A stretch of 64,000 bases of DNA from the NCBI GenBank assembly GCA_029260795.1, contig JAJDCO010000055.1:1-64000 (forward strand), read 5' to 3'. The notes under the pieces were generated by a model. That model made no database searches. It worked only from the letters and a program-made list of their open reading frames with translations, and was not told the DNA's origin. Source of the DNA: Planctomycetota bacterium. Its GTDB lineage: Bacteria; Planctomycetota; OFTM77. Positions 1 through 64,000 of the stretch are shown here, piece after piece. Both the position numbers and the translations under genes were made by a program. The stretch's first letter is position 1, and the number at the start of each line of letters is the position of its first letter.

Positions 1-1
1 G

Positions 2-517
2 GCGCGCGTCCAGACGAGGATCGGCTACTTCGTACCGCGGGTCTGGGTCACCGAAGGCATTCATCCCGGCATCGTCGGCTGCTCGCACCACGTCGGCCGC
101 TGGCGCATTCACGAGGCGATCGGTGGCGAGCGCTCGTCGACTTCGCTGGTCGACATTCAACGTGACGGCAGCCGCTTCCTCTTCCGTCAGAAGCACGGGC
201 TGCAGCCGTTCAAGAGCCGCGACCGCGACACCGAGCGCATCTGGTGGAAGGAGGTCGGCGTCAACCAGAACCTGACCTTCCCCGTCCAGCCCGACCCGGC
301 GAGTGGCATGCACTGCTGGCATCAGAAGGTCACGGTGATGCCGGGTGACGCAGACGACCAGTACGGCGACGTCTTCGTCGACACGGACAAGTCGCGAGAG
401 GTCTACGCCGAGTGGCTGAAGAAGACCAAGCCCGCCCCCGGCCCGGGCGGCCTACGGCGCCCCCTCTGGATGAACCGCCCACTCAAGCCGACGCCCGACG
501 CCTATCGGATGGACTGA
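2..517 (+). CDS. Molybdopterin-dependent oxidoreductase, C-terminal fragment (5' truncated by window edge)
   Basis: Frame 2 is open from the window edge; reads RVWVTEGIHPGIVGCSHHVGRW..., typical of a C-terminal molybdopterin-dinucleotide-binding domain. Confidence 0.75.
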   Translation, partial: ARVQTRIGYFVPRVWVTEGIHPGIVGCSHHVGRWRIHEAIGGERSSTSLVDIQRDGSRFLFRQKHGLQPFKSRDRDTERIWWKEVGVNQNLTFPVQPDPASGMHCWHQKVTVMPGDADDQYGDVFVDTDKSREVYAEWLKKTKPAPGPGGLRRPLWMNRPLKPTPDAYRMD

Positions 518-589
518 GCGAGGGGAGACCGACGGCGAGAGAGGCCCTCGTATCGCCGCCATCCAGCTTTCAGCCGCTCGGCGTCCCCG

Positions 590-988
590 TCATGGCTCTT
601 GTCTCTGAACTTCGACGATTCCGTCGAAGTCGCGATCGTAGCTGCAGATCGCCTGCAGTGATGAGCAAACCACCACGGCTGCGTGGATGGCATCGCGAGC
701 CATGATCGTCGGGTAGCGATCGAGAAGAGCCCTCGCGGCGTCGGCTATCTCTGCTGTGATCGGAATCACGACAGGAACGATTCGGCGGGCCAGGTCATAA
801 ACTCTTCGCCCCGCTTCCCACCGTTGAAGCGCCCGATAGCGATGCAGGATCTCTTGAAGGACTTCTGCGTTCGTGGCGACCTGGACTTGCCCACGGCTGA
901 CCTGCTCGAGGAACCGGATACTCGGCTTCTTGTTGGGATGATCGGCTCCCGCCGCGTACATGAAGATGTTTGAGTCGATCAGGATCAC
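590..988 (-). CDS. PIN-domain ribonuclease, VapC-like toxin
   Basis: MILIDSNIFMYAAG N-terminus, acidic PIN residues (ARDAIHAAV, YDRDFD); overlaps upstream antitoxin stop by 4 nt. Confidence 0.85.
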   Translation of the reverse strand: MILIDSNIFMYAAGADHPNKKPSIRFLEQVSRGQVQVATNAEVLQEILHRYRALQRWEAGRRVYDLARRIVPVVIPITAEIADAARALLDRYPTIMARDAIHAAVVVCSSLQAICSYDRDFDGIVEVQRQEP

Positions 989-1236
989 GGAAGAAGCTCA
1001 TCCGGCTCTGCAGTCGACTCCCGTTTCATGGTGCCGGTCTCCCCGACGGGCAGAGCCAGAGAGGCAAGCTCGGCTACAGCCTTGACTCTCTCTTCCTCGG
1101 ACAGGATTCCGTACTGCGCCTCACAGGCTCGCCGGACAAGCTCGCCCAAGCTCACTCCCATTCTCTGGGCAAGCTGGACCAGATGGTCATGCAGGTTGGG
1201 AGGAAAGAGGATGGTCGTCTTCTTCGAGAGCTCCAT
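985..1236 (-). CDS. Ribbon-helix-helix type antitoxin (start could be 1248)
   Basis: TTILFPPNLHDHLVQLAQRMGVSLGELVRRACEAQYG is RHH-like; 4-nt overlap with the PIN toxin. Confidence 0.75.
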   Translation of the reverse strand: MELSKKTTILFPPNLHDHLVQLAQRMGVSLGELVRRACEAQYGILSEEERVKAVAELASLALPVGETGTMKRESTAEPDELLP

Positions 1237-1385
1237 ATGCACCTCCATAGGTGTAACAGTATCCCGCTTTCGACCCTTCGTCAAGTGAGGCAGAGGCTTC
1301 CGATCGTAGCGTCGCGAACGAGCCACTGGAATCGGGGGAGCTTTCCGGGGACTCTGACGTCCTCTGCAATCGGTTCGACGTCGTC

Positions 1386-2201
1386 TTGGTGAGGAGGATG
1401 ATCATGCTTCGGTGGGTCTCGATGTCAGCGCTGCTTCTGTTCGCGGGGAGCCTGGCCGCTTGCCAGAGTCCCGGTCTTCCCGCTTCGGCTGCTCCTTCGG
1501 AGGAAGGATACCTCGATCTGCACTCGGGGTCGGTCGACGCCGAGAGCAGCTTCGGGCTGCACACCGAGAGAGCCGCGAACACGCCGAGGCTGGCGGCCCT
1601 CGCCTTCGACACCGGAACGCTGCCGCCGACCGAGCCGGAGCCCCAGGACGCGGGCGATTCCGATCGCCGGCTGATCTACAGCGGTATGCTTCGGCTCGCC
1701 GTCAGCGACTTCGAGGCGACGGCCCGACGCGCCCGCGAGCTGACGACCGAGCTCGGGGGTTACCTCCAAAGCCTGACCGACGATCGGCTCACGTTGCGCA
1801 TCCCGAGCGATCGCTGGGAGGAAGCCTTCGAGCGCTTCGAGCAGCTCGGCAGCGTCGTCGGTCGACAGCTCCAAGTACAAGACGTCACCGAGGAGTTCAC
1901 CGACCTCGAGATCGAGCTCACGAATGCGCGCGCTCTGCGCGAGCGCCTGGAAGTGCTCTTGCAGCGCGCCGATGACATCGAAGCCGCGCTCAAGATCGAG
2001 ACGGAGCTAACCCGCGTCCGTACTCAGATCGAGCGCCTCGAAGGCCGGCTGCGTTTCCTCGGCAACCGAGTCGCCTTCGGCACCCTGACACTCGAGCTCG
2101 TGCGCGTCGCCGCCGCCGCCCGTGCAGCGGGGCTGCCCTTCCCCTGGCTTCACGAGCTGGGCGTCGTCGACCTATTGGGACTGGAAGGGAGCGACCGATG
2201 A
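1386..2201 (+). CDS. DUF4349-like lipoprotein
   Basis: Lipobox-like LAAC; RLIYSGMLRLAVSDFEATARRARELTTELGGYLQS... plus long coiled coil typical of DUF4349. Confidence 0.8.
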   Translation: MVRRMIMLRWVSMSALLLFAGSLAACQSPGLPASAAPSEEGYLDLHSGSVDAESSFGLHTERAANTPRLAALAFDTGTLPPTEPEPQDAGDSDRRLIYSGMLRLAVSDFEATARRARELTTELGGYLQSLTDDRLTLRIPSDRWEEAFERFEQLGSVVGRQLQVQDVTEEFTDLEIELTNARALRERLEVLLQRADDIEAALKIETELTRVRTQIERLEGRLRFLGNRVAFGTLTLELVRVAAAARAAGLPFPWLHELGVVDLLGLEGSDR

Positions 2202-2638
2202 GGCTCCTTCTCCTCGCCTTGCTGCTACTTGCACCCGTCTCCTGTCGCACGATCCAGTCGCCGACGGGCTACCTCCCCCTCGAGCCCCACGGTGAGCTCG
2301 TCTACCACGCCGTCGCTCCCAACGGCAATCGGATCGAGATCCGTGAGCACGAGAACCGAGAGGAAGGCACCGTCGACTACTGGGCGCGTGCCGTTCGCCG
2401 TGAGCTGGTCGAAGGTCGTGGATACTCCGTACAAGGCGAGCGTGAGATTCGGAGCCGGGACGAAGCACCGGGACGCGAGATCCTCTTCTCCGCCGAGCAC
2501 CAGCTTCGTGAGTACCTGTACCTGGTCGCGATCACGGCCGACGCCGGTCGCGTGCAGATCGTCGAGGCCGGCGGCGAGCGCACGGCTCTCGAGCCCGACC
2601 TGCCCGCGATTCGAGCGATGGTGGACACCTTGGATTGA
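2198..2638 (+). CDS. Putative lipoprotein of unknown function
   Basis: ATGA overlap with the DUF4349 gene; N-terminus MRLLLLALLLLAPVSC is a lipoprotein signal. Confidence 0.65.
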   Translation: MRLLLLALLLLAPVSCRTIQSPTGYLPLEPHGELVYHAVAPNGNRIEIREHENREEGTVDYWARAVRRELVEGRGYSVQGEREIRSRDEAPGREILFSAEHQLREYLYLVAITADAGRVQIVEAGGERTALEPDLPAIRAMVDTLD

Positions 2639-2649
2639 CGCCTCACCGC

Positions 2650-3035
2650 GACGGCGAGGCGGACACAGACGACCCAGCCCCGAGGCTCGAGGGGCGAGAG
2701 ATCAAGGCCCCTGAGCCCATGATAGAGGCCCCAAAGAACGTACCGCAGCGTGAGCTCGTGCCAGAGTCCGATCGTCCGCATCGTCGCGACGATGGCCAGA
2801 TTGGGCCGTCTCCAGTGTGCCATCGCCGGCGTGAAGTTATAGCGCCGACACCGGAGTGCGGCTCGAAGTTCGCCACGTCCGAGTCGATCCCGTAGTGGAG
2901 CAGCTTCAGAAGGTAGAAGCCAAATCCGATCGGGACGGCCAAGGCGACCCCGACGTTCGCTTGCCCGAGCGTCGCCCAACCCTTCACGGCCGCAAAGATG
3001 AGCAGGAGCCCGATCAGCCCGGCGCGCCAGACCAC
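2650..3035 (-). pseudogene. Remnant of an MBOAT (AlgI-like) O-acyltransferase in two frames
   Basis: One frame: LAVPIGFGFYLLKLLHYGID; the other frame: NFTPAMAHWRRPNLAIVATMRTIGLWHELTLRYVLWGLYHGL (MBOAT GLWH...LWGLYHG motif); intervening core missing and frame changes near 2842. Confidence 0.6.
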
Positions 3036-3151
3036 TCGCGAAACGGGCGCGTCCGCGCAGCGAGCGCACCTGGGTGTCCGACTCGGCGGACTCGTTCGCG
3101 CGAGCGGAGCTGACGCAGAGGCGACTGCTTGCCGAGCCCGGACACTCCGAC

Positions 3152-3502
3152 CGTCGGCCGCCGTCGCTTGGCGCGCAGGAAGGCCTCGACCTCGCGGCGG
3201 CTTCCGAACAGCCGCGTGTCCAGCTCGGCCAGGGCGTCCTCGGGCGCGCGACCGCCCAAGAGCTGCTCGTGAAAGATCGGGAATCCGTGGAGGACAGGGA
3301 CGGAGACCTGACAAGTGTCGCAGCTCAGAAGGCCTCGCTCAATCCGGTGGCGCGTTCCCTCCAGGATCGCGGCCTGCAGCGGCCGGCGACAGGTCGGGCA
3401 TGCGAGATGTTCGACGAGATCGTGGCGCAATCGACCTGTCCCGAATCGGTCGTTGGGAAGGGCCCTCGGCCCGGACTCGTAACGCTTGGAGAGTATCGGC
3501 AA
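3152..3502 (-). pseudogene. N-terminal fragment of a class I SAM methyltransferase (zinc-ribbon domain)
   Basis: LACPTCRRPLQ...GLLSCDTCQVSVPVLHGFPIFHE Trm112-like ribbon and FGSRREVEAFLRAKRRRP, after which protein-like sequence is lost; no methyltransferase core follows. Confidence 0.55.
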
Positions 3503-3607
3503 GCGACCCGAGCCTGTTCCACCAAAAACACGATCGGCTGCGAATCCTGAGAATCACCCCGGACCTCACGCTCGATTCTTCTCGCCCTCCCTTGGAAAGC
3601 TCGGACT

Positions 3608-4558
3608 ATGCTAGGCCCCCTAGGAGAGAAGCTGACTTTGGGCGCTCCCTGCTTGATCCGCACCACCATCCTCGCCGCACTCGTTACCCTCCTCGCACTC
3701 GCGTGGGGCTGCAAGAAGGACGATCGAGACGACCACTGCTTGTTCCCGCCCAAGCTCCCCCTCACGCAGACGGGCAGCTTCGACTTGACGGGACCGCCGC
3801 CGGACATCCTGATCCTCTCGGTCGGGGGCCACGCGCGATCCGCATCCGCCCTCACGTGCTCCGAGGACAAGAACCGCAGCTATCTGGGTAACTCGGGCAA
3901 CGCCGTGGACGCGCTCACGACCTTCTTCTTCAATGAAGGGCTCGAGGTGGCGGTGCGAAACTTCTCGGACCGCTTGCAGGCCTCAGACCAGAACTTCGAC
4001 GGCATCCCCGATGACCTGAACGAGCTCGGATTCCTCGAGCTGCTCTTGATCCTGGATCAAGCCTACCTGCTGTGGATCCTCGACCAGGCGAGCCCGACGC
4101 GCATCGTGCTCGTCTGCCACAGCCATGGTGGAAACTGGGCCCACCTGGCGACGGCGATCCGACCCGAGATCCCGATCGAGTACTTGATCTCCCTCGACAA
4201 CGTCGTGACGAACTGGGAGTGCGAGCATCGATGTCAGGTCGCGAGCTGGGTGCACTTCAACGGACTCGCCTTCGAGCTCGACATCTCGCAGCCCGAGAGC
4301 GCGATCTTCGTTCCGGGACAAAACGAGCTCGAGCACGTGAAAGATGTGGTCTTCGACAACGTGCGCTACAACGTGGAGGTTCAGAGCACGGGACCCCCGC
4401 CCCTCAATGATTGCTGTGACAACTACCGCCGAGACGGATTCCGCGACGGCATCTTCACGGACAATCGGGGCGAGACCCATGCGAAGGTATATCGAGCGGG
4501 AAGCGAGTCGATGGACTGGGTCCTCGGGATCCTCTTCCTGCTCGAGAATCCCGAGTAA
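3608..4558 (+). CDS. Secreted lipoprotein with lipase-like nucleophile motif
   Basis: Lipobox LALAWGC; IVLVCHSHGGNWAHLA resembles an alpha/beta-hydrolase nucleophile elbow. Confidence 0.6.
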   Translation: MLGPLGEKLTLGAPCLIRTTILAALVTLLALAWGCKKDDRDDHCLFPPKLPLTQTGSFDLTGPPPDILILSVGGHARSASALTCSEDKNRSYLGNSGNAVDALTTFFFNEGLEVAVRNFSDRLQASDQNFDGIPDDLNELGFLELLLILDQAYLLWILDQASPTRIVLVCHSHGGNWAHLATAIRPEIPIEYLISLDNVVTNWECEHRCQVASWVHFNGLAFELDISQPESAIFVPGQNELEHVKDVVFDNVRYNVEVQSTGPPPLNDCCDNYRRDGFRDGIFTDNRGETHAKVYRAGSESMDWVLGILFLLENPE

Positions 4559-4679
4559 AATCAGCCTGGCGCGTCGAACGTAAGCTCCGCTCAGGAAAAA
4601 GCTTTCCAATCGCCGACGCTCCTCGCACACTCAAGGAAGCCCGAACGACAAGTCCCTCGGAGATTGCGAGCCAGCCACC

Positions 4680-5063
4680 ATGAAACGCCTCTTCACCCCG
4701 ATGGAAGCCGAATGTACTCTGCCGCTGGTCCGGCGGATCGTGGCCGACATCCTCGCAAACGGGCGGGAGATCCGCCGGCTCTCCGGGCGACGCGACCCGG
4801 ACAAGGCCCACATCTTTCGCCTCGAGACCACACTCAAGCGCAACCTGAAAGAGCTCGACCAGATCGGTTGCTCTTACAAGGACAACGGCTACGAAGTCGG
4901 ACTCGTCGATTTCCCGTCCGACATCGAGGGAAAACCGGTCCTGCTCTGCTGGCGGAGCGACGAAGAGCGCGTCGAGTGGTATCACGGCTTCGAAGAAGGT
5001 TACTCGGCGCGGAAACGTATTCCGACTGAGCTCCTCGCGAGCCAACCGTCACCGCAGGCGTGA
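4680..5063 (+). CDS. DUF2203 family protein
   Basis: FTPMEAECTLPLVRRIVADI ... VGLVDFPSDIEGKPVLLCWRSDEERVEWYHGFEEGYSAR. Confidence 0.8.
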   Translation: MKRLFTPMEAECTLPLVRRIVADILANGREIRRLSGRRDPDKAHIFRLETTLKRNLKELDQIGCSYKDNGYEVGLVDFPSDIEGKPVLLCWRSDEERVEWYHGFEEGYSARKRIPTELLASQPSPQA

Positions 5064-5088
5064 GACCGGAGGGCCCGGGAGAAGATCG

Positions 5089-5856
5089 ATGACGGCGGGC
5101 GGTACGCGCGTTCAGCTCTTTCCCACCTGCCTCGTCGACGAGATCCGTCCCGAGATCGGATGGGCCGTCGTGCGAGTGCTCGAGGCCGCAGGCCTCGAAG
5201 TCGAGCTGCCCGAGGGCCTCGTCTGCTGCGGTCAGCCCGCCTACAACGCGGGCTTCCATCCCGAGGCGCAACGTGTCCTTCTCCACGTGCTCGCGATTCT
5301 CGATCGCACCGAGGGCTGGATCGTCATTCCCTCGGGCTCCTGTGCCGACATGCTGATTCACCAGAGCCACGAGCTGCTGCGCGAGGACGCCGAGGGGCTC
5401 GCCTTGGCCCACCGGGTCTCCGCCAGGTGCCGCGAGTTCAGCGCCTTCCTGGACGAGGACCTCGGGTGGCGCGGCGATGGCCTCCCACGGCGTGAGGCGA
5501 GCGTGGCCTACCATCCGTCCTGCCATCTGAGCCGAGGCCTGGGCGTCACGGAGCCACCGAAGCGGCTGCTGGAGTCCTTGCGTGGCGTGGAATCCATGCC
5601 CGTGGAAGGTCAGGAGGACTGCTGCGGGTTCGGCGGTCTTTTCTCGGTGAAGCAGGCCGACATCTCGGCCGCGATGATGAACCGCAAGCTCGACGCCGTC
5701 GAGGCGTCGGGAGCCGATACCTTGGCGAGCTGCGATCTGGGCTGCTTGATGCACCTGGGTGGCGGCCTGCACCGACGTCAATCGAAGCTCCGCGTGTGTC
5801 ACCTCGCCGAGCTGCTCGCCGAGCGCCTGCCCGACGACGAAGCGGCCGACGGATGA
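5089..5856 (+). CDS. lutA: Lactate utilization protein A, (Fe-S)-binding CCG-domain subunit
   Basis: VCCGQPAYNAG and EDCCGFGGLFSVKQADIS motifs; first gene of a lutABC-order operon. Confidence 0.85.
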   Translation: MTAGGTRVQLFPTCLVDEIRPEIGWAVVRVLEAAGLEVELPEGLVCCGQPAYNAGFHPEAQRVLLHVLAILDRTEGWIVIPSGSCADMLIHQSHELLREDAEGLALAHRVSARCREFSAFLDEDLGWRGDGLPRREASVAYHPSCHLSRGLGVTEPPKRLLESLRGVESMPVEGQEDCCGFGGLFSVKQADISAAMMNRKLDAVEASGADTLASCDLGCLMHLGGGLHRRQSKLRVCHLAELLAERLPDDEAADG

Positions 5857-7253
5857 CGGACTTCGGCGATCGCGTCTCGAACGCCGTGCGGGATGACCAC
5901 CTGCACATCGCCATCGATCGAGCGACAGCCGCGCTGCGAGGGCGGCGTCAGACGGCGCTCGACTCGCTTCCCGACTTCGAGGACGTCCGCGATTTCGGCC
6001 GGGCCGTGAAGCTCGAGACCATCGCCCATCTCGACGAGCACTTGGTGCGCTTCGAAGAGAACCTCACCGCCAACGGAATCCAGGTGCATTGGGCGGAGGA
6101 CGGTGAGCAGGCCAACCGGATCGTGCTCGACATTGCAAAAAGGCACAAGGCCCGACGGGTCGTGAAGGCCAAGTCGATGGCGACTGAGGAGATCCACCTC
6201 AACGCCGCCCTCGAAGAGGCCGGCCTCGAGGTGCTCGAGACCGATCTCGGCGAGTACATCGCGCAGCTCGCCGGACACGCCCCCTCCCACATCATCCTGC
6301 CGATCTTGCACATGACGCGCGAAGACGTCGGCCAGGTGATGCACGATCGACTCGGGGTTGCCTACACCGACGATCCCCAAGAGATGGCGAAGACGGCGCG
6401 CACGACGCTGCGCCAGCAGTTCATCGAGGCCGACCTCGGCATCACGGGCGCCAACTTCGGCGTCGTCGACGAGGGCGCCATCTGCCTGGTCAGCAACGAG
6501 GGCAACATCCGACTGACGACCTCACTGCCCAAAGTGCACGTCGCGGTCATGGGCATCGAGAAGCTGGTGCCGTCGCTCGACGAGCTCGAGAAGCTGCTGC
6601 GGCTGCTGGCTCGCTCGGCCACCGGACAGAAGCTCACCAGCTACACATCTCTGATTCGCGGACCGCGGCGATCGCCCGACGAGGAGGGCCCCGAAGAGGT
6701 CCACGTCATCCTCCTCGACAACGGTCGCTCCCAGGTCCTCGCCGGCGATCAGGCTGAGATCCTCGGCTGCATCCGTTGCGGTGCCTGCCTCAATGCTTGT
6801 CCCGTCTACCAGCAGATCGGCGGGCACGCCTACGGCGACACCTACCCCGGCCCGATCGGCTCGATCTTCACGCCCGGCATCCGCGGCCTGAAAAGCTCCT
6901 ACGAGCTGCCGCAGGCCAGCAGCTTGTGCGGCGCGTGCCGGGACATCTGTCCGGTCCGTCTGGACATCCCCCGCATGCTCTTGAGCCTGCGTCGCGAGAG
7001 CCGCGCCGTCGCTCCGATGGGTTGGACCTGGCGAGTCGGAATGAAGGGCTTCGCATTCTTCGCCACGCATCCTCGCCTGCACCGCTGGGTCCGCAACGTC
7101 GGACGCTTCTTTCTGCGCCGCATGGCCGACGACGGCTGGCTCCGCACCGGGCTCGGACCGTTGGGCGCTTGGACGAAGGAGCGGGACTTCGCGGTGCCTG
7201 CGAAGCGCAGCCTGACCGAGGAGTGGCGCGCGCGGAAACGGAAGTCGTCATGA
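5853..7253 (+). CDS. lutB: Lactate utilization protein B, LUD domain plus two 4Fe-4S motifs
   Basis: CIRCGACLNACPVYQ and CGACRDICPVRL motifs; ATGA overlap with lutA; upstream extension in ORF track is not needed. Confidence 0.88.
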   Translation: MTDFGDRVSNAVRDDHLHIAIDRATAALRGRRQTALDSLPDFEDVRDFGRAVKLETIAHLDEHLVRFEENLTANGIQVHWAEDGEQANRIVLDIAKRHKARRVVKAKSMATEEIHLNAALEEAGLEVLETDLGEYIAQLAGHAPSHIILPILHMTREDVGQVMHDRLGVAYTDDPQEMAKTARTTLRQQFIEADLGITGANFGVVDEGAICLVSNEGNIRLTTSLPKVHVAVMGIEKLVPSLDELEKLLRLLARSATGQKLTSYTSLIRGPRRSPDEEGPEEVHVILLDNGRSQVLAGDQAEILGCIRCGACLNACPVYQQIGGHAYGDTYPGPIGSIFTPGIRGLKSSYELPQASSLCGACRDICPVRLDIPRMLLSLRRESRAVAPMGWTWRVGMKGFAFFATHPRLHRWVRNVGRFFLRRMADDGWLRTGLGPLGAWTKERDFAVPAKRSLTEEWRARKRKSS

Positions 7254-7885
7254 GTGACGCTCGGCAGAGGATCCTGCAGCGAGTGCGTGACGCCTGCCGA
7301 ACGGCACGGATCCCGGAGTCGACTCGGACGGAGCTCCAGCCTCCGGCGCTCGCCTCTCAACCAGAGCTTTGGGTCGAGCGATTCGTGTCCGAGCTCGAAG
7401 CCTTGCAGTCGAGCTGCTTCGTGGCTGACTCCATCGAGGCGGTGCAGGAGCGCGTTCGAAAGGAGATCTCCGAGCGCGTCGTGCTCGGATGGGAGCCCGC
7501 GCGACTGCCGTATGAACTGGGCGACCACCTCGACGCAGCTGCGCGATACCTCGAAGACTCCGCCAACGGCGAGGAAAAGGCAGCCGCGGACATCGGCCTC
7601 ACGGGCGTGACGCTGGCCGTAGCCGAGACTGGCTCGCTGGTGGTCGTGCCAAGAGCCGGCGAGCCGCGGACCGCGTCGCTCCTACCCCGCCGACACGTCG
7701 CGGTCGTCCGCCGCGATCAGATGCGAGCCAGCCTCAGCGAAGCCTTCGCCGAGATCCGCCCGACCCTCGCCGACGTCAGCCACGTCGCCGTCATCACAGG
7801 CCAAAGCCGCTCCGCCGACATCGAGCTCTCCCTGATCCTGGGCATGCACGGCCCCGCCGAGCTGCTCGTCATCGTCGGCCCGTAA
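7250..7885 (+). CDS. lutC: Lactate utilization protein C (LUD domain)
   Basis: GVTLAVAETGSLVV..., HVAVVRRDQM, HGPAELLVIVG; ATGA overlap with lutB. Confidence 0.82.
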   Translation: MSDARQRILQRVRDACRTARIPESTRTELQPPALASQPELWVERFVSELEALQSSCFVADSIEAVQERVRKEISERVVLGWEPARLPYELGDHLDAAARYLEDSANGEEKAAADIGLTGVTLAVAETGSLVVVPRAGEPRTASLLPRRHVAVVRRDQMRASLSEAFAEIRPTLADVSHVAVITGQSRSADIELSLILGMHGPAELLVIVGP

Positions 7886-7887
7886 AC

Positions 7888-7913
7888 CCGGAGGGCGGAC
7901 TTCAGTCCGCTGG
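7888..7913 (+). repeat. 26-nt dispersed repeat, copy 1
   Basis: ccggagggcggacttcagtccgctgg; exact reverse complement occurs at 54804-54829; partial copy at about 7945. Confidence 0.9.
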
Positions 7914-7966
7914 ACGGTCCTTCAACACCCATCCGGTCGCCGTTCCGGAGGGCGGACCTCAGAAGA

Positions 7967-8008
7967 CCCCGGGTTGCTCGCCGGCTTCGCCCGGCGTTCC
8001 ACCCGGGG
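7967..8008. repeat. Stem-loop (ccccgggt...acccgggg with inner cgccgg...ccggcg)
   Basis: Read directly; lies between convergent genes; possible terminator or REP-like element. Confidence 0.7.
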
Positions 8009-8069
8009 CTAGGTGATGTCGGCCTTGCAAGCCTAACCTTTCGACGGACAACGTCCTCCCACCAGGCAG

Positions 8070-8105
8070 AAGCCTGGCCTCCGGAGGAAGCCTGGCCTCC
8101 GGAGG
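8070..8105. repeat. 18-bp tandem duplication aagcctggcctccggagg x2
   Basis: Two identical adjacent 18-mers directly downstream of the M28 stop. Confidence 0.9.
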
Positions 8106-8110
8106 GAGCC

Positions 8111-9613
8111 TCAGCCGATCGTTTCCATGCCTTGCAAAGCGTCCAGCATGCGAATCACCAAGCGCACGACGCGGCTCGCCTTGTCGTAGTCGATCTTGTC
8201 GGGCGTATCGCTCGTCTGGTGGTAGTCCTCGTGCACGTCGGTGAAAAGAAAGGCGACCGGCATGCCGAGCTTGGCGAAGTTGGCGTGATCGGAGCGGCTC
8301 CAGTACGCGTCCGCGCTCTTGAAGGGCACGTCGAAGCCTTCGAGGACACCGAACTTCTCGCACATCTTGACCATGCCGTTGTACTCGGGCCGGTCCTCGG
8401 TGGGCGTGATGAGGAGCTCGTTGGGCGCGTTGCGTCCGATCATGTCGATGTTCAGGTCGCAGACAGCCTCGCAGCCCTCGGGGAGCCACGGGTTGTCGGC
8501 CCACGCCCGCGAACCGAGCAGGCCCTTCTCTTCGCCCGACACCCAGATCAACATCACCGAGCGCTTCAGCGGACCGTAGTGCGTCAGAGCCTCGGCGATG
8601 GCCAGCAGCCCGGTCGTGCCCGAGCCGTTGTCGTCGGCGCCATTGAAGACCTGACCGTCGTCGGCGATGCCGACATGGTCGTAGTGCGCCGAGACGATCA
8701 TGACCTGCTGGCTCAGCTCGGGATCCGAGCCGGGCCAGAAGCCGCAGACGTTCTCGAGCGTCACGCGCTCACCGGAGAGCACCGCGCGCTTGTCGGTCAC
8801 GGTCACACCGAGCTCGGCCCCGATCTCGAGGTCCGGGATCTCGTCGGACCAGCCAAACGCGCGCGCCGCAGCTTCGCGACCCAGGTACGCGACCACGGCA
8901 CCGCGACGGCCACCGCGGCGCTCGCGACCCTCGCCATTCGACGGCCAGCTGACGCGACCGGCTTTCGCCCGCTCGGTCCAGCTCGCGTATCGCTTCGCGT
9001 ACGGCATCGTGCCCGACTCGGGAGCGGGCGTCACGATCAGGCCCTGCGCCCCGACGCGACGCGCGTTGACCTGGATGGCTCGCGAGTTGAGCTCCGACTC
9101 GAAGACCAAGGCCCACTTGCCCTCGACCTCGGCGCTCTCGAACTCCTCGCGCCCGCCATCACCGCAGAACACCACCGGGCCGGTCTCCTCGACGTCCGAC
9201 AGTCCCCGCGAGTTGAAGAAGTAGTCGGCCCCGAACTTCAGCTCGATCTTCTCCCCGCCTTCCATCTCCACGGTGAACGAGGTGTTGGCGGTATCGAGGC
9301 GACTCCGCTCCAGCTCGTACTCGTAGAAGAAGCCATTCGGCGCCCCAGGATTCCAACCCAGTCGCTGCAGACGGTTGCGAATGAAGCGTGCGGCAATCCT
9401 CTGACCGAGGCTCGGAGTATCCCGTCCGCCCATCTCGTCGGAGGCGATGAAGTGCAGATCGGCCGACATCCGCTCCGGTGAAACCGAGCTGAGCGCTCGG
9501 TCGAGCGCCGGAATGTCGTCGCCCTTCTTGGCCGAATCGTCCCAGGCCACTGCAAACGGGGCGGTCACCAGCAATGCCAGAATGGCCCACGGCGTGAATC
9601 GATGCAGCTTCAA
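8111..9613 (-). CDS. M28 family metallopeptidase, secreted
   Basis: Signal peptide; VSAHYDHVG, NGADDNGSGTTGLL, WVSGEEKGLLGS zinc motifs. Confidence 0.9.
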   Translation of the reverse strand: MKLHRFTPWAILALLVTAPFAVAWDDSAKKGDDIPALDRALSSVSPERMSADLHFIASDEMGGRDTPSLGQRIAARFIRNRLQRLGWNPGAPNGFFYEYELERSRLDTANTSFTVEMEGGEKIELKFGADYFFNSRGLSDVEETGPVVFCGDGGREEFESAEVEGKWALVFESELNSRAIQVNARRVGAQGLIVTPAPESGTMPYAKRYASWTERAKAGRVSWPSNGEGRERRGGRRGAVVAYLGREAAARAFGWSDEIPDLEIGAELGVTVTDKRAVLSGERVTLENVCGFWPGSDPELSQQVMIVSAHYDHVGIADDGQVFNGADDNGSGTTGLLAIAEALTHYGPLKRSVMLIWVSGEEKGLLGSRAWADNPWLPEGCEAVCDLNIDMIGRNAPNELLITPTEDRPEYNGMVKMCEKFGVLEGFDVPFKSADAYWSRSDHANFAKLGMPVAFLFTDVHEDYHQTSDTPDKIDYDKASRVVRLVIRMLDALQGMETIG

Positions 9614-9756
9614 GAGTTCGCTCCTCGAGTCGAGATGGGGAGCTCCAGGCGCCCCGTAGAGATGATCGTTGATACGAGCCGAAGGCCCGGTCGATAGCTC
9701 GACATTCTAGCAAAGCCGGGCCAGTTCGGTCGCGCCTGCGCTCCACGCCACAAGGG

Positions 9757-10461
9757 CTACTCGGCCGCACAGGCCGGGCAAGCCGGTCCGGTCTCCTGGT
9801 CGGCCGTTCGCCAGGCGGTGGCCCCCCGCACGATCGAGACGGTGCCCGTCACGATGATGCAGAGTGCGGCCACCTGGAACACGCGACGACGAGCGGCGTG
9901 CGACAGCCACTGGCTGCCCACACCAAAAAGGATCAAGGCTGGCGCCGTTCCGGCCCCGAACAACGCCATGGTAAAAGCTCCTCCCCCCACCGAAGCCGTG
10001 CTGGCCGCCAAGGACAGCGTCGCATAGACGAGCCCGCAGGGCAGCCAGCCCGTGAACAGGCCCGCCAAGAACGCACCGCCCCATCCCGGTCGCTTCAGGA
10101 ACTCGGAGTAGAAGGACGAGGCGAGGCATGAGGTGCCGCTGCCCGAGCTCCGGTTTGCCCGCCCGCGGAGGATCTGGATCCCCAAGCCGATCAGCAGCAG
10201 CCCGGCGCCGATCGCCAGCCCGGCTTGCCAGCGCGCCCAGCTCGGTACCGCGGCCAGGAGTCGATGACCCAGGAAGCCCGCCGTCGCACCCAGGCAAGCG
10301 TACGTGAACACGCGTCCTAGGGTGAAGGCGAGCTGCCGACGCAAGCCCTCACGCGAGCCCCCTGCCCCACTCGACACCAACCACGCGAAGCCTCCACACA
10401 TGCCAATGCAATGGGACGAACCCAAGAGCCCACTGACGAACACGAGGGGCCACTCGATCAT
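9757..10461 (-). CDS. Sulfite exporter TauE/SafE family protein, in a cytochrome oxidase maturation context
   Basis: Polytopic; GSSHCIGMCGGFAWLVS motif; 4-nt overlap with upstream P-type ATPase. Confidence 0.8.
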   Translation of the reverse strand: MIEWPLVFVSGLLGSSHCIGMCGGFAWLVSSGAGGSREGLRRQLAFTLGRVFTYACLGATAGFLGHRLLAAVPSWARWQAGLAIGAGLLLIGLGIQILRGRANRSSGSGTSCLASSFYSEFLKRPGWGGAFLAGLFTGWLPCGLVYATLSLAASTASVGGGAFTMALFGAGTAPALILFGVGSQWLSHAARRRVFQVAALCIIVTGTVSIVRGATAWRTADQETGPACPACAAE

Positions 10462-12629
10462 GCCGGGACCTCCTCGGGCATTCGAAGAGTCTCGGCAACC
10501 TTCGACGGGACCGCCTCGTCCGAGGCCTCTCGATCCGCCAGCCGCAAGGAGTTCGTCACCACCAGGAAGCTACTGATCGCCATGGCCAGCGCGGCGAGGA
10601 TCGGGTTGAGCCTTCCGGCGACGGCCAGTCCCGTCCCGATGAGGTTGTAGGCGAAAGCCCAAAAGAGGTTGAGTCGAATGACCCGCACCGTTCGTCGAGA
10701 GAGCTCGATCGCCCAAGCGACGCGGCGCGGATCGTTCGCGAGCAGGCAAACATCCGCCACGTCTCGCGACACGTCGGCTCCGCACCCGAGCGCAATCCCC
10801 ACCTCGGCACGCGCCAGAGCGGGAGCGTCATTGATCCCGTCACCCACCATGGCGACGCAATGGCCGGCTTGGACTCGCTCGGCGACCGCGGCGACCTTCG
10901 CCTCGGGCACGAGCTCGGCCCGGACCGGCACCCCGAGCTCCGCTGCCAATCGCGCGGCGCGCCCGGGGTGATCTCCGGTCAGGATCTCGACCCGCAATCC
11001 GAGGGCGCGCAATGCCGCGAGAGCTTCGAAGGCGCCCTCTCGCAGCCGCTCTCGAAGCGAGAACAACGCCCGAACAGAGCCTTCCCATCCGAGGGCGACC
11101 ACGGGATCCCCCGCCGCCTTCGCGGCATCGGCCCGCCTGCGCAGCTCTGTTGGCCAGGCCATGCCCGACTCTTCGAGAAACTGCGGGCTCCCGAGCCAAG
11201 CCGTCGTCGATCCCGCCGCGTCGACGACGATCAATCCTCGTCCGGGGACCTGTCGCACCTCGGCCTGAATTGCTTCGTCGGTCGTCCCGTGGTCCGCCGC
11301 CCAACGCAGCAGAGCGCGGGAAGCGATGTGCTCCGATTGAGCCGCGATCGCCGCGGTCCGCGACACGACTTCTCCCTCGGTGCAGTCGACGCGGTGAGCG
11401 GCCTCGACCTGCAGATCCGCCTCGGTGAGCGTCCCCGTCTTGTCGAAGAAGATCGAGTCCACTCGCGCCAATCGCTCGAGGGCGGTCCCACTTCGAAAGA
11501 GCACCTGATGTCGGGCGGCCGTACCGACGGCGGTCCAGACGGCCATCGGAGTCGCCAGGCCGAGAGCGCACGGGCAGGCGATCAGGAGAACGGCGAGACC
11601 GGCGAGAAGCCCTTCCTCGAAGCCGCCCGTGCGACCGTGAACGATCGCCGTCGCCCCGGCCACCGCCAAGACCAGCGGCACGAAGAAACGAGCGACACGA
11701 TCCGCCAAACGCTCGAATCGGCCCTGGGCACCGAGCGCCGCTCGCACGAGCTCGGTCAGGCGAGCGACCGTACCGCGGTCCGCCTCGGCCGCGGCTTCGA
11801 GGACGAGCGCACCGTCGACATTCCAAGTACCGGCGGCGACGACGTCTCCCGGACCTCGAGTGGTCGGGACACTCTCTCCGGTCAGCAGCCCTTCGTCGAT
11901 GGCCGCTCGCCCTCGCCGGATCCGTCCGTCACACGGAATGCGCTCACCCGGCAGGACGCGCACCGAGTCGCCGACCCGCAGCTCGGCCAGGGGCAAGACG
12001 GACTCGGGATGCTCGCCCCGGCGGACACGCACGGTCTCGGGCAGCAGCCGGTCGAGGGACTCGACCGCTTCGGTCGTGCGCTGCTTACCGAGCGCCTCCA
12101 TCCAGCGCCCCAGCGTGACGAGCACCAGGACCATGCAGACGACCTCGAAGTACGTCCGATCGCGATCGCCGAAGACGGACGCCGCGGAGTAGGCCAATGC
12201 CGCCGCCACGCCCAGCGCGATGAGCCCATCGGTGGCCACGATGCCGCGACGCACCTGCGCCCACGCGTTGATCATCAGCGGGATGCCCAGCAGCCAGAAG
12301 ACCGGAACGGAGAGCAGCAGGCTGACCGCGCGGAAGAGGTCGCGCAGCGCATCGGCCATCGGGCCGGCGTTCTCGGGCGAGACGGCGTCGATCTCCTGGC
12401 TCCACAGGACGAGGCTGAACACCATGACGTTCATGGTGAAGAAGGTGGCGATGCCGAGTCGCGCCAAGAGCCGTCGCGCTTCGCCGCTCGCCTCTCCGGT
12501 CCCGGCGATCTGTGCGGCCAACCGGCAGCCGAAGCAACAGAAGGCCGGTCCGTCGTCCTCGACGGCGCGTCCGCCGAGGGGAAGGTGGCAGAAGGCGCAG
12601 GCTTCGCGCTCGCCGACGGCCGCGGTCAC
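10458..12629 (-). CDS. ccoI: Heavy-metal P-type ATPase, CcoI/FixI-like (probable GTG start)
   Basis: CPC motif LIACPCALGLATPMAV, DKTGTLTEAD, GDGINDAPAL; N-terminal ACAFCHLPLGG...FCCFGC cysteine cluster; GTG overlaps the upstream small ORF stop. Confidence 0.85.
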   Translation of the reverse strand: MTAAVGEREACAFCHLPLGGRAVEDDGPAFCCFGCRLAAQIAGTGEASGEARRLLARLGIATFFTMNVMVFSLVLWSQEIDAVSPENAGPMADALRDLFRAVSLLLSVPVFWLLGIPLMINAWAQVRRGIVATDGLIALGVAAALAYSAASVFGDRDRTYFEVVCMVLVLVTLGRWMEALGKQRTTEAVESLDRLLPETVRVRRGEHPESVLPLAELRVGDSVRVLPGERIPCDGRIRRGRAAIDEGLLTGESVPTTRGPGDVVAAGTWNVDGALVLEAAAEADRGTVARLTELVRAALGAQGRFERLADRVARFFVPLVLAVAGATAIVHGRTGGFEEGLLAGLAVLLIACPCALGLATPMAVWTAVGTAARHQVLFRSGTALERLARVDSIFFDKTGTLTEADLQVEAAHRVDCTEGEVVSRTAAIAAQSEHIASRALLRWAADHGTTDEAIQAEVRQVPGRGLIVVDAAGSTTAWLGSPQFLEESGMAWPTELRRRADAAKAAGDPVVALGWEGSVRALFSLRERLREGAFEALAALRALGLRVEILTGDHPGRAARLAAELGVPVRAELVPEAKVAAVAERVQAGHCVAMVGDGINDAPALARAEVGIALGCGADVSRDVADVCLLANDPRRVAWAIELSRRTVRVIRLNLFWAFAYNLIGTGLAVAGRLNPILAALAMAISSFLVVTNSLRLADREASDEAVPSKVAETLRMPEEVPA

Positions 12630-12802
12630 TTCGGATTCGTGAAGCTGTGCTGAATGTCCGGGATCGCGTAGGTGAGCGTGTAGTAGATGGCGATGATCCA
12701 GAACATGAGCCAGATGAGCCGCACGTACCACGGAATCCGGTGGCCGATGTAGGTATGGAAGCGATGCTCCACTTCCGGGCTGTGGTCTTCAGAGAGTCCC
12801 AT
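12626..12802 (-). CDS. Small (58 aa) cbb3-operon membrane protein, absent from the ORF track
   Basis: Reverse-strand translation MGLSEDHSPEVEHRFHTYIGHRIPWYVRLIWLMFWIIAIYYTLTYAIPDIQHSFTNPK*; one TM segment; GTGA overlap with the ATPase start. Confidence 0.75.
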   Translation of the reverse strand: MGLSEDHSPEVEHRFHTYIGHRIPWYVRLIWLMFWIIAIYYTLTYAIPDIQHSFTNPK

Positions 12803-12828
12803 CGTCGTTCCTCAATCGGATGCCGAGC

Positions 12829-13152
12829 TCAGTTGATCCAGTCCACGACCGCGTCGCGGTCCTCTTGAGCGTCGAGTCGCTGCTCGCGTTCGAGCAGCTC
12901 GAACTTCGGACGCTCGATCTCGCGGAACATGCCGAGACCGATCGCCCAAAAGAAGAGGAGGAAGAAGCCGGTGGAGGCGAGGAGGTAGTTGACGATTGGC
13001 GCCAGGGCGAAGGCGCCTTCCTGTCCGGTCTGGGCGAGCTTGATGAACTCGATGAACTTCGAGCCGAAGCCGTAGACGCTCGGCACGAGAATGAGGATCC
13101 CCATGACCCAGACCGTGAGGGTCTGGGTCCGACTCGACTTGCCATAGCTCAT
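12829..13152 (-). CDS. Small two-TM membrane protein of the cbb3 operon
   Basis: MSYGKSSRTQTLTVWVMGILILVPSVYGFGSKF...; ATGA overlap with ccoO. Confidence 0.75.
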   Translation of the reverse strand: MSYGKSSRTQTLTVWVMGILILVPSVYGFGSKFIEFIKLAQTGQEGAFALAPIVNYLLASTGFFLLFFWAIGLGMFREIERPKFELLEREQRLDAQEDRDAVVDWIN

Positions 13153-13826
13153 CGGGCGGCTGCCTTTCCGAGCACGCCTTCGACGTTCTCGTAGTAGGGA
13201 GAGATCGGGAACTCGAGCCAGCTGCCGAGCCATTGGACATAGAGCACGATCGCGAGCCCCTTGGCATTGGGCGTCGGAGGGCCCGACTCGGGCTCGTCGA
13301 GGAACCACTTGTAGGCGGGCATGATCGAGCCGGGCGACGTGAGCTGAGGGTCCCAGAAGTGGGCGACGTGCCAGTCACTGCCGCGGCGACCGCCCTCGCG
13401 GGACAGGTCGGGCCCGACGCGACGGGTGCCGAACATGACCGGACGCTGGAGCTCGTTCTGGTACTCGATGGGTTCGGCGACCGGTCCCCAGCGCTTGCTC
13501 TCGTTGGAGACGGGGCGAACGAACTGGCTGTGGCAGTGCCAGCAGCCTTCGCCGACGTAGATGTCCCGGCCGCGCTCGAGCAGCTCGGCGCAATTCTCTT
13601 CCGTCGCCTCCCCCACGTACTGAGCGAAAGATTCCGGATAGCGCTGTTGGAGATCTCGCAGCTCGGCCATCACGTTCTTGTTGACGGTCGGGTCGACGAG
13701 CTCCTCGACGCTCTGCTCGGGGAGGTCCCTGAACATCAAGATCGGTACGACGGCGTTCGACACGAACGCCAGCAGGAAGAAGCCCAGGCCAGCCAGTAGC
13801 AGGATTCCTGATTTGGACTCGAACAT
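13149..13826 (-). CDS. ccoO: cbb3-type cytochrome c oxidase monoheme subunit II
   Basis: GEGCWHCHSQFVRPV heme c motif, GTRRVGPDLSREGGRR, N-terminal TM. Confidence 0.9.
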   Translation of the reverse strand: MFESKSGILLLAGLGFFLLAFVSNAVVPILMFRDLPEQSVEELVDPTVNKNVMAELRDLQQRYPESFAQYVGEATEENCAELLERGRDIYVGEGCWHCHSQFVRPVSNESKRWGPVAEPIEYQNELQRPVMFGTRRVGPDLSREGGRRGSDWHVAHFWDPQLTSPGSIMPAYKWFLDEPESGPPTPNAKGLAIVLYVQWLGSWLEFPISPYYENVEGVLGKAAAR

Positions 13827-13849
13827 GAATGGCTCCTCAGCTCAGCGCG

Positions 13850-15256
13850 TCACGCGGGGACGGGTTTCGGCTCACCTTGACGAGCGTCGCCTCGCGCCGC
13901 CGACCAGGTCATCTTCAGATTGACCAGGAAGCACACGAAGCCCGCGATGATCGCCAGACCCATGAAGAGCCGCACGATCCAGAAGGGCTGCGAGATCCGG
14001 ATGGACTCGAGCCACGGAGAGAGCATGCTCCAGGACCAGCCTTGAAGAATGCCGGCCAGCGTGAGGTCGATGAACATGACGAACATGCCGCCGGCCGAGA
14101 GCCAAAAGTGCCACTCGAGCAGCTTGCGGCTCGCCCACTCGCGTCCCAACAGCCGCGGGAAGAGGTACGTCATGATGCCGAAGAGCCAGAAGCCGAAGAC
14201 ACCGAACATGACCAAGTGGGCGTGGCCCACGACCCAATCGGTGAAGTGGATGAGCTTCTGAAACGTCTGCGTGACTTGAAGAGCGCACTGCGCACAGGTG
14301 ATGAAGTAGAAGACCATCCCGACATAGAACCATCGCAGCGGGAGGTGCCGCTTGAGGATGCTGCTCGAGCCCCAGATGGTCCCGAAGAAGTTGATGATCA
14401 CGGTCGTGACCACGAACTCGACCGCGATGGTCGCGATGATGGCGCCGTACTGCAGGAACATCGGGATCGGCGCATAGAGGAAGTGATGGATGCCGTTCAG
14501 GGGATAGAAGAAGGCCAGTCCCCAGAAGCCGACCAGCGACAGACCGTGGCTCCAGATCGGTCGCTTGAGCATGATCGGCACGAAGTAGTACATCAGCCCC
14601 CAGCCCAAGGGCGTGACGAACAGGCCGACCAGGTCGTGGATGAACAGCCCCGCGATCGCGCCCCCACTCGCGCCCGACACCAAGTACTCCGGTACGAAGT
14701 TGCCCATCGCGTACGTCAGGAAGGTCCAGACGAAGGCGGCCAGGAAGTACCAGAGCGTGACGTACAGCGGCCCCTTCATCTTGATGATCGGGACCGAGAA
14801 GTTGATCGCGACCAGCAGCAGGCCAGCTTGCGCGAGCGGGTCGATCCAGACCGGCGTCTCACCCCACTCGAGCCCCTGGGCCTGTCCGAAGAGGATGCCG
14901 CCCGCCGTGGCGAGCACGACGATCTGCCAGGCGCCGTAGATGAACCACGACAGCTGGACGCTGGCGACGCGATGCATCGTGAGGCGCGGGATCGCCCAGT
15001 GCAGCGCCCCGAGGAACACGTTCGCGATGAACCCGTAGGCGATCGCGTTGGTGTGGATCATGCGCCAGCGGCCGGGCGAGAGGAGCTCGATGCCGTCGTG
15101 GGGATTCCAGCCCACGAGCTGGAGCGCCATCAGGAGGCCCCCGATCATCGAGACGGCGAAGAAGGTCAGGGCCGCGACGAAGTACGCCAGCACGATCGGG
15201 CGGTTGACGAGCAATCGTGCCTCGTTGGGAGCAGCAGCCGGCAAGGCCTCGGTCAT
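13850..15256 (-). CDS. ccoN: cbb3-type cytochrome c oxidase catalytic subunit I
   Basis: Polytopic heme-copper oxidase; MIHTNAIAYGFIANVFLGALHWAIPR, GWGLMYYFVPIMLKRPIWSHGLSLVGFW, WVVGHAHLVMFGVFGFW. Confidence 0.92.
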   Translation of the reverse strand: MTEALPAAAPNEARLLVNRPIVLAYFVAALTFFAVSMIGGLLMALQLVGWNPHDGIELLSPGRWRMIHTNAIAYGFIANVFLGALHWAIPRLTMHRVASVQLSWFIYGAWQIVVLATAGGILFGQAQGLEWGETPVWIDPLAQAGLLLVAINFSVPIIKMKGPLYVTLWYFLAAFVWTFLTYAMGNFVPEYLVSGASGGAIAGLFIHDLVGLFVTPLGWGLMYYFVPIMLKRPIWSHGLSLVGFWGLAFFYPLNGIHHFLYAPIPMFLQYGAIIATIAVEFVVTTVIINFFGTIWGSSSILKRHLPLRWFYVGMVFYFITCAQCALQVTQTFQKLIHFTDWVVGHAHLVMFGVFGFWLFGIMTYLFPRLLGREWASRKLLEWHFWLSAGGMFVMFIDLTLAGILQGWSWSMLSPWLESIRISQPFWIVRLFMGLAIIAGFVCFLVNLKMTWSAARGDARQGEPKPVPA

Positions 15257-15927
15257 GATTTCCCCTCGTGACTCGCGATTCCATACGGGCGAAACCGGCC
15301 CAGCGGATACATCAGCAGCATCGTCCAAGCGAAGATCAGGTGCGTGAGCGCCGCTACCCACGGGGGGATCTCGTCGACGATCCACGAGCCTCCGAAGAGG
15401 GTCGGCTGCAGCCAGGAGAGGATCAGGTAGAAGTTGATCACCCACAGGCCCACCCCGATGACCGAGACGAGCGCGAGCTGCTTCACGAAGCTCGACTTCC
15501 CGAAGAAACGCGAGAGCGCCATCTGGATCGGGATTCCCAGCACCATTCCCGTCGCGATGTACAAGCAAACGCCCGCAGCGACTGCGATGTCGTCTGCCTG
15601 CGTCAACGCCTTCTCGCCCAACGGAAAGGTCAGATACACGCGGACGATGCGCAGTGGATCCTGCCCGATCATCAGCGAGCCGATCACGTTGAAGACCAGG
15701 CTCGCCATCGCGCCCAGCATGCCCAGGAACACCCCCGCCATCGCATGGTAGGCGGTGTAGTATCCCTTCGGCGGCCAGTCGGCCGACTGCTCGCGCGCGA
15801 TCTCGGTCTCGATCCGCTCCATCTCGTGACGGAGATCGTCGAGTCGCTTCTGCCGATCAGCGCCTTCCAAGAGGTCTCCTCCCCACTCAGAAACACGGGG
15901 TTCGCCGGGGCCCATGGCCCGGCGCAC
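15253..15927 (-). CDS. cbb3-operon membrane protein of unknown function
   Basis: Four or more TM segments; 4-nt overlap with ccoN start. Confidence 0.75.
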   Translation of the reverse strand: MRRAMGPGEPRVSEWGGDLLEGADRQKRLDDLRHEMERIETEIAREQSADWPPKGYYTAYHAMAGVFLGMLGAMASLVFNVIGSLMIGQDPLRIVRVYLTFPLGEKALTQADDIAVAAGVCLYIATGMVLGIPIQMALSRFFGKSSFVKQLALVSVIGVGLWVINFYLILSWLQPTLFGGSWIVDEIPPWVAALTHLIFAWTMLLMYPLGRFRPYGIASHEGKS

Positions 15928-15987
15928 TGCTCTCGCTGAACAAAGAGCAGCTCAGTCAGTCGACACGGATTCTTTGGGGCTCAGACT

Positions 15988-16383
15988 CTACGTCGCACGA
16001 GGGATCACCGTCAACGATGCGGCCAACACCAGCCCGGCCGTGAAACCAAAGATCACGGCCAGCAGGCCAACGCCGTAGAGCGTCATCGTGCCGTCCTCGA
16101 GGACCGTGCTCTGCCGGCGCAGCACACGGCGGCTGACGATTCCGCACACCCACGTCCAGTGCAGCATCACATGCACGACCGCACCCAAGAACAGAAGCGC
16201 CAGCAAGGCGAACTGGACGTCGGTCCAGCCGTCGTACCCGAGACCCCAGAGTCGCCAGCCGTCGGCCTGGGTCGCGGAAGGAAACACGATGCGCAGAATC
16301 AAGGTCGCACCGACCAGCGTGACCAGCAGAACCATCAACACGAGGTCGAGCAGGAGATTGACGAAGGCGCGGGACATCATCAC
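15988..16383 (-). CDS. DUF4405-like membrane protein, cbb3 operon
   Basis: RAFVNLLLDLVLMVLLVTLVGATLILRIVFP...VVHVMLHWTWV resembles DUF4405. Confidence 0.72.
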   Translation of the reverse strand: MMMSRAFVNLLLDLVLMVLLVTLVGATLILRIVFPSATQADGWRLWGLGYDGWTDVQFALLALLFLGAVVHVMLHWTWVCGIVSRRVLRRQSTVLEDGTMTLYGVGLLAVIFGFTAGLVLAASLTVIPRAT

Positions 16384-16727
16384 TCGCCGGAATGAAGGAC
16401 TCGAATCGAACTGCGTGAGCTCGCGGCGAAAGCACTCACCGTGCCAAGCTTCTAGGAGGACGACGGCACGGCTGACCCTCGCAACCCTCCGAATCCGAAT
16501 CGGAACCGTGCCGGTACGCGTCGCGCGTCACCTCGGGAGAAACTGACTCACCGAGCTGTCACGTGCTCATGACACTCGAGCCCCTGGCCGAAAGAGATCC
16601 GACCGGTCGACACCGCGCGGCACGCGGTCGCGCGGTCCCGCGGAGCCCATCCGGAGCCAGGGGCACGCCAATTGCCAAGCGCACGATCAACATCACCGAC
16701 CGGCCCTCGCCTCTTTCGAGCGATCCC

Positions 16728-17864
16728 ATGAACGAGCCCCGCATCCTGTTCGTTGCCAAGGCCCCCGGCCTCGCCGATCGTGGCGCCCGCCTTCTCGAGG
16801 CTCTTCCCGGCATTGCCGTCAGCCGCCTCAGCGATCCCCGCGCCGCCTTGGATTGGGTGAATCGCGAGCCCGTCGATGTCCTGATCATCGAGCTTCCGAT
16901 GACAGCGGACATCGCCTCCCTCGCGCGAACGGCTCGTCGTCGCCGACCGGGCCTCGCCGTGCTCGGGCTCTGCTGCTCGAGCCTTCAGTCCGAGTGGCGA
17001 GGTCCCTTGCCCCGATTCGAGTGTGACGAGGTGCTCGTCCTTCCCTTTGCGCCCGACCAGCTGACCGAGTGCGTGCGCCGGCTCGCGTATCGACCGCACG
17101 ATCCCGAAAACGCTGCCGAGAAGACGCCTCCCGAGCTCGTCGGCGTCAGCGAGCCACTCTCGAGCCTGCTCGACATGATCGAGCGGCTGGGCCCCCTCGA
17201 CGTCGAGGTGCTCATCCAAGGCCCGGCCGGATCACCGCGCGCCACGGTCGCTCGTCAGCTCCAGGCACTCGATCCGCATCGGAACGGTCCTTTCGTCAAC
17301 GCCGATTGCCGGCTCGACGAGCCCGGACAAGTGCGCTGGGACGACTCCCTCGCCGTGGCTCGCAATCGTTGGAAATGCCTTCTGGAGGCCAGCGCCGAGG
17401 GCGTGCTCTTTCTCGACCATCTGGATCGACTGCCGCGCACTCATCAGGCGATCCTCCAGAACCTGCTGACCGATTCTCAACGCGAGGGACGGGGTCATTC
17501 CGTCCGCCTCGTCTCGGCAGCCGAGGTCAGCCTGGAGGAAGAGCTCGACACGAACGAGTTCCGCCGCGATCTCTTCTATCGGCTCAGCACGGTCAAGATC
17601 GAGCTGCCGTCCCTCGAACAACGCTCGGCCGACCTGCCCGAGCTCTGCGCGGCATTCTTGGCTCGAATCTCGGGAAGGCGGAGTCAGCCGCGATATCAGC
17701 TCACGGTCGAGGCCCTCGAGCTGCTCGAGCAACGCCCGTGGCCGGGCGACATCAGCGCACTCCATCGACTGTTGATCGAGGCCTCCGAGCTGGCGCGTGG
17801 TCCCTTGATCGAGGATCAAGACATCCGGGCGGCCCTCCAACGAGCGACCGCCCTTCAGCCCTGA
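16728..17864 (+). CDS. Degenerate sigma54-activator-like (REC-AAA+) protein without GAFTGA or Fis HTH
   Basis: FRRDLFYRLSTVKIELPSLEQRSADLPELC is bEBP-like; Walker A region is GPAGSPRAT; C-terminus ends without HTH. Confidence 0.75.
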   Translation: MNEPRILFVAKAPGLADRGARLLEALPGIAVSRLSDPRAALDWVNREPVDVLIIELPMTADIASLARTARRRRPGLAVLGLCCSSLQSEWRGPLPRFECDEVLVLPFAPDQLTECVRRLAYRPHDPENAAEKTPPELVGVSEPLSSLLDMIERLGPLDVEVLIQGPAGSPRATVARQLQALDPHRNGPFVNADCRLDEPGQVRWDDSLAVARNRWKCLLEASAEGVLFLDHLDRLPRTHQAILQNLLTDSQREGRGHSVRLVSAAEVSLEEELDTNEFRRDLFYRLSTVKIELPSLEQRSADLPELCAAFLARISGRRSQPRYQLTVEALELLEQRPWPGDISALHRLLIEASELARGPLIEDQDIRAALQRATALQP

Positions 17865-17872
17865 GGCCGCTC

Positions 17873-20200
17873 TCAGCGCCCGGCCGCAAGCGGCTCCAGA
17901 CGGCGGGCACCGGAGGTGCCGAGCTCGCGTCGCCAGAACTCGAGCATCGTCGAGTACAGATGGATCCGAGCCGGCCGATCCGAGATGCCGTGCTTGCGCA
18001 TCGGATAGAACATCATCTCGAAGCGCTTGTTGGCCTGGACCAGTGCCTCGATGAAGCGCCACGAGCTCTGCGGATGCACGTTGTCGTCGTAGGTGCCGTG
18101 CACGAGCAGGAGGCGCCCGTGGAGATCACCCGCGAAACGATTCAAGTTCGTACGCTCGTAACCCTCGACGTTCTCCTCCGGTCGCTTCATCGCGAACTCG
18201 GCCCATTTCGTGTCGTAGTAGTGCCAGTCGGTCACCGGGGCGACGGCGATCCCCGCCCGGAACTCCTCGCTCTGTGTCATCGCCAGCAGCGTGAAAGAGC
18301 CTCCGCCGCTCCAGCCCCAAACGCCGACCCGCTCGGCATCGACGTCGGGACGAGCCTTCATGTGCCGCACCGCGTCGACCAAGTCGTTCAGCTCACCGTC
18401 GCCATTGAGCTGGCCGAGCACCGTGCTCTCGAGCGTCTTGCTGATGGCGGTCGCGCTTCGGTTGTCGACCCGCAGCACCAAGAAGCCATCTCCCACCAGG
18501 ATCTGGTCCCAGAGGCTCCAACCACTCCAAGCGTTGGCGACGTTCGGCGCTGAAGGGCCCCCGTAGATGTCCAGGATGAGCGGGTAGGAGCGACTCGGGT
18601 CGTAGTCGGCCGGCTTCATCAGGCAGGCCGGCATCTCGAAGCCGTCGCGGGCCTCGATCGTGAACAGCTCCGGGTATACCAAGCCGAGATCCTGGGCCAA
18701 GTCGACGCGAGGCGGGCTGAGCTCGCGAAGCAGGCGCCCGTCGCCCGCGCACAGCTCCATGCGGGGCGGCGTGCTCAGATCCGACCAGGCGTCGACGAAG
18801 TAGGCCCCGTCCGGTCGCGCCGTGATGCGATGAGTGCCGGCATTTCGGGTCAAGCGCTGCCGCTCGGAGCCGTCGAGCCGCACGCGGTACAGATGTCGCT
18901 CGATCGAGGAGTCGGCTTGTCCCGTGAAGAGCACCCAACCGCGCGCCTCGTCGACGGCGGCGATCGACTGGCTCACCCAGAACGCACCTGCCGAGCTGCG
19001 GACCGACCAGTTGCCCTGCGTCAGCGCCGCCCGCAGCTCGCCCCGATCCGAGTAACGGTAGAGATGCGTGTACCCGGTGCGCTCGGACGACCACAGGAAC
19101 TCGCGGCCTCCATCGAGGAAGACGAGGTCGTCGTGGATGTTGATCCAGGCGGGGTCGGTCTCGTGCAAGATCGGTGTGATCTCGCTCGAGACGGGATCGA
19201 CCCACGACAGGTCGAGGCGCTGTTGATCGCGCGTCATCGTTTGCACGGCCAGGCGCTGGCCATCGGGAAGCCACTGAACGCGGACGACGTACTCGTGAGG
19301 CACCGCGCTCAGGTCGATCCAATGCCGATGGTCTCCATCGGCTCCGACCACACCCAAGCGCACGCTCGGGTTGGTCGTGCCCGCCTTCGGGTAACGCTGC
19401 TCGATGAGGCGGGGCCAGACGGGCTCGGGGTCGAGGAAGTAGGCAATGCCCACCTCCGACTCGTCGGTCTGAAGGAAGACGATCGATCGCGAGTCGGGCG
19501 ACCACCAGTAGCCGATGTCCCGGCGCCCGAAGATCTCCTCCCAGTAGACCCAGGAGAGCGTTCCGTTGAGCAGCGTCTCGGAGCCGTCGCGCGTGAGGCG
19601 GTGCTCGACGCTCTCGAAGAGATCGAAGCTGTAGAGATCCTGATCGCGCACGAACGCGACGAACCGGCCGTCGGGTGAGAAGCGCGGCGACTTCTCCTCG
19701 GCCCGGGTGGAGGTGACGCGGCGGAAGCGGCTCGCTTCGAGGTCGAGCACGAACAGGTCCCCACCGAATCGGTAGGCGGCTCGCTTCCCATCGGCCGAGA
19801 AGTCGATCGGCCATTCGAGCGTCTCTCCGATATCACCGTCGACGAGCGCCTTCAACGAGCGCAGTGCGGCCGACGCGTCGACAGCGGGCGTACGCTCTCC
19901 CGTGGTCGGATCGAGCCGCTCGAGCGTCCGCTCGGATGCCGGGCGTCGCGGATCGAGGAGCAGGGCTCGCCCGTCTCGGCACCAGGTGAGCTCCGGGAGC
20001 GCCGTGAGCGCCGCCGCCTCTTCGCCGACCATCCATGGCACATCGATTCTCGACGGCTCGGTGACGGATGTCGTCGCCTCCCGAGGCGGTGAGATCTCGA
20101 CGTCGGAGGTGACCGAGAAGGCCTCGGCGCCGGCAGGCGCTTCGCAGGCCGCGAGAATCGAGAGCCAGGCGAGGCCGCTGACCCAGATCGCGAATGACAT
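17873..20200 (-). CDS. S9 family prolyl oligopeptidase (DPP4-like), secreted
   Basis: Lipoprotein-like signal; GWSGGGSFTLL nucleophile, beta-propeller N-domain, VHGTYDDNVHPQSS. Confidence 0.9.
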   Translation of the reverse strand: MSFAIWVSGLAWLSILAACEAPAGAEAFSVTSDVEISPPREATTSVTEPSRIDVPWMVGEEAAALTALPELTWCRDGRALLLDPRRPASERTLERLDPTTGERTPAVDASAALRSLKALVDGDIGETLEWPIDFSADGKRAAYRFGGDLFVLDLEASRFRRVTSTRAEEKSPRFSPDGRFVAFVRDQDLYSFDLFESVEHRLTRDGSETLLNGTLSWVYWEEIFGRRDIGYWWSPDSRSIVFLQTDESEVGIAYFLDPEPVWPRLIEQRYPKAGTTNPSVRLGVVGADGDHRHWIDLSAVPHEYVVRVQWLPDGQRLAVQTMTRDQQRLDLSWVDPVSSEITPILHETDPAWINIHDDLVFLDGGREFLWSSERTGYTHLYRYSDRGELRAALTQGNWSVRSSAGAFWVSQSIAAVDEARGWVLFTGQADSSIERHLYRVRLDGSERQRLTRNAGTHRITARPDGAYFVDAWSDLSTPPRMELCAGDGRLLRELSPPRVDLAQDLGLVYPELFTIEARDGFEMPACLMKPADYDPSRSYPLILDIYGGPSAPNVANAWSGWSLWDQILVGDGFLVLRVDNRSATAISKTLESTVLGQLNGDGELNDLVDAVRHMKARPDVDAERVGVWGWSGGGSFTLLAMTQSEEFRAGIAVAPVTDWHYYDTKWAEFAMKRPEENVEGYERTNLNRFAGDLHGRLLLVHGTYDDNVHPQSSWRFIEALVQANKRFEMMFYPMRKHGISDRPARIHLYSTMLEFWRRELGTSGARRLEPLAAGR

Positions 20201-20225
20201 CGCCGCTCTCACGATGCGCTCTCCT

Positions 20226-20753
20226 TCAAGTGAGGGGCGCCAGCCAGTAGAGGCCGGCGAAGAGGTTCGATTCGATGGCCATGCCCTGCGCTTCGGCGGA
20301 TCGAAGAAACGCCGCCACCTCGGGCAACGGGACCGCGTGGACGATGATGTCCTCGGAGTCGTCTCCCCCACCCGGTCCGACTCGCGTCAGATCGTGGGCG
20401 CGGAAGAGATGGCGCTCTTCAGCCGTCAAGCCCGAGGACGTCTGAGTGACGTTGACGAGCTCGAGTCGACCCGCCCGCCAGCCGGTCTCCTCTTCGAGCT
20501 CACGAGCCGCCGCGGTCGCGAAATCCTCCCCGACGAATGACGGATCGTCGCCGACCAAGCCGGCCGGCAACGCCATCACCTGTCGCCCGACCGCCGGCCG
20601 GGGCTGCTCGACCAGCAGCAGCTCGCCCTCGGGTGTCACGGCCAGAATCACGACGACACCATTCGACCCGACTCGCTCGACGTACTCCCAGCCGTTTCGA
20701 TCGATGAGCCTTAGATAGCGTCCCTCGCCCAGAAGCCTGGCATGGTCGGTCAT
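20226..20753 (-). CDS. NUDIX hydrolase
   Basis: GEDFATAAARELEEETGWRAGRLE Nudix box. Confidence 0.9.
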   Translation of the reverse strand: MTDHARLLGEGRYLRLIDRNGWEYVERVGSNGVVVILAVTPEGELLLVEQPRPAVGRQVMALPAGLVGDDPSFVGEDFATAAARELEEETGWRAGRLELVNVTQTSSGLTAEERHLFRAHDLTRVGPGGGDDSEDIIVHAVPLPEVAAFLRSAEAQGMAIESNLFAGLYWLAPLT

Positions 20754-20945
20754 GAGCTCCCTCGGCGAATGGGACAATTCTGGCGAGCAATTGACATGGT
20801 GCGCGAGAGTATCCGAGGCGAGATCGGCCGTCAAACGGGCGGTGCGGTCGAGCGGCTGCCTCCGGCACCCCAGCAAGCCCTGGCATTGACGTGCGTCCTC
20901 CGGTGAGATGGGTCCAGTCCTCCAGCGTCCTCCATCACCGATCGG

Positions 20946-22850
20946 TTGCGAAGAATGATGCTTTCGCCCGCACGACTCCAAATCGGAACCAGCCTCCTCA
21001 TCGTCTGCTCGATGGTGGCCGAAGTCGGTCGCGCTCAGGAGACCAGGATCTCGCGACTGGGCGAGTATCGGGGCTACTCGAGCGCCCGCTACGATGGCTG
21101 GTCGTCCGCGTCTCGCTACGTCACGGTCCGCGACCGAACACGGCTCGCCATGGACCTCTTTCGGCCCACTCGAAATGGCGAGCATGCCGTCGAGAGGGTC
21201 CCGGTGGTGTGGACGCATCATCGGTACCTGCGCAGCATGACGCTCGGAGTGTCATCGCTCACGGTCCTCGACACGATACCGTGGCTGAAGGAGCTGCTGC
21301 AGCACGGATACGCCGTCGCCGCCATCGACATCCGGGGCACGGGCGGGTCCTTTGGCGTCTACGAAGGCCTCTTCACGCCCAACGAGGCGCGCGATGCCTT
21401 CGACATCACCGAATGGCTGGCCGCCCAGCCCTGGTGCTCGGGCAAGGTCGGCATGTATGGACGCTCCTACCTCGGAGTGACGCAGTACCTCGCCGCTGCC
21501 GAGAAGCCGCCGCACCTGGTCGCGATCTTCCCCGAGATGGCGCCCTTCGACCTGTACGACTTCATCTACCCGGGCGGCATCTACCGCCACGATCTGCTCG
21601 AGCAATGGAGCGCGATCGTCCATCAGCTCGACCGCCCCGGTGCCTCGACCCGGCGTCCTTCGTCGGTGGCGGGCGCTTGGTCCCTGACACGCGTTCGACC
21701 GGTCGACGGCCCCGAGGGAGCCGAGCTGCTGAAAGCCGCGCTGGAGCAGCATCTCCGCAATCGCGACCTGGCCGACATCTTCGAGCCCCTCGCCTTCCGC
21801 GACGACAGGGACCCGGTCTCGAAGGCGCGGCCCTACCGAGACTGGAGCCCGGCCGAGCGGATCGCGGACATCAACGCGTCGGGAGTCGCGGTCTACACGA
21901 TGGGAGGCTGGCTCGACCTGTTCACACGCGATGCCCTACTGTGGACGGCCAACCTCACGGGACCGAAGAAGCTCGTCATCGGCCCCTGGGCGCATACGGA
22001 GCAGCAGGGTCTCGACCAGGCGGACGAGCGCTTGCGGTGGTTTGATCATTTCCTCAAAGGGGTCGACAATGGCATTCTGGACGAGCCGAGCATTCACTAC
22101 TGGCTGATGGGAGCTCCCGAGGGGCAGGCCTGGCAGTCGACCGACCAGTGGCCGCTCGCCACGGAGTCTCGTCAGAGCTTCTACTTCGCTTCCGGCCCCT
22201 CCGGGACCATCGACTCGGTCAACGACGGTCGTCTGCGGCCGGATGCGCCCACCGAGGAGGAGGCTCTCGATCGCTACACGGTCGACTACTCGACGACCTC
22301 GGGCAAGCCGTCCCGATGGAGCAACGGCTACGGGGATGGGGCCCAAGGCTTTGCCTACCGCGACCTCCGACCGAGCTCACGACGCAGCGTGACGTACACC
22401 AGCGACCCGCTTCCAGCCGATGCCGAGATCACCGGACACCCGATCGTGACGCTGTGGCTCGACTCCGCCGCTCATGACCTCGACGTCTTCGTACGTCTCG
22501 AGGAGGTCGATGCCGAAGGCGTCCCGCACTACGTGACCGAAGGTGCGCTGCGCGCCTCGCATCGCGCGACGAGTGAGCCGCCCGTCGCGATGCTCGGCTT
22601 GCCGTATCGATCCCATCGGCAGAAGGACATTCGCGCGCTTCCCGAGGAGCCGGTCGAGCTGGTCTTCGACCTGATCCCGCTGTCGAACCTTTTCGATCGC
22701 GGTCATCGGATCCGCATCACGATCAGCGGCGCCGACGCCGAGAATACACGCACGCCCGCTCAAGACCCGCCGCCCGAGCTTCGGTTGCATCGGAGCACCG
22801 GGCGAGCCTCCCATGTCGAGCTCCCCTTCATCCGAGCGGAGAAGCGGTGA
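20946..22850 (+). CDS. CocE/NonD family hydrolase (X-Pro dipeptidyl-peptidase-like)
   Basis: AIDIRGTGGSFG, GMYGRSYLGVTQ, C-terminal jelly-roll with PLSNLFDRGHRIRI. Confidence 0.9.
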   Translation: MRRMMLSPARLQIGTSLLIVCSMVAEVGRAQETRISRLGEYRGYSSARYDGWSSASRYVTVRDRTRLAMDLFRPTRNGEHAVERVPVVWTHHRYLRSMTLGVSSLTVLDTIPWLKELLQHGYAVAAIDIRGTGGSFGVYEGLFTPNEARDAFDITEWLAAQPWCSGKVGMYGRSYLGVTQYLAAAEKPPHLVAIFPEMAPFDLYDFIYPGGIYRHDLLEQWSAIVHQLDRPGASTRRPSSVAGAWSLTRVRPVDGPEGAELLKAALEQHLRNRDLADIFEPLAFRDDRDPVSKARPYRDWSPAERIADINASGVAVYTMGGWLDLFTRDALLWTANLTGPKKLVIGPWAHTEQQGLDQADERLRWFDHFLKGVDNGILDEPSIHYWLMGAPEGQAWQSTDQWPLATESRQSFYFASGPSGTIDSVNDGRLRPDAPTEEEALDRYTVDYSTTSGKPSRWSNGYGDGAQGFAYRDLRPSSRRSVTYTSDPLPADAEITGHPIVTLWLDSAAHDLDVFVRLEEVDAEGVPHYVTEGALRASHRATSEPPVAMLGLPYRSHRQKDIRALPEEPVELVFDLIPLSNLFDRGHRIRITISGADAENTRTPAQDPPPELRLHRSTGRASHVELPFIRAEKR

Positions 22851-24223
22851 GGGCGAACGACGACGGTCGATCGGTCGGCCAGGATGCGGACGTCCCCGCG
22901 GTCCTTCCTCGGCGTGTCTTCCTCGCGATCGCGGTCGCGGCGCAGGCGATCACGATCGGAATCACCTGGCCTCTGTGGCAGGTGCGCGACGCTCCTCCCA
23001 ACCTCCCCTGGCTCGACTTGCCGCAGGTCTCCTACGGGCCGTTGCTCCTGATCACTCTCGCCGTCATGGGCTGGCGACCGGCCTTCGGGTGGTGGCTGCA
23101 TGTCGCCTGCCTCGGTGCCGCGACCGCGTCCGACCAGCTTCGCGTGCAGCCTCAGATGATCTCGGTCCCGTTCCTGATGCTCCTGGCCTTCCGGTCCCCG
23201 AGCGCTCGCCTCCTCGGCCTCTCGCACCTTGGCGCGCTCTGGTTCTACTCGGGGTTTCACAAGCTTCTCAGCCCCCGATACTTCACCGAGGTCTCCGGCT
23301 GGATGCTCAAGGTCTTCTATCCGAGTGCCCCCGAAGCGCTGGCGACCGCGACCGGCGCGATGATCGCCTTCGTCGAGATCACGATCGGCGTGCTCGTCTT
23401 CATTCCGGCGCTGCGTCGCACCGTGGCCGTGGCCGCCCTCGCGCTTCATCTGGGCATCCTGCTGACGCTCTCGCCACTCGGCGCCTTTCACAACGAATCC
23501 ATCTGGTCGTGGAACCTCGTGCTCGCCGCCGTTGGGCCATTGATCCTCTGGCGCTGGCCGCAGATCCTCCGGGCTCAGGTCCGGAGCGCACGCCACTGGG
23601 CACGAGCCCTCGCCGCCGCCTGGCTGGTCTTGCCCCTGGGCTACTATGCTGGCGTCCACGCGCATCTCTGCTTCTGCCTCTATACGAAGAACAAGCCGAT
23701 GGCTTGGATCGAGCGCCCCGGCTGGACTCGGGCACGCGTCGGCTTCTGGAAGGAGATGCAGGTCCCCATCCCTCCGGCACACGGAACGATCGCTGCGTAC
23801 TTCCGTGCCGTGGCGCAGCCGGGCGATCGGGTCGAAGTCGTCGACGAGCGCGGCTGGGCGCGCGGGCGCGGGCTCGATCACTACTGGCTGTCATACGAAA
23901 TCGAGCGAGGCCTGCCACAAGCGCTGCTGCAAGAGCTCGGAGCCGGCAAGATGGAGCCGCACTCGGGCCCGCAGGAAAGTATCTTGTACCGCATCGACTT
24001 GTCGGGGGCGTCCATCGACGATGCCGCCCTCCAGCGCCTCGCCGCGCTCGAGGGCCTCGTCGAGCTGGACGTGCGCGGGACTCCCGTCACCGATACCGGG
24101 CTACTGGCGCTGCTCGCGGCCCCGAAGCTCGAGCGACTTCGAATCCACGGCACCGGCATCTCCTCGGAAGCCCGATCCCTGTTTCACCGAGAGCGGCCCG
24201 ATGTCACCCTCGATCCGGAATGA
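22847..24223 (+). CDS. Polytopic HTTM/VKGC-like membrane protein with C-terminal leucine-rich-repeat tail
   Basis: Multiple TM segments, ALWFYSGFHKLLSPRYF; tail LSGASIDDAALQRLAALEGLVELDVRGTPVTDTGLLALLAAPKLERLRIHGT; GTGA overlap with upstream hydrolase. Confidence 0.65.
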   Translation: MRANDDGRSVGQDADVPAVLPRRVFLAIAVAAQAITIGITWPLWQVRDAPPNLPWLDLPQVSYGPLLLITLAVMGWRPAFGWWLHVACLGAATASDQLRVQPQMISVPFLMLLAFRSPSARLLGLSHLGALWFYSGFHKLLSPRYFTEVSGWMLKVFYPSAPEALATATGAMIAFVEITIGVLVFIPALRRTVAVAALALHLGILLTLSPLGAFHNESIWSWNLVLAAVGPLILWRWPQILRAQVRSARHWARALAAAWLVLPLGYYAGVHAHLCFCLYTKNKPMAWIERPGWTRARVGFWKEMQVPIPPAHGTIAAYFRAVAQPGDRVEVVDERGWARGRGLDHYWLSYEIERGLPQALLQELGAGKMEPHSGPQESILYRIDLSGASIDDAALQRLAALEGLVELDVRGTPVTDTGLLALLAAPKLERLRIHGTGISSEARSLFHRERPDVTLDPE

Positions 24224-24259
24224 CCTCTCGTTGAGCTGAGACTCCAAGGGCTTTCTTCC

Positions 24260-25129
24260 ATGCCGAACCTGCACCTGATCGACGCGACCTATGAGCTCTT
24301 CCGCGCCCACTTCGGAGCGCCGCCGCGCACGGCACCCGACGGGGCACCGGTCGGGGCCGTTCACGGCCTCCTCGCCAGCCTCATCGCGATGATTCGCGAC
24401 GAGGGCGTGACGCACCTCGGCTGCGCGACCGATCACGTCATCGAGTCGTGGCGCAACGAGCTCTGGCCCGGATACAAGTCCGGTGAAGGCGTGCCGGAGG
24501 ATCTGATGGCTCAGTTCGAGCCCGCCGAAGAGGGGCTGCGCGCGCTCGGCGTGACGGTCTGGCCGATGGTGGAGCTCGAGGCCGACGACGGCATCGCGAG
24601 CGCCGTGGCGCGCTACCGCGACGCCTTCGAGACGATCTGGATCTGCTCGCCCGACAAGGACTTCGCCCAGCTGGTCGAGGACCGCGTGCTGCTGGTCGAT
24701 CGACGCCGCTCGATCGAGTACGACACGGCGGGAGTTCGGGAGAAGTGGGGCGTTTCCCCCGCCTCTGTCCCCGACCTCCTCGCCTTGATGGGCGACTCCG
24801 CAGATGGCTTTCCCGGCCTCAAGGGTTGGGGAGCGAAAGGCTCCGCGACCGTGCTCGCCGAGTACGGTCACATCGAAGACATCCCACTCGACGCCGAGAG
24901 GTGGACGATCAAGGTCCGCGGCGCCGCTCGCCTCGCCGAGACCCTGCGCGAGAACCGTGACGAAGCGTTGCTCTTCAAGCGCCTGGCGACACTACGATCG
25001 GACGCCGCGATCGAAGAGCGAGTCGAAGACCTCTCGGTGGCTCATGTTCCCGGTCCGCACTTCGTCGCGTTCTGCGAAGCCCATGGATTCCCAAAGCTCG
25101 CCGAGCGAGCGGTGTATCGGAACCGCTGA
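24260..25129 (+). CDS. Stand-alone 5'-3' exonuclease/flap endonuclease
   Basis: LHLIDATYELFRAHFG, ELEADDGIAS, SPDKDFAQLV, LMGDSADGFPGLKGWGAKGSATVL (H3TH). Confidence 0.88.
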   Translation: MPNLHLIDATYELFRAHFGAPPRTAPDGAPVGAVHGLLASLIAMIRDEGVTHLGCATDHVIESWRNELWPGYKSGEGVPEDLMAQFEPAEEGLRALGVTVWPMVELEADDGIASAVARYRDAFETIWICSPDKDFAQLVEDRVLLVDRRRSIEYDTAGVREKWGVSPASVPDLLALMGDSADGFPGLKGWGAKGSATVLAEYGHIEDIPLDAERWTIKVRGAARLAETLRENRDEALLFKRLATLRSDAAIEERVEDLSVAHVPGPHFVAFCEAHGFPKLAERAVYRNR

Positions 25130-25178
25130 CGGAGAATCCGAGCCGTCATCGGCTCGGAGGCACTCGCCGCTCGGATTC

Positions 25179-26360
25179 CTACCAGCACCGGATCGGACGC
25201 CAGGCGTCGATGATCTCGTTGCCGCGAACGACGTGATACACGTCGAACAAGGCGGCGGTCAGGCAGGAGTGATTCGGGAGGATACGGAGCGGCGAGCCAA
25301 CGGGGAAGGCCGACAGCGCGTCAGCCTTCGGAACGATCACCTGTCCGTGCTCTTGGGAGAGCGACGTGATCTTCCAGTCGGGATACTCCGTCCCGCCATC
25401 GACCGACACGACGCGTCCGAAGCCTCCGTCCGGAAAGACGTGGCTCGCACCCAGGTCCTTCGAAAGGGCGAGTGCTCCGGCATTAATCAGGAGCTTGCGT
25501 TGCTCGGGATAGTGTCCGACCACGGTGGCCAGCACCGAGAACGCGACGTCCTCGCGTCGGCAGGCACCGACCGCGACCTGGAACAGATCGAAGAAGGCGT
25601 AGTTTCCCGGTCGGACCTCGGTCACGCCTTCGAGATGCTCGGCCGGAACGCAGAGCGTCGGCGTCGAGCCGAGGCTGACCGTCGGGACCTCGATCCCCGC
25701 TTGGCGAAGCCTCCGGGCGAAGGCCACCACCTCGTCGCGCTCTTGCCGCGACACGATCCGGATCTCGTCGGGTGTGCGCGCATCGTAGGAGTGTCCCGCA
25801 TGCGTGAGCACACCGCGAAAGTCGATACCCGGTGTTGCAACGATCCGTTGCGCCAATGCCAAGGACTCGGGGTCCCGAGGATCGACGCCGGCGCGATGAT
25901 AGCCGCAGTCGACCTTCAGCAGCACCGACAGCGGTCGCCCGCGCCGAGCCGTCTCCTCTTCGACGCGAGCGCGCGTGACCTCGTGATCGAGGAGGACCTG
26001 GAACTGATCGACACGGTCGGCGAGCCCGAAGACCTCGTCCAGCTGGCCTGGCGGCAGAGGGAACGCCCACGTGATGTCGCGAAACCCGTGATCGGCGAAG
26101 AAGCGTGCCTCGGCGAGGGTCGACACCGTGACACCGCCGAAGTGTCCACGCACCTGAAGCCTTCCGACCTCGATGCACTTGTGCGTCTTGAGATGCGGTC
26201 GCAGCGCGACGCCCAGCCGCGAGGCCGTCTCGGCCATGCGGCTGGTGTTTCGCTCGACGATCTCCGCATCGACGAGCGCGCAGGGTGTCTTCAGCTCAGA
26301 GAGCGCAGGCGCCACGTCGTGCGCCTTCGACGGGGCGCCTTCCTGGGACGCCTCGCTCAC
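25179..26360 (-). CDS. PLP-dependent alanine racemase/D-threonine aldolase-like protein (GTG start)
   Basis: TPCALVDAEIVERNTSRM, LRPHLKTHKCIEVGRLQV PLP-lysine motif; GTGA overlap with upstream S8 gene. Confidence 0.88.
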   Translation of the reverse strand: MSEASQEGAPSKAHDVAPALSELKTPCALVDAEIVERNTSRMAETASRLGVALRPHLKTHKCIEVGRLQVRGHFGGVTVSTLAEARFFADHGFRDITWAFPLPPGQLDEVFGLADRVDQFQVLLDHEVTRARVEEETARRGRPLSVLLKVDCGYHRAGVDPRDPESLALAQRIVATPGIDFRGVLTHAGHSYDARTPDEIRIVSRQERDEVVAFARRLRQAGIEVPTVSLGSTPTLCVPAEHLEGVTEVRPGNYAFFDLFQVAVGACRREDVAFSVLATVVGHYPEQRKLLINAGALALSKDLGASHVFPDGGFGRVVSVDGGTEYPDWKITSLSQEHGQVIVPKADALSAFPVGSPLRILPNHSCLTAALFDVYHVVRGNEIIDAWRPIRCW

Positions 26361-28132
26361 TGGATCTCGATGCGCTCCCAGTTGGTCAGGCCGCCCGTCC
26401 CCGGTCCGCTGAAGAACGTCTGCACCTCCTGGAGGTAACCGACCTTACCGATCAGCGCCGGGTTGTTCGGGATACTGGCGATGTCGGTCGCCTGGCCGGA
26501 CAGATCCAGGTTCCCAATGCGAATGCAGAAGAACGGAGCGTTCAGGAACAGGTACCCGAACGGCGGCACGGCGACCGGATCGGACGCGAGCGAGTAGCCG
26601 AGCAGAATGCAGTACGGATCGCCGGCGGCCCCTTCACTGTCGACTTGAACGAATCCCCCGGGGGTCCAGCTACCGGTGGCTTCGATACGGGGCATGCCGA
26701 GCTGGGCGAGGGCGGCGCGGACGTTCGGACGCGGCCCGATCTGGCCGCCGGCCCCTTGAGGCGTTCCGGTCGTCGTCAGCAGCGACCGCAGCGTCAGCGG
26801 ATCGAGGTCGCTTCCGAAGATGGCTCGATGAATCGCGCTCAGAATGATGCCCGAGCCGGTCACGATCGGCGTCGCGCTCGAGGTCCCGGAGAACGTCGCC
26901 GTGTACTCGTGCGGCTCCGACGGGAAGCCTTCGGACCACAGATCGCCGTAGCCGCTGGTCACGACATTGAAGCCCCAGCCGTGCGCGTCGAGGCGCGTAC
27001 CGAAGTTCGAGAAGCTCGCCTTGTCGAGTGACGAGCCGTTCGACGCACCCACCATCACCGCGCCCGAGTCTCGCACGTTGCGATCGAACTTGCCTCCGTA
27101 GGCGCCACTGTCGAGGTTGTTGTCCCCGTTTCCGGCCGCCGCGAACACGTGCACGCCATTGGCGGTCGCGGTCTGCACCGTGGCGAAGATGGAGTCGGTG
27201 TACTCGCAGGGATGCGGAGCCGGCGGTCCCGCGAAGCACTGCACTTCCAACACGACCACGTCGCCCGACCCGGCCGCGGCCGCTGCGTTCGCAATCGCGG
27301 TCGGAATGTTCGACGACGAGCCCAAGTGCGACGACATCAGGATGTCGCTGTCCGAGCAGATGCCCAGCACGCCGGTCGCGTTGTTCTCACCGACCAGCTC
27401 GCCGAGCACGGCCGTTCCGTGATCCCACGGATACGGCGCCGGCGTCAGTCCCACGAAGTTCCCGAGTGCCTGGTGCTGGATGTCCTCGTGATCATCGGTC
27501 CAACCGGTCTCGACGTCGGCGATCGTGATGCCGATGCCGCGTCCACCGGGAAACGTGTTGCCGTAGTCTGCGTCCACGCCCAGTGGAGCGACCTGCCGGT
27601 ACCCTTGCTGCGACTCGAAGTCCGGAGCGATCAAGGCACCCGCCGACGGCGGTGGCCCGAGGCGCACGAGCGTGGGGTCGGAGACGCCCGCGGAAGGATA
27701 AGCGATCTCGACGATCTCGAAACGATTCAGCAGGTCGCAGAGCTCACCGATCGGACCGGGCTCAGCCAGCTCGAAGCGATAGAACAGATTCAAATCGTGC
27801 AGCACGACACCGCTTCGCTCTTCCCCCTGCCGCCGCCACGCATCGAGCCACTCCTCCGACTGCGTCATCAGACGGCTCAGGTTGCCGTCGGCCGAGGCGA
27901 GCACCTCGTTCACCTGCCGGATCTCACCGAACTCGCTCGCGAGCTCGCCTCTCCGCAGACGCACGTCGGATCCGTGCACGAACTTGATCTCCAGCATTCG
28001 GTCGGACTGACCGTTGCCGACGAAGGTCTGCGTTGGCTTGGAGCCGAGCGGCGCCGGTCGATCACCTTGGGCGAAGGTCGTGACGGCCAAGACCGTGATG
28101 GCAGAGAGACTGACGAGGATCGCACGGAACAT
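26357..28132 (-). CDS. Secreted S8 (subtilisin-like) serine peptidase
   Basis: GITIADVETGW (D), HGTAVLGELVG (H), FSGTSSATPIVTG (S) triad; signal peptide. Confidence 0.9.
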   Translation of the reverse strand: MFRAILVSLSAITVLAVTTFAQGDRPAPLGSKPTQTFVGNGQSDRMLEIKFVHGSDVRLRRGELASEFGEIRQVNEVLASADGNLSRLMTQSEEWLDAWRRQGEERSGVVLHDLNLFYRFELAEPGPIGELCDLLNRFEIVEIAYPSAGVSDPTLVRLGPPPSAGALIAPDFESQQGYRQVAPLGVDADYGNTFPGGRGIGITIADVETGWTDDHEDIQHQALGNFVGLTPAPYPWDHGTAVLGELVGENNATGVLGICSDSDILMSSHLGSSSNIPTAIANAAAAAGSGDVVVLEVQCFAGPPAPHPCEYTDSIFATVQTATANGVHVFAAAGNGDNNLDSGAYGGKFDRNVRDSGAVMVGASNGSSLDKASFSNFGTRLDAHGWGFNVVTSGYGDLWSEGFPSEPHEYTATFSGTSSATPIVTGSGIILSAIHRAIFGSDLDPLTLRSLLTTTGTPQGAGGQIGPRPNVRAALAQLGMPRIEATGSWTPGGFVQVDSEGAAGDPYCILLGYSLASDPVAVPPFGYLFLNAPFFCIRIGNLDLSGQATDIASIPNNPALIGKVGYLQEVQTFFSGPGTGGLTNWERIEIQ

Positions 28133-28266
28133 GGGATTCTCCTGGGCTCGTTCGGGTCGGGATGCATGGCCCGCAGGCCACGGTCCGCAGCGCTCCAGCT
28201 TAACAACGGAGCGAGAGCCGGGTGAGAGAATCCTGAGGGAGGTCGGAGCGGATTGTGGAGCGGCGA

Positions 28267-28496
28267 CACCGCGGACTCGGCTTTGTCGGGTGAGTGCCGA
28301 ACGGCCCGATCCCGCTTCGCTTCCGAACGCCTTCGTGACGAAGGGCGTCAGCGGCTCTGATTCTTCGGCGTCGGCTGTGTGCACCGCGGACTCGGCTTTG
28401 TCGGGTGAGTGCCGAACGGCCCGATCCCGCTTCGCTTCCGAACACCTTCGTGACGAAGGGCGTCAGCTGCCCTGATTCTTCGGCGTCAGTGGCTCT
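28267..28496. repeat. Two tandem copies of a 115-bp unit
   Basis: Copies at 28267-28381 and 28382-28496; first ~85 nt differ at one position; each carries the palindrome ccttcgtgacgaagg. Confidence 0.9.
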
Positions 28497-29472
28497 GCAC
28501 TTTTCGGCGGGCGAACTCGCCGGCGCCGAGGAGCGCACAGCGGTCGTCGAGAATCACGTGGACGGGAAAGTCGCGGAGCACCTTCTCCATCGGCCCCTTG
28601 GCGACGAAGGACTCGAAGAACGTCGCGCTCTTCAGCTTGGGAAGGATCTTGGGAGCAATACCGCCGCCGAGATACACGCCGCCGCTGGCCATGATCTTGA
28701 GGGCGTGGTTGCCGGCTTCCGCTCCATAGAGCGAGACGAAGAGCTCGAGGGCCGTGACGCAGATCGGGAAGCGACCCGAGAGCCCGTGCTCGGAGACCAC
28801 GGCGGATGGGTCGGCGGCCTTGTTCAGAAGCCCTGAAAGCTCTGCGGGCTCCGACTCGTCATCGCACGATCGCAGGAAGCGATAGATCGCGAACAGGCCC
28901 GGCCCCGAGAGCACGTGCTCCCAGGACAGCGGGACCGGATGTTTCTCGCTCGCCAGGAATCGGGCGAGCGCCCGTTCACGATCGTCGCGGGGCGAGAAGG
29001 TGCAGTGGCCGCCTTCGGAGGCGAACGGCCAGTGATGCCGACCGTCCCAGTACATGCCCGCCTCCCCCAGACCGGTTCCGGCCGCGATCACTGAGCGGTT
29101 GCCGGGGAACGCCGCATCCCCTTCATTCAGCAGGCACAAATCGTCGGGTCCCAATCGATCGATCCCGTAGGCGGTCGCCTCGAGATCGTTGATCAGCCAG
29201 ATCGTCTCGATTCCCGTTTCGGCACGCAGCGCGCCGGCCTCGACTTTCCAGGGCAGATTCGTGGCATAGACGATGTTGCCACGAACCGGACCCGCGACTC
29301 CGAAGCAAGCAGAGACCACTTTCGCCTCGGTCTCTTCCAGGAATCGCTTCACGAGGCCACCCAGAGAATCCCGCTCGGCACTCCGCCAAGAACGCGACGT
29401 GACGACGTTTCCGGACGGCTCGATCAGCGCCAGATTGGTCTTCGTGCCTCCGACATCGCCCGCCAGAATCAT
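28486..29472 (-). CDS. glk: Glucokinase (ROK-independent Glk type)
   Basis: MILAGDVGGTKTNLALIE, ACFGVAGPV, LINDLEATAYGI, AAGTGLGEA, SEGGHCTFSP. Confidence 0.9.
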   Translation of the reverse strand: MILAGDVGGTKTNLALIEPSGNVVTSRSWRSAERDSLGGLVKRFLEETEAKVVSACFGVAGPVRGNIVYATNLPWKVEAGALRAETGIETIWLINDLEATAYGIDRLGPDDLCLLNEGDAAFPGNRSVIAAGTGLGEAGMYWDGRHHWPFASEGGHCTFSPRDDRERALARFLASEKHPVPLSWEHVLSGPGLFAIYRFLRSCDDESEPAELSGLLNKAADPSAVVSEHGLSGRFPICVTALELFVSLYGAEAGNHALKIMASGGVYLGGGIAPKILPKLKSATFFESFVAKGPMEKVLRDFPVHVILDDRCALLGAGEFARRKVQSH

Positions 29473-29919
29473 GGATTCTCCGCCGCTCTCGGCCATCGCC
29501 CGCTCCGGAAGATCGGGATCATCGCGCCAGGCCTCGAGGTCTCGCGCAGATCTCCGATAGGCGGTCAGTATAGCGTCGGGCCTCCCGGAATGCGTCGCCT
29601 CGGCGGATGCGGCGCGCGGTCCCGGGCACCGTAAGACTCTCGATCTGTTGACGGCTCTGGCCGCACGAGGACCGACTGAACGAACGAGGGGCTCCATAGT
29701 TCGGTTCGCAATGCAGGTCGCAGCAATTCAGGGCAACCGCGAGCCGAAGATCCACCCGCAGCCGACCGGACGGTGACCGGAAGGAAGGGTCCGTGGGCTC
29801 CACCTGATTTGGGCCGAGGACGAGAGTGAAGGCTCGGGTCCGCTTTCCTGATGCTGGGCAGGAGTCCGGTCGGCGCTTAGAATCCGGCGCTTTGGCCGAT
29901 CCATCGGACTCGGATCCCC

Positions 29920-31272
29920 ATGAACGCTGCCAGCTCGGCCTCCTCGCACGATGCCTCGCCGCTCACGCTCGGGGGGATCTTCCGGATTTGGTGGCCCCTG
30001 GCGGCGAGCTGGCTGCTGATGGGGCTCGAGCTGCCATTGGTCAGCGCCATCATCGCCCGGTTGCCCGACGAGAAGCTGCACCTCGCCGCCTACGGTGGCA
30101 TCGTGTTCCCGATCTGCTTAGTGATCGAAGGGCCCATCATCATGATGCTGGCTGCTTCGACGGCGTTGTGTCGGGACCTCGCGAGCTACCGTCGCCTTCA
30201 CCGATTCATGATGGCGAGCGGGGCCGCCTTGACGGTCGTGCATGTCCTGATCGCGGCGACGCCGCTCTATGACCTCATCGTGCCCGCGCTGTTCGACGTC
30301 GACGAGCGCGTGCTCGAGGCCGCTCGCCACGGCCTGCTCATCATGATGCCCTGGACCTGGATGATCGCCTACCGTCGGTTCCAGCAAGGCGTGCTGATCC
30401 GCTTCGGGCAAACGCGAGCAGTGGGCTTCGGAACGCTCGTTCGGCTGGGGACGAACGCGCTCACGCTCTGGATCGGAACGACCTTGGCGATCGGCTCGGG
30501 AACCGTTGTCGCCACGACCGCGGTCGCAGTCGCGGTGACTGCAGAAGCCATCTACGCAGGCTGGAGAGTCCGGCCCGTCCTGCATGGCCCCTTGAAGCTG
30601 GCGCCGCCCGTCGCGACGCCGCTCACGGTGCCCCGGCTGCTGTCGTTCTACATTCCCCTCGCACTGACGCCGTTCTTTCATCTCCTGACGCAGCCGATCG
30701 GCAGCATGGCCATGAGTCGAATGCCGCGCGACATCGACTCGCTCGCACTCTGGCCGGCGGTCAATGGCCTGGTCTTTCTGCTCCGTTCGCTCGGCTACGC
30801 CTGCAACGAGGTCGTGGTCGCTCAGCTCGATCGCCCTCACTCGTGGCGTCCGCTCCGCCGCTTCATCACGATCCTCGCCCTCGTCTCGTCCGGGTTGCTC
30901 CTGGCCGTGGCGGCCACCCCACTGGGGCGTCTCTGGTTCGACGACGTGTCGGATCTGGAGCCGTCGCTCGTGGCGTTCGCGCAGCAGGCGATCTGGATCC
31001 CGATCCTGATGCCCGCCCTGAGCGTGATTCAGAACTGGCTCCAGGGCATCCTGGTCAACGCCCATCGCACGCGCGCCATCCCCGAAGGCATCATCCTCTC
31101 CCTCATCACCGTCGCGGTTCTCCTCGGCATCGGCGTGAACATGGGCACGATTCCCGGCCTGAAGGTGACTCTCGGAGCGCTCTTCGCCGGAGGCCTGGTC
31201 CAAACGGCGTGGCTCTGGAAAAGGAGCCGGGAGATACGCCAAGATCGCGCCGCCCGCGACGGCGACCTCTGA
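29920..31272 (+). CDS. Polytopic MATE/ANKH-like membrane transporter
   Basis: About 12 hydrophobic segments; overall pattern like MOP-superfamily flippases. Confidence 0.6.
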   Translation: MNAASSASSHDASPLTLGGIFRIWWPLAASWLLMGLELPLVSAIIARLPDEKLHLAAYGGIVFPICLVIEGPIIMMLAASTALCRDLASYRRLHRFMMASGAALTVVHVLIAATPLYDLIVPALFDVDERVLEAARHGLLIMMPWTWMIAYRRFQQGVLIRFGQTRAVGFGTLVRLGTNALTLWIGTTLAIGSGTVVATTAVAVAVTAEAIYAGWRVRPVLHGPLKLAPPVATPLTVPRLLSFYIPLALTPFFHLLTQPIGSMAMSRMPRDIDSLALWPAVNGLVFLLRSLGYACNEVVVAQLDRPHSWRPLRRFITILALVSSGLLLAVAATPLGRLWFDDVSDLEPSLVAFAQQAIWIPILMPALSVIQNWLQGILVNAHRTRAIPEGIILSLITVAVLLGIGVNMGTIPGLKVTLGALFAGGLVQTAWLWKRSREIRQDRAARDGDL

Positions 31273-31280
31273 CGGCGACA

Positions 31281-31325
31281 GAGACGCGAACGGAAGAGAC
31301 ACGAACGGAAGAGACGCGTCCGACG
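31281..31325. repeat. 15-bp degenerate tandem repeat gagac(g/a)cgaacggaa, about 2.5 copies
   Basis: gagacgcgaacggaa gagacacgaacggaa gagacgcgtccg; related 34-nt segment recurs at about 31528. Confidence 0.8.
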
Positions 31326-31695
31326 GGATGCCTCTGGGCGCTGCGAATCCCTGCGTCGCAATCTCGAACGCGTTGCAAGAGAGAGCGGGCGCAGGGCGCG
31401 ATCGACCGCCGTGGACTACCGCTCTCTCAGTCGACGACGAACCATGCGAACCGGCCCGAACTCACGAAACGCGACCGAACGCAATTCGCCTCGAGCTCCG
31501 TTCGGGTCTCGGTCCCATCGGGAAGAAACGCGTCCGACGCGATGCCTCTTGGCGCTACGATGTCGTCGGAGCGATCCTCGCGGCTCCACGGCAATCCTCC
31601 CGTTTTGCGGCGATTCGGTCCAGCCGGCCCCCGACCGAAGCCGAAGCTCTCTGAAGACGATGCCAGTCCGTATGTCCCGGTCCGATGAGGGTGCG

Positions 31696-32784
31696 ATGCG
31701 ACGAGCGAGAAGGCTTCTGACGGCGGCGCTGCTCACGCTGCCGTTCGCCTTCGGCTGCACCCCGCTCGTGCGACGGCATCCGGGACCGCCACCTCCCCTG
31801 GACCCACCCGCGGAAGGCTCGCCGCTGAGGGACTACCGGGGAGCCTGGCACGTCCACACCGAGCTATCCCACGATAGCGGAGGAACGCTCGAAGAGCTCT
31901 GCCAGGCGGCGAATGCAGTCGGCATCCACTTCGTCGTCGTGTCGGATCACAACGCGCGTCGCACCTCCGAGTCGGATCCGGAAACCGGCGTCACGCTCCT
32001 CCATGGCGTCGAGTACAGCACCGACCGAGGGCACGTCGTCGCGCTGGGTGATCGGGAGCTGCATCCCGCACACCGCGACTCCGAGAAGCTGGTCGCGGCC
32101 ATCGGGTCCCAGGGGGGACTGTCCATCGTCGCTCACCCCTTCTGGCGCTCGGACTCTTGGCGGTGGTCCGACCGGGAGGAGCTCATCACGCATCTCGAGG
32201 TCGCGAATCTAGCGGTCGACATCGCCGAGGACATCGGTGCCGCGCTCTTTCGACTCCCCTTCTACCTGATAGATTCGACGCGCGCCCTCAGCGGCTTGCT
32301 GGATCGCCCGACCGCCGAGCTCCAACTCTGGGACCGCTTGCTCGCCGAACGCCCGGTCTTCGCTCTGGGAGCTTGCGACGCCCACTCACGCTGGTACATC
32401 GGATACGAGACGGCGCTGCCCCTCCTGACGACACACGTCCTCGCCGAGTCGAAAGCGGCGGCGGATCTGATCTCAGCGATTCGTAACGGAAGGTGCTACG
32501 TCGCTTGGGACGTCTTCGGCACCACAGACGGCTTCCGCTACTGCGTGGAGAATGGCTCCGGACGTACTGAGATGGGTGGCGAGACGACCTGGGACGAGGC
32601 GACGCGTCTTCGCGTCCACGTTCCGGCGGACGCCCGAATCGAGGTGCGTCGCAACGGTGTCCCCTTTGCCCTAGCCACCGCTCGACGGTGGAGCCTCCCT
32701 CTTCCCGGCCCCGGCACCTATCGCCTCGAGGTCTATCGAAACGAGACGCTGTGGATCCTCTCCAACCCCATCTTCGTCCGCTGA
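31696..32784 (+). CDS. PHP-domain (CehA/McbA-like) metallohydrolase lipoprotein
   Basis: Lipobox FAFGC; GAWHVHTELSHDSGG, VVSDHNARR, LGACDAHSRW. Confidence 0.85.
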   Translation: MRRARRLLTAALLTLPFAFGCTPLVRRHPGPPPPLDPPAEGSPLRDYRGAWHVHTELSHDSGGTLEELCQAANAVGIHFVVVSDHNARRTSESDPETGVTLLHGVEYSTDRGHVVALGDRELHPAHRDSEKLVAAIGSQGGLSIVAHPFWRSDSWRWSDREELITHLEVANLAVDIAEDIGAALFRLPFYLIDSTRALSGLLDRPTAELQLWDRLLAERPVFALGACDAHSRWYIGYETALPLLTTHVLAESKAAADLISAIRNGRCYVAWDVFGTTDGFRYCVENGSGRTEMGGETTWDEATRLRVHVPADARIEVRRNGVPFALATARRWSLPLPGPGTYRLEVYRNETLWILSNPIFVR

Positions 32785-32810
32785 GACGGCACCGCGCTGC
32801 AAGTGTTCTG

Positions 32811-34193
32811 TTGGCATTCCTCGCCATCGCGTGGCTGGCCGGCTGTCGAGTCCACGAGCGTCCGCTCGAAGGCACGGTCCCATACGAGCGCACGCTGGAG
32901 CGTGCAGCGCGCCAGGCGGAGGCGAGCAGGCCGAGCCGCGGCTCGTTCCAGTTCGGAGTCGCGAACGTGTCGTTGGACCCGCCGCTCGGAGCTCCCCTCG
33001 CCGGCTACGGCAACCGGGCGAGCGCGCCCGCGATCGGATTCTTGGAGCCGATTCGCGCCCGCGCCATCGCTTTCAGCGACGGCACCGACACCGCCGTGCT
33101 CGTGAGCGCCGACCTGCTCATCATCAACGAGCCGCTAGAGCGCGAGGTGATGCGGCGACTGCGTCAGCGTCGACCCGGCGTCCGCTCCGAGCAGATCTTC
33201 CTGTGTGCGACGCACACCCACTCGGGTCCCGGCGGCTATGGTCGACTCGCCCTCGAGCAGCTCGTAATGGGGAAGCACCGCGAGGGCATGCTCGGGCACT
33301 TGGCCGAAGGCATCGCGGCGGCCGCCGATGCCGCATGGAGTGATCTGTCACCGGGTGAGCTGGCGCTCGCGAGCACCTGGGTGCCCGAGGCGATCTCCAA
33401 TCGAGTGGGTGAGTCGGGCCGCGTGAACGCCGTGCTCGACGTGATCGCCTGCCGCCGCATGGACGGACCGCCTGCGTGGGTCCTCACCTACTCGGCCCAT
33501 CCCACGGTCTTACCATCGGAGAACCTCTACTTCTCGGGCGACTATCCGGCCTCGGCTTGCCGAGAGCTCGAGGTCGACGGTGGGGTCGCGCTGTTTGCAC
33601 CGGGCACTGTCGGCGGGCAGCGGCCTTCTCGAGCCGGCCGCGAGCGCTTGGACGCCTGTGGTTGGATCGGGCACCTCCTCGCCCGACGGGCTCGCGAGGC
33701 GATCGCCTTCGCGCGCTGGCGTGAGGAAGTCGATCTTTGCGCCATCGAGGTGTCGGTCGACCTCCCTCCGAGCCAAGTCCGGGTGCTGCCTTTCGGTGTC
33801 CTGGTGAAGCTCCCGAGCTGGCTCGGGCAGCCGGTGGTGCCCAAGAAGCGCTCGCAAGTGCAGCTCTTGGCCCTCGACCGGCGAGTTCTCTACGGCACGC
33901 CTTGCGACCTCGGGTGGGATGTCGGCGAGGCGCTCGGAGCCGAGGCCTCCCGGCGAGGCTTCGAGCTCACGGCGATCAGCCACACCGAAGGGTATGTCGG
34001 CTATTGCTGCCGAGAGGCGCGTTTCTGGCGCGGTGGCTACGAGGCCCAGATGTCCTTCTTCGGGCCCCACATGGATCAGTACTTCCGGGATCTCCTTTCG
34101 ACGGTGCTGGATCACCTCTCCGTCGCGCCGCCCGTACCGGCCCCCCGCCTGACCGACTCGGTCACTCTCGAGATGCCCCCGGAGTCCCGCTAG
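32811..34193 (+). CDS. Neutral/alkaline ceramidase N-terminal-domain-like protein (start approximate)
   Basis: GVANVSLDPPLGAPLAGYGNR, FLCATHTHSGPGGYG, YSAHPTVL. Confidence 0.8.
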   Translation: MAFLAIAWLAGCRVHERPLEGTVPYERTLERAARQAEASRPSRGSFQFGVANVSLDPPLGAPLAGYGNRASAPAIGFLEPIRARAIAFSDGTDTAVLVSADLLIINEPLEREVMRRLRQRRPGVRSEQIFLCATHTHSGPGGYGRLALEQLVMGKHREGMLGHLAEGIAAAADAAWSDLSPGELALASTWVPEAISNRVGESGRVNAVLDVIACRRMDGPPAWVLTYSAHPTVLPSENLYFSGDYPASACRELEVDGGVALFAPGTVGGQRPSRAGRERLDACGWIGHLLARRAREAIAFARWREEVDLCAIEVSVDLPPSQVRVLPFGVLVKLPSWLGQPVVPKKRSQVQLLALDRRVLYGTPCDLGWDVGEALGAEASRRGFELTAISHTEGYVGYCCREARFWRGGYEAQMSFFGPHMDQYFRDLLSTVLDHLSVAPPVPAPRLTDSVTLEMPPESR

Positions 34194-34387
34194 ACGAGCG
34201 CTCGAGGCGGAGCTCGCGGGGAAGAAGACAAAGACGCTCAAGGTTTCGCCGCTCGCGAGCAGAAAACAGAAGAGGGGATCGGCGCCGGGTCTGAAGGCGA
34301 GGTGCCTCCTTCCGCCGACCGATCCGGAGACACGGTCTGGCTCGTCGAGCGGCAGTCCGTCGCAAAGGCCATGAAGGAACACTAGCG

Positions 34388-35476
34388 ATGACAACGGGCG
34401 ATCCATCCAACCGGCCCATCGACAACGACTCATCGATCAGAATCCAGCTCGAACCGCTCCGAACTGGCGAAGTCGCGCTGATCGAGCAGACGCTCGCCCA
34501 AATCGCTCCGCGAGGCGAAGCCCTGGTCGAACGGTTCTTCGAGCGCCTGTTCTCTCGCCATCCCCGGTCGCGTCAGCTCTTCGGGGCCGCGCCCCCCGAG
34601 CGCCAGCGGCGACAGCTGTGGAACGCGCTGAAGGCGGCGATCAACGAGCTCCGCCGGCAAGCCGCCACCCACGACGCACGGCGTCCCGAATCCGAGGTGC
34701 GTCCGGTAGCCGACACCTTCTCGAAGCTGCTCGCCGACACGGCGGGCCCGCTTTGGACTCCACCGGTTCGTTCGGCCTGGCAGAGGGTCTCGATGCGCCT
34801 TTGGCAGCAGATCCTCGGTGCCTTCGCTCCTGAGATGGAGTCTCTCGAGGTCCAGACGACGCACGGTCTGTGGAACGAGGTCCAGGCGAGCATCGATGCC
34901 GTCTCCGAGACACTGACCGTGTCTCAGGGACATGTCGCGCCGCGGGAGGCGGAGACCCCACTCCCCGTGATCGCGGACATTGGAACTGTTCAGCCGTTGC
35001 ACACCGTGATCACGGAGATCGAATCGATCAGCCGACGGGTCTTCGACCTGGTCGACGAGATCGACGAGCTCTCGGCACCGGCCGGTCGCGTCGGTCCCTA
35101 CAAGGCGCTGGACCTCTCGAGCGCTCCGGTCGCGAGCCGGCAGGCGACGACCGATCTGCACGCGCTCATCGAGCAAGGCATCACGGGCGTGGATACCGAG
35201 TCGAACCGTCTCGGCGAGCTCGATCACCCCACTCTCGAGGGCATCCTCGGGTGTATCGAGAGCGTCACGACCTGGGTCGGCCAAATCGCGGACGCCAGCC
35301 GTCGACAGTCGGATGCCGTCGAGGCGCTCCGTCAGAGCGCCGGAGGCTCGGTTCCTGGAGGGCGTGTGAATCGTGAGCGCCTGACCCGGGCGACGGCGTC
35401 TCTGGACGAGATGATTCGACGATTCAACGCCTTGCGGGCACCGCTTCGAGCGGCTCGCCAACCGATCTGCCCATGA
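34388..35476 (+). CDS. Globin-domain sensor-like protein with C-terminal coiled coil resembling an MCP signalling helix
   Basis: EVALIEQTLAQIAPRGEALVERFFERLFSRHPRSRQLFG...WTPPVRSAW single-domain globin pattern; C-terminus IESVTTWVGQIADASRRQSDAVEALRQS. Confidence 0.75.
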   Translation: MTTGDPSNRPIDNDSSIRIQLEPLRTGEVALIEQTLAQIAPRGEALVERFFERLFSRHPRSRQLFGAAPPERQRRQLWNALKAAINELRRQAATHDARRPESEVRPVADTFSKLLADTAGPLWTPPVRSAWQRVSMRLWQQILGAFAPEMESLEVQTTHGLWNEVQASIDAVSETLTVSQGHVAPREAETPLPVIADIGTVQPLHTVITEIESISRRVFDLVDEIDELSAPAGRVGPYKALDLSSAPVASRQATTDLHALIEQGITGVDTESNRLGELDHPTLEGILGCIESVTTWVGQIADASRRQSDAVEALRQSAGGSVPGGRVNRERLTRATASLDEMIRRFNALRAPLRAARQPICP

Positions 35477-37254
35477 CTCGATCGCGCCCCCCGCATCCAT
35501 CGACGACCGGCAGCAGTCGGCCGGAGCGTCTCGTCGAAACCAAGCGAACCCTCCTGATCGCGGATGACGACGCGATCGGTCGGACGCTGTTGGAGCGAAT
35601 GCTCACCGAGCCGGGGGTACGCGTCGTCACGGCCTGCAACGGACTCGAGGCGGTCGAGAAGTTCTCGGAGACTCGACCCGACATCGTCCTGATGGACGTG
35701 ATGATGCCGGAGATGGACGGGTACGACGCCACGCGCATCATCAAGGAGATCGCTGGCGATCGATTCGTTCCGGTCATCTTCCTGACCGCGCTCACGAATG
35801 AGCAAGGCTTGGCGCGCTGTGTTGAATGCGGCGGGGACGACTTCCTCTCGAAGCCCTACAACCGCATTGTCATTCGATCCAAGATCGCGGCCCTGGACCG
35901 GCTGCGCACGCTCTACGACACGGTCCGATTGCAGCGGGACGAGCTCGCCATCCACGAAGCCGAGCAGCAGCGCGACCATCTGATCGCCCGCACGGTCTTC
36001 GAGCGCGTGCTGAAGCGAGAGCCCGTCTCTCCTCCCGGTCTCCAGACGAGTGTTCGGCCCTCGAACTTCTTCAATGGCGACCTCCTCCTCGAGGCCAAGA
36101 AGCCGCTCGGTGGCTTCCACCTCATGCTCGGCGACTGTACCGGCCACGGTCTTTCGGCCGCGCTGCCCGCCGTCCCCGTCGCCGACATCTTCTACACGAT
36201 GACCGAGAAGGGCTGCTCGATTCGCGACATCGTGCTCGAGCTCAACCGCAAGCTCGGCGCCGTGCTGCCGACCGGGATCTTCTGTGCCGCCCTGCTGCTC
36301 GATGTCGACGTCGAGCGCAACACCTTCGGCTACTGGAACGGTGGCGTCCCCACCGGGTACCTGCTCCGGCCGGGTGGCGGCATCATCGAGGAGCTGGCCC
36401 CCGACCACCTCCCGCTCGGTGTCGTGGGCAACGATCGGATCGACCCGGCGATCCGAATCCGGTCGCTGTCCCCGGGCGATCGCCTCGTCCTGTTCTCGGA
36501 TGGCTTGATCGAGGCGACCGATCAGGACGGCAACCTGTTCGGTGCCCAACGCCTGCGGGCGCTGCTCGAAAAGGACGGCGAGCCCGAGGGGCTCTTCGAC
36601 CGCCTCCTGATGGAGCAGAGTCGCTTCATCGAGAGCACCGAGCAAGCCGACGACATGACGCTCGTCGTCTATCGCCACGAGACGGCACTGCTGGAAGCCG
36701 AGCCCGTCTCCGAGTCGGTTTCTCGCCGAACGCCCTCGCGCTGGAGCTTGTCGCTCCGCCTCGAGCCGGAGTCCCTGCGCAGCAACGACCCGGTCCCGTT
36801 CTTGGTCGATCAGATCGTCAAGCTCCAGGACCTGGCCGGCCACGAGCAGAACCTGATCTTGATCTTGACCGAGCTCTTCTCGAATGCGCTCGAGCACGGC
36901 CTGCTCGGGCTCGACAGCACGCTCAAGGACGGGCTCGACGGCTTCACGGACTACTACGAAGCACGCGAGGCGAAGCTCGCCGAGCTGCTCGACGGCTTCA
37001 TCGAGCTCGAGGTGCGACACGCCCCCGGACCCGATCGGGGCGGGCGCCTGGAGATTCGCGTGGTGGACAGTGGACCGGGCTTTGACTGGTCGGCCCACCA
37101 AGTGCCGCTCGAGGAGAACAGCCTGGTGCGAGGACGAGGCATCCGACTCGTCGAGGCGCTCTCGAGTGAGGTCCGCTTTCAGGGTCGCGGCAACGACGTC
37201 CGCGTGACCTACGACTGGGGACGTGACCGGGAGCTCGAGGCCTCCGAAGGCTGA
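35473..37254 (+). CDS. Response regulator with PP2C (SpoIIE/RsbU) phosphatase and HATPase_c (RsbW-like) domains
   Basis: REC LIADDDA...IVLMDVMMPEMDG; PP2C GDCTGHGLSAAL and FSDGLIEATD; HATPase LTELFSNALEHG, VVDSGPGFDW, GRGIRLVEAL; ATGA overlap with globin gene. Confidence 0.9.
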   Translation: MTRSRPPHPSTTGSSRPERLVETKRTLLIADDDAIGRTLLERMLTEPGVRVVTACNGLEAVEKFSETRPDIVLMDVMMPEMDGYDATRIIKEIAGDRFVPVIFLTALTNEQGLARCVECGGDDFLSKPYNRIVIRSKIAALDRLRTLYDTVRLQRDELAIHEAEQQRDHLIARTVFERVLKREPVSPPGLQTSVRPSNFFNGDLLLEAKKPLGGFHLMLGDCTGHGLSAALPAVPVADIFYTMTEKGCSIRDIVLELNRKLGAVLPTGIFCAALLLDVDVERNTFGYWNGGVPTGYLLRPGGGIIEELAPDHLPLGVVGNDRIDPAIRIRSLSPGDRLVLFSDGLIEATDQDGNLFGAQRLRALLEKDGEPEGLFDRLLMEQSRFIESTEQADDMTLVVYRHETALLEAEPVSESVSRRTPSRWSLSLRLEPESLRSNDPVPFLVDQIVKLQDLAGHEQNLILILTELFSNALEHGLLGLDSTLKDGLDGFTDYYEAREAKLAELLDGFIELEVRHAPGPDRGGRLEIRVVDSGPGFDWSAHQVPLEENSLVRGRGIRLVEALSSEVRFQGRGNDVRVTYDWGRDRELEASEG

Positions 37255-37264
37255 GGCGGCCGGG

Positions 37265-39700
37265 TCAGTACCGGACCCTCAGGTTCCGGAACGCCGCATT
37301 CGAGTCCTGCACGAACACGCCAACGCCGCCCTGTAGCTCACTCGGGTCGTAGTCGTGGCTGCCGATCTTCTGATCCCCGAGCCAGTACGTCGCCGTGCCA
37401 CCTTCGATCTCGACGGCGAGCACGAAGGGCTTGTTGACCCGCGCCGGTGAGATCCGGCCGATCAGCTCCACAGCGGCCGGCCCGTCGGGAGTGAGCTCGA
37501 ACAGCAGCATCAGCCCCGAGCCGTCGATCACCAAGAGCTGGGGCTCGCCGTTCGGATCGACGGCGTAGGCCAGTCCCAACATGGCATCGGGCACGGGCGA
37601 CTCGATGTCGACCTCGACCTCGAATCGGGCGTCGACACCGATCGGCAGGGGCTCCGGATAGAACGCGTACTTGAGGGACGTGGACTCACCGCGGAGGGTC
37701 TCCTCCTTGAAAGTCCAGGCGCCTTTGCTGACCAGCCAGCCGTCGAAGGACGAGCTGAGGGGCAGTCGACGCCACCGGCGCACGTCGACGTCGTTCTGAG
37801 CCAGAATCGACTCTCGGGTCTCGGTGATCTGAGGATGCTCTCCGATCAAGGACTGAGCCTCGTCGAGCACTCGCAGGGAACGTCTCGGGAGCCCCTTCTC
37901 GACGTAGTCCGTCGCCAGCTTGGCGGTCGCGGTCACGAAGAGCTGCTCACTCTCGGCGACTCCGGCGGCGATCCCGCGGTCGAGCGCGCCGACTCGCTCT
38001 TGAGCCAACGCCACGAGGTCGTTGCCACTCTCTGTGGGACGGAGAGCGAGAGCTCCTTCGGGATCATCGAGCTCACGCGCCAATCGCCAGGCTTTGCGAT
38101 AGGTGTAGATCGCCTCGTCCTTGAGACCGCGCTCCTCGAACACCTCGGCCAGCTCGAAGGCCGCGACCGGGTCGGTCGAGCGCTTGCGGAGCGCCCACTG
38201 GTAGCTCTCGGCGGCCGCCTCGAGCGTCTTGAACTTCCGCTGCTTGCGAGCGCGTTCGATCAGCACGTCTGCTTGGCTGGCCGGACCGAAGTGGATGTCG
38301 TAGAGCTCGGAGATCCAGGTCTTGAAGCGCTGGTCGAAGTCCTCGAGGCTCTTCACCTCGGGTTGCTTCGCACGCTTGATGAAGTACTCCTCGAACCGAT
38401 CGACGACGTCGTGCTCCCGGCCGGAACGGTAGGTGCGCATGTAGGCCTGGTAAAGAGGCAGGTACACCCGCTCGCACTGGTCGTTCTCGTAGTTGTGCAG
38501 GAAGTAGACCAGCCCCCATCCCATCGGATAGTAGGAGCCCGGGTAGGAGCCATCGGCCTTGTGGGCGATGACGTCCTTCAGCCTCGGCGAGTCCTCCTCG
38601 TGAGTCGCTCGCAGACCGCGCAGCCGCGTATCGGGAATCAGGTTGGTCTCGACGGTTCCGCCGGGCTGGAGCCGCGCGCCTTCGAAGTAGGAAGCGGTGC
38701 CTTCGTTGAGCCAGGTCGGCACGGTTCCGGTGAGGGCGCGATCGGTGAACTGGTGAGAGGCCTCGTGAAAGAGAGTCGACCAGAGCGAGTTGATGGGCCG
38801 CCCGTCGGAGGCGGGGTCGTAGGTCGCCACGTAGTTCTTGCCGGGGCGGAAGAAGCCCTTGATGCTCGGGGACATCGATCCCTCGTGCTGGTCGAACTCC
38901 GCACGAAGCTTGTAGACGCTGATCCAGCAGCGACGACCCGGCTTCTCCCCGAAGACCTTGATGTAGAAGCTCGAGACCTGCTCCATGGCCTGCGACATGT
39001 CGCGGCCGATCTCGTACCCCATGTTGGTCTTGATGGTGTAGTTCTTGCCCTTGAACTCGAAGGCCTTCTCCCAGTTGGACGCCTTGGCGTTCATGGACGC
39101 GAGGCGCTCGGGTGAGAACCGCTCCTTGCGGCGCACCGGAACGTCGAGGCCCGAGGCCAAGAGCACCTCGACCGCCTTCTTGTTGCCGTAGAAGCGCTCG
39201 AGCTTCTTGTTGACCTTGGCGGCGAGACTGGTATCCGCACAACGCGTGTACAGATCCACGGCGTTTGCATAGAGCTTTCGCCCCTGAGCCGAATCCGCGA
39301 CCTTGATCAGCTCTTCGGCGAAGCCATCCAGGACCTCGACAGTCTGGTCGTTCAAGGGATCGAGCTCGATCACCCGCTTCGCCAAGCGCTCGAGGACCTC
39401 GGCGTCCTGCTCGGCCTCCTCGGTCTGGCGCGCCAGATCCAAGGCCAGATGCGCATACCACAGAGCGATGTCGGGCTGCTTCGCCTTCTCGGCGGCCTTC
39501 GAGGCGAGCTCGAGGAGATCGACCTGCTCGGGCCAGAACTCCAGACCGAGCGTCGCCGCCGCCAGTGCCGACGCGGCGTCGCCCTTCTCCAGGGCCGCGC
39601 GCACTGCCGTCAGGTGGCTGACTTCATCATCGGCTCGGAGTGGCGATCCGAGAAAGATCGACGACAAGAGAAAGGCAAACGGCACCAACGAACGGTCCAT
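37265..39700 (-). CDS. DUF1570/peptidase MA-like secreted protein
   Basis: Signal peptide; LWSTLFHEASHQFTDRALTGTVPTWLNEGTASYFEG zinc motif; TPR-like N-terminus. Confidence 0.85.
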   Translation of the reverse strand: MDRSLVPFAFLLSSIFLGSPLRADDEVSHLTAVRAALEKGDAASALAAATLGLEFWPEQVDLLELASKAAEKAKQPDIALWYAHLALDLARQTEEAEQDAEVLERLAKRVIELDPLNDQTVEVLDGFAEELIKVADSAQGRKLYANAVDLYTRCADTSLAAKVNKKLERFYGNKKAVEVLLASGLDVPVRRKERFSPERLASMNAKASNWEKAFEFKGKNYTIKTNMGYEIGRDMSQAMEQVSSFYIKVFGEKPGRRCWISVYKLRAEFDQHEGSMSPSIKGFFRPGKNYVATYDPASDGRPINSLWSTLFHEASHQFTDRALTGTVPTWLNEGTASYFEGARLQPGGTVETNLIPDTRLRGLRATHEEDSPRLKDVIAHKADGSYPGSYYPMGWGLVYFLHNYENDQCERVYLPLYQAYMRTYRSGREHDVVDRFEEYFIKRAKQPEVKSLEDFDQRFKTWISELYDIHFGPASQADVLIERARKQRKFKTLEAAAESYQWALRKRSTDPVAAFELAEVFEERGLKDEAIYTYRKAWRLARELDDPEGALALRPTESGNDLVALAQERVGALDRGIAAGVAESEQLFVTATAKLATDYVEKGLPRRSLRVLDEAQSLIGEHPQITETRESILAQNDVDVRRWRRLPLSSSFDGWLVSKGAWTFKEETLRGESTSLKYAFYPEPLPIGVDARFEVEVDIESPVPDAMLGLAYAVDPNGEPQLLVIDGSGLMLLFELTPDGPAAVELIGRISPARVNKPFVLAVEIEGGTATYWLGDQKIGSHDYDPSELQGGVGVFVQDSNAAFRNLRVRY

Positions 39701-39849
39701 GGCAGGAGTCCTCGTGATCACGGCGTCTCGGCCCGGCCCGGGCGAGCGATTTACTCTAGTGACGCTCCACCACCGCCGCAAGCGCGGGGTCGGGTCGGAC
39801 CCCGAATCGAGTCGAGCCGCGGCCGGCACTCGACCGGCCGCCAAGTGAC

Positions 39850-40815
39850 TCAGCGGATCTTGCCTTCGAGGTAGGGGACCTCGTGCACCTTCTCGTGCAT
39901 GATCGGTCCGTGCCCGAAGTAGCCGGCCTCACCGAACAGCTCGCCATGATCAGCGGTCACGATCAGCCAGGTGTTCTCGGGAACCAGCTCGAAGAGGCGC
40001 GGGAAGACCTTCTCGTCGAGGTACTTCACCGCTCGAATCTGCTGGTTCTTGAGGTACTCCATCTCGTCGGGCTTGAAGAACGCCGGTGCCTCTTCCTTCT
40101 TGAGCTGGCCCTCTTCGTCGACGTGCTGGTCCAGCTTCTTGAAGACACCGTGGACGCCCGAGATGCGCGGCAGCGTGTTCGGGTCGTCATTGGGCAACGA
40201 GTACGGATAGTGCGTCTCGCCGACGTTCATCATCACGAAGCTCGGGCGCTCGTCGTTGAAGATCTTGCCCTCTTCCATCCGGTCGAGCATCTTCGTCATG
40301 TCGTTGTGGGACCCCATCAGCTCGAAGCTGTCGAAGTCCCGATTGACCGGCGTCAGGCTGTTGAGCACCGGCAGCGACACCATCGCGTGCGTGTTGTAGC
40401 CCATCTTGTTCTTCAAGAAGGTCGGCAGCCACAGGCTAGGAACCAGGCTCGCGAACTCGATCGACTTGGCGCCCAGCCGCTGGTTGTAGCGGACGAAGTC
40501 CTCCTTGTAGTACTCGGAGGCATACACATTGGGCGGGCTCGTGTGCGGCAACAGCCCCATCAGGAGGTTGTAGTGGCTGGGAGCAGTCCAGGACGCATAG
40601 CTGTATCGGCGCTCGACTTTGTCGAGACCTCCATACATCTTCGCGATCCGCTCCGGCTTGGCCTCCATGAAGGTGTCGTAGCGACAGGAGTCCAAGGTGA
40701 TGACGATGAAGTTGTGCTTCCCCTGCGGATCCGGCCGCTGAGCGGTGGGACGAGGAAACGGTCGTGGCCGAGTCGGTGCCGGCTTCTTCTTCTTGAAGAC
40801 GTCGAAGAGTCCCAT
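39850..40815 (-). CDS. Sulfatase-fold hydrolase
   Basis: FIVITLDSCRYDT, SYASWTAPSHYNLLMGLLPHTS, VTADHGELFGEAGYFGHGP. Confidence 0.8.
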   Translation of the reverse strand: MGLFDVFKKKKPAPTRPRPFPRPTAQRPDPQGKHNFIVITLDSCRYDTFMEAKPERIAKMYGGLDKVERRYSYASWTAPSHYNLLMGLLPHTSPPNVYASEYYKEDFVRYNQRLGAKSIEFASLVPSLWLPTFLKNKMGYNTHAMVSLPVLNSLTPVNRDFDSFELMGSHNDMTKMLDRMEEGKIFNDERPSFVMMNVGETHYPYSLPNDDPNTLPRISGVHGVFKKLDQHVDEEGQLKKEEAPAFFKPDEMEYLKNQQIRAVKYLDEKVFPRLFELVPENTWLIVTADHGELFGEAGYFGHGPIMHEKVHEVPYLEGKIR

Positions 40816-41067
40816 GGTGCCTTTCGATCCTTCGAGGGGAGGCTGCCGGGAGCACGGTGAGCGGGTGCTCGAACCGCCGGCGACGGGCGTTTCCGATCGG
40901 TAGCCCGACCGACGAAAGCGCGGATCATACCCGATGGCTCCAGGAGCGACAATGCGCCCTCGACCGGCCAGGCCGCCAGGATGAGGCCCGCTAGCAGCGG
41001 GTTGGGACCGTGCCGTCCTTCGGATTGCGGCGCACGACGGCGTCCGGCGAGTGGCCCAGCGCCCCGA

Positions 41068-42567
41068 TCACTCCTCGAGTGCCGCTCGGAGCAGCCGATC
41101 GACCAGTCGGTCGACGGTCGTGCCCGACGTCAGGGCCCGCTCCCTCAGCAGCTCGGCAACGTCCGACGAGAGTCGCACCGCCTCGGGTGTCGCCTCGGCC
41201 TCGATGCCGGCTTCGCCGTCCTCACCCTCGTAGGTCCAGTCGGGCCGTTTGCGATAGGGCGAGTCGTCGTACGTGAACACGTGCGCCGTCGCATCGAGGT
41301 CCCGAAGGGAGGGAAACTGAAACGGGTTCAAGGGTGGCTCGGGGTTTTCGAGCTGCGCGTCGAACTGATCACGAAAGCGCTCGATCAAGCTCGGGATCAC
41401 GATCGAGCCCTGAACGGGCAGATAGCAGCGATTCGCTTGAGGTGCGGACCGTGCCCCATAGAGCGCGCGCTCGATGTCGTCTTCGCTGGCGAGCTCGGTG
41501 TCGAACAGCTCATCGATCGCGCTCGATGCCAGTCGCAGTCCGTGCTTGCAAGCGCTGCACTGGTTGCAGGACTCGACGTAGAGGAAGCGCGCGATGTCGC
41601 GGGTGATCTGCGGGATGCTGCGTCCCTTCCCGATCACGATGAAGCCGGCCGATCCGAGCCCGGACCCAGCCAGTGCGAGCGATCCGAAGTCGGCGCAGGT
41701 CCCCAGCCGCTCGGGCATCAGGACACCGTTGCTCACGCCCGACAGCACGGCCTGGACGCCGCCCTGCGTCGCTCCGCCCGCCTGCTCGTCGATGATGTCG
41801 GAAAGCGGCGTGCCCGCGGCCACCTCATACACACCCGGGCGCTTCACGTCTCCGCAGATGGTCGCCAAGATCGTTCCCGGCGTGTCCTCCGTTCCCAAGG
41901 CGCGAAAGCCCTCGGCTCCGTGGCGAGCGATCGCCGCGGCGTGGGAGAAGGTCTCGACGTTGTTGACGAGCGACGGGTTCGGCGAAAGCGGTGTGGAGTT
42001 GAGGCCCTGCTGGTAGGGAGGATACTCCGGCTCTCGCGGCAGCGGGATCCCGTCGTCGATGAATCGGAGCAGCGCCTTCTCTTCTCCGAAGAGGTACTCG
42101 CGAGGACCCGGCACGATCGTCACCGGCGGCAGCCCGTCCCCCCCCATTGATCGAATCTCTTGCAGCGCGCCCTCGAGCCGCGCGATCTCGGGCTCGAAGA
42201 TCTCCTTGATCCCGATGTGGATCGAGCTCGCCGCGATGACATGAGCCGCGACGAAGAGCCCTTCGAGGCCGGCGTACGGATTCGATCGCAAGAGCGCGCG
42301 GTCCTTGAAGGTTCCGGGCTCACCTTCGGCCGCATTGCAGACCACCGACCGTTCGCGGCAGGGATGCTGGAACAGTGTCCGCCACTTCACGCCCGCCGGA
42401 AACCCGGCACCACCCCGCCCCCGCAGACCCGAGCGGCCGATCTCGTCGAGAATCGACTGCGGGTCGCGCTCAGAGAGCCACTCACCGATCGGCGCTCCCC
42501 CATGATGCTCGAGGTACTGTCGGTACGAAGCGAACGGGCGAGCGGGGAGCAATCGGTAGACGGACAT
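41068..42567 (-). CDS. NuoF-like NADH:quinone oxidoreductase/formate dehydrogenase flavoprotein with RHH-like C-terminal tail
   Basis: LRGRGGAGFPAGVKW, CNAAEGEPGTFKDRALL, SLVNNVETF, ESCNQCSACKHG; tail EAVRLSSDVAELLRERALTSGTTVDRLVDRLLRAALEE. Confidence 0.85.
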   Translation of the reverse strand: MSVYRLLPARPFASYRQYLEHHGGAPIGEWLSERDPQSILDEIGRSGLRGRGGAGFPAGVKWRTLFQHPCRERSVVCNAAEGEPGTFKDRALLRSNPYAGLEGLFVAAHVIAASSIHIGIKEIFEPEIARLEGALQEIRSMGGDGLPPVTIVPGPREYLFGEEKALLRFIDDGIPLPREPEYPPYQQGLNSTPLSPNPSLVNNVETFSHAAAIARHGAEGFRALGTEDTPGTILATICGDVKRPGVYEVAAGTPLSDIIDEQAGGATQGGVQAVLSGVSNGVLMPERLGTCADFGSLALAGSGLGSAGFIVIGKGRSIPQITRDIARFLYVESCNQCSACKHGLRLASSAIDELFDTELASEDDIERALYGARSAPQANRCYLPVQGSIVIPSLIERFRDQFDAQLENPEPPLNPFQFPSLRDLDATAHVFTYDDSPYRKRPDWTYEGEDGEAGIEAEATPEAVRLSSDVAELLRERALTSGTTVDRLVDRLLRAALEE

Positions 42568-42708
42568 GACGTCCTCCGCGGGGTTGGGGGCGATCGCTGC
42601 CAAAGCTAGCTCAGGCGAGCCCCTCCAGCAACCGCGTCGTTCTGCCGATCGCCGCTCGGCCGATTCTTCGACGCTGCGCTCCGGGACGCTCCGGTCGTGG
42701 TTCGGTCG

Positions 42709-45054
42709 TCATCGTTCAAGAGGGACGCGCCGGGACACCCAAGTGCCGTCGCCCCAGCGTCCAGGTGAGGAGGTGCGATCGCGTCGCTCGATGAGGAGCT
42801 CACCCCCTTCCGGCAATCCGATGGTTCGATCGAGAAGATACAGCGGAGTCGGGACCTCGACCGCGAACTGGAGCTCGAGCTCGATGCCGTCCGCAGGGAG
42901 CGCCTCGATGCGGAACCCCTGCCAAGGTTGTCCCGGGAGGGGAAACGGTGTCACGGCCTCGCCCGAGAGACCGTCGGCGTCGAGGACTCGAACGGACTGC
43001 ACCGGTGAATCGGGCGGGAAGTACAGCTCCGCGACGGTCGCGCCGCGAGGGGATCGGAGGCGAGCCCGAATACGGAGCCGTTTCTCGACGACCTCGGACT
43101 CCAGGATCTCCAGCTCGGGCTCGGGAAGATCGAGCGCCTCGGCGTACGTCTCCCAGGCTCGCTGGCTCGCCGGCGACCACGGGAAAGGTCGTGCGCCGTC
43201 CCCCTTGAAGGGTCCGGTGCGGCGAATATCCTCGTGCAGGGCTCCTTGGGTGAGGATCACGAGCCAGCGCGCGCGCCGGCCGCTCTCGTCGAGAACGTAG
43301 CCGAGCCCGACCTGGCGAGGTGCCTGCTCGTTGAAGTCGGCACTCAGGAAGGTGATCGCCACCGCAGTAGCCGCGCCGATCAATGCCCCTCCACCGATGA
43401 ACACTCGCCCGGCCAAGCCGGCCGCACCGATCGCCGGGATTAGCGTGGACGTCAACACCGTCGCGAGTAGAACGTGACACCACATCATGTCGCCGCCCAG
43501 GCCTTCTGCCACGCCGTCCAGCAAGGGCATCCACAGCATCGCGGCCACGCCGACCGGAATCGAGGCGGAGAGCGTCAGCAAGACCTTCGAGCGCGGCGCC
43601 AGCCAGCCGAATCCGAACACTCCGATCACGGCAGCCACGATCGACGGCACCAAGAAGGGATAAGCCGCAGCGGGCGCCCAAAATGTCAGCCCGCCCGCCG
43701 CGACGAGCCAGGCGAGCCACAATCCGAGCCAGAGGCTCCAGGCCGAGATCCTCCGGCCGATCGCCAACGTGAGCAGCGTGCCGGTCGCCGCGCCGACGAG
43801 CCAAGGAGCCCACGGGCTGCTCGGAAGCACGACCGTATCGGGGCGACTCGGGGAGGCCCCGAAGCGGAACGCCCACTCGAGCCCGTGTCCGACCAGAAAG
43901 CCGGCGAGCGTAATCAGGAGGAAAGCGATCAGGCCTCCGACGATGCCGCCGAGGGAAGCGCCCCCTCGCAGGATGAACACGGCGATCGCGATCAAGAGAA
44001 GCGCGGCAGCTCCTCCGAGGAGCCAAAGATTCTTGTCGACGCTCCAAACGAGCAGCCAACGCCCGGCAACATCGAAGTAGACGGCCTGCCCGGACTCGCC
44101 TTCGTCGGTCGCCCTCGCCGAGGATTGGACGAGCGCGAGCGCCTGGTCGCCCAGGTGCTGGAGCGTCCCGGTGTCGAGTGCTTCGAGCGTGTCTCCCGGA
44201 GTATGGTAGTTCTCGACGCCGCCGATGAAGGCCAGGTTGTAGCCGTGCTGCCCCGCTCGCCGGAAGACCGAGAAGTCGGTGTCGTTGGGCATGCGCTCGT
44301 AGATGAAGCCCGCGACGGAAGTCGCCGCCGGTTGATGCACGGCCTCGGCGAAGCGTCGCATCAGGCCGAGATTGTCGGCGCCGGTCTCGAACATGCGGAC
44401 GGGCCCGCGCGAGCCGCGCGCCTCGAGATTGATGACGAGCGAGACGCGCGCCGCCCAAGGATGCTCCTGGACGAAAGCACTCGCCCCGCGGAGGCCACCT
44501 TCCTCACCATCGGTCAGGAGCAAGATCACCGAGCGCGCCAGCCCGCTCTGCGACTTCAGAATGCGCGCGATCTCCAGGAGCGTCACGACACCCGCGCCGT
44601 CGTCGGCAGCACCGGGTCCAGCGCCGACCGAGTCGTAGTGAGCGACGACGAGGATCGCGTCCCCTTCCGCATCGCCGGCCGCGAGCCCGGCGACGATGTT
44701 GTTCACGATCGTGGCACCGCGGGGCGTCGTCACCAAGGTGCGCTGGATCTCGGGACGGTACCCCAAGCTCTCGAGATGGGTGATGAGGGCGCTGCGGACG
44801 CGCTCATGCTGGGCGCTGCCGACCGGCCGGGGCTCATCGCCCAGGAGCGCCGCATGCAGCGTCCGGGCCTTCGCTGCCGAGAAGGCGGTGACCCCTTCCT
44901 CCGACTCCCGCGGCTCTGGTGGCTGGAGCGCCCTCCAGGTCACCAGCGCAGCCGCCGAAAGGAGGAGAATGGCGAGCACGAGCGGGAGAATGGTCGGCTC
45001 GAACTCGGGTGTGGTGACGGGGGCGGCAGAGGCTTCCTCGGGGGAAGTCGTCAC
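42709..45054 (-). CDS. M28 peptidase with C-terminal multi-TM domain (ER aminopeptidase-like)
   Basis: VVAHYDSVGAGPGAADDGAGVVTLLEIAR, LLTDGEEGGLRGA; many TM segments follow. Confidence 0.88.
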   Translation of the reverse strand: MTTSPEEASAAPVTTPEFEPTILPLVLAILLLSAAALVTWRALQPPEPRESEEGVTAFSAAKARTLHAALLGDEPRPVGSAQHERVRSALITHLESLGYRPEIQRTLVTTPRGATIVNNIVAGLAAGDAEGDAILVVAHYDSVGAGPGAADDGAGVVTLLEIARILKSQSGLARSVILLLTDGEEGGLRGASAFVQEHPWAARVSLVINLEARGSRGPVRMFETGADNLGLMRRFAEAVHQPAATSVAGFIYERMPNDTDFSVFRRAGQHGYNLAFIGGVENYHTPGDTLEALDTGTLQHLGDQALALVQSSARATDEGESGQAVYFDVAGRWLLVWSVDKNLWLLGGAAALLLIAIAVFILRGGASLGGIVGGLIAFLLITLAGFLVGHGLEWAFRFGASPSRPDTVVLPSSPWAPWLVGAATGTLLTLAIGRRISAWSLWLGLWLAWLVAAGGLTFWAPAAAYPFLVPSIVAAVIGVFGFGWLAPRSKVLLTLSASIPVGVAAMLWMPLLDGVAEGLGGDMMWCHVLLATVLTSTLIPAIGAAGLAGRVFIGGGALIGAATAVAITFLSADFNEQAPRQVGLGYVLDESGRRARWLVILTQGALHEDIRRTGPFKGDGARPFPWSPASQRAWETYAEALDLPEPELEILESEVVEKRLRIRARLRSPRGATVAELYFPPDSPVQSVRVLDADGLSGEAVTPFPLPGQPWQGFRIEALPADGIELELQFAVEVPTPLYLLDRTIGLPEGGELLIERRDRTSSPGRWGDGTWVSRRVPLER

Positions 45055-45208
45055 GTCCTGGCTCCTGGCGGCTCGGGCGGATCGTGCGATCGGGCCGAGG
45101 CACTGTGCCTGGCTCGCCGCCGCCCGCGAGAGGTGTCTTGCTTGGAAAACGCACGCGTCGCGATTATAAGTGCGCGTTCGAACGACTAAAGCCGAAACGG
45201 AGCGAGGA

Positions 45209-46129
45209 ATGAATCAGCGGCCGGGACGCAACGACCCGTGCCATTGTGGCAGCGGAAAAAAGTACAAGCGCTGCCACATGGAGCTCGAGCGAGGCCAAGC
45301 CACTCAGCCCGCTGTCTCCAAGCCGCTCATCGGCGCGGTTCATTCGAACTCGCTCGTCCTGCCTCGCCCCGATTGGGACCGCATGCGGGTAGCCGGCCGC
45401 TTCAATGCCGAGCTCATGGATTTCATCCGACCCCAGGTCCTTCCGGGCGCTCGCCTCGACGAGCTCGATCGGCTCGTGCATGACTATACCGTCGATCACG
45501 GGCACACGCCGGCCTGCCTCGGCTACCACGGCTTCCCGAAAAACATGTGCTCGAGCGTCAACGAGGTCGTCTGCCATGGGATTCCGGACAGCACGCTCTT
45601 GAAAGACGGCGACATCGTCAACATCGACCTGACGACCATCGTCGAGGGTTGGCACGGGGACCAATCGGAGACAATCCTGGTCGGCGACGTCAGCGACACC
45701 GCTCGACGAGTCACGCAGTGCGCCTTCGACAGCCTGTGGCGGGGTATCGAAGCGATCAAGCCCTTCGGGCCCATCGTCGAGATCGGCAAGGCGATCGTCG
45801 AGCACGCCGAGCCACTCGGGTACTCGGTCGTCCGCGACTACCAAGGTCATGGCATCGGTCGCCGCTTCCATCAGGAGCCCGGTATCCCCCACTACCCCGA
45901 CCGGCGCTACGCCTCCGAGCTCATCGAGCCCGGCATGTGCTTCACGATCGAGCCCATGATCAACATTGGCACCTGGAGAGTCATTCTGGACCGCACGGAC
46001 GGTTGGACGGTCCGCACGGCCGACAACCAGCTCTCGGCCCAGTTCGAGCACACACTCCTCATGACCGAGACCGGTCCCGAGATCATGACGAAGACGAAGC
46101 ACGGACCGCAAAAGGGCCACCGCTTCTAG
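45209..46129 (+). CDS. map: Type I methionine aminopeptidase with N-terminal SEC-C motif
   Basis: [82 protein letters not shown]. Confidence 0.93.
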
Positions 46130-46146
46130 TCGAGGCGCAGGGTGCC

Positions 46147-46480
46147 GACACCGTAATCGTCCGATGCGCGATGCCGGTCGACGCGACAGGCTCGGCCTGA
46201 AAGGCCGACAGCACGTAGCCCCAGGCAAGGCGGGGCGAAGCCCGCCGCAGCCTGGGGGCGCGCCGACATGCCATGACCTCTCGCCGCATCGAGCGGGCGG
46301 GACGCCGGGCGGGCCGCGCTCCCAGGATAGACGACACCGTCATCGTCCGGTGCGCGACGCCGTCCGACGCAACAGGCTCGGCCTGAAAGGCCGACAGCAC
46401 CTAGCCCCAGGCAAGGCGGGGCGAAGCCCGCCGCAGCCTGGGGGCGCGCCGGAATGCCATGACCTCTCGCCGAATCGACG
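46147..46480. repeat. Two ~145-bp repeat units, 186-bp period, each with two hairpins
   Basis: Copies begin at 46147 and 46333; hairpins tcggcctgaaaggccga (46192, 46378) and ccccaggc...gcctgggg (46219-46257, 46405-46443). Confidence 0.9.
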
Positions 46481-46546
46481 GGCCCGTGGTCTCGAGATGA
46501 GCAACACGATGATCGTCGCCGCCTCGGCGGGTCGCAATCTCCGCGG

Positions 46547-47470
46547 CTAGCTCGCGAAGATGCGGTCCATGCGCTCGGCGATGATGGCGAGGCGCTCGCG
46601 ATTGCCACCGGGAATCTCGGCCGTTCCCCAGCCTTGGTAGCCGATGCCGCGGAGGGCCTTCATGACGGCCGGCCAGTCGCAGTCCCCCTCGAGCAGCTCG
46701 ACGCTGAAGCCCTTCCAAATGCCCTCCTCTTGCTGCTTCTTGCGGCTGTACTCCTTGATGTCGAGCTTGAAGATCCGGTGGCCCAGCACCTCGATCCAAT
46801 GCTCGGGCCAGCCGTATCGGACGACGTTGCCGACGTCGAAGTAAGCGCCGACCCAAGGGCTGTAGAACTCATCGATGTAACGCGCGGCCTCGAGCGGACT
46901 CAGCAGGAAGTTGTTCCACACGTTCTCGAGCGCGATGCGAATCTCGAGCTCAGCCGCCAGCGGCAGCACCCTGCGGATCTCGGTCTGCGAGCGGTGATAG
47001 GCGTCGGCATAGCTCACGCCCTTGCTGACGACGGCGGGTACGAGCAGCACGGTCGAGGCACCGTAGGCCTTCGCATCTCGTAAGGCCGTCTCCAGACCCG
47101 CTCGCCCCTCGTCGCGCACCGCGGCGTCGGGATGTGAGAGCGGCTTCGACCAGTGCACTGAATCGACGACGCCGTGGATCGGAAGACCGGAAGCGTCACG
47201 CGCGGCCAGGACTTCGTCGGTCTGAAAGCCATTCGGGCTGTCGAGCTCGACGCCATCGAAGCCCAGCTCGGCCAAGAGACGGAACTTGTCCACCAGCGGG
47301 AGCTGCTCCTGCACCATGCCGAGCTTGACGGCCTTGCGATACGGCTTGTCGTCCGAGCCCTCGTGGCTCGCAAGGCGAGGAGCGACCTTCGCGAGCGCGC
47401 CCGTGGCAACGGTTCCCAAGGCAGCCGCACCGGCACCCAAGAGAAAACGACGATCGATCTGGCGCGACAT
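46547..47470 (-). CDS. Sugar phosphate isomerase/epimerase (xylose isomerase-like TIM barrel), Tat signal
   Basis: MSRQIDRRFLLGAGAAALG twin-arginine-like; LGFDGVELDSPNGFQ, RIALENVWNNF, YFDVGNVVRYG. Confidence 0.85.
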   Translation of the reverse strand: MSRQIDRRFLLGAGAAALGTVATGALAKVAPRLASHEGSDDKPYRKAVKLGMVQEQLPLVDKFRLLAELGFDGVELDSPNGFQTDEVLAARDASGLPIHGVVDSVHWSKPLSHPDAAVRDEGRAGLETALRDAKAYGASTVLLVPAVVSKGVSYADAYHRSQTEIRRVLPLAAELEIRIALENVWNNFLLSPLEAARYIDEFYSPWVGAYFDVGNVVRYGWPEHWIEVLGHRIFKLDIKEYSRKKQQEEGIWKGFSVELLEGDCDWPAVMKALRGIGYQGWGTAEIPGGNRERLAIIAERMDRIFAS

Positions 47471-47875
47471 GAAGGGCTCCCGGCGACAAACGGTTTCGAA
47501 GCGGCACTCCCAGGCGCTGTGTGGATCATGAGCACCTGGGACTGCCCGGCATTCTCGTCGGCGTTCGACTTCGCATCAAGGATCAGTGCCGTATCCCGCC
47601 TCTGGCGAGCGGATCGTTGAGATACACCACGTCATCGCGCCCGCTCTCTCGACGTGCCGCAAGAACCGCTCTCTCACTCACGTGCTTCGCGCGTCGGGCG
47701 GCTCGCCGAATTCTGTGACAAGCGACCGTCTCATGAGCCGAACTCCGTTCGCGTCTCTGTACACTCGTCGCCACTCGACTCCTCCGGACAGGGAGGCGTG
47801 CCGGCCGGCTCGGCATGATACCGTCGGGATCACCGGGACAAGACCTCATGGGATCGGCTCCCGAAGGGAGGCGCG

Positions 47876-48664
47876 ATGTATCGAGACGAGCTGGAGTTTG
47901 CGTGGCGAGCGGCCGTGGAGGTCGCGGGCTTCATTCGCGAGGTGAGCGAGTCGGGCGATCTTCGCGTGCAGCAGAAGGGCGACGGCTCGCCGGTCACGAT
48001 CGCGGACCGTGGTGCCGAGGAGCGACTGCGAGTGGCGATCGAGCAGCGCTTCCCCGCCGACGGCATCTTGGGCGAAGAGTACGGCGAAAAGCCCGGGACG
48101 AGCGGTCGCCGCTGGATCCTCGACCCGATCGACGGCACGAAGTCGTTCGTTCACGGCGTGCCACTGTGCGGGACTCTGGTCGCGCTCGAAGTGGACGGCG
48201 AAGCGGTGGTGGGCGTGATATCGATGCCGCTGCTCGACGAGCTCGTCGCCGCCGCTCGCGGAGAGGGTGCCTTCTGGTGGCCGCGTGTCGGGGATCTCGC
48301 CTCGGCCGACTCGCGCCGCCGCGCCGCCCGCGTGTCGCGAGTCTCCGCACTCGCCGAGGCGACGCTCTGCCTCACCAGCCCGCGTCATTTCATCACGTCG
48401 CCGGCGCGCACACTGGCTGATCAAGTCGCGCTCGTCCGCGGATGGGGCGATTGCTATGGCCATCTGCTGGTCGCGACCGGGCGGGCCGACATCCAGCTCG
48501 ATCCGGCCATGCACGTCTGGGACAATGCCGCACTCCAGCCGATCCTGGAAGAAGCGGGCGGCCGCTTCACGAGCTGGTCGGGCGAAGCGACCCATCTCGG
48601 GGACAGCGCCGTCACCACCAACGGTCTGCTTCACGACGTCGTCCTCGAGCATTTGAAGGTTTGA
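47876..48664 (+). CDS. Inositol monophosphatase family phosphatase
   Basis: GILGEEYGEK, WILDPIDGTKSFVHGVPLCGTLVAL, HVWDNAALQPILEEAGG. Confidence 0.9.
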   Translation: MYRDELEFAWRAAVEVAGFIREVSESGDLRVQQKGDGSPVTIADRGAEERLRVAIEQRFPADGILGEEYGEKPGTSGRRWILDPIDGTKSFVHGVPLCGTLVALEVDGEAVVGVISMPLLDELVAAARGEGAFWWPRVGDLASADSRRRAARVSRVSALAEATLCLTSPRHFITSPARTLADQVALVRGWGDCYGHLLVATGRADIQLDPAMHVWDNAALQPILEEAGGRFTSWSGEATHLGDSAVTTNGLLHDVVLEHLKV

Positions 48665-48668
48665 AGCC

Positions 48669-49649
48669 ATGGCTCTCTCGGTGTACCTCCCCGACGACTG
48701 GGAGGACAGCTGCCACGCCGAGCTGGAGCAGCACCTGCGCCCGACGGTCCGCCTCTACCGGGGCGGCTCGCTCCCGGACGTTCCCTTTCGAGTGCTCGTC
48801 TCGGGCCGACCGAGCGCCGAGCAGCTGCAGGCGAGCTCGGCACTCAGAACGCTCATCATCCCGTTCGCCGGGATTCCCACGGAGTCTCGAACACTCGTGC
48901 GCCAAGTGCGACCCGATCTGGCCGTGCACAACCTGCACCACAACGCGATCCCGACCGCCGAGTCCGCGATCGCCCTTCTGATGAGCCTCGCCAAGCATCT
49001 CCTGCCGGCCGATCGCGATCTGCGACGCGGTGATTGGGGCGTGCGCTACCGTCCGGATCCCGGCCGTCTGCTCTCCGGCAAGAACGCGACCGTGATCGGC
49101 TTCGGCGCGGTGGGTCGTCGCGTGGCCGGCCTCTGCCAGGCGCTCGGAATGCGAATGACCGCGATTCGGCGACGTCGACCGTCCCTCGCCCAGATCGATG
49201 GCCTCGCGGTGCGCGATGGCGACGCGCTCTTGGAGGTGCTCGCCGAGACGGACGTTCTCCTGCTCTGCGTTCCCGAGACGGCCGAGACGCGCGGACTTCT
49301 CGACGCGACGGCACTGGATCGCCTGCCTCGCGGCGCACTGCTCGTCAATGTCGCCCGCGGCGATATCGTCGACGAGCAGGCGTGCTTCGAAGCCCTCCAG
49401 TCCGGGCAGCTCGGCGGTGCTGCCTTCGATGCGTGGTGGCGGTACCCCGAGGACGAGGCCTCGCGCTCGTCGACGCTGCCGGCCGAGTGTCCGTTCTGGG
49501 AGCTCGACAACGTCGTGCTCAGCCCGCATCGCGGCGGTCGCTCCGACGAGACCGGCCGACTCCGCGGCCTGCATCTCGCCGGACTCCTCAACGCGGCCGA
49601 TCGCAAGGACCCCGTGCCCAACCGAGTCGATCTCGACCGGGGATACTAG
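48669..49649 (+). CDS. D-2-hydroxyacid dehydrogenase family protein
   Basis: NATVIGFGAVGRRVAGLCQALGM Rossmann motif, LLCVPETAETRGLLDATALDRLPRGALLVNVARGDIVDEQA. Confidence 0.88.
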   Translation: MALSVYLPDDWEDSCHAELEQHLRPTVRLYRGGSLPDVPFRVLVSGRPSAEQLQASSALRTLIIPFAGIPTESRTLVRQVRPDLAVHNLHHNAIPTAESAIALLMSLAKHLLPADRDLRRGDWGVRYRPDPGRLLSGKNATVIGFGAVGRRVAGLCQALGMRMTAIRRRRPSLAQIDGLAVRDGDALLEVLAETDVLLLCVPETAETRGLLDATALDRLPRGALLVNVARGDIVDEQACFEALQSGQLGGAAFDAWWRYPEDEASRSSTLPAECPFWELDNVVLSPHRGGRSDETGRLRGLHLAGLLNAADRKDPVPNRVDLDRGY

Positions 49650-51565
49650 AGCTCGGGCTCTCGCGCGGGCTCCACCGCCGCGGACGCCCCCCTCTGGCCG
49701 AGGCTCCGGCTGAGCTCGAGCGTGCTCGCCACGAGCACCAGGGCCCCGATGCCGAGTGATGCCAAGGCTCCGTCCATGTTCCGGTGCTTGACCAAGTAGG
49801 TGTACTCGGTCGGAAAGGCGAGGACGCTGCGCGACTGCAGGAAGAACAGGGTCAATCCGAGAGCCACCAGCGAGAAGGTCCCCGTGACCCACGGCCGCCA
49901 CGTGGGGCTCGGCATGTGCCGGGTCGCGAGGCGCACCAGGAAGACGGCCAAGAAGCATCCAGCGATCGAAACGCCCAGCCAGCTGGCGTAGCCCTCGAAC
50001 GACTCGAGGCTCCGGCCCCATGGTGCGGCGATCAAGCCCGCCCCGATGCCCGACATGCTGAGGATCGCGAACCCCAGAGTCCGGTCGACGATCGAACGAT
50101 CCTTCCGCGGCTTGACGATTCGGCTCACCGTCGAGGGAGGTCGGCGAGAGATGGAGTGGCCTAGCTCGAAGCCGCCCCAGGCCAGGATCGCCATCGCGGT
50201 GAATGCTGTCAGGAAGATACCGGCCTCGCGCCGTGAGACCTCCAACATCCCACGGTCCATGACGTGGACCCAGTCGCCGCTTCCAAATGCCAGAACTACG
50301 ATGAAGATCGTGAAGCCGATGGCCACCAGGGAGAAGGACCTCCACAGCGGAACCGGTCGGATCCAGTGCGAACCGAGGGCGATCGTCAGTGCGACCAAGA
50401 ACAGAATGGAGCTGGCGATTCCGGGGCCGAGCCGCATCCCCTGGACCTCGTCCCAATGGTCGGCCTCCAGCCGGACCCAAGGCGCGAAGGAGGACATGAG
50501 CGCTCCGAAGGCGGCGGTCAGGACCGTCCAGCCCGAGACGTTCGTCTGATGATCGTTCTTGCCTCGATGACCAGAGGAAGCCCGGATCGGAGGGCTCGAT
50601 GCCACACTCAGGTCGGGCCGAATCGCTTCCAGGTCTGTCTGGAGCTCACTCGCCTGCTGGTAACGCTCGTCGGGCTCCCGCTCCAAGGCTCGCAAGACGA
50701 CCTCGTCAATCCGTACATCGACGCCCGCACGCTGCGAAGGTGAAGCGAAGCGGCCCATCGGCAAGTCACCGGTGAGCATCTCGTAGAAGACGACACCGAG
50801 AGAGTACAGGTCGGCGCGGTGATCGACGGAGAGGGGGTTCTTCCACTGCTCGGGCGCCATGTAGTTTGCAGTGCCCATGGCCTGATTCGATCCCGTGAGG
50901 ACCTCGTGGCGAGTCGATCCGGAGAGCTTGGCGAGGCTGAAGTCTGCGATCTTCACCCGACCGTCCTCGGCGATGAGGATGTTCTCGGGCTTGATGTCCC
51001 GATGCACAACGCCGCGATCGTGTGCGAACTGCAGGGCCGAGCACAGTCGGGGCATGATCGAGAGCGTCTGGTCCTCGCTCATCTCACCCCGCTCGAGCAG
51101 CGTGCGCAGATTCGTCCCGTCGACATACTCCATCACGAAGTAGTAGACGCCGTCGATCTGGCCGAAGTCGTGAACGGAGACGATGTCGGGGTGGCTCAGA
51201 CGAGCCAGCGCTCGGGCTTCTCGCATGAATCGCTCGGCAAAGGCGGGGTCCGAGGCGATGTCCTGACGCAAGATCTTGAGGGCGACGAGACGGTCCAGCT
51301 TGCGCTGGCGAGCCTTGTAGACGATGCCCATACCGCCTTCGCCGATCATCCCGAGGATCTCGAGATCGGGAAACAGCGGCGCGAGAGCCTCGATCGTCGG
51401 GACGCCCGACCGCTTCCATTCCTCCATGCGACCGCTCCCCTTGCGTTGGGACGGATCGCTCTCGAGGCCGAGCTGGAGCAAGCACGACGGGCACAGCCCT
51501 TCGGGAGCATCTTCGGTCGCGATCGCTGCGCCGCATCGTGGACAAGTCGTCAATTCAAGCTCCAT
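49646..51565 (-). CDS. Ser/Thr protein kinase, N-terminal zinc ribbon, C-terminal TM segments (DFS in place of DFG)
   Basis: CPRCGAAIATEDAPEGLCPSC; GEGGMGIVYKARQ, VHRDIKPENILIAEDGRVKIADFSLAK, MAPEQW. Confidence 0.9.
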   Translation of the reverse strand: MELELTTCPRCGAAIATEDAPEGLCPSCLLQLGLESDPSQRKGSGRMEEWKRSGVPTIEALAPLFPDLEILGMIGEGGMGIVYKARQRKLDRLVALKILRQDIASDPAFAERFMREARALARLSHPDIVSVHDFGQIDGVYYFVMEYVDGTNLRTLLERGEMSEDQTLSIMPRLCSALQFAHDRGVVHRDIKPENILIAEDGRVKIADFSLAKLSGSTRHEVLTGSNQAMGTANYMAPEQWKNPLSVDHRADLYSLGVVFYEMLTGDLPMGRFASPSQRAGVDVRIDEVVLRALEREPDERYQQASELQTDLEAIRPDLSVASSPPIRASSGHRGKNDHQTNVSGWTVLTAAFGALMSSFAPWVRLEADHWDEVQGMRLGPGIASSILFLVALTIALGSHWIRPVPLWRSFSLVAIGFTIFIVVLAFGSGDWVHVMDRGMLEVSRREAGIFLTAFTAMAILAWGGFELGHSISRRPPSTVSRIVKPRKDRSIVDRTLGFAILSMSGIGAGLIAAPWGRSLESFEGYASWLGVSIAGCFLAVFLVRLATRHMPSPTWRPWVTGTFSLVALGLTLFFLQSRSVLAFPTEYTYLVKHRNMDGALASLGIGALVLVASTLELSRSLGQRGASAAVEPAREPEL

Positions 51566-53124
51566 CACATCAGCTCCTGCGGTGTCGGAGTTCGAGCACC
51601 TGGGCGCTCGACCGATTCCCCGGCGGCACCGCGCGCGCGATCGTGTCGAAAATGCGCGCCGGCCGCAAGGAAGGCCACCGCCGTCAAGACGAAGCCCAGT
51701 CCCAAGGAGGCACCGCTTCCCAAGACCAAGACGACAAAGCACGTCGCGTGCACCAGGCCGTACACGATCAATCCCCCCGGCCAGCCCGAGTGAATCGGCT
51801 TCCCGCGAGCGCGTCCGTGCGCGAGAAAGACGAGCGCCAGAAACACTCCCGCGAGGGCGATGTTCGGGACGCCGAATCCCAGGATGTCCACCGACGTCTT
51901 GAAGGCGCTCGCGTCGAGCTGCATCGCCGTGCCCGGTGCAAGACCCCATCCTTCGAGCAAGTGTGGGCCGAGCGGACTGGCCTCGCCCATCGTCACCCAC
52001 GGCAAGAAAGCCGACACCAGGACGACCGCGCCCCAGAACATCATGCCGCGGGAAACGGGCCCGGTCACTTGACGCCAAGCGTCGTGGGTCGTGCGAGCGG
52101 CGGGTGTCGGCTCGGGACTCGGGGGCGGCGAAGGAGCCTGCGGCGCCGCCACCCGAGGAGCTCGCCTCGCCACGCCGACCGGACGCTTCTTCGTTGCCTC
52201 CTCGGCGCACAGCTCATCGGCGAAGGCAGCGGCCGTCCGGAAGCGGCGCCGAGGATCCCGCGAGAGCGCCCGCAGAATGGCCTCATCCGTACGGCGCGCG
52301 ATCCTGGCTCGGCTCGAGGGCGGATCGAAGCGTCCCAGTGGCACGTGACCCGTCAACATCTCGTACAGCACGACGCCCAGCGAGTAGAGGTCTGCCCGTC
52401 CGTCGACCGTTCGCGGCGAGTCCCACTGCTCGGGAGCGACGTAGTTGACCGTTCCCAAGACCTCCTGCATCTCGGTGAGGCTGGCGGGACGCCCCCCGGA
52501 ACCGATCAGCTTGGCGAGGCCGAAATCCGCGAGACGGACGCGTCCCGTGTCGTCGACCAAGATGTTCTCGGGCTTGATGTCCCGGTGCACGACACCGCGG
52601 GCATGAGCGTAGTCCAGTGCTCGGCACACCTGACGAGCGATCTCCAACGATTCCTTCGGCTTCAGCTCGCCCCGTTCGATCAAGAGACGCAGATTCGCGC
52701 CCGAGACGTACTCGAGGACGAGGTAGAAGATCTTGTGGCTCTCGCCGAAGTCGTGGATGCCGACGATTCCCGGATGTTGAAGCTTTGCCAGAGTCCGCGC
52801 CTCGCGGGCGAATCGCTCCGTGAAATCCACGTCGCAGGCGAACTCGGGATGCAGCACCTTGATCGCGACTGGGCGGTCGAGCTTCTTCTGGCGAGCGCGA
52901 TAAACGGTTCCCATGCCGCCCTGCCCCTCGATACCGAGGATCTGGTAGGCCGGGAAGTGCCGGCCGATGACCGCCGGGGCGACGGCGCGGGGAGCTGGGC
53001 GCCGGGGAGACTTCGATCGAGACTCGATCCCGGCCTCGAGCCAGCAGCCCGGGCACAGTCCCAAGGGGGCGTGCAGGTCGTGGCAGGTCGACCCGCAGCG
53101 GGCACAATCAGGTGAACTCGGCAT
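51565..53124 (-). CDS. Ser/Thr protein kinase, N-terminal zinc ribbon, C-terminal TM segments
   Basis: CARCGSTCHDLHAPLGLCPGC; GQGGMGTVYRARQ, VHRDIKPENILVDDTGRVRLADFGLAK; TGATG-type junction with the next kinase. Confidence 0.92.
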   Translation of the reverse strand: MPSSPDCARCGSTCHDLHAPLGLCPGCWLEAGIESRSKSPRRPAPRAVAPAVIGRHFPAYQILGIEGQGGMGTVYRARQKKLDRPVAIKVLHPEFACDVDFTERFAREARTLAKLQHPGIVGIHDFGESHKIFYLVLEYVSGANLRLLIERGELKPKESLEIARQVCRALDYAHARGVVHRDIKPENILVDDTGRVRLADFGLAKLIGSGGRPASLTEMQEVLGTVNYVAPEQWDSPRTVDGRADLYSLGVVLYEMLTGHVPLGRFDPPSSRARIARRTDEAILRALSRDPRRRFRTAAAFADELCAEEATKKRPVGVARRAPRVAAPQAPSPPPSPEPTPAARTTHDAWRQVTGPVSRGMMFWGAVVLVSAFLPWVTMGEASPLGPHLLEGWGLAPGTAMQLDASAFKTSVDILGFGVPNIALAGVFLALVFLAHGRARGKPIHSGWPGGLIVYGLVHATCFVVLVLGSGASLGLGFVLTAVAFLAAGAHFRHDRARGAAGESVERPGARTPTPQELM

Positions 53125-53229
53125 ATGAGCAACTCCTCTGACGACAACTCGTCTGTCGCTGCTCTGAAGCACCGAGTGCTCGAGGTTACCGGAGAATCTG
53201 AGAATTCGCTCCGGGAACGTCCGGGGGCC

Positions 53230-53949
53230 TCACAGCTGCAGCGAATCGAGGAGGTGCTGCATCTCCTGATCGACCTCGTCAGGATCCGAGACGGTATCGG
53301 AGATCTCCATGCGCAGCTGCTCACGGTATCGGCGTCGAAGCCGGTGGACCGCGACCTTGACGGCGCCCTCGCTCATGGTGAGTCGCTCACCGAGGTCCCG
53401 GTAGGACTCCGAGCCGTGGCCGGTCAAGGTGCTCTTCAGGGCTTGGAAGAGCTCCGCCTTGCCGTCTTGCCCATAGCTCGCCTCGAGCTTCTCGAGCACG
53501 GTTCCGAGAACGGTCAGCGCCCAGCGTCGGTCGTAGATCTTCTCGGCCGTGATCTCGTGACGAGGCTCGAGGGCGTAGCGTTGCTCGGCTCGGTCGACGT
53601 CGAGCGAGAGCTTCTTGCGACCACCGCCGCGCTTCTTGGCGTTCGCTCGATCGTGCTCGTTGGCGAGGAAGTGCTTGAACGAAGCGAGCAGGAAAGACCG
53701 GAAGCGTCCTCGCTCACGATCGACGTCGCCGAGATAATGCTTCTCGAGGAATCGAGCGAAGAAGGACTGGGTCGAGTCCTGCGCCGATTCAGGATCTTGC
53801 CCGCGACGACGCGCGAAGGCGTACAGCGGATACCAATAGACCTGGCACAAGGTCTCGAGAGCGGTGCGCGCCTTCCCCTTCGACTCGTTGCCTGCCTGAA
53901 TGACGATGCTCCAACGAGTCGTCGCGAAGCGACGCGAGCCGGTGGGCAT
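53230..53949 (-). CDS. ECF-type RNA polymerase sigma factor
   Basis: FATTRWSIVIQAG...YWYPLYAFARRRGQDPESAQDSTQSFF, SEGAVKVAVHRLRRRYREQLR. Confidence 0.88.
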   Translation of the reverse strand: MPTGSRRFATTRWSIVIQAGNESKGKARTALETLCQVYWYPLYAFARRRGQDPESAQDSTQSFFARFLEKHYLGDVDRERGRFRSFLLASFKHFLANEHDRANAKKRGGGRKKLSLDVDRAEQRYALEPRHEITAEKIYDRRWALTVLGTVLEKLEASYGQDGKAELFQALKSTLTGHGSESYRDLGERLTMSEGAVKVAVHRLRRRYREQLRMEISDTVSDPDEVDQEMQHLLDSLQL

Positions 53950-54135
53950 CGAGTCCCGAGGCGCGCCTTCGTTGTTCGATGGAGAGTCGGCGTTCAACGC
54001 GCGCTCCGGAGCGAATCGACCCACGTCGTCGGAGATGGCCGACGACCGATGGTGGACGAGAAACGACTTCGATCCTAGGAAGGCGTCTCGGAACAGACGA
54101 GACCGAAGCTACCCGATGAGAACGCGAGAGGCACG

Positions 54136-54417
54136 ATGAAAGCGATCTGGAAGGACACCGTCCTCGCCGAGAGCGAGGAGACCGTCGTCGTGGACGGCAA
54201 CCACTACTTCCCGCCGAGCTCCGTCGACTCCAAGCTCCTGCGAGCGAGCAAGAAGAAGACCGTCTGTGGCTGGAAAGGCGAGGCGAGTTACTCCGACGTG
54301 GTCGTCGGCGAGGCCGTGAACCGCGACGCGGTGTGGACCTACCCGAAGGCCAAGCCCGAAGCGCAATCGATCGAAGGCTACCTCGCGTTCTGGAACGGCG
54401 TCGAGGTCGTGGACTGA
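54136..54417 (+). CDS. DUF427 family protein
   Basis: MKAIWKDTVLAESEETVVVDGNHYFPPSSVD...CGWKGEASYSDV...AWTYPKAK. Confidence 0.9.
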   Translation: MKAIWKDTVLAESEETVVVDGNHYFPPSSVDSKLLRASKKKTVCGWKGEASYSDVVVGEAVNRDAVWTYPKAKPEAQSIEGYLAFWNGVEVVD

Positions 54418-54510
54418 AGCTGGGTGAGGATGCCAACTCGCCCAGCTGAACGGGTGGCGGTCCAGCGAACCGGTGGCTCGAGTGGTCCAGCGAGTGAGAA
54501 AGACCAAATC

Positions 54511-54662
54511 GGACCGCCGGCTTCAGCCGGCACGTTACGTGTCCTGAAACGTGAGCTCTCCGGGCGACCTCTCGTCCGAAGCCCGCATCAGTCCGAGATC
54601 GAGCGTCCGGAACGCCAACGTTTGGCCGCAAGCGTAACGATCCCGGCTGAAGCCGGCGGTCC
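54511..54662. repeat. Long inverted repeat with ~30-nt arms
   Basis: ggaccgccggcttcagccgg at 54511 and exact reverse complement ccggctgaagccggcggtcc ending 54662; cgttacg/cgtaacg extends both arms. Confidence 0.9.
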
Positions 54663-54803
54663 AAGAATGACCACGCAGTGATCCCGCCCGAAGCCTGGCG
54701 TTGCAAAAACGAAATGCTCCAGACCGTCCCCTCGGAGGCCCGAATTCATTCGGGTGGGAGGTCGTTCCCCCTTCCGAAACCGTCGTGATCGCCGAGGGCG
54801 TCT

Positions 54804-54829
54804 CCAGCGGACTGAAGTCCGCCCTCCGG
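54804..54829 (-). repeat. 26-nt dispersed repeat, copy 2 (inverted relative to 7888)
   Basis: ccagcggactgaagtccgccctccgg = reverse complement of 7888-7913. Confidence 0.9.
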
Positions 54830-54996
54830 TTTGGCCATCATGTCAGTCGGCGACTCTGCAGGGGTGGCGGCTAGACAACAGGCCTCCTCCCCTGACAAGG
54901 CTGGCGAAGACTGCCCCGACAGGCCTCGATTCTTGCAACCTTGGGGTGAAGCCGGCGATCCGAGACGACCTCCACGGAGCCGGGCGGCGCCGCACT

Positions 54997-56502
54997 CTAA
55001 TCCTGCTGGCTGAACTGCCCGCCATGATCGCGGGCGATCCGACCGAGGAAGCGGGCATTGACGCCTTGGCCGATGCCGACCGTGTGAATGACGACTCGTC
55101 CGTGCGGATTCCAACGCTTCGCGCCTTGGAGGATCCGGTCGGTCGAGTCCCAAGCGCCACGACCCCCATTACCGGGCAGCATGGGTTTGCCGTCGGTGAG
55201 CAGGAAGATCGTATCGACGTTGGTCTCGTAGTAACGATCGAAGGTCCCGCGTCCTGCGATCGTGAAGGCGAGCTCGAGCGCATCGTAGATGTTGGTGGCA
55301 CCATCGGCCTGGAGTGAGTCGATCCAGCGCTGCGCTCGCTCGATCTGCTTCGGGCTCGCCGTCAGCATCTTGGGCGAGTAGACCTCGGCGCCGTTGGCAT
55401 ACTGAACGATGTTGAAGCGAGTCTCGGGATCGAGCTGGCTGAGCGCCTTCTTGAGCTCCCGTTGGCAGGCTTCGATCCGACTCGTCTCGCCGGGCTTCGC
55501 CGGCTCGCCCATCGCGCGGCCCTGTCCGCCCCGACCTCGTCGTCCGACGTGGTCGACGGCCTCCGCCATCGAGCCGGAGCAATCGATGACGTAGATGATC
55601 GAGCGACCTTCTTGAGGAATCCCGTGATAGGTCCCATAGCGCGAGTCGACCTTGGCTCCGGACTGGCCGCCCCCCAACGGCAACGCGCCCGTGCTCGCCA
55701 GGTGCCCCTGGTCGGCAAACCAACGCTTCCAAGCATCCACGCTCGTGCCGAGGGACTGACGGGTGAGCACCTCGAGCGCGCCGGCGATGCGAAGCTGGGT
55801 CTGGCCCTCTTCCTCCTCGAGACGATTGACGAGAGGCTCGACGGCCGCGGGCAGTGCCATCCGAGCGGCCAGCACCGCCGATTGCTCGCGAACGCTCGGA
55901 TCCTTGTGATCGATCAGATCGACGACCTTTTCTTGGACACGGTCCGACCAGCGCGACTCACCATGTCGGAATGCCTCGAGGAAGATGACGAGCTCTCCTT
56001 CGTCGCGGGTGCGCAGGAAGGACTTCTCCAAGCTGGCTTGCAGCTCGGGCAGCATCACTGCCTTCTGGACGACCAAGATCCGAAGCTGCAGAGGCGCCTT
56101 GGCATTCCGGGAGACCTCGTCGACGAGCCACTCCCAGGACACGGTGCTCCGAAGCTTGGCCACGTGGGCGAGCACGCGCTCCTGACCGGTGCGAATCGGG
56201 TCCAGGCGCTGGCGCAGCTCATAAACCGAAGCGACCTTGCCGGACAGCAGATTCGCGCGCCGCTCGGTCTCGATCGCGAGCGCCAGCTTCTCGAGCTGAT
56301 CGAACAGCTCCAAGAGGGCCTCGGCCGAGTCTGCCGAGTCGTAGACGGCCAGCCGGCTGACCAGCTTCGGAATCTCGTCGATCGCGTCGCTGGCGACGGC
56401 GTTCCGCCAATCTCGGCGAAACCCGCTCAGCGCCTCGGATTCATCTTCGGCGGCGCCCAGGATTGGGAGCCCGAGAAGCAGCAGACAACCAATTCGGATC
56501 AT
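54997..56502 (-). CDS. VWA-domain protein with HEAT-like N-terminal region, secreted
   Basis: Signal peptide; IIYVIDCSGSMAEAVD MIDAS, NIYDALELAF, FLLTDGKPMLPG. Confidence 0.85.
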   Translation of the reverse strand: MIRIGCLLLLGLPILGAAEDESEALSGFRRDWRNAVASDAIDEIPKLVSRLAVYDSADSAEALLELFDQLEKLALAIETERRANLLSGKVASVYELRQRLDPIRTGQERVLAHVAKLRSTVSWEWLVDEVSRNAKAPLQLRILVVQKAVMLPELQASLEKSFLRTRDEGELVIFLEAFRHGESRWSDRVQEKVVDLIDHKDPSVREQSAVLAARMALPAAVEPLVNRLEEEEGQTQLRIAGALEVLTRQSLGTSVDAWKRWFADQGHLASTGALPLGGGQSGAKVDSRYGTYHGIPQEGRSIIYVIDCSGSMAEAVDHVGRRGRGGQGRAMGEPAKPGETSRIEACQRELKKALSQLDPETRFNIVQYANGAEVYSPKMLTASPKQIERAQRWIDSLQADGATNIYDALELAFTIAGRGTFDRYYETNVDTIFLLTDGKPMLPGNGGRGAWDSTDRILQGAKRWNPHGRVVIHTVGIGQGVNARFLGRIARDHGGQFSQQD

Positions 56503-56662
56503 CAGCTATCAGGAGCGACGGAGATCGCTCCTCCCCCCTAAATGTCGCGTGGATCTTACCGGAGCCGGAATCGGCGAATCCGAGCGGCGTCCGTTTATGC
56601 GTTGGTCCGAGATACGAGCGCGGGCGGCGGTGGTTCCCAGTGGCTTTCCGGCAGGAGGTTTC

Positions 56663-57580
56663 TCAGTCTCCCCTCGTCGACGAGCCGCCGCGCCGCTCCT
56701 CGAGCTCCTCGAAGGTCTTCGGCCAGTCGCGTCCGAGCAGCTTCGAGAGGCTGCGATCCGCCAAGAGCTTACCCCCCGTCTGGCACCCGGGACAGTAGTT
56801 GGTTTCGGTCTGCGCATAGACGATCCGCTGCACCACCGTCCCGCAATCGGGGCACGCTTCCCCATACTTTCCGTGCACGGCCATCTCCGGCCGGAATGCC
56901 GTGACCTTCTCGGGAAACTTCGTTCCCGTCGCCTGACGAAGCCGGTCGATCCATTCCTGGAGCACGGCCTCAGTCGCGGCGTGCAGGCGAGCTTGCTCCT
57001 CGGCATCGAGGCGGCTGGTCCAACCGATCGGTGAGAGGCGAGCTCGGTGGAGGATCTCGTCCGAGTAGGCGTTGCCGATCCCGCTGAACAGGTGCGGATC
57101 GGTCAGCGAGCGCTTCAGCGTGTGGTTCTCTCGAAGCAGCACCTCTTGAAACGCCTCCCTGGTGCAGCCCATCACCTCGAGGCCGCCGGGGTCGAGCTGA
57201 CCGAAAGCCGATTCGCCGGCCATGACGTGAAGCGAAGCTCGGCGCTGGGTGCCCGCCTCGGTCAGGATGAGCGTGCCCGAGGTGAAGTCGAACGCCGCCA
57301 ATCCTATCTTGCCCGGAAGCCCGGCGCCGGCGGGCCTCCATTTGAGTCGTCCGGCGATCATCAAGTGGAGCACGAGAAAGTACGAGCCTTCGAGCTCGAT
57401 CACGATCCGCTTGCCCAGCCTTCGCACGCCGGTGACGGGACGGTCCGAGAGCTCCCGGAGCGGCGGCTCGACCGTCCGAAGCAGAAAAGGACTCTTGAGG
57501 CGGACACCGCGCAGACTCTCACCGACGAGACGCTCCTCGAGCGCGTCGAGATAGAGTGTGATGTCGGGAAGCTCAGGCAT
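56663..57580 (-). CDS. Formamidopyrimidine-DNA glycosylase/endonuclease VIII family
   Basis: MPELPDITLYL N-terminus, GIGNAYSDEILHRARLSPIG (H2TH), zinc finger CPDCGTVV...CPGC. Confidence 0.88.
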   Translation of the reverse strand: MPELPDITLYLDALEERLVGESLRGVRLKSPFLLRTVEPPLRELSDRPVTGVRRLGKRIVIELEGSYFLVLHLMIAGRLKWRPAGAGLPGKIGLAAFDFTSGTLILTEAGTQRRASLHVMAGESAFGQLDPGGLEVMGCTREAFQEVLLRENHTLKRSLTDPHLFSGIGNAYSDEILHRARLSPIGWTSRLDAEEQARLHAATEAVLQEWIDRLRQATGTKFPEKVTAFRPEMAVHGKYGEACPDCGTVVQRIVYAQTETNYCPGCQTGGKLLADRSLSKLLGRDWPKTFEELEERRGGSSTRGD

Positions 57581-57601
57581 CGCCCCCCCACGAGCAAAAC
57601 A

Positions 57602-58267
57602 TCAACGCGATGCTTGTCCGCCCGCGCGATTCTGGGAGCCCGGGCTCGGCGTCTTCGGGACGGGCGCCGGATCGGGCTGCACCTCGACCGAATCATCTCC
57701 AGCCGGATCCCAGCCGAACCACCCGACCACCCAATCCCCGAACTGCAGCGGAGACAATCCCAGTCGAACGCCACCGACCCCCAGGAACAGATTGACCTCG
57801 ACGTCGAGCAGCGAGACGGGCTCGAAGGCGGGCGTCTCGTCTTGGCGGAACATCGACTTGTCGCCGAATCGGAACGGGATGAAGAACAGGAAGTTCCCGG
57901 CGCCGCCGATATGGCGTTCCGAATCCTGGACCGGATACGAGAAGCGCAGATTCTCTCCGCTTCCATCGCGGTCGACGCGCGGTCCGTCTCGCATCGCGGC
58001 CACCACCCAACCCGCGTTGAGCTCTTCCCACTCGCCGATGACGCCATCGCTCCAACCGGCGCGATAGGTCTGAGCCACGCCGAGGCCAGTGCCGAAGAAC
58101 GGGGTGATGCGAAATCCGCCGTAAACGCCGACTCCGGTCGCGACCGAGATCGGCAGCACCTCGAGGCCATCGTGCAAGCGGTCGCGGAAGAACCGGTTCT
58201 CGACCTGGCACGAGACGCCGCAGAGGACCGCCAGCAATCCGGTCAATGCAGACAAGGTTTTGAGCAT
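57602..58267 (-). CDS. Putative lipoprotein of unknown function
   Basis: MLKTLSALTGLLAVLCGVSC signal/lipobox. Confidence 0.6.
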   Translation of the reverse strand: MLKTLSALTGLLAVLCGVSCQVENRFFRDRLHDGLEVLPISVATGVGVYGGFRITPFFGTGLGVAQTYRAGWSDGVIGEWEELNAGWVVAAMRDGPRVDRDGSGENLRFSYPVQDSERHIGGAGNFLFFIPFRFGDKSMFRQDETPAFEPVSLLDVEVNLFLGVGGVRLGLSPLQFGDWVVGWFGWDPAGDDSVEVQPDPAPVPKTPSPGSQNRAGGQASR

Positions 58268-58464
58268 GGAGTGACCGCTCTCTAGGAGGTCCGTCGAGAG
58301 GGAGTGACGGACGCAGTGGAGGCGTATGCGTCTTTTACGGTGGGCGAGGGGGAGAGGCGAGGGTCCAAGGGGCGGACGTTCTCCCGCTTGTCCAGACGAG
58401 CTCAGGACGGTGAATGTTCCGTCTCTACGGGGCGTGAGACAAGCCTTTCCCCGGTCTCCGCTCC

Positions 58465-61400
58465 TCATTGGCCATCGACCGAGACCCGAGGAGCTGGGCC
58501 GTTCAGAAGGCTAATACTGTGCTCAGTCAACAGCTTACGATACTCGGAGATTGCACCGGCGAGGAAGGCGTCCACCTGCGCCCGCTCGCTCGTCAGACTG
58601 TGGTCCAAGGCCGTGAGGGCCTGTCGCTGTGCCTCGGTCGGCGCCTCCCACGACGCCCTCAGTGAGCCGAGGACGAAGCGCAATCGCATCTCGGCCCAGT
58701 CGCGGGCCTCGATTCCCTGCCGATCTTCGGGTCGAACGAAGAGCCGCTCGAGCTCGGTGATCCGCTCCCGAAGCTCTCGCCCCTTCTTCTCGAGATCGGC
58801 GAGGGGCGCCTTCGGGTGGTGGCCGATCTTATCGAGCGCGAGGTCGAGGTCGCGGCGGACCGCCCGGAGTCGAGCAGTCGCTTCGGCAGCGCGCTCCTGC
58901 CATTCGCCCACGGCGAGGATGGCATCCCACTTCGCTCGACGGTCCTCGGGTCGAATGTCCTGCCTCGGATCGGGAAAGACGTGCAGAGTCCGCGTGACTT
59001 CAACCTCACGAAAGCGCAGCGTGACGAGATAGGCCCCGGCGGGCACCTCGGGGCCACGTCGGTCGTCGTCGTCCGTCTCCTCGGTCAAGGAGCGAAACGC
59101 GTCACGACGGAGGTCCCAGACCAGCCGTTGGAGGCCGGGCCTGGCCGGGAAATCTTCCTTCCGAACGACCTCACCGGACGCATCCTGCACCTCGAGCGTG
59201 AGCCTCTCGGCATCGGAGGGCTCCGGGCTGGCCGGAGACAGTAATGAGTAAGTCATCACCACCCCGTAAGGCACATTGACACCTCGGTACTCGGTGTGCC
59301 CGGGAAAGCGTGAAGCACCGGTCTGCCTCACTCGATACTGCTGTGCCGCGGGAAGAGAGTGCAGGGCGAGAGGGGCCGCCAGGCGGTGGTCGGTGAGATC
59401 GCGCAGCGGCGAGATGTCGTCGAGGATGTAGGCGGCTCGACCGTGGGTCCCGATGATGAGGTCGTGCGTGCGCGGATGCACGGTCAACGCCCGCACGCCG
59501 ACGGTCGGCACGCCGTGACGCCAGCGCAGCCACTGCTGTCCCCCATCGACGGTGACCCAGAGGCCGAGCTCGGTGCCGAGGAAGAGCAGATCGGGATCGA
59601 CGGGATCCTGCTCGATGACGTGGCAGTAGCCTTCGATCTCGTCGGTCGCGATCGAGGTCCAGGTCTCGCCGAAGTCGTCGGTGCGATAGACGTAGGGCGT
59701 CCAATCGGCGCGCCGATGGCCGTCGAGGACGACAAAGGCGCTGGCGGGATCGTGGGTCGAGGCCTCGACGTGCGGGATCCACGTCGGTTCGGGCAGTCCT
59801 GGCAGCCGTGCCTCGACGCTCGTCCACTGGGCTCCCCCGTCGCGGGTGACCTGGAGCCGCCCATCATCGGTGCCGACCCAGATCACGTCGCGCGATCGTG
59901 GGCTCGGTGCGATGGTGAGAATCGTGGTGTGATTCTCGGCGCCCGTGACGTCGAGCGTGAGGCCGCCACTGCTGTGCTGAGTCTGGAGATCGACGCGGTT
60001 CGTGGTGAGGTCGGGACTGATCAGGCGCCACGTGTCGCCGCGGTCTGTAGAGGTGTGGACGAACTGGCTCCCGAAGTAGAGGCCATCGGGCGCAAAGGGG
60101 TCGATCGCGAGCCCGGCGTTCCAGCTGAAGCGCAGCGGTGTGCCATCGGGGTGCACGGGCCGAATGTCCTGACGCTCTCCGGTCCGGAGGTCCCAGCGCT
60201 TGAGATGGCCCTCTTGGCTCATCGAGTAGCCGGAGAGGGAATCCTGCGGATGGGGCAGAGTCGCGAATCCGTCTCCGAAGCCGACCTCGTCCCAATGGTG
60301 ATTTCGGATGCCGCCGTTCTCCCAGATCTGGCTGGGGCCGCGCCAAGAGCCGTTGTCTTGCATGCCACCATAGACGTGGTACGGCAGGTCGTCATCGACA
60401 CTCAGATGATAAAACTGCGCGAGAGGCAGGTTGGAGACGAAGCGCCAAGTCTCGCCTCGATCCCGGCTGATCGCGACGCCGCCATCGTTGCCATCGATCA
60501 AGGTCCGACCATCCTCCGGGTCGATCCACAGAGCGTGGTGATCCGGGTGTACGGGCGAGAAGGGCACCAGAGTTTCGAAAGTCCGGCCGCCATCGTTCGA
60601 GACGTCGACGACGCCGTGCAGGTTGTAGACGCGATCGGGGTCCAGCGGATCGACGCGCAGGTCGGCGTAGTAGAACGGCCGCGACGCGATGCCGGGAGTC
60701 GAGTTGACCGATCGCCAACGACGACCGCCGTCGGTCGAGCGCAGCAGCGCGCTCTTTTCGGCCTCGACCAACGCGTACACGATGTCGGGATCCGACGGTG
60801 CAAACGCGATCCCGATGCGGCCGAGCTCGCCTGCCGGAAGACCGTCCGAAGCCGTCAAACGCTTCCAGGTCGCTCCCCCATCTTCGCTCAGGAACATCCC
60901 CGAGCCCGGTCCGCCCGATTCGAAGCGATGCGGCCAGCGGCGAGCCGTCCACATCGAGGCCAGCAGGCGATCGGGATGCCGAGGGTCGATGGCGAGATCC
61001 GCGGCTCCCGTGCGCTCATCGACGAACAGCACGCGCCGCCAGGTCTTTCCGCCGTCCGTCGTCTTGAAGACCCCGCGCTCGGGGTTCTCGCCCCAGGCCG
61101 TGCCCGTCGCGGCCACCCAAACGGTCTCGGGCTGCGTCGGATGCACGATCAAACGGTGGATGTGCTCGGTCTTCTCCAAGCCCAGATGCGTCCAGGTTTG
61201 GCCGCCGTCCCAAGTGCGATAGACACCGTTGCCGACCGAGGCGCTGTTGCGGAGGTTGCCTTCACCGGTTCCCACCCAGACGCGATCCGGGTCGCGCGGA
61301 TCGAGTGCGATCGCTCCGATCGAGGCCACGGGCTGATCGTCGAAGAGCGGGCGGAATCGGAGACCACCGTCATCGGACCGCCACAAGCCACCGGTCGCGG

Positions 61401-62208
61401 CCCCGACATAGAGGACGCGCGGGTGGCCCTCCGAAGCAGCGATCGCCGCGACGCGCCCACTCATGCCGGCGGGTCCGATCGATCGGGCGCTCAGCCCGGA
61501 GAGTCGATCGACCGAGAGCCGGTGGTCGAGGCGCTGGATCCACAGATTGCGGAAACGCACCGGGTTGCCGTGATCTTGGAGCTGGATCGGACCCGGCTCG
61601 CTCGGATGCCCCCACCGCCCCGCGCCCGTGTACTCGACGGTGATCTCGACGTCGTCGTGAACGAGCGTTCCGTTCCACCACACCGAGAGGCGCGGATGCT
61701 CGCTCCGCTGTCCTTCGCCGTCGAAGCGCGGCGCGCGAAACACGATGTCGTAGCTCTGCCACTCGCCGGGCGGACGCGACACGTCGACGTCGGGTGTCTT
61801 GAAGCGGTAGATCGAGGCGCAGTCGATCTTCTCGAACGTGGGCTTCCCGTACGAATCGAGGATCTGCACCTCGTACCGGCCCTGCAGGTAGAGGCCGCTG
61901 TTGCCGCGCCCCTGTCCCTGGACGCCGTCGGGACTCTCGGGCACCGCGAACTCGACGTGCAGCCGAAAGTCCTGGAACAGCTCCCGCGAGTACAGCGAGC
62001 CCGCCCCAGGGGCGACGACGAGCTCACCGTCCTCGATCGGCCAACCGACGTCGTAGCGATCCTTGTGACGCCAAGCGTCCGTCGAGGAGCCGTCGAACAA
62101 TCGAACGATCTCGTCATCGCCGACAGCGAGCCCACCCGAGACGCAGAGCCAGCCGACGAGGATCGGCACACAGCGCAGCACGTTCGCAGCCTCCAACGAA
62201 GATCCCAT
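58465..62208 (-). CDS. Secreted DUF1080 (3-keto-disaccharide hydrolase-like) domain fused to BNR/VPS10-like beta-propeller
   Basis: EIVRLFDGSSTDAWRH...GNSGLYLQGRYEVQILDSYG (DUF1080) followed by repeated SxDGGxTW motifs (TTDGGKTWRRV, SEDGGATWKRL, SRDRGETWRFV). Confidence 0.85.
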   Translation of the reverse strand: MGSSLEAANVLRCVPILVGWLCVSGGLAVGDDEIVRLFDGSSTDAWRHKDRYDVGWPIEDGELVVAPGAGSLYSRELFQDFRLHVEFAVPESPDGVQGQGRGNSGLYLQGRYEVQILDSYGKPTFEKIDCASIYRFKTPDVDVSRPPGEWQSYDIVFRAPRFDGEGQRSEHPRLSVWWNGTLVHDDVEITVEYTGAGRWGHPSEPGPIQLQDHGNPVRFRNLWIQRLDHRLSVDRLSGLSARSIGPAGMSGRVAAIAASEGHPRVLYVGAATGGLWRSDDGGLRFRPLFDDQPVASIGAIALDPRDPDRVWVGTGEGNLRNSASVGNGVYRTWDGGQTWTHLGLEKTEHIHRLIVHPTQPETVWVAATGTAWGENPERGVFKTTDGGKTWRRVLFVDERTGAADLAIDPRHPDRLLASMWTARRWPHRFESGGPGSGMFLSEDGGATWKRLTASDGLPAGELGRIGIAFAPSDPDIVYALVEAEKSALLRSTDGGRRWRSVNSTPGIASRPFYYADLRVDPLDPDRVYNLHGVVDVSNDGGRTFETLVPFSPVHPDHHALWIDPEDGRTLIDGNDGGVAISRDRGETWRFVSNLPLAQFYHLSVDDDLPYHVYGGMQDNGSWRGPSQIWENGGIRNHHWDEVGFGDGFATLPHPQDSLSGYSMSQEGHLKRWDLRTGERQDIRPVHPDGTPLRFSWNAGLAIDPFAPDGLYFGSQFVHTSTDRGDTWRLISPDLTTNRVDLQTQHSSGGLTLDVTGAENHTTILTIAPSPRSRDVIWVGTDDGRLQVTRDGGAQWTSVEARLPGLPEPTWIPHVEASTHDPASAFVVLDGHRRADWTPYVYRTDDFGETWTSIATDEIEGYCHVIEQDPVDPDLLFLGTELGLWVTVDGGQQWLRWRHGVPTVGVRALTVHPRTHDLIIGTHGRAAYILDDISPLRDLTDHRLAAPLALHSLPAAQQYRVRQTGASRFPGHTEYRGVNVPYGVVMTYSLLSPASPEPSDAERLTLEVQDASGEVVRKEDFPARPGLQRLVWDLRRDAFRSLTEETDDDDRRGPEVPAGAYLVTLRFREVEVTRTLHVFPDPRQDIRPEDRRAKWDAILAVGEWQERAAEATARLRAVRRDLDLALDKIGHHPKAPLADLEKKGRELRERITELERLFVRPEDRQGIEARDWAEMRLRFVLGSLRASWEAPTEAQRQALTALDHSLTSERAQVDAFLAGAISEYRKLLTEHSISLLNGPAPRVSVDGQ

Positions 62209-62323
62209 GCCCGCCGAGATGATACGGGAACAGAAGCGTGGCGACCACCTCGGGTGAGACTGCCCGAGCCGGCGGAGAACCGAGTTGACGACGCTCACGT
62301 CACGGGCCCGGCGGGCGCCGCGC

Positions 62324-63601
62324 CTACGACTCGGAGCGCGCCAAGCGAATGCCGGTGAACTGCCAGCGTTGGTGGGGATAGAAGAAGTTGCGATACGTCG
62401 GCCGGACGTGATCGCGGGAGGTCGCGCAGGAGCCGCCGCGCAGGACCTGCTGGTTGCACATGAACTTGCCGTTGTACTCGCCGAGCGATCCCGGGTAAGG
62501 GCGGTAGCCCGGGTAGGGTGCATACGCGCTCGCCGTCCATTCCCAAGCATCGCCGAAGAGCTGCTCCAGGCCGTCCTGAGGCTCGAGGGACGCGATGGGA
62601 TGCAGCCACCCGCTCTCGACGCAGTTTCCTCGCCGGTCTCGTCCTTCGGTCGCCAGCTCCCACTCGGCCTCGAGGGGCAGTCGGGCGTCGGACCAGGTCG
62701 CGAAGGCATCGGCTTCGTAGTAGCTGACGTGACAGACCGGCTCGCTCGGCTCGACGGCGCGCGGTCCGTCGAGCGTCGCAACGTGCCACTCCTCGCCTTC
62801 TCGATGCCAGTACAGGGGTGCGCTCCAGCCCTCGACGCTCTTCGTCTGCCAACCGTCCGCCAGCCACAGCTCGGGTCGCTCGTATCCGCCCGCATCGATG
62901 AAGGCGAGATAGTCGGCGGCCGTGACCAGACGCTTCGACAGCTGGTAGGGCCTCAGCAAGACCTCGTGGCGAGGACGCTCGTTGTCGAAGGCGAACCCTT
63001 CACTCGAGGTCCCGATCTCGAGGCGACCGCCTTCGAAGTCGACCCAGGAGGAAGCGCGCGCATCGCGCCTCGGGCGCTCGCGACCGTCCGTCCGATAGGC
63101 GGACCGCAGCGGGTTGCCGGCCAGGACGTGCTTGATGTCGGTCAAGAGCAGCTCTTGGTGCTGCTGCTCGTGATTCAATCCGACCTCGAGGACCGTGCTC
63201 AGCCGCTCGACCCACTCGTCCGAAGCCTCGGCCAGGAGCTCGCCCATGTGCCGGTCGACATGCCGCCGGTACTTGAAGACCTCGTCTACGGTCGGCCGAG
63301 AGAGCAAGCCCCGTCGCGGCCGAGGATGCTGGTCGCCGACGGTGTCGTAGTACGAGTTGAAGAGCACCGCGAAGCGGTCGTCGAGTGGACGGTAACCATC
63401 GACCTCACGTTGAAGCACGAAGGTCTCGAAGAACCAGCTCGTGTGGGCCAGATGCCATTTCGTCGGGCTGACGTCGGGCATCGATTGCACGACGTAGTCT
63501 TCGGTCTCCAACGGCTCACAAAGTCGCTCGGTGAATCGACGAACACTCTCGTAGCCGGCCATCAAGCTCGGCTTGGTCGGGGGCAGCAAGGAGGCAGTCA
63601 C
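62324..63601 (-). CDS. egtB: Ergothioneine biosynthesis protein EgtB-like (DinB_2 + FGE-sulfatase domain)
   Basis: SPTKWHLAHTSWFFETFVL, LNHEQQHQELLLTDIKHVL, EWTASAYAPYPGYRPYPG...NFFYPHQRWQFTGIRLAR. Confidence 0.9.
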   Translation of the reverse strand: MTASLLPPTKPSLMAGYESVRRFTERLCEPLETEDYVVQSMPDVSPTKWHLAHTSWFFETFVLQREVDGYRPLDDRFAVLFNSYYDTVGDQHPRPRRGLLSRPTVDEVFKYRRHVDRHMGELLAEASDEWVERLSTVLEVGLNHEQQHQELLLTDIKHVLAGNPLRSAYRTDGRERPRRDARASSWVDFEGGRLEIGTSSEGFAFDNERPRHEVLLRPYQLSKRLVTAADYLAFIDAGGYERPELWLADGWQTKSVEGWSAPLYWHREGEEWHVATLDGPRAVEPSEPVCHVSYYEADAFATWSDARLPLEAEWELATEGRDRRGNCVESGWLHPIASLEPQDGLEQLFGDAWEWTASAYAPYPGYRPYPGSLGEYNGKFMCNQQVLRGGSCATSRDHVRPTYRNFFYPHQRWQFTGIRLARSES

Positions 63602-63617
63602 GACACCCTCTCCGCGG

Positions 63618-64000
63618 TCAGGGAATGATCGAGAACACGAATGACTCGAAGTCGAGGAGCGCTCCTCGCCTCAGTACGGCTGCCGCGAACGTGTAGCTGC
63701 CGAACGCGGCGGGGGGCAGATTCGATGGCACGGGCAAGGAATAGGACAGGGACTTCTGCCCGAACGGGCCGACCGAGTCGAAGTGCACGTCGGGGTAGAG
63801 TGTGATTCCGACGGGCGTGAAGATCACGACACCCACTAGCACGTTCTCGGTGCGTCCCGTCGTTCCGTTCAAGTCGACCTGCGCCTGCAAGGACTCGCCT
63901 GGCCGCAGCACGATCGATCCCGTCGGCTGGGCGTCGACGGTCACGAGGGGCACGCGCTCGAAGACATAGTTGCCGCGGCTCGTGTCCCAGTTCGTCACTC
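63618..64000 (-). CDS. Hypothetical protein, C-terminal part (5' truncated by window edge)
   Basis: Open frame from stop at 63618 to the window end; beta-rich, possibly secreted. Confidence 0.45.
   Translation of the reverse strand, partial: VTNWDTSRGNYVFERVPLVTVDAQPTGSIVLRPGESLQAQVDLNGTTGRTENVLVGVVIFTPVGITLYPDVHFDSVGPFGQKSLSYSLPVPSNLPPAAFGSYTFAAAVLRRGALLDFESFVFSIIP

Follow-up and report, generated by a model that had tools for sequence, protein, structure and literature searches.

The window, by which we mean the whole 64-kb stretch of DNA that was analyzed, contains two overlapping genes on the forward strand, referred to here as P1 (34388-35476, 362 amino acids) and P2 (35473-37254, 593 amino acids). 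Both are real open reading frames (ORFs). The original prediction had described a globin gene joined to a second gene by an ATGA overlap, and we found these four bases at 35473-35476, where they form the end of P1 and the start of P2. A likely ribosome-binding site (AAGGA, 34374-34378) lies 9 bases upstream of the P1 start codon. Based on codon usage, the P1 frame scored highest among the six possible frames, and the score of P1 was the lowest among 21 genes of the window. The same stretch also carries a 356-aa antisense ORF on the reverse strand (34430-35500), and codon usage was better in the frame of P1.

On the basis of domain content and homology, P2 was solidly identified as a member of the CrsR/HsbR family with intact receiver, PP2C and HATPase domains. 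All three domains exceeded their Pfam cut-offs: Response_reg at 90 bits (amino acids 28-138; 35554-35886), SpoIIE/PP2C at 144 bits (amino acids 213-402; 36109-36678) and HATPase_c_2, a domain of the serine-kinase/anti-sigma type, at 38 bits (amino acids 459-579; 36847-37209). Motifs for phospho-acceptance (Asp75), metal binding and ATP binding were intact, with FNGD, GDxxGHG, SDG and DD present in the phosphatase domain and the N and G boxes present in the HATPase domain. Compared to many homologues, P2 was about 40% identical over about 560 residues, which is nearly its full length. The second gene had been expected to encode intact REC, PP2C and HATPase domains and to be HsbR-like, and both expectations agree with its domain order, catalytic motifs and homologues. 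Full-length homologues were found in five other genomes of the window's phylum and in four named GTDB genomes (Oceanobacter, Thioalkalivibrio halophilus, Sideroxydans and the BD1-7 clade). Within the Oceanobacter phylum, 90 of 399 genomes contained P2 homologues, with some of the matches lacking the third domain. One P2 paralogue (L039:975-2720, on G035:C286, reverse strand) has a PP2C domain without the GDxxGHG and SDG motifs, together with REC and HATPase domains that look intact.

The two parts of P1 both matched Pfam models below the cut-offs (Globin at 14.7 bits, with a cut-off of 22 bits; MCPsignal at 16.4 bits), and for this reason we tested the globin and MCP claims separately. A globin profile from the same phylum, built from related globins with P1 left out, matched amino acids 28-145 (34469-34822) with 62.9 bits, and the closest single relative, a globin from genome G065, was the best match in the phylum (E = 1.2e-13; 393 genomes searched). 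Because of these two results, we consider the globin to be real, as had been proposed when the N terminus of P1 was called single-domain-globin-like. Judged by profile matching, it is a diverged globin of the flavohaemoglobin/single-domain type (F-type) and not a HemAT-type protoglobin. Searches of P1 with Pfam gave no match to Protoglobin (PF11563) and no STAS domain.

In the alignment of this domain, E7 Gln and CD1 Phe are retained, B10 Tyr is replaced by Phe and the F-helix signature is eroded. An earlier guess at a proximal histidine has tentative support: His95 (codon at 34670-34672) falls in the invariant F8 His column of a MAFFT alignment and is tentatively assigned as the proximal residue, but the posterior of the hidden Markov model is low at this position and ten residues are missing in front of it, leaving 22 residues between E7 Gln and His95 as opposed to 32 in relatives. 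Replacing His95 (H95A) shifted the score of the phylum globin profile by 0.1 bit, and 9 of 1,000 shuffles of amino acids 89-112 scored as high as the native segment. Haem in P1 is thus putative only, given the shortened stretch, the B10 Phe, the small effect of His95 and the shuffling result. Single-sequence AlphaFold2 models place His95 in a loop, although with a pLDDT of 53, for the full protein and the globin part alike, they are too poor to serve as evidence.

In the C-terminal part of P1, a profile of Aer2-slot receptors matched with 22 bits, a score reached by none of 5,000 shuffles that preserved the hydrophobic pattern. When the same profile was run against 7,750 ORF segments, P1 obtained an E value of 3e-4. 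Since one sensor kinase scored equally, we regard this match as significant but weak in absolute score, and not overwhelming. The weak NCBIfam matches to P1 were nearly all to MCPs, Aer2 or a flavohaemoprotein. Alignment with a profile of eight MCP signaling domains resolved two arms: a short ascending arm (amino acids 201-228; 34988-35071), which is matched up to 'VIDEI' and stops where the tip should start, and a descending arm (amino acids 250-320; 35135-35347), for which the Pfam match below cut-off also speaks. Between them, the 38 positions of the CheA/CheW-binding tip, including NLLALNAAxEAARAGE, are replaced by 21 unrelated residues (amino acids 229-249; 35072-35134). The original prediction was therefore right on both counts, having noted that the C terminus resembled an MCP signaling domain and that the CheA/CheW-binding tip was absent. 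A derivation of P1 from the mcpA-like receptor that usually lies upstream of the STAS gene was rejected on a score of 0 bits, using an mcpA-like profile of three sequences only, as the motif filter had missed other mcpA-like tips.

The gene neighborhoods of P2 homologues place the family in a chemosensory context. An HsbA/CrsA-like STAS gene lay directly upstream of the P2 homologue in 39 of the 39 loci readable upstream, a set that leaves aside the homologue on the 3-kb contig G035:C286. Further upstream, an mcpA-like receptor preceded the STAS gene in 19 of 30 loci of the Oceanobacter-phylum set, and cheR, cheD and cheB (or a cheR-cheD fusion) were found near the P2 homologue in six of nine loci with wide flanks. 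These loci share their gene order with F7 systems, which at stages 1 and 2 comprise cheY, cheA, cheW, an aer2-like gene, cheR, cheD, cheB, an mcpA-like gene, an anti-sigma antagonist and a serine phosphatase, in that order (PMC7184735), and with the Shewanella che1 locus containing CrsR and CrsA (PMC9855816). Most P2 homologues seen with wide flanks lie in an F7-type Che cluster and are presumably fed by CheA, as has been proposed for CrsR in Shewanella Che1 (PMC9855816). The view taken in the original prediction, that an Hpt protein feeds HsbR, is thus incomplete, although two loci do have an Hpt gene downstream of the P2 homologue (L084 and L087). In two of the P2-bearing Che clusters, CheR and CheD are apparently fused (L178:10587-12383 and L179:7833-9338).

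The P1–P2 arrangement itself did not recur. Lack of a conserved neighborhood had been named beforehand as grounds for refutation, and a globin gene adjoined the P2 homologue in none of the 39 loci; likewise, we found P1 next to P2 in no other genome searched. Searches of GTDB genomes, viral contigs and plasmids revealed no close relative of P1; one of these searches detects only near-identical stretches of eight residues. Viral contigs likewise gave no matches to two queries with globins.

A possible source of P1 was suggested by genome G065, where a globin-Aer2 receptor and a P2 homologue lie ~5 kb apart in one Che cluster. This F7-like cluster encodes CheA and CheW as well as the receptor, in which a globin domain (Globin, 58 bits) is joined to an entire Aer2 (833 bits with the Aer2 model). 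In a globin tree, P1 grouped with the G065 globin (support 90/85), but its branch is very long, at 6.4 changes per column, and we do not rely on this grouping. In the simplest history, P1 would have arisen from a globin receptor of this kind by losing the PAS and HAMP domains as well as the tip. The G065 gene itself (L080:14564-16999, on G065:C96, reverse strand), with its in-frame globin and complete Aer2 in an F7-like cluster of the window's phylum, possibly carries both globin and PAS haems. Fusions of an F-type globin to an MCP, about 850-970 aa in length, are also recurrent in one family of the phylum (L034:2910-5804 in G070, with similar loci L005, L007, L013, L015, L017, L019, L022, L024 and L025). 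In G070, the gene is flanked by cheW on one side and cheY/cheB/cheR on the other, and cheA comes before them.

Seen against these relatives, the window is an exception. Neither the window nor the remaining contig contains a STAS gene, no MCP other than P1 is present on the contig, and P1–P2 lies outside any Che cluster. Linkage to a chemotaxis cluster, which had been named as evidence against a direct role of the globin, was thus seen in the relatives of P2 but is absent from the window. A partner STAS protein had been suggested as the object of a genome search, and this yielded a candidate: among the seven STAS domains of the genome, the one at C47:27323-27613 fits the HsbA-like profile with 90 bits, compared to 30 bits or less for the other six. 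It retains an intact serine motif (DSSALGML), is an orphan among unrelated genes and, judging from the profile, is most likely the partner of P2. CheW domains are confined to contig C41, where they occur in a Che cluster, and a single CheA is encoded in the genome, alongside CheW and receptors. This cluster is headed by a HemAT-type protoglobin-MCP (L173:5566-6969, on G000:C41; Protoglobin, 44 bits; MCPsignal, 70 bits).

How P2 switches can be proposed from its family, in which the chemistry is known: CrsR and HsbR use their kinase and phosphatase domains to switch a STAS antagonist, thereby releasing RpoS or other targets (PMC6482189). By analogy, the HATPase domain of P2 would phosphorylate a small STAS antagonist, and phosphorylation of the receiver would turn on the PP2C domain, leading to dephosphorylation of the STAS protein. 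In its unphosphorylated form, the antagonist would bind the HATPase domain and free the sigma factor or other target held there. P1 would have originated as a globin-Aer2-type chemoreceptor of the same F7-like chemosensory cluster as P2. Having lost PAS, HAMP and the CheA/CheW-binding tip, it would be cut off from signaling via these two proteins, while still being translationally coupled to P2. If P1 is working, its most likely role is to bind P2 directly as a soluble bundle of helices, at the receiver or the helix after it, with the state of the globin domain biasing P2 toward kinase or phosphatase activity. The domain identities, the tip loss, the relocation of the STAS gene and the gene order in relatives draw support from the sequences themselves. 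From operon coupling and the loss of the part that tied P1 to CheA and CheW, we infer that P1 would act directly on P2; the descent of P1, the contact between the proteins, any signal and any haem are likewise inferred. P1–P2 may then be a pared-down chemosensory system in which sensor and switch are paired directly. Overall, we give slightly less than even chances to a working direct regulator, in which a tipless receptor relic, P1, acts on a complete CrsR/HsbR switch, P2. The more specific proposal that a tip-excised chemoreceptor became a direct haem-globin regulator of the phosphatase/kinase, producing a one-step haem-gated switch that bypasses CheA, strikes us as improbable.

P1 might be a haem-free, RsbR-like globin that serves P2 as a structural or protein-binding sensor without gas binding, a reading that overlaps with direct regulation and that we entertain as a tentative possibility. 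The 22-residue rather than 32-residue spacing from E7 to the putative F8, the B10 Phe and the eroded F-helix signature all point this way, and Bacillus subtilis RsbR provides a precedent for haem loss (PMC4476040). However, P1 still has E7 Gln, CD1 Phe and a histidine aligned with F8, and HGbRL shows that globins of the F-type can accommodate an E-F region that is out of the ordinary (PMC4476040). Alternatively, P1 could be the decaying remnant of a globin receptor that stayed in place when an F7-like cluster was lost or dispersed, while P2 and its STAS protein work on and are fed by the CheA of C41 or another kinase. The weakest codon signature in the window and the very fast evolution of P1, seen in its 6.4-change branch, fit with decay, as do the replaced tip, the short ascending arm, the deleted F-helix region, the failure to find any P1 orthologue and the persistence of CheA, CheW and receptors elsewhere in the genome. 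Nonetheless, 362 codons have stayed open with the start codon and likely ribosome-binding site kept, P1's own frame is the best of six, the globin core still scores 63 bits, P1 overlaps an intact P2, and random decay would not favor losing exactly the tip. On balance, decay is a weighty alternative, though we rate it below a working direct regulator.

It is far less probable that P1 still joins the chemosensory array of C41 and signals through CheA to the P2 receiver. The genome does have one CheA with CheW and receptors, and P2 homologues are usually located in Che clusters, but P1 has no counterpart of the CheA/CheW-contacting region and lies outside any Che cluster. For P2 itself, input from CheA is quite plausible. 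We attach almost no weight to the reading of P1 as a noncoding stretch, kept open by chance or by the 356-aa antisense ORF, as it is refuted by the globin homology (62.9 bits) and by a codon score that is best in the P1 frame.

A receptor that lacks exactly its CheA/CheW-binding part, yet shares an overlapping operon with the switch, would be a natural case for asking whether a phosphatase/kinase can be controlled directly by receptor bundles. CrsR/HsbR switches usually receive their input from a chemosensory array or from an Hpt relay, and the feeding of their receivers is only partly known. Outside the phylum to which the proteobacterial models belong, our survey links these switches with the known gene order of F7 systems and with a globin-Aer2 receptor. 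The switch itself was already known, as was globin control of partner switching in another form, namely the stressosomes with haem-globin RsbR (PMC9237108). In a literature search that left many journals uncovered, we found no published case of a globin beside CrsR/HsbR, nor of a receptor without its tip in that position.

Among known systems, P2 has the same REC-PP2C-HATPase architecture as CrsR of the CrsR-CrsA system (Shewanella oneidensis che1) and HsbR of the HsbR-HsbA system (Pseudomonas aeruginosa), and the genome encodes a CrsA/HsbA-like STAS protein. Unlike in those systems, P2 has no adjoining STAS, Hpt or Che genes, and a globin/MCP-like gene overlaps it. Compared to F7 clusters of stages 1 and 2, P2 corresponds to their serine phosphatase and the tail of P1 resembles their Aer2-slot receptor, but no Che genes surround P1–P2 and P1 is without PAS, HAMP and tip. 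HemAT-type globin-coupled MCPs, one of which is encoded on C41 of this genome, combine a globin with MCP-type helices as P1 does; they use a Protoglobin domain (PF11563) and keep the tip, neither of which applies to P1. In the haem-globin RsbR stressosome of Vibrio vulnificus, a globin controls STAS/PP2C partner switching, as proposed for P1, but that globin is of the globin-coupled-sensor type and is fused to a STAS domain, which P1 lacks. HGbRL of Methylacidiphilum (globin-Roadblock; PDB 3wfw/3wfx), the second-best solved relative of the P1 globin (whole domain, E = 0.08), likewise has an F-type globin as its N-terminal signaling domain; it differs from P1 in its B10 Tyr, full-length E-F stretch and C-terminal domain. 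As an F-type globin that can be a sensor domain and that tolerates a fused E-F helix (PMC4476040), it provides a lead for P1 rather than a test. Lastly, the G065 globin-Aer2 fusion is a complete receptor with the canonical tip, PAS and HAMP that P1 is without, and its globin, located in a cluster with a P2 homologue, is the closest to that of P1.
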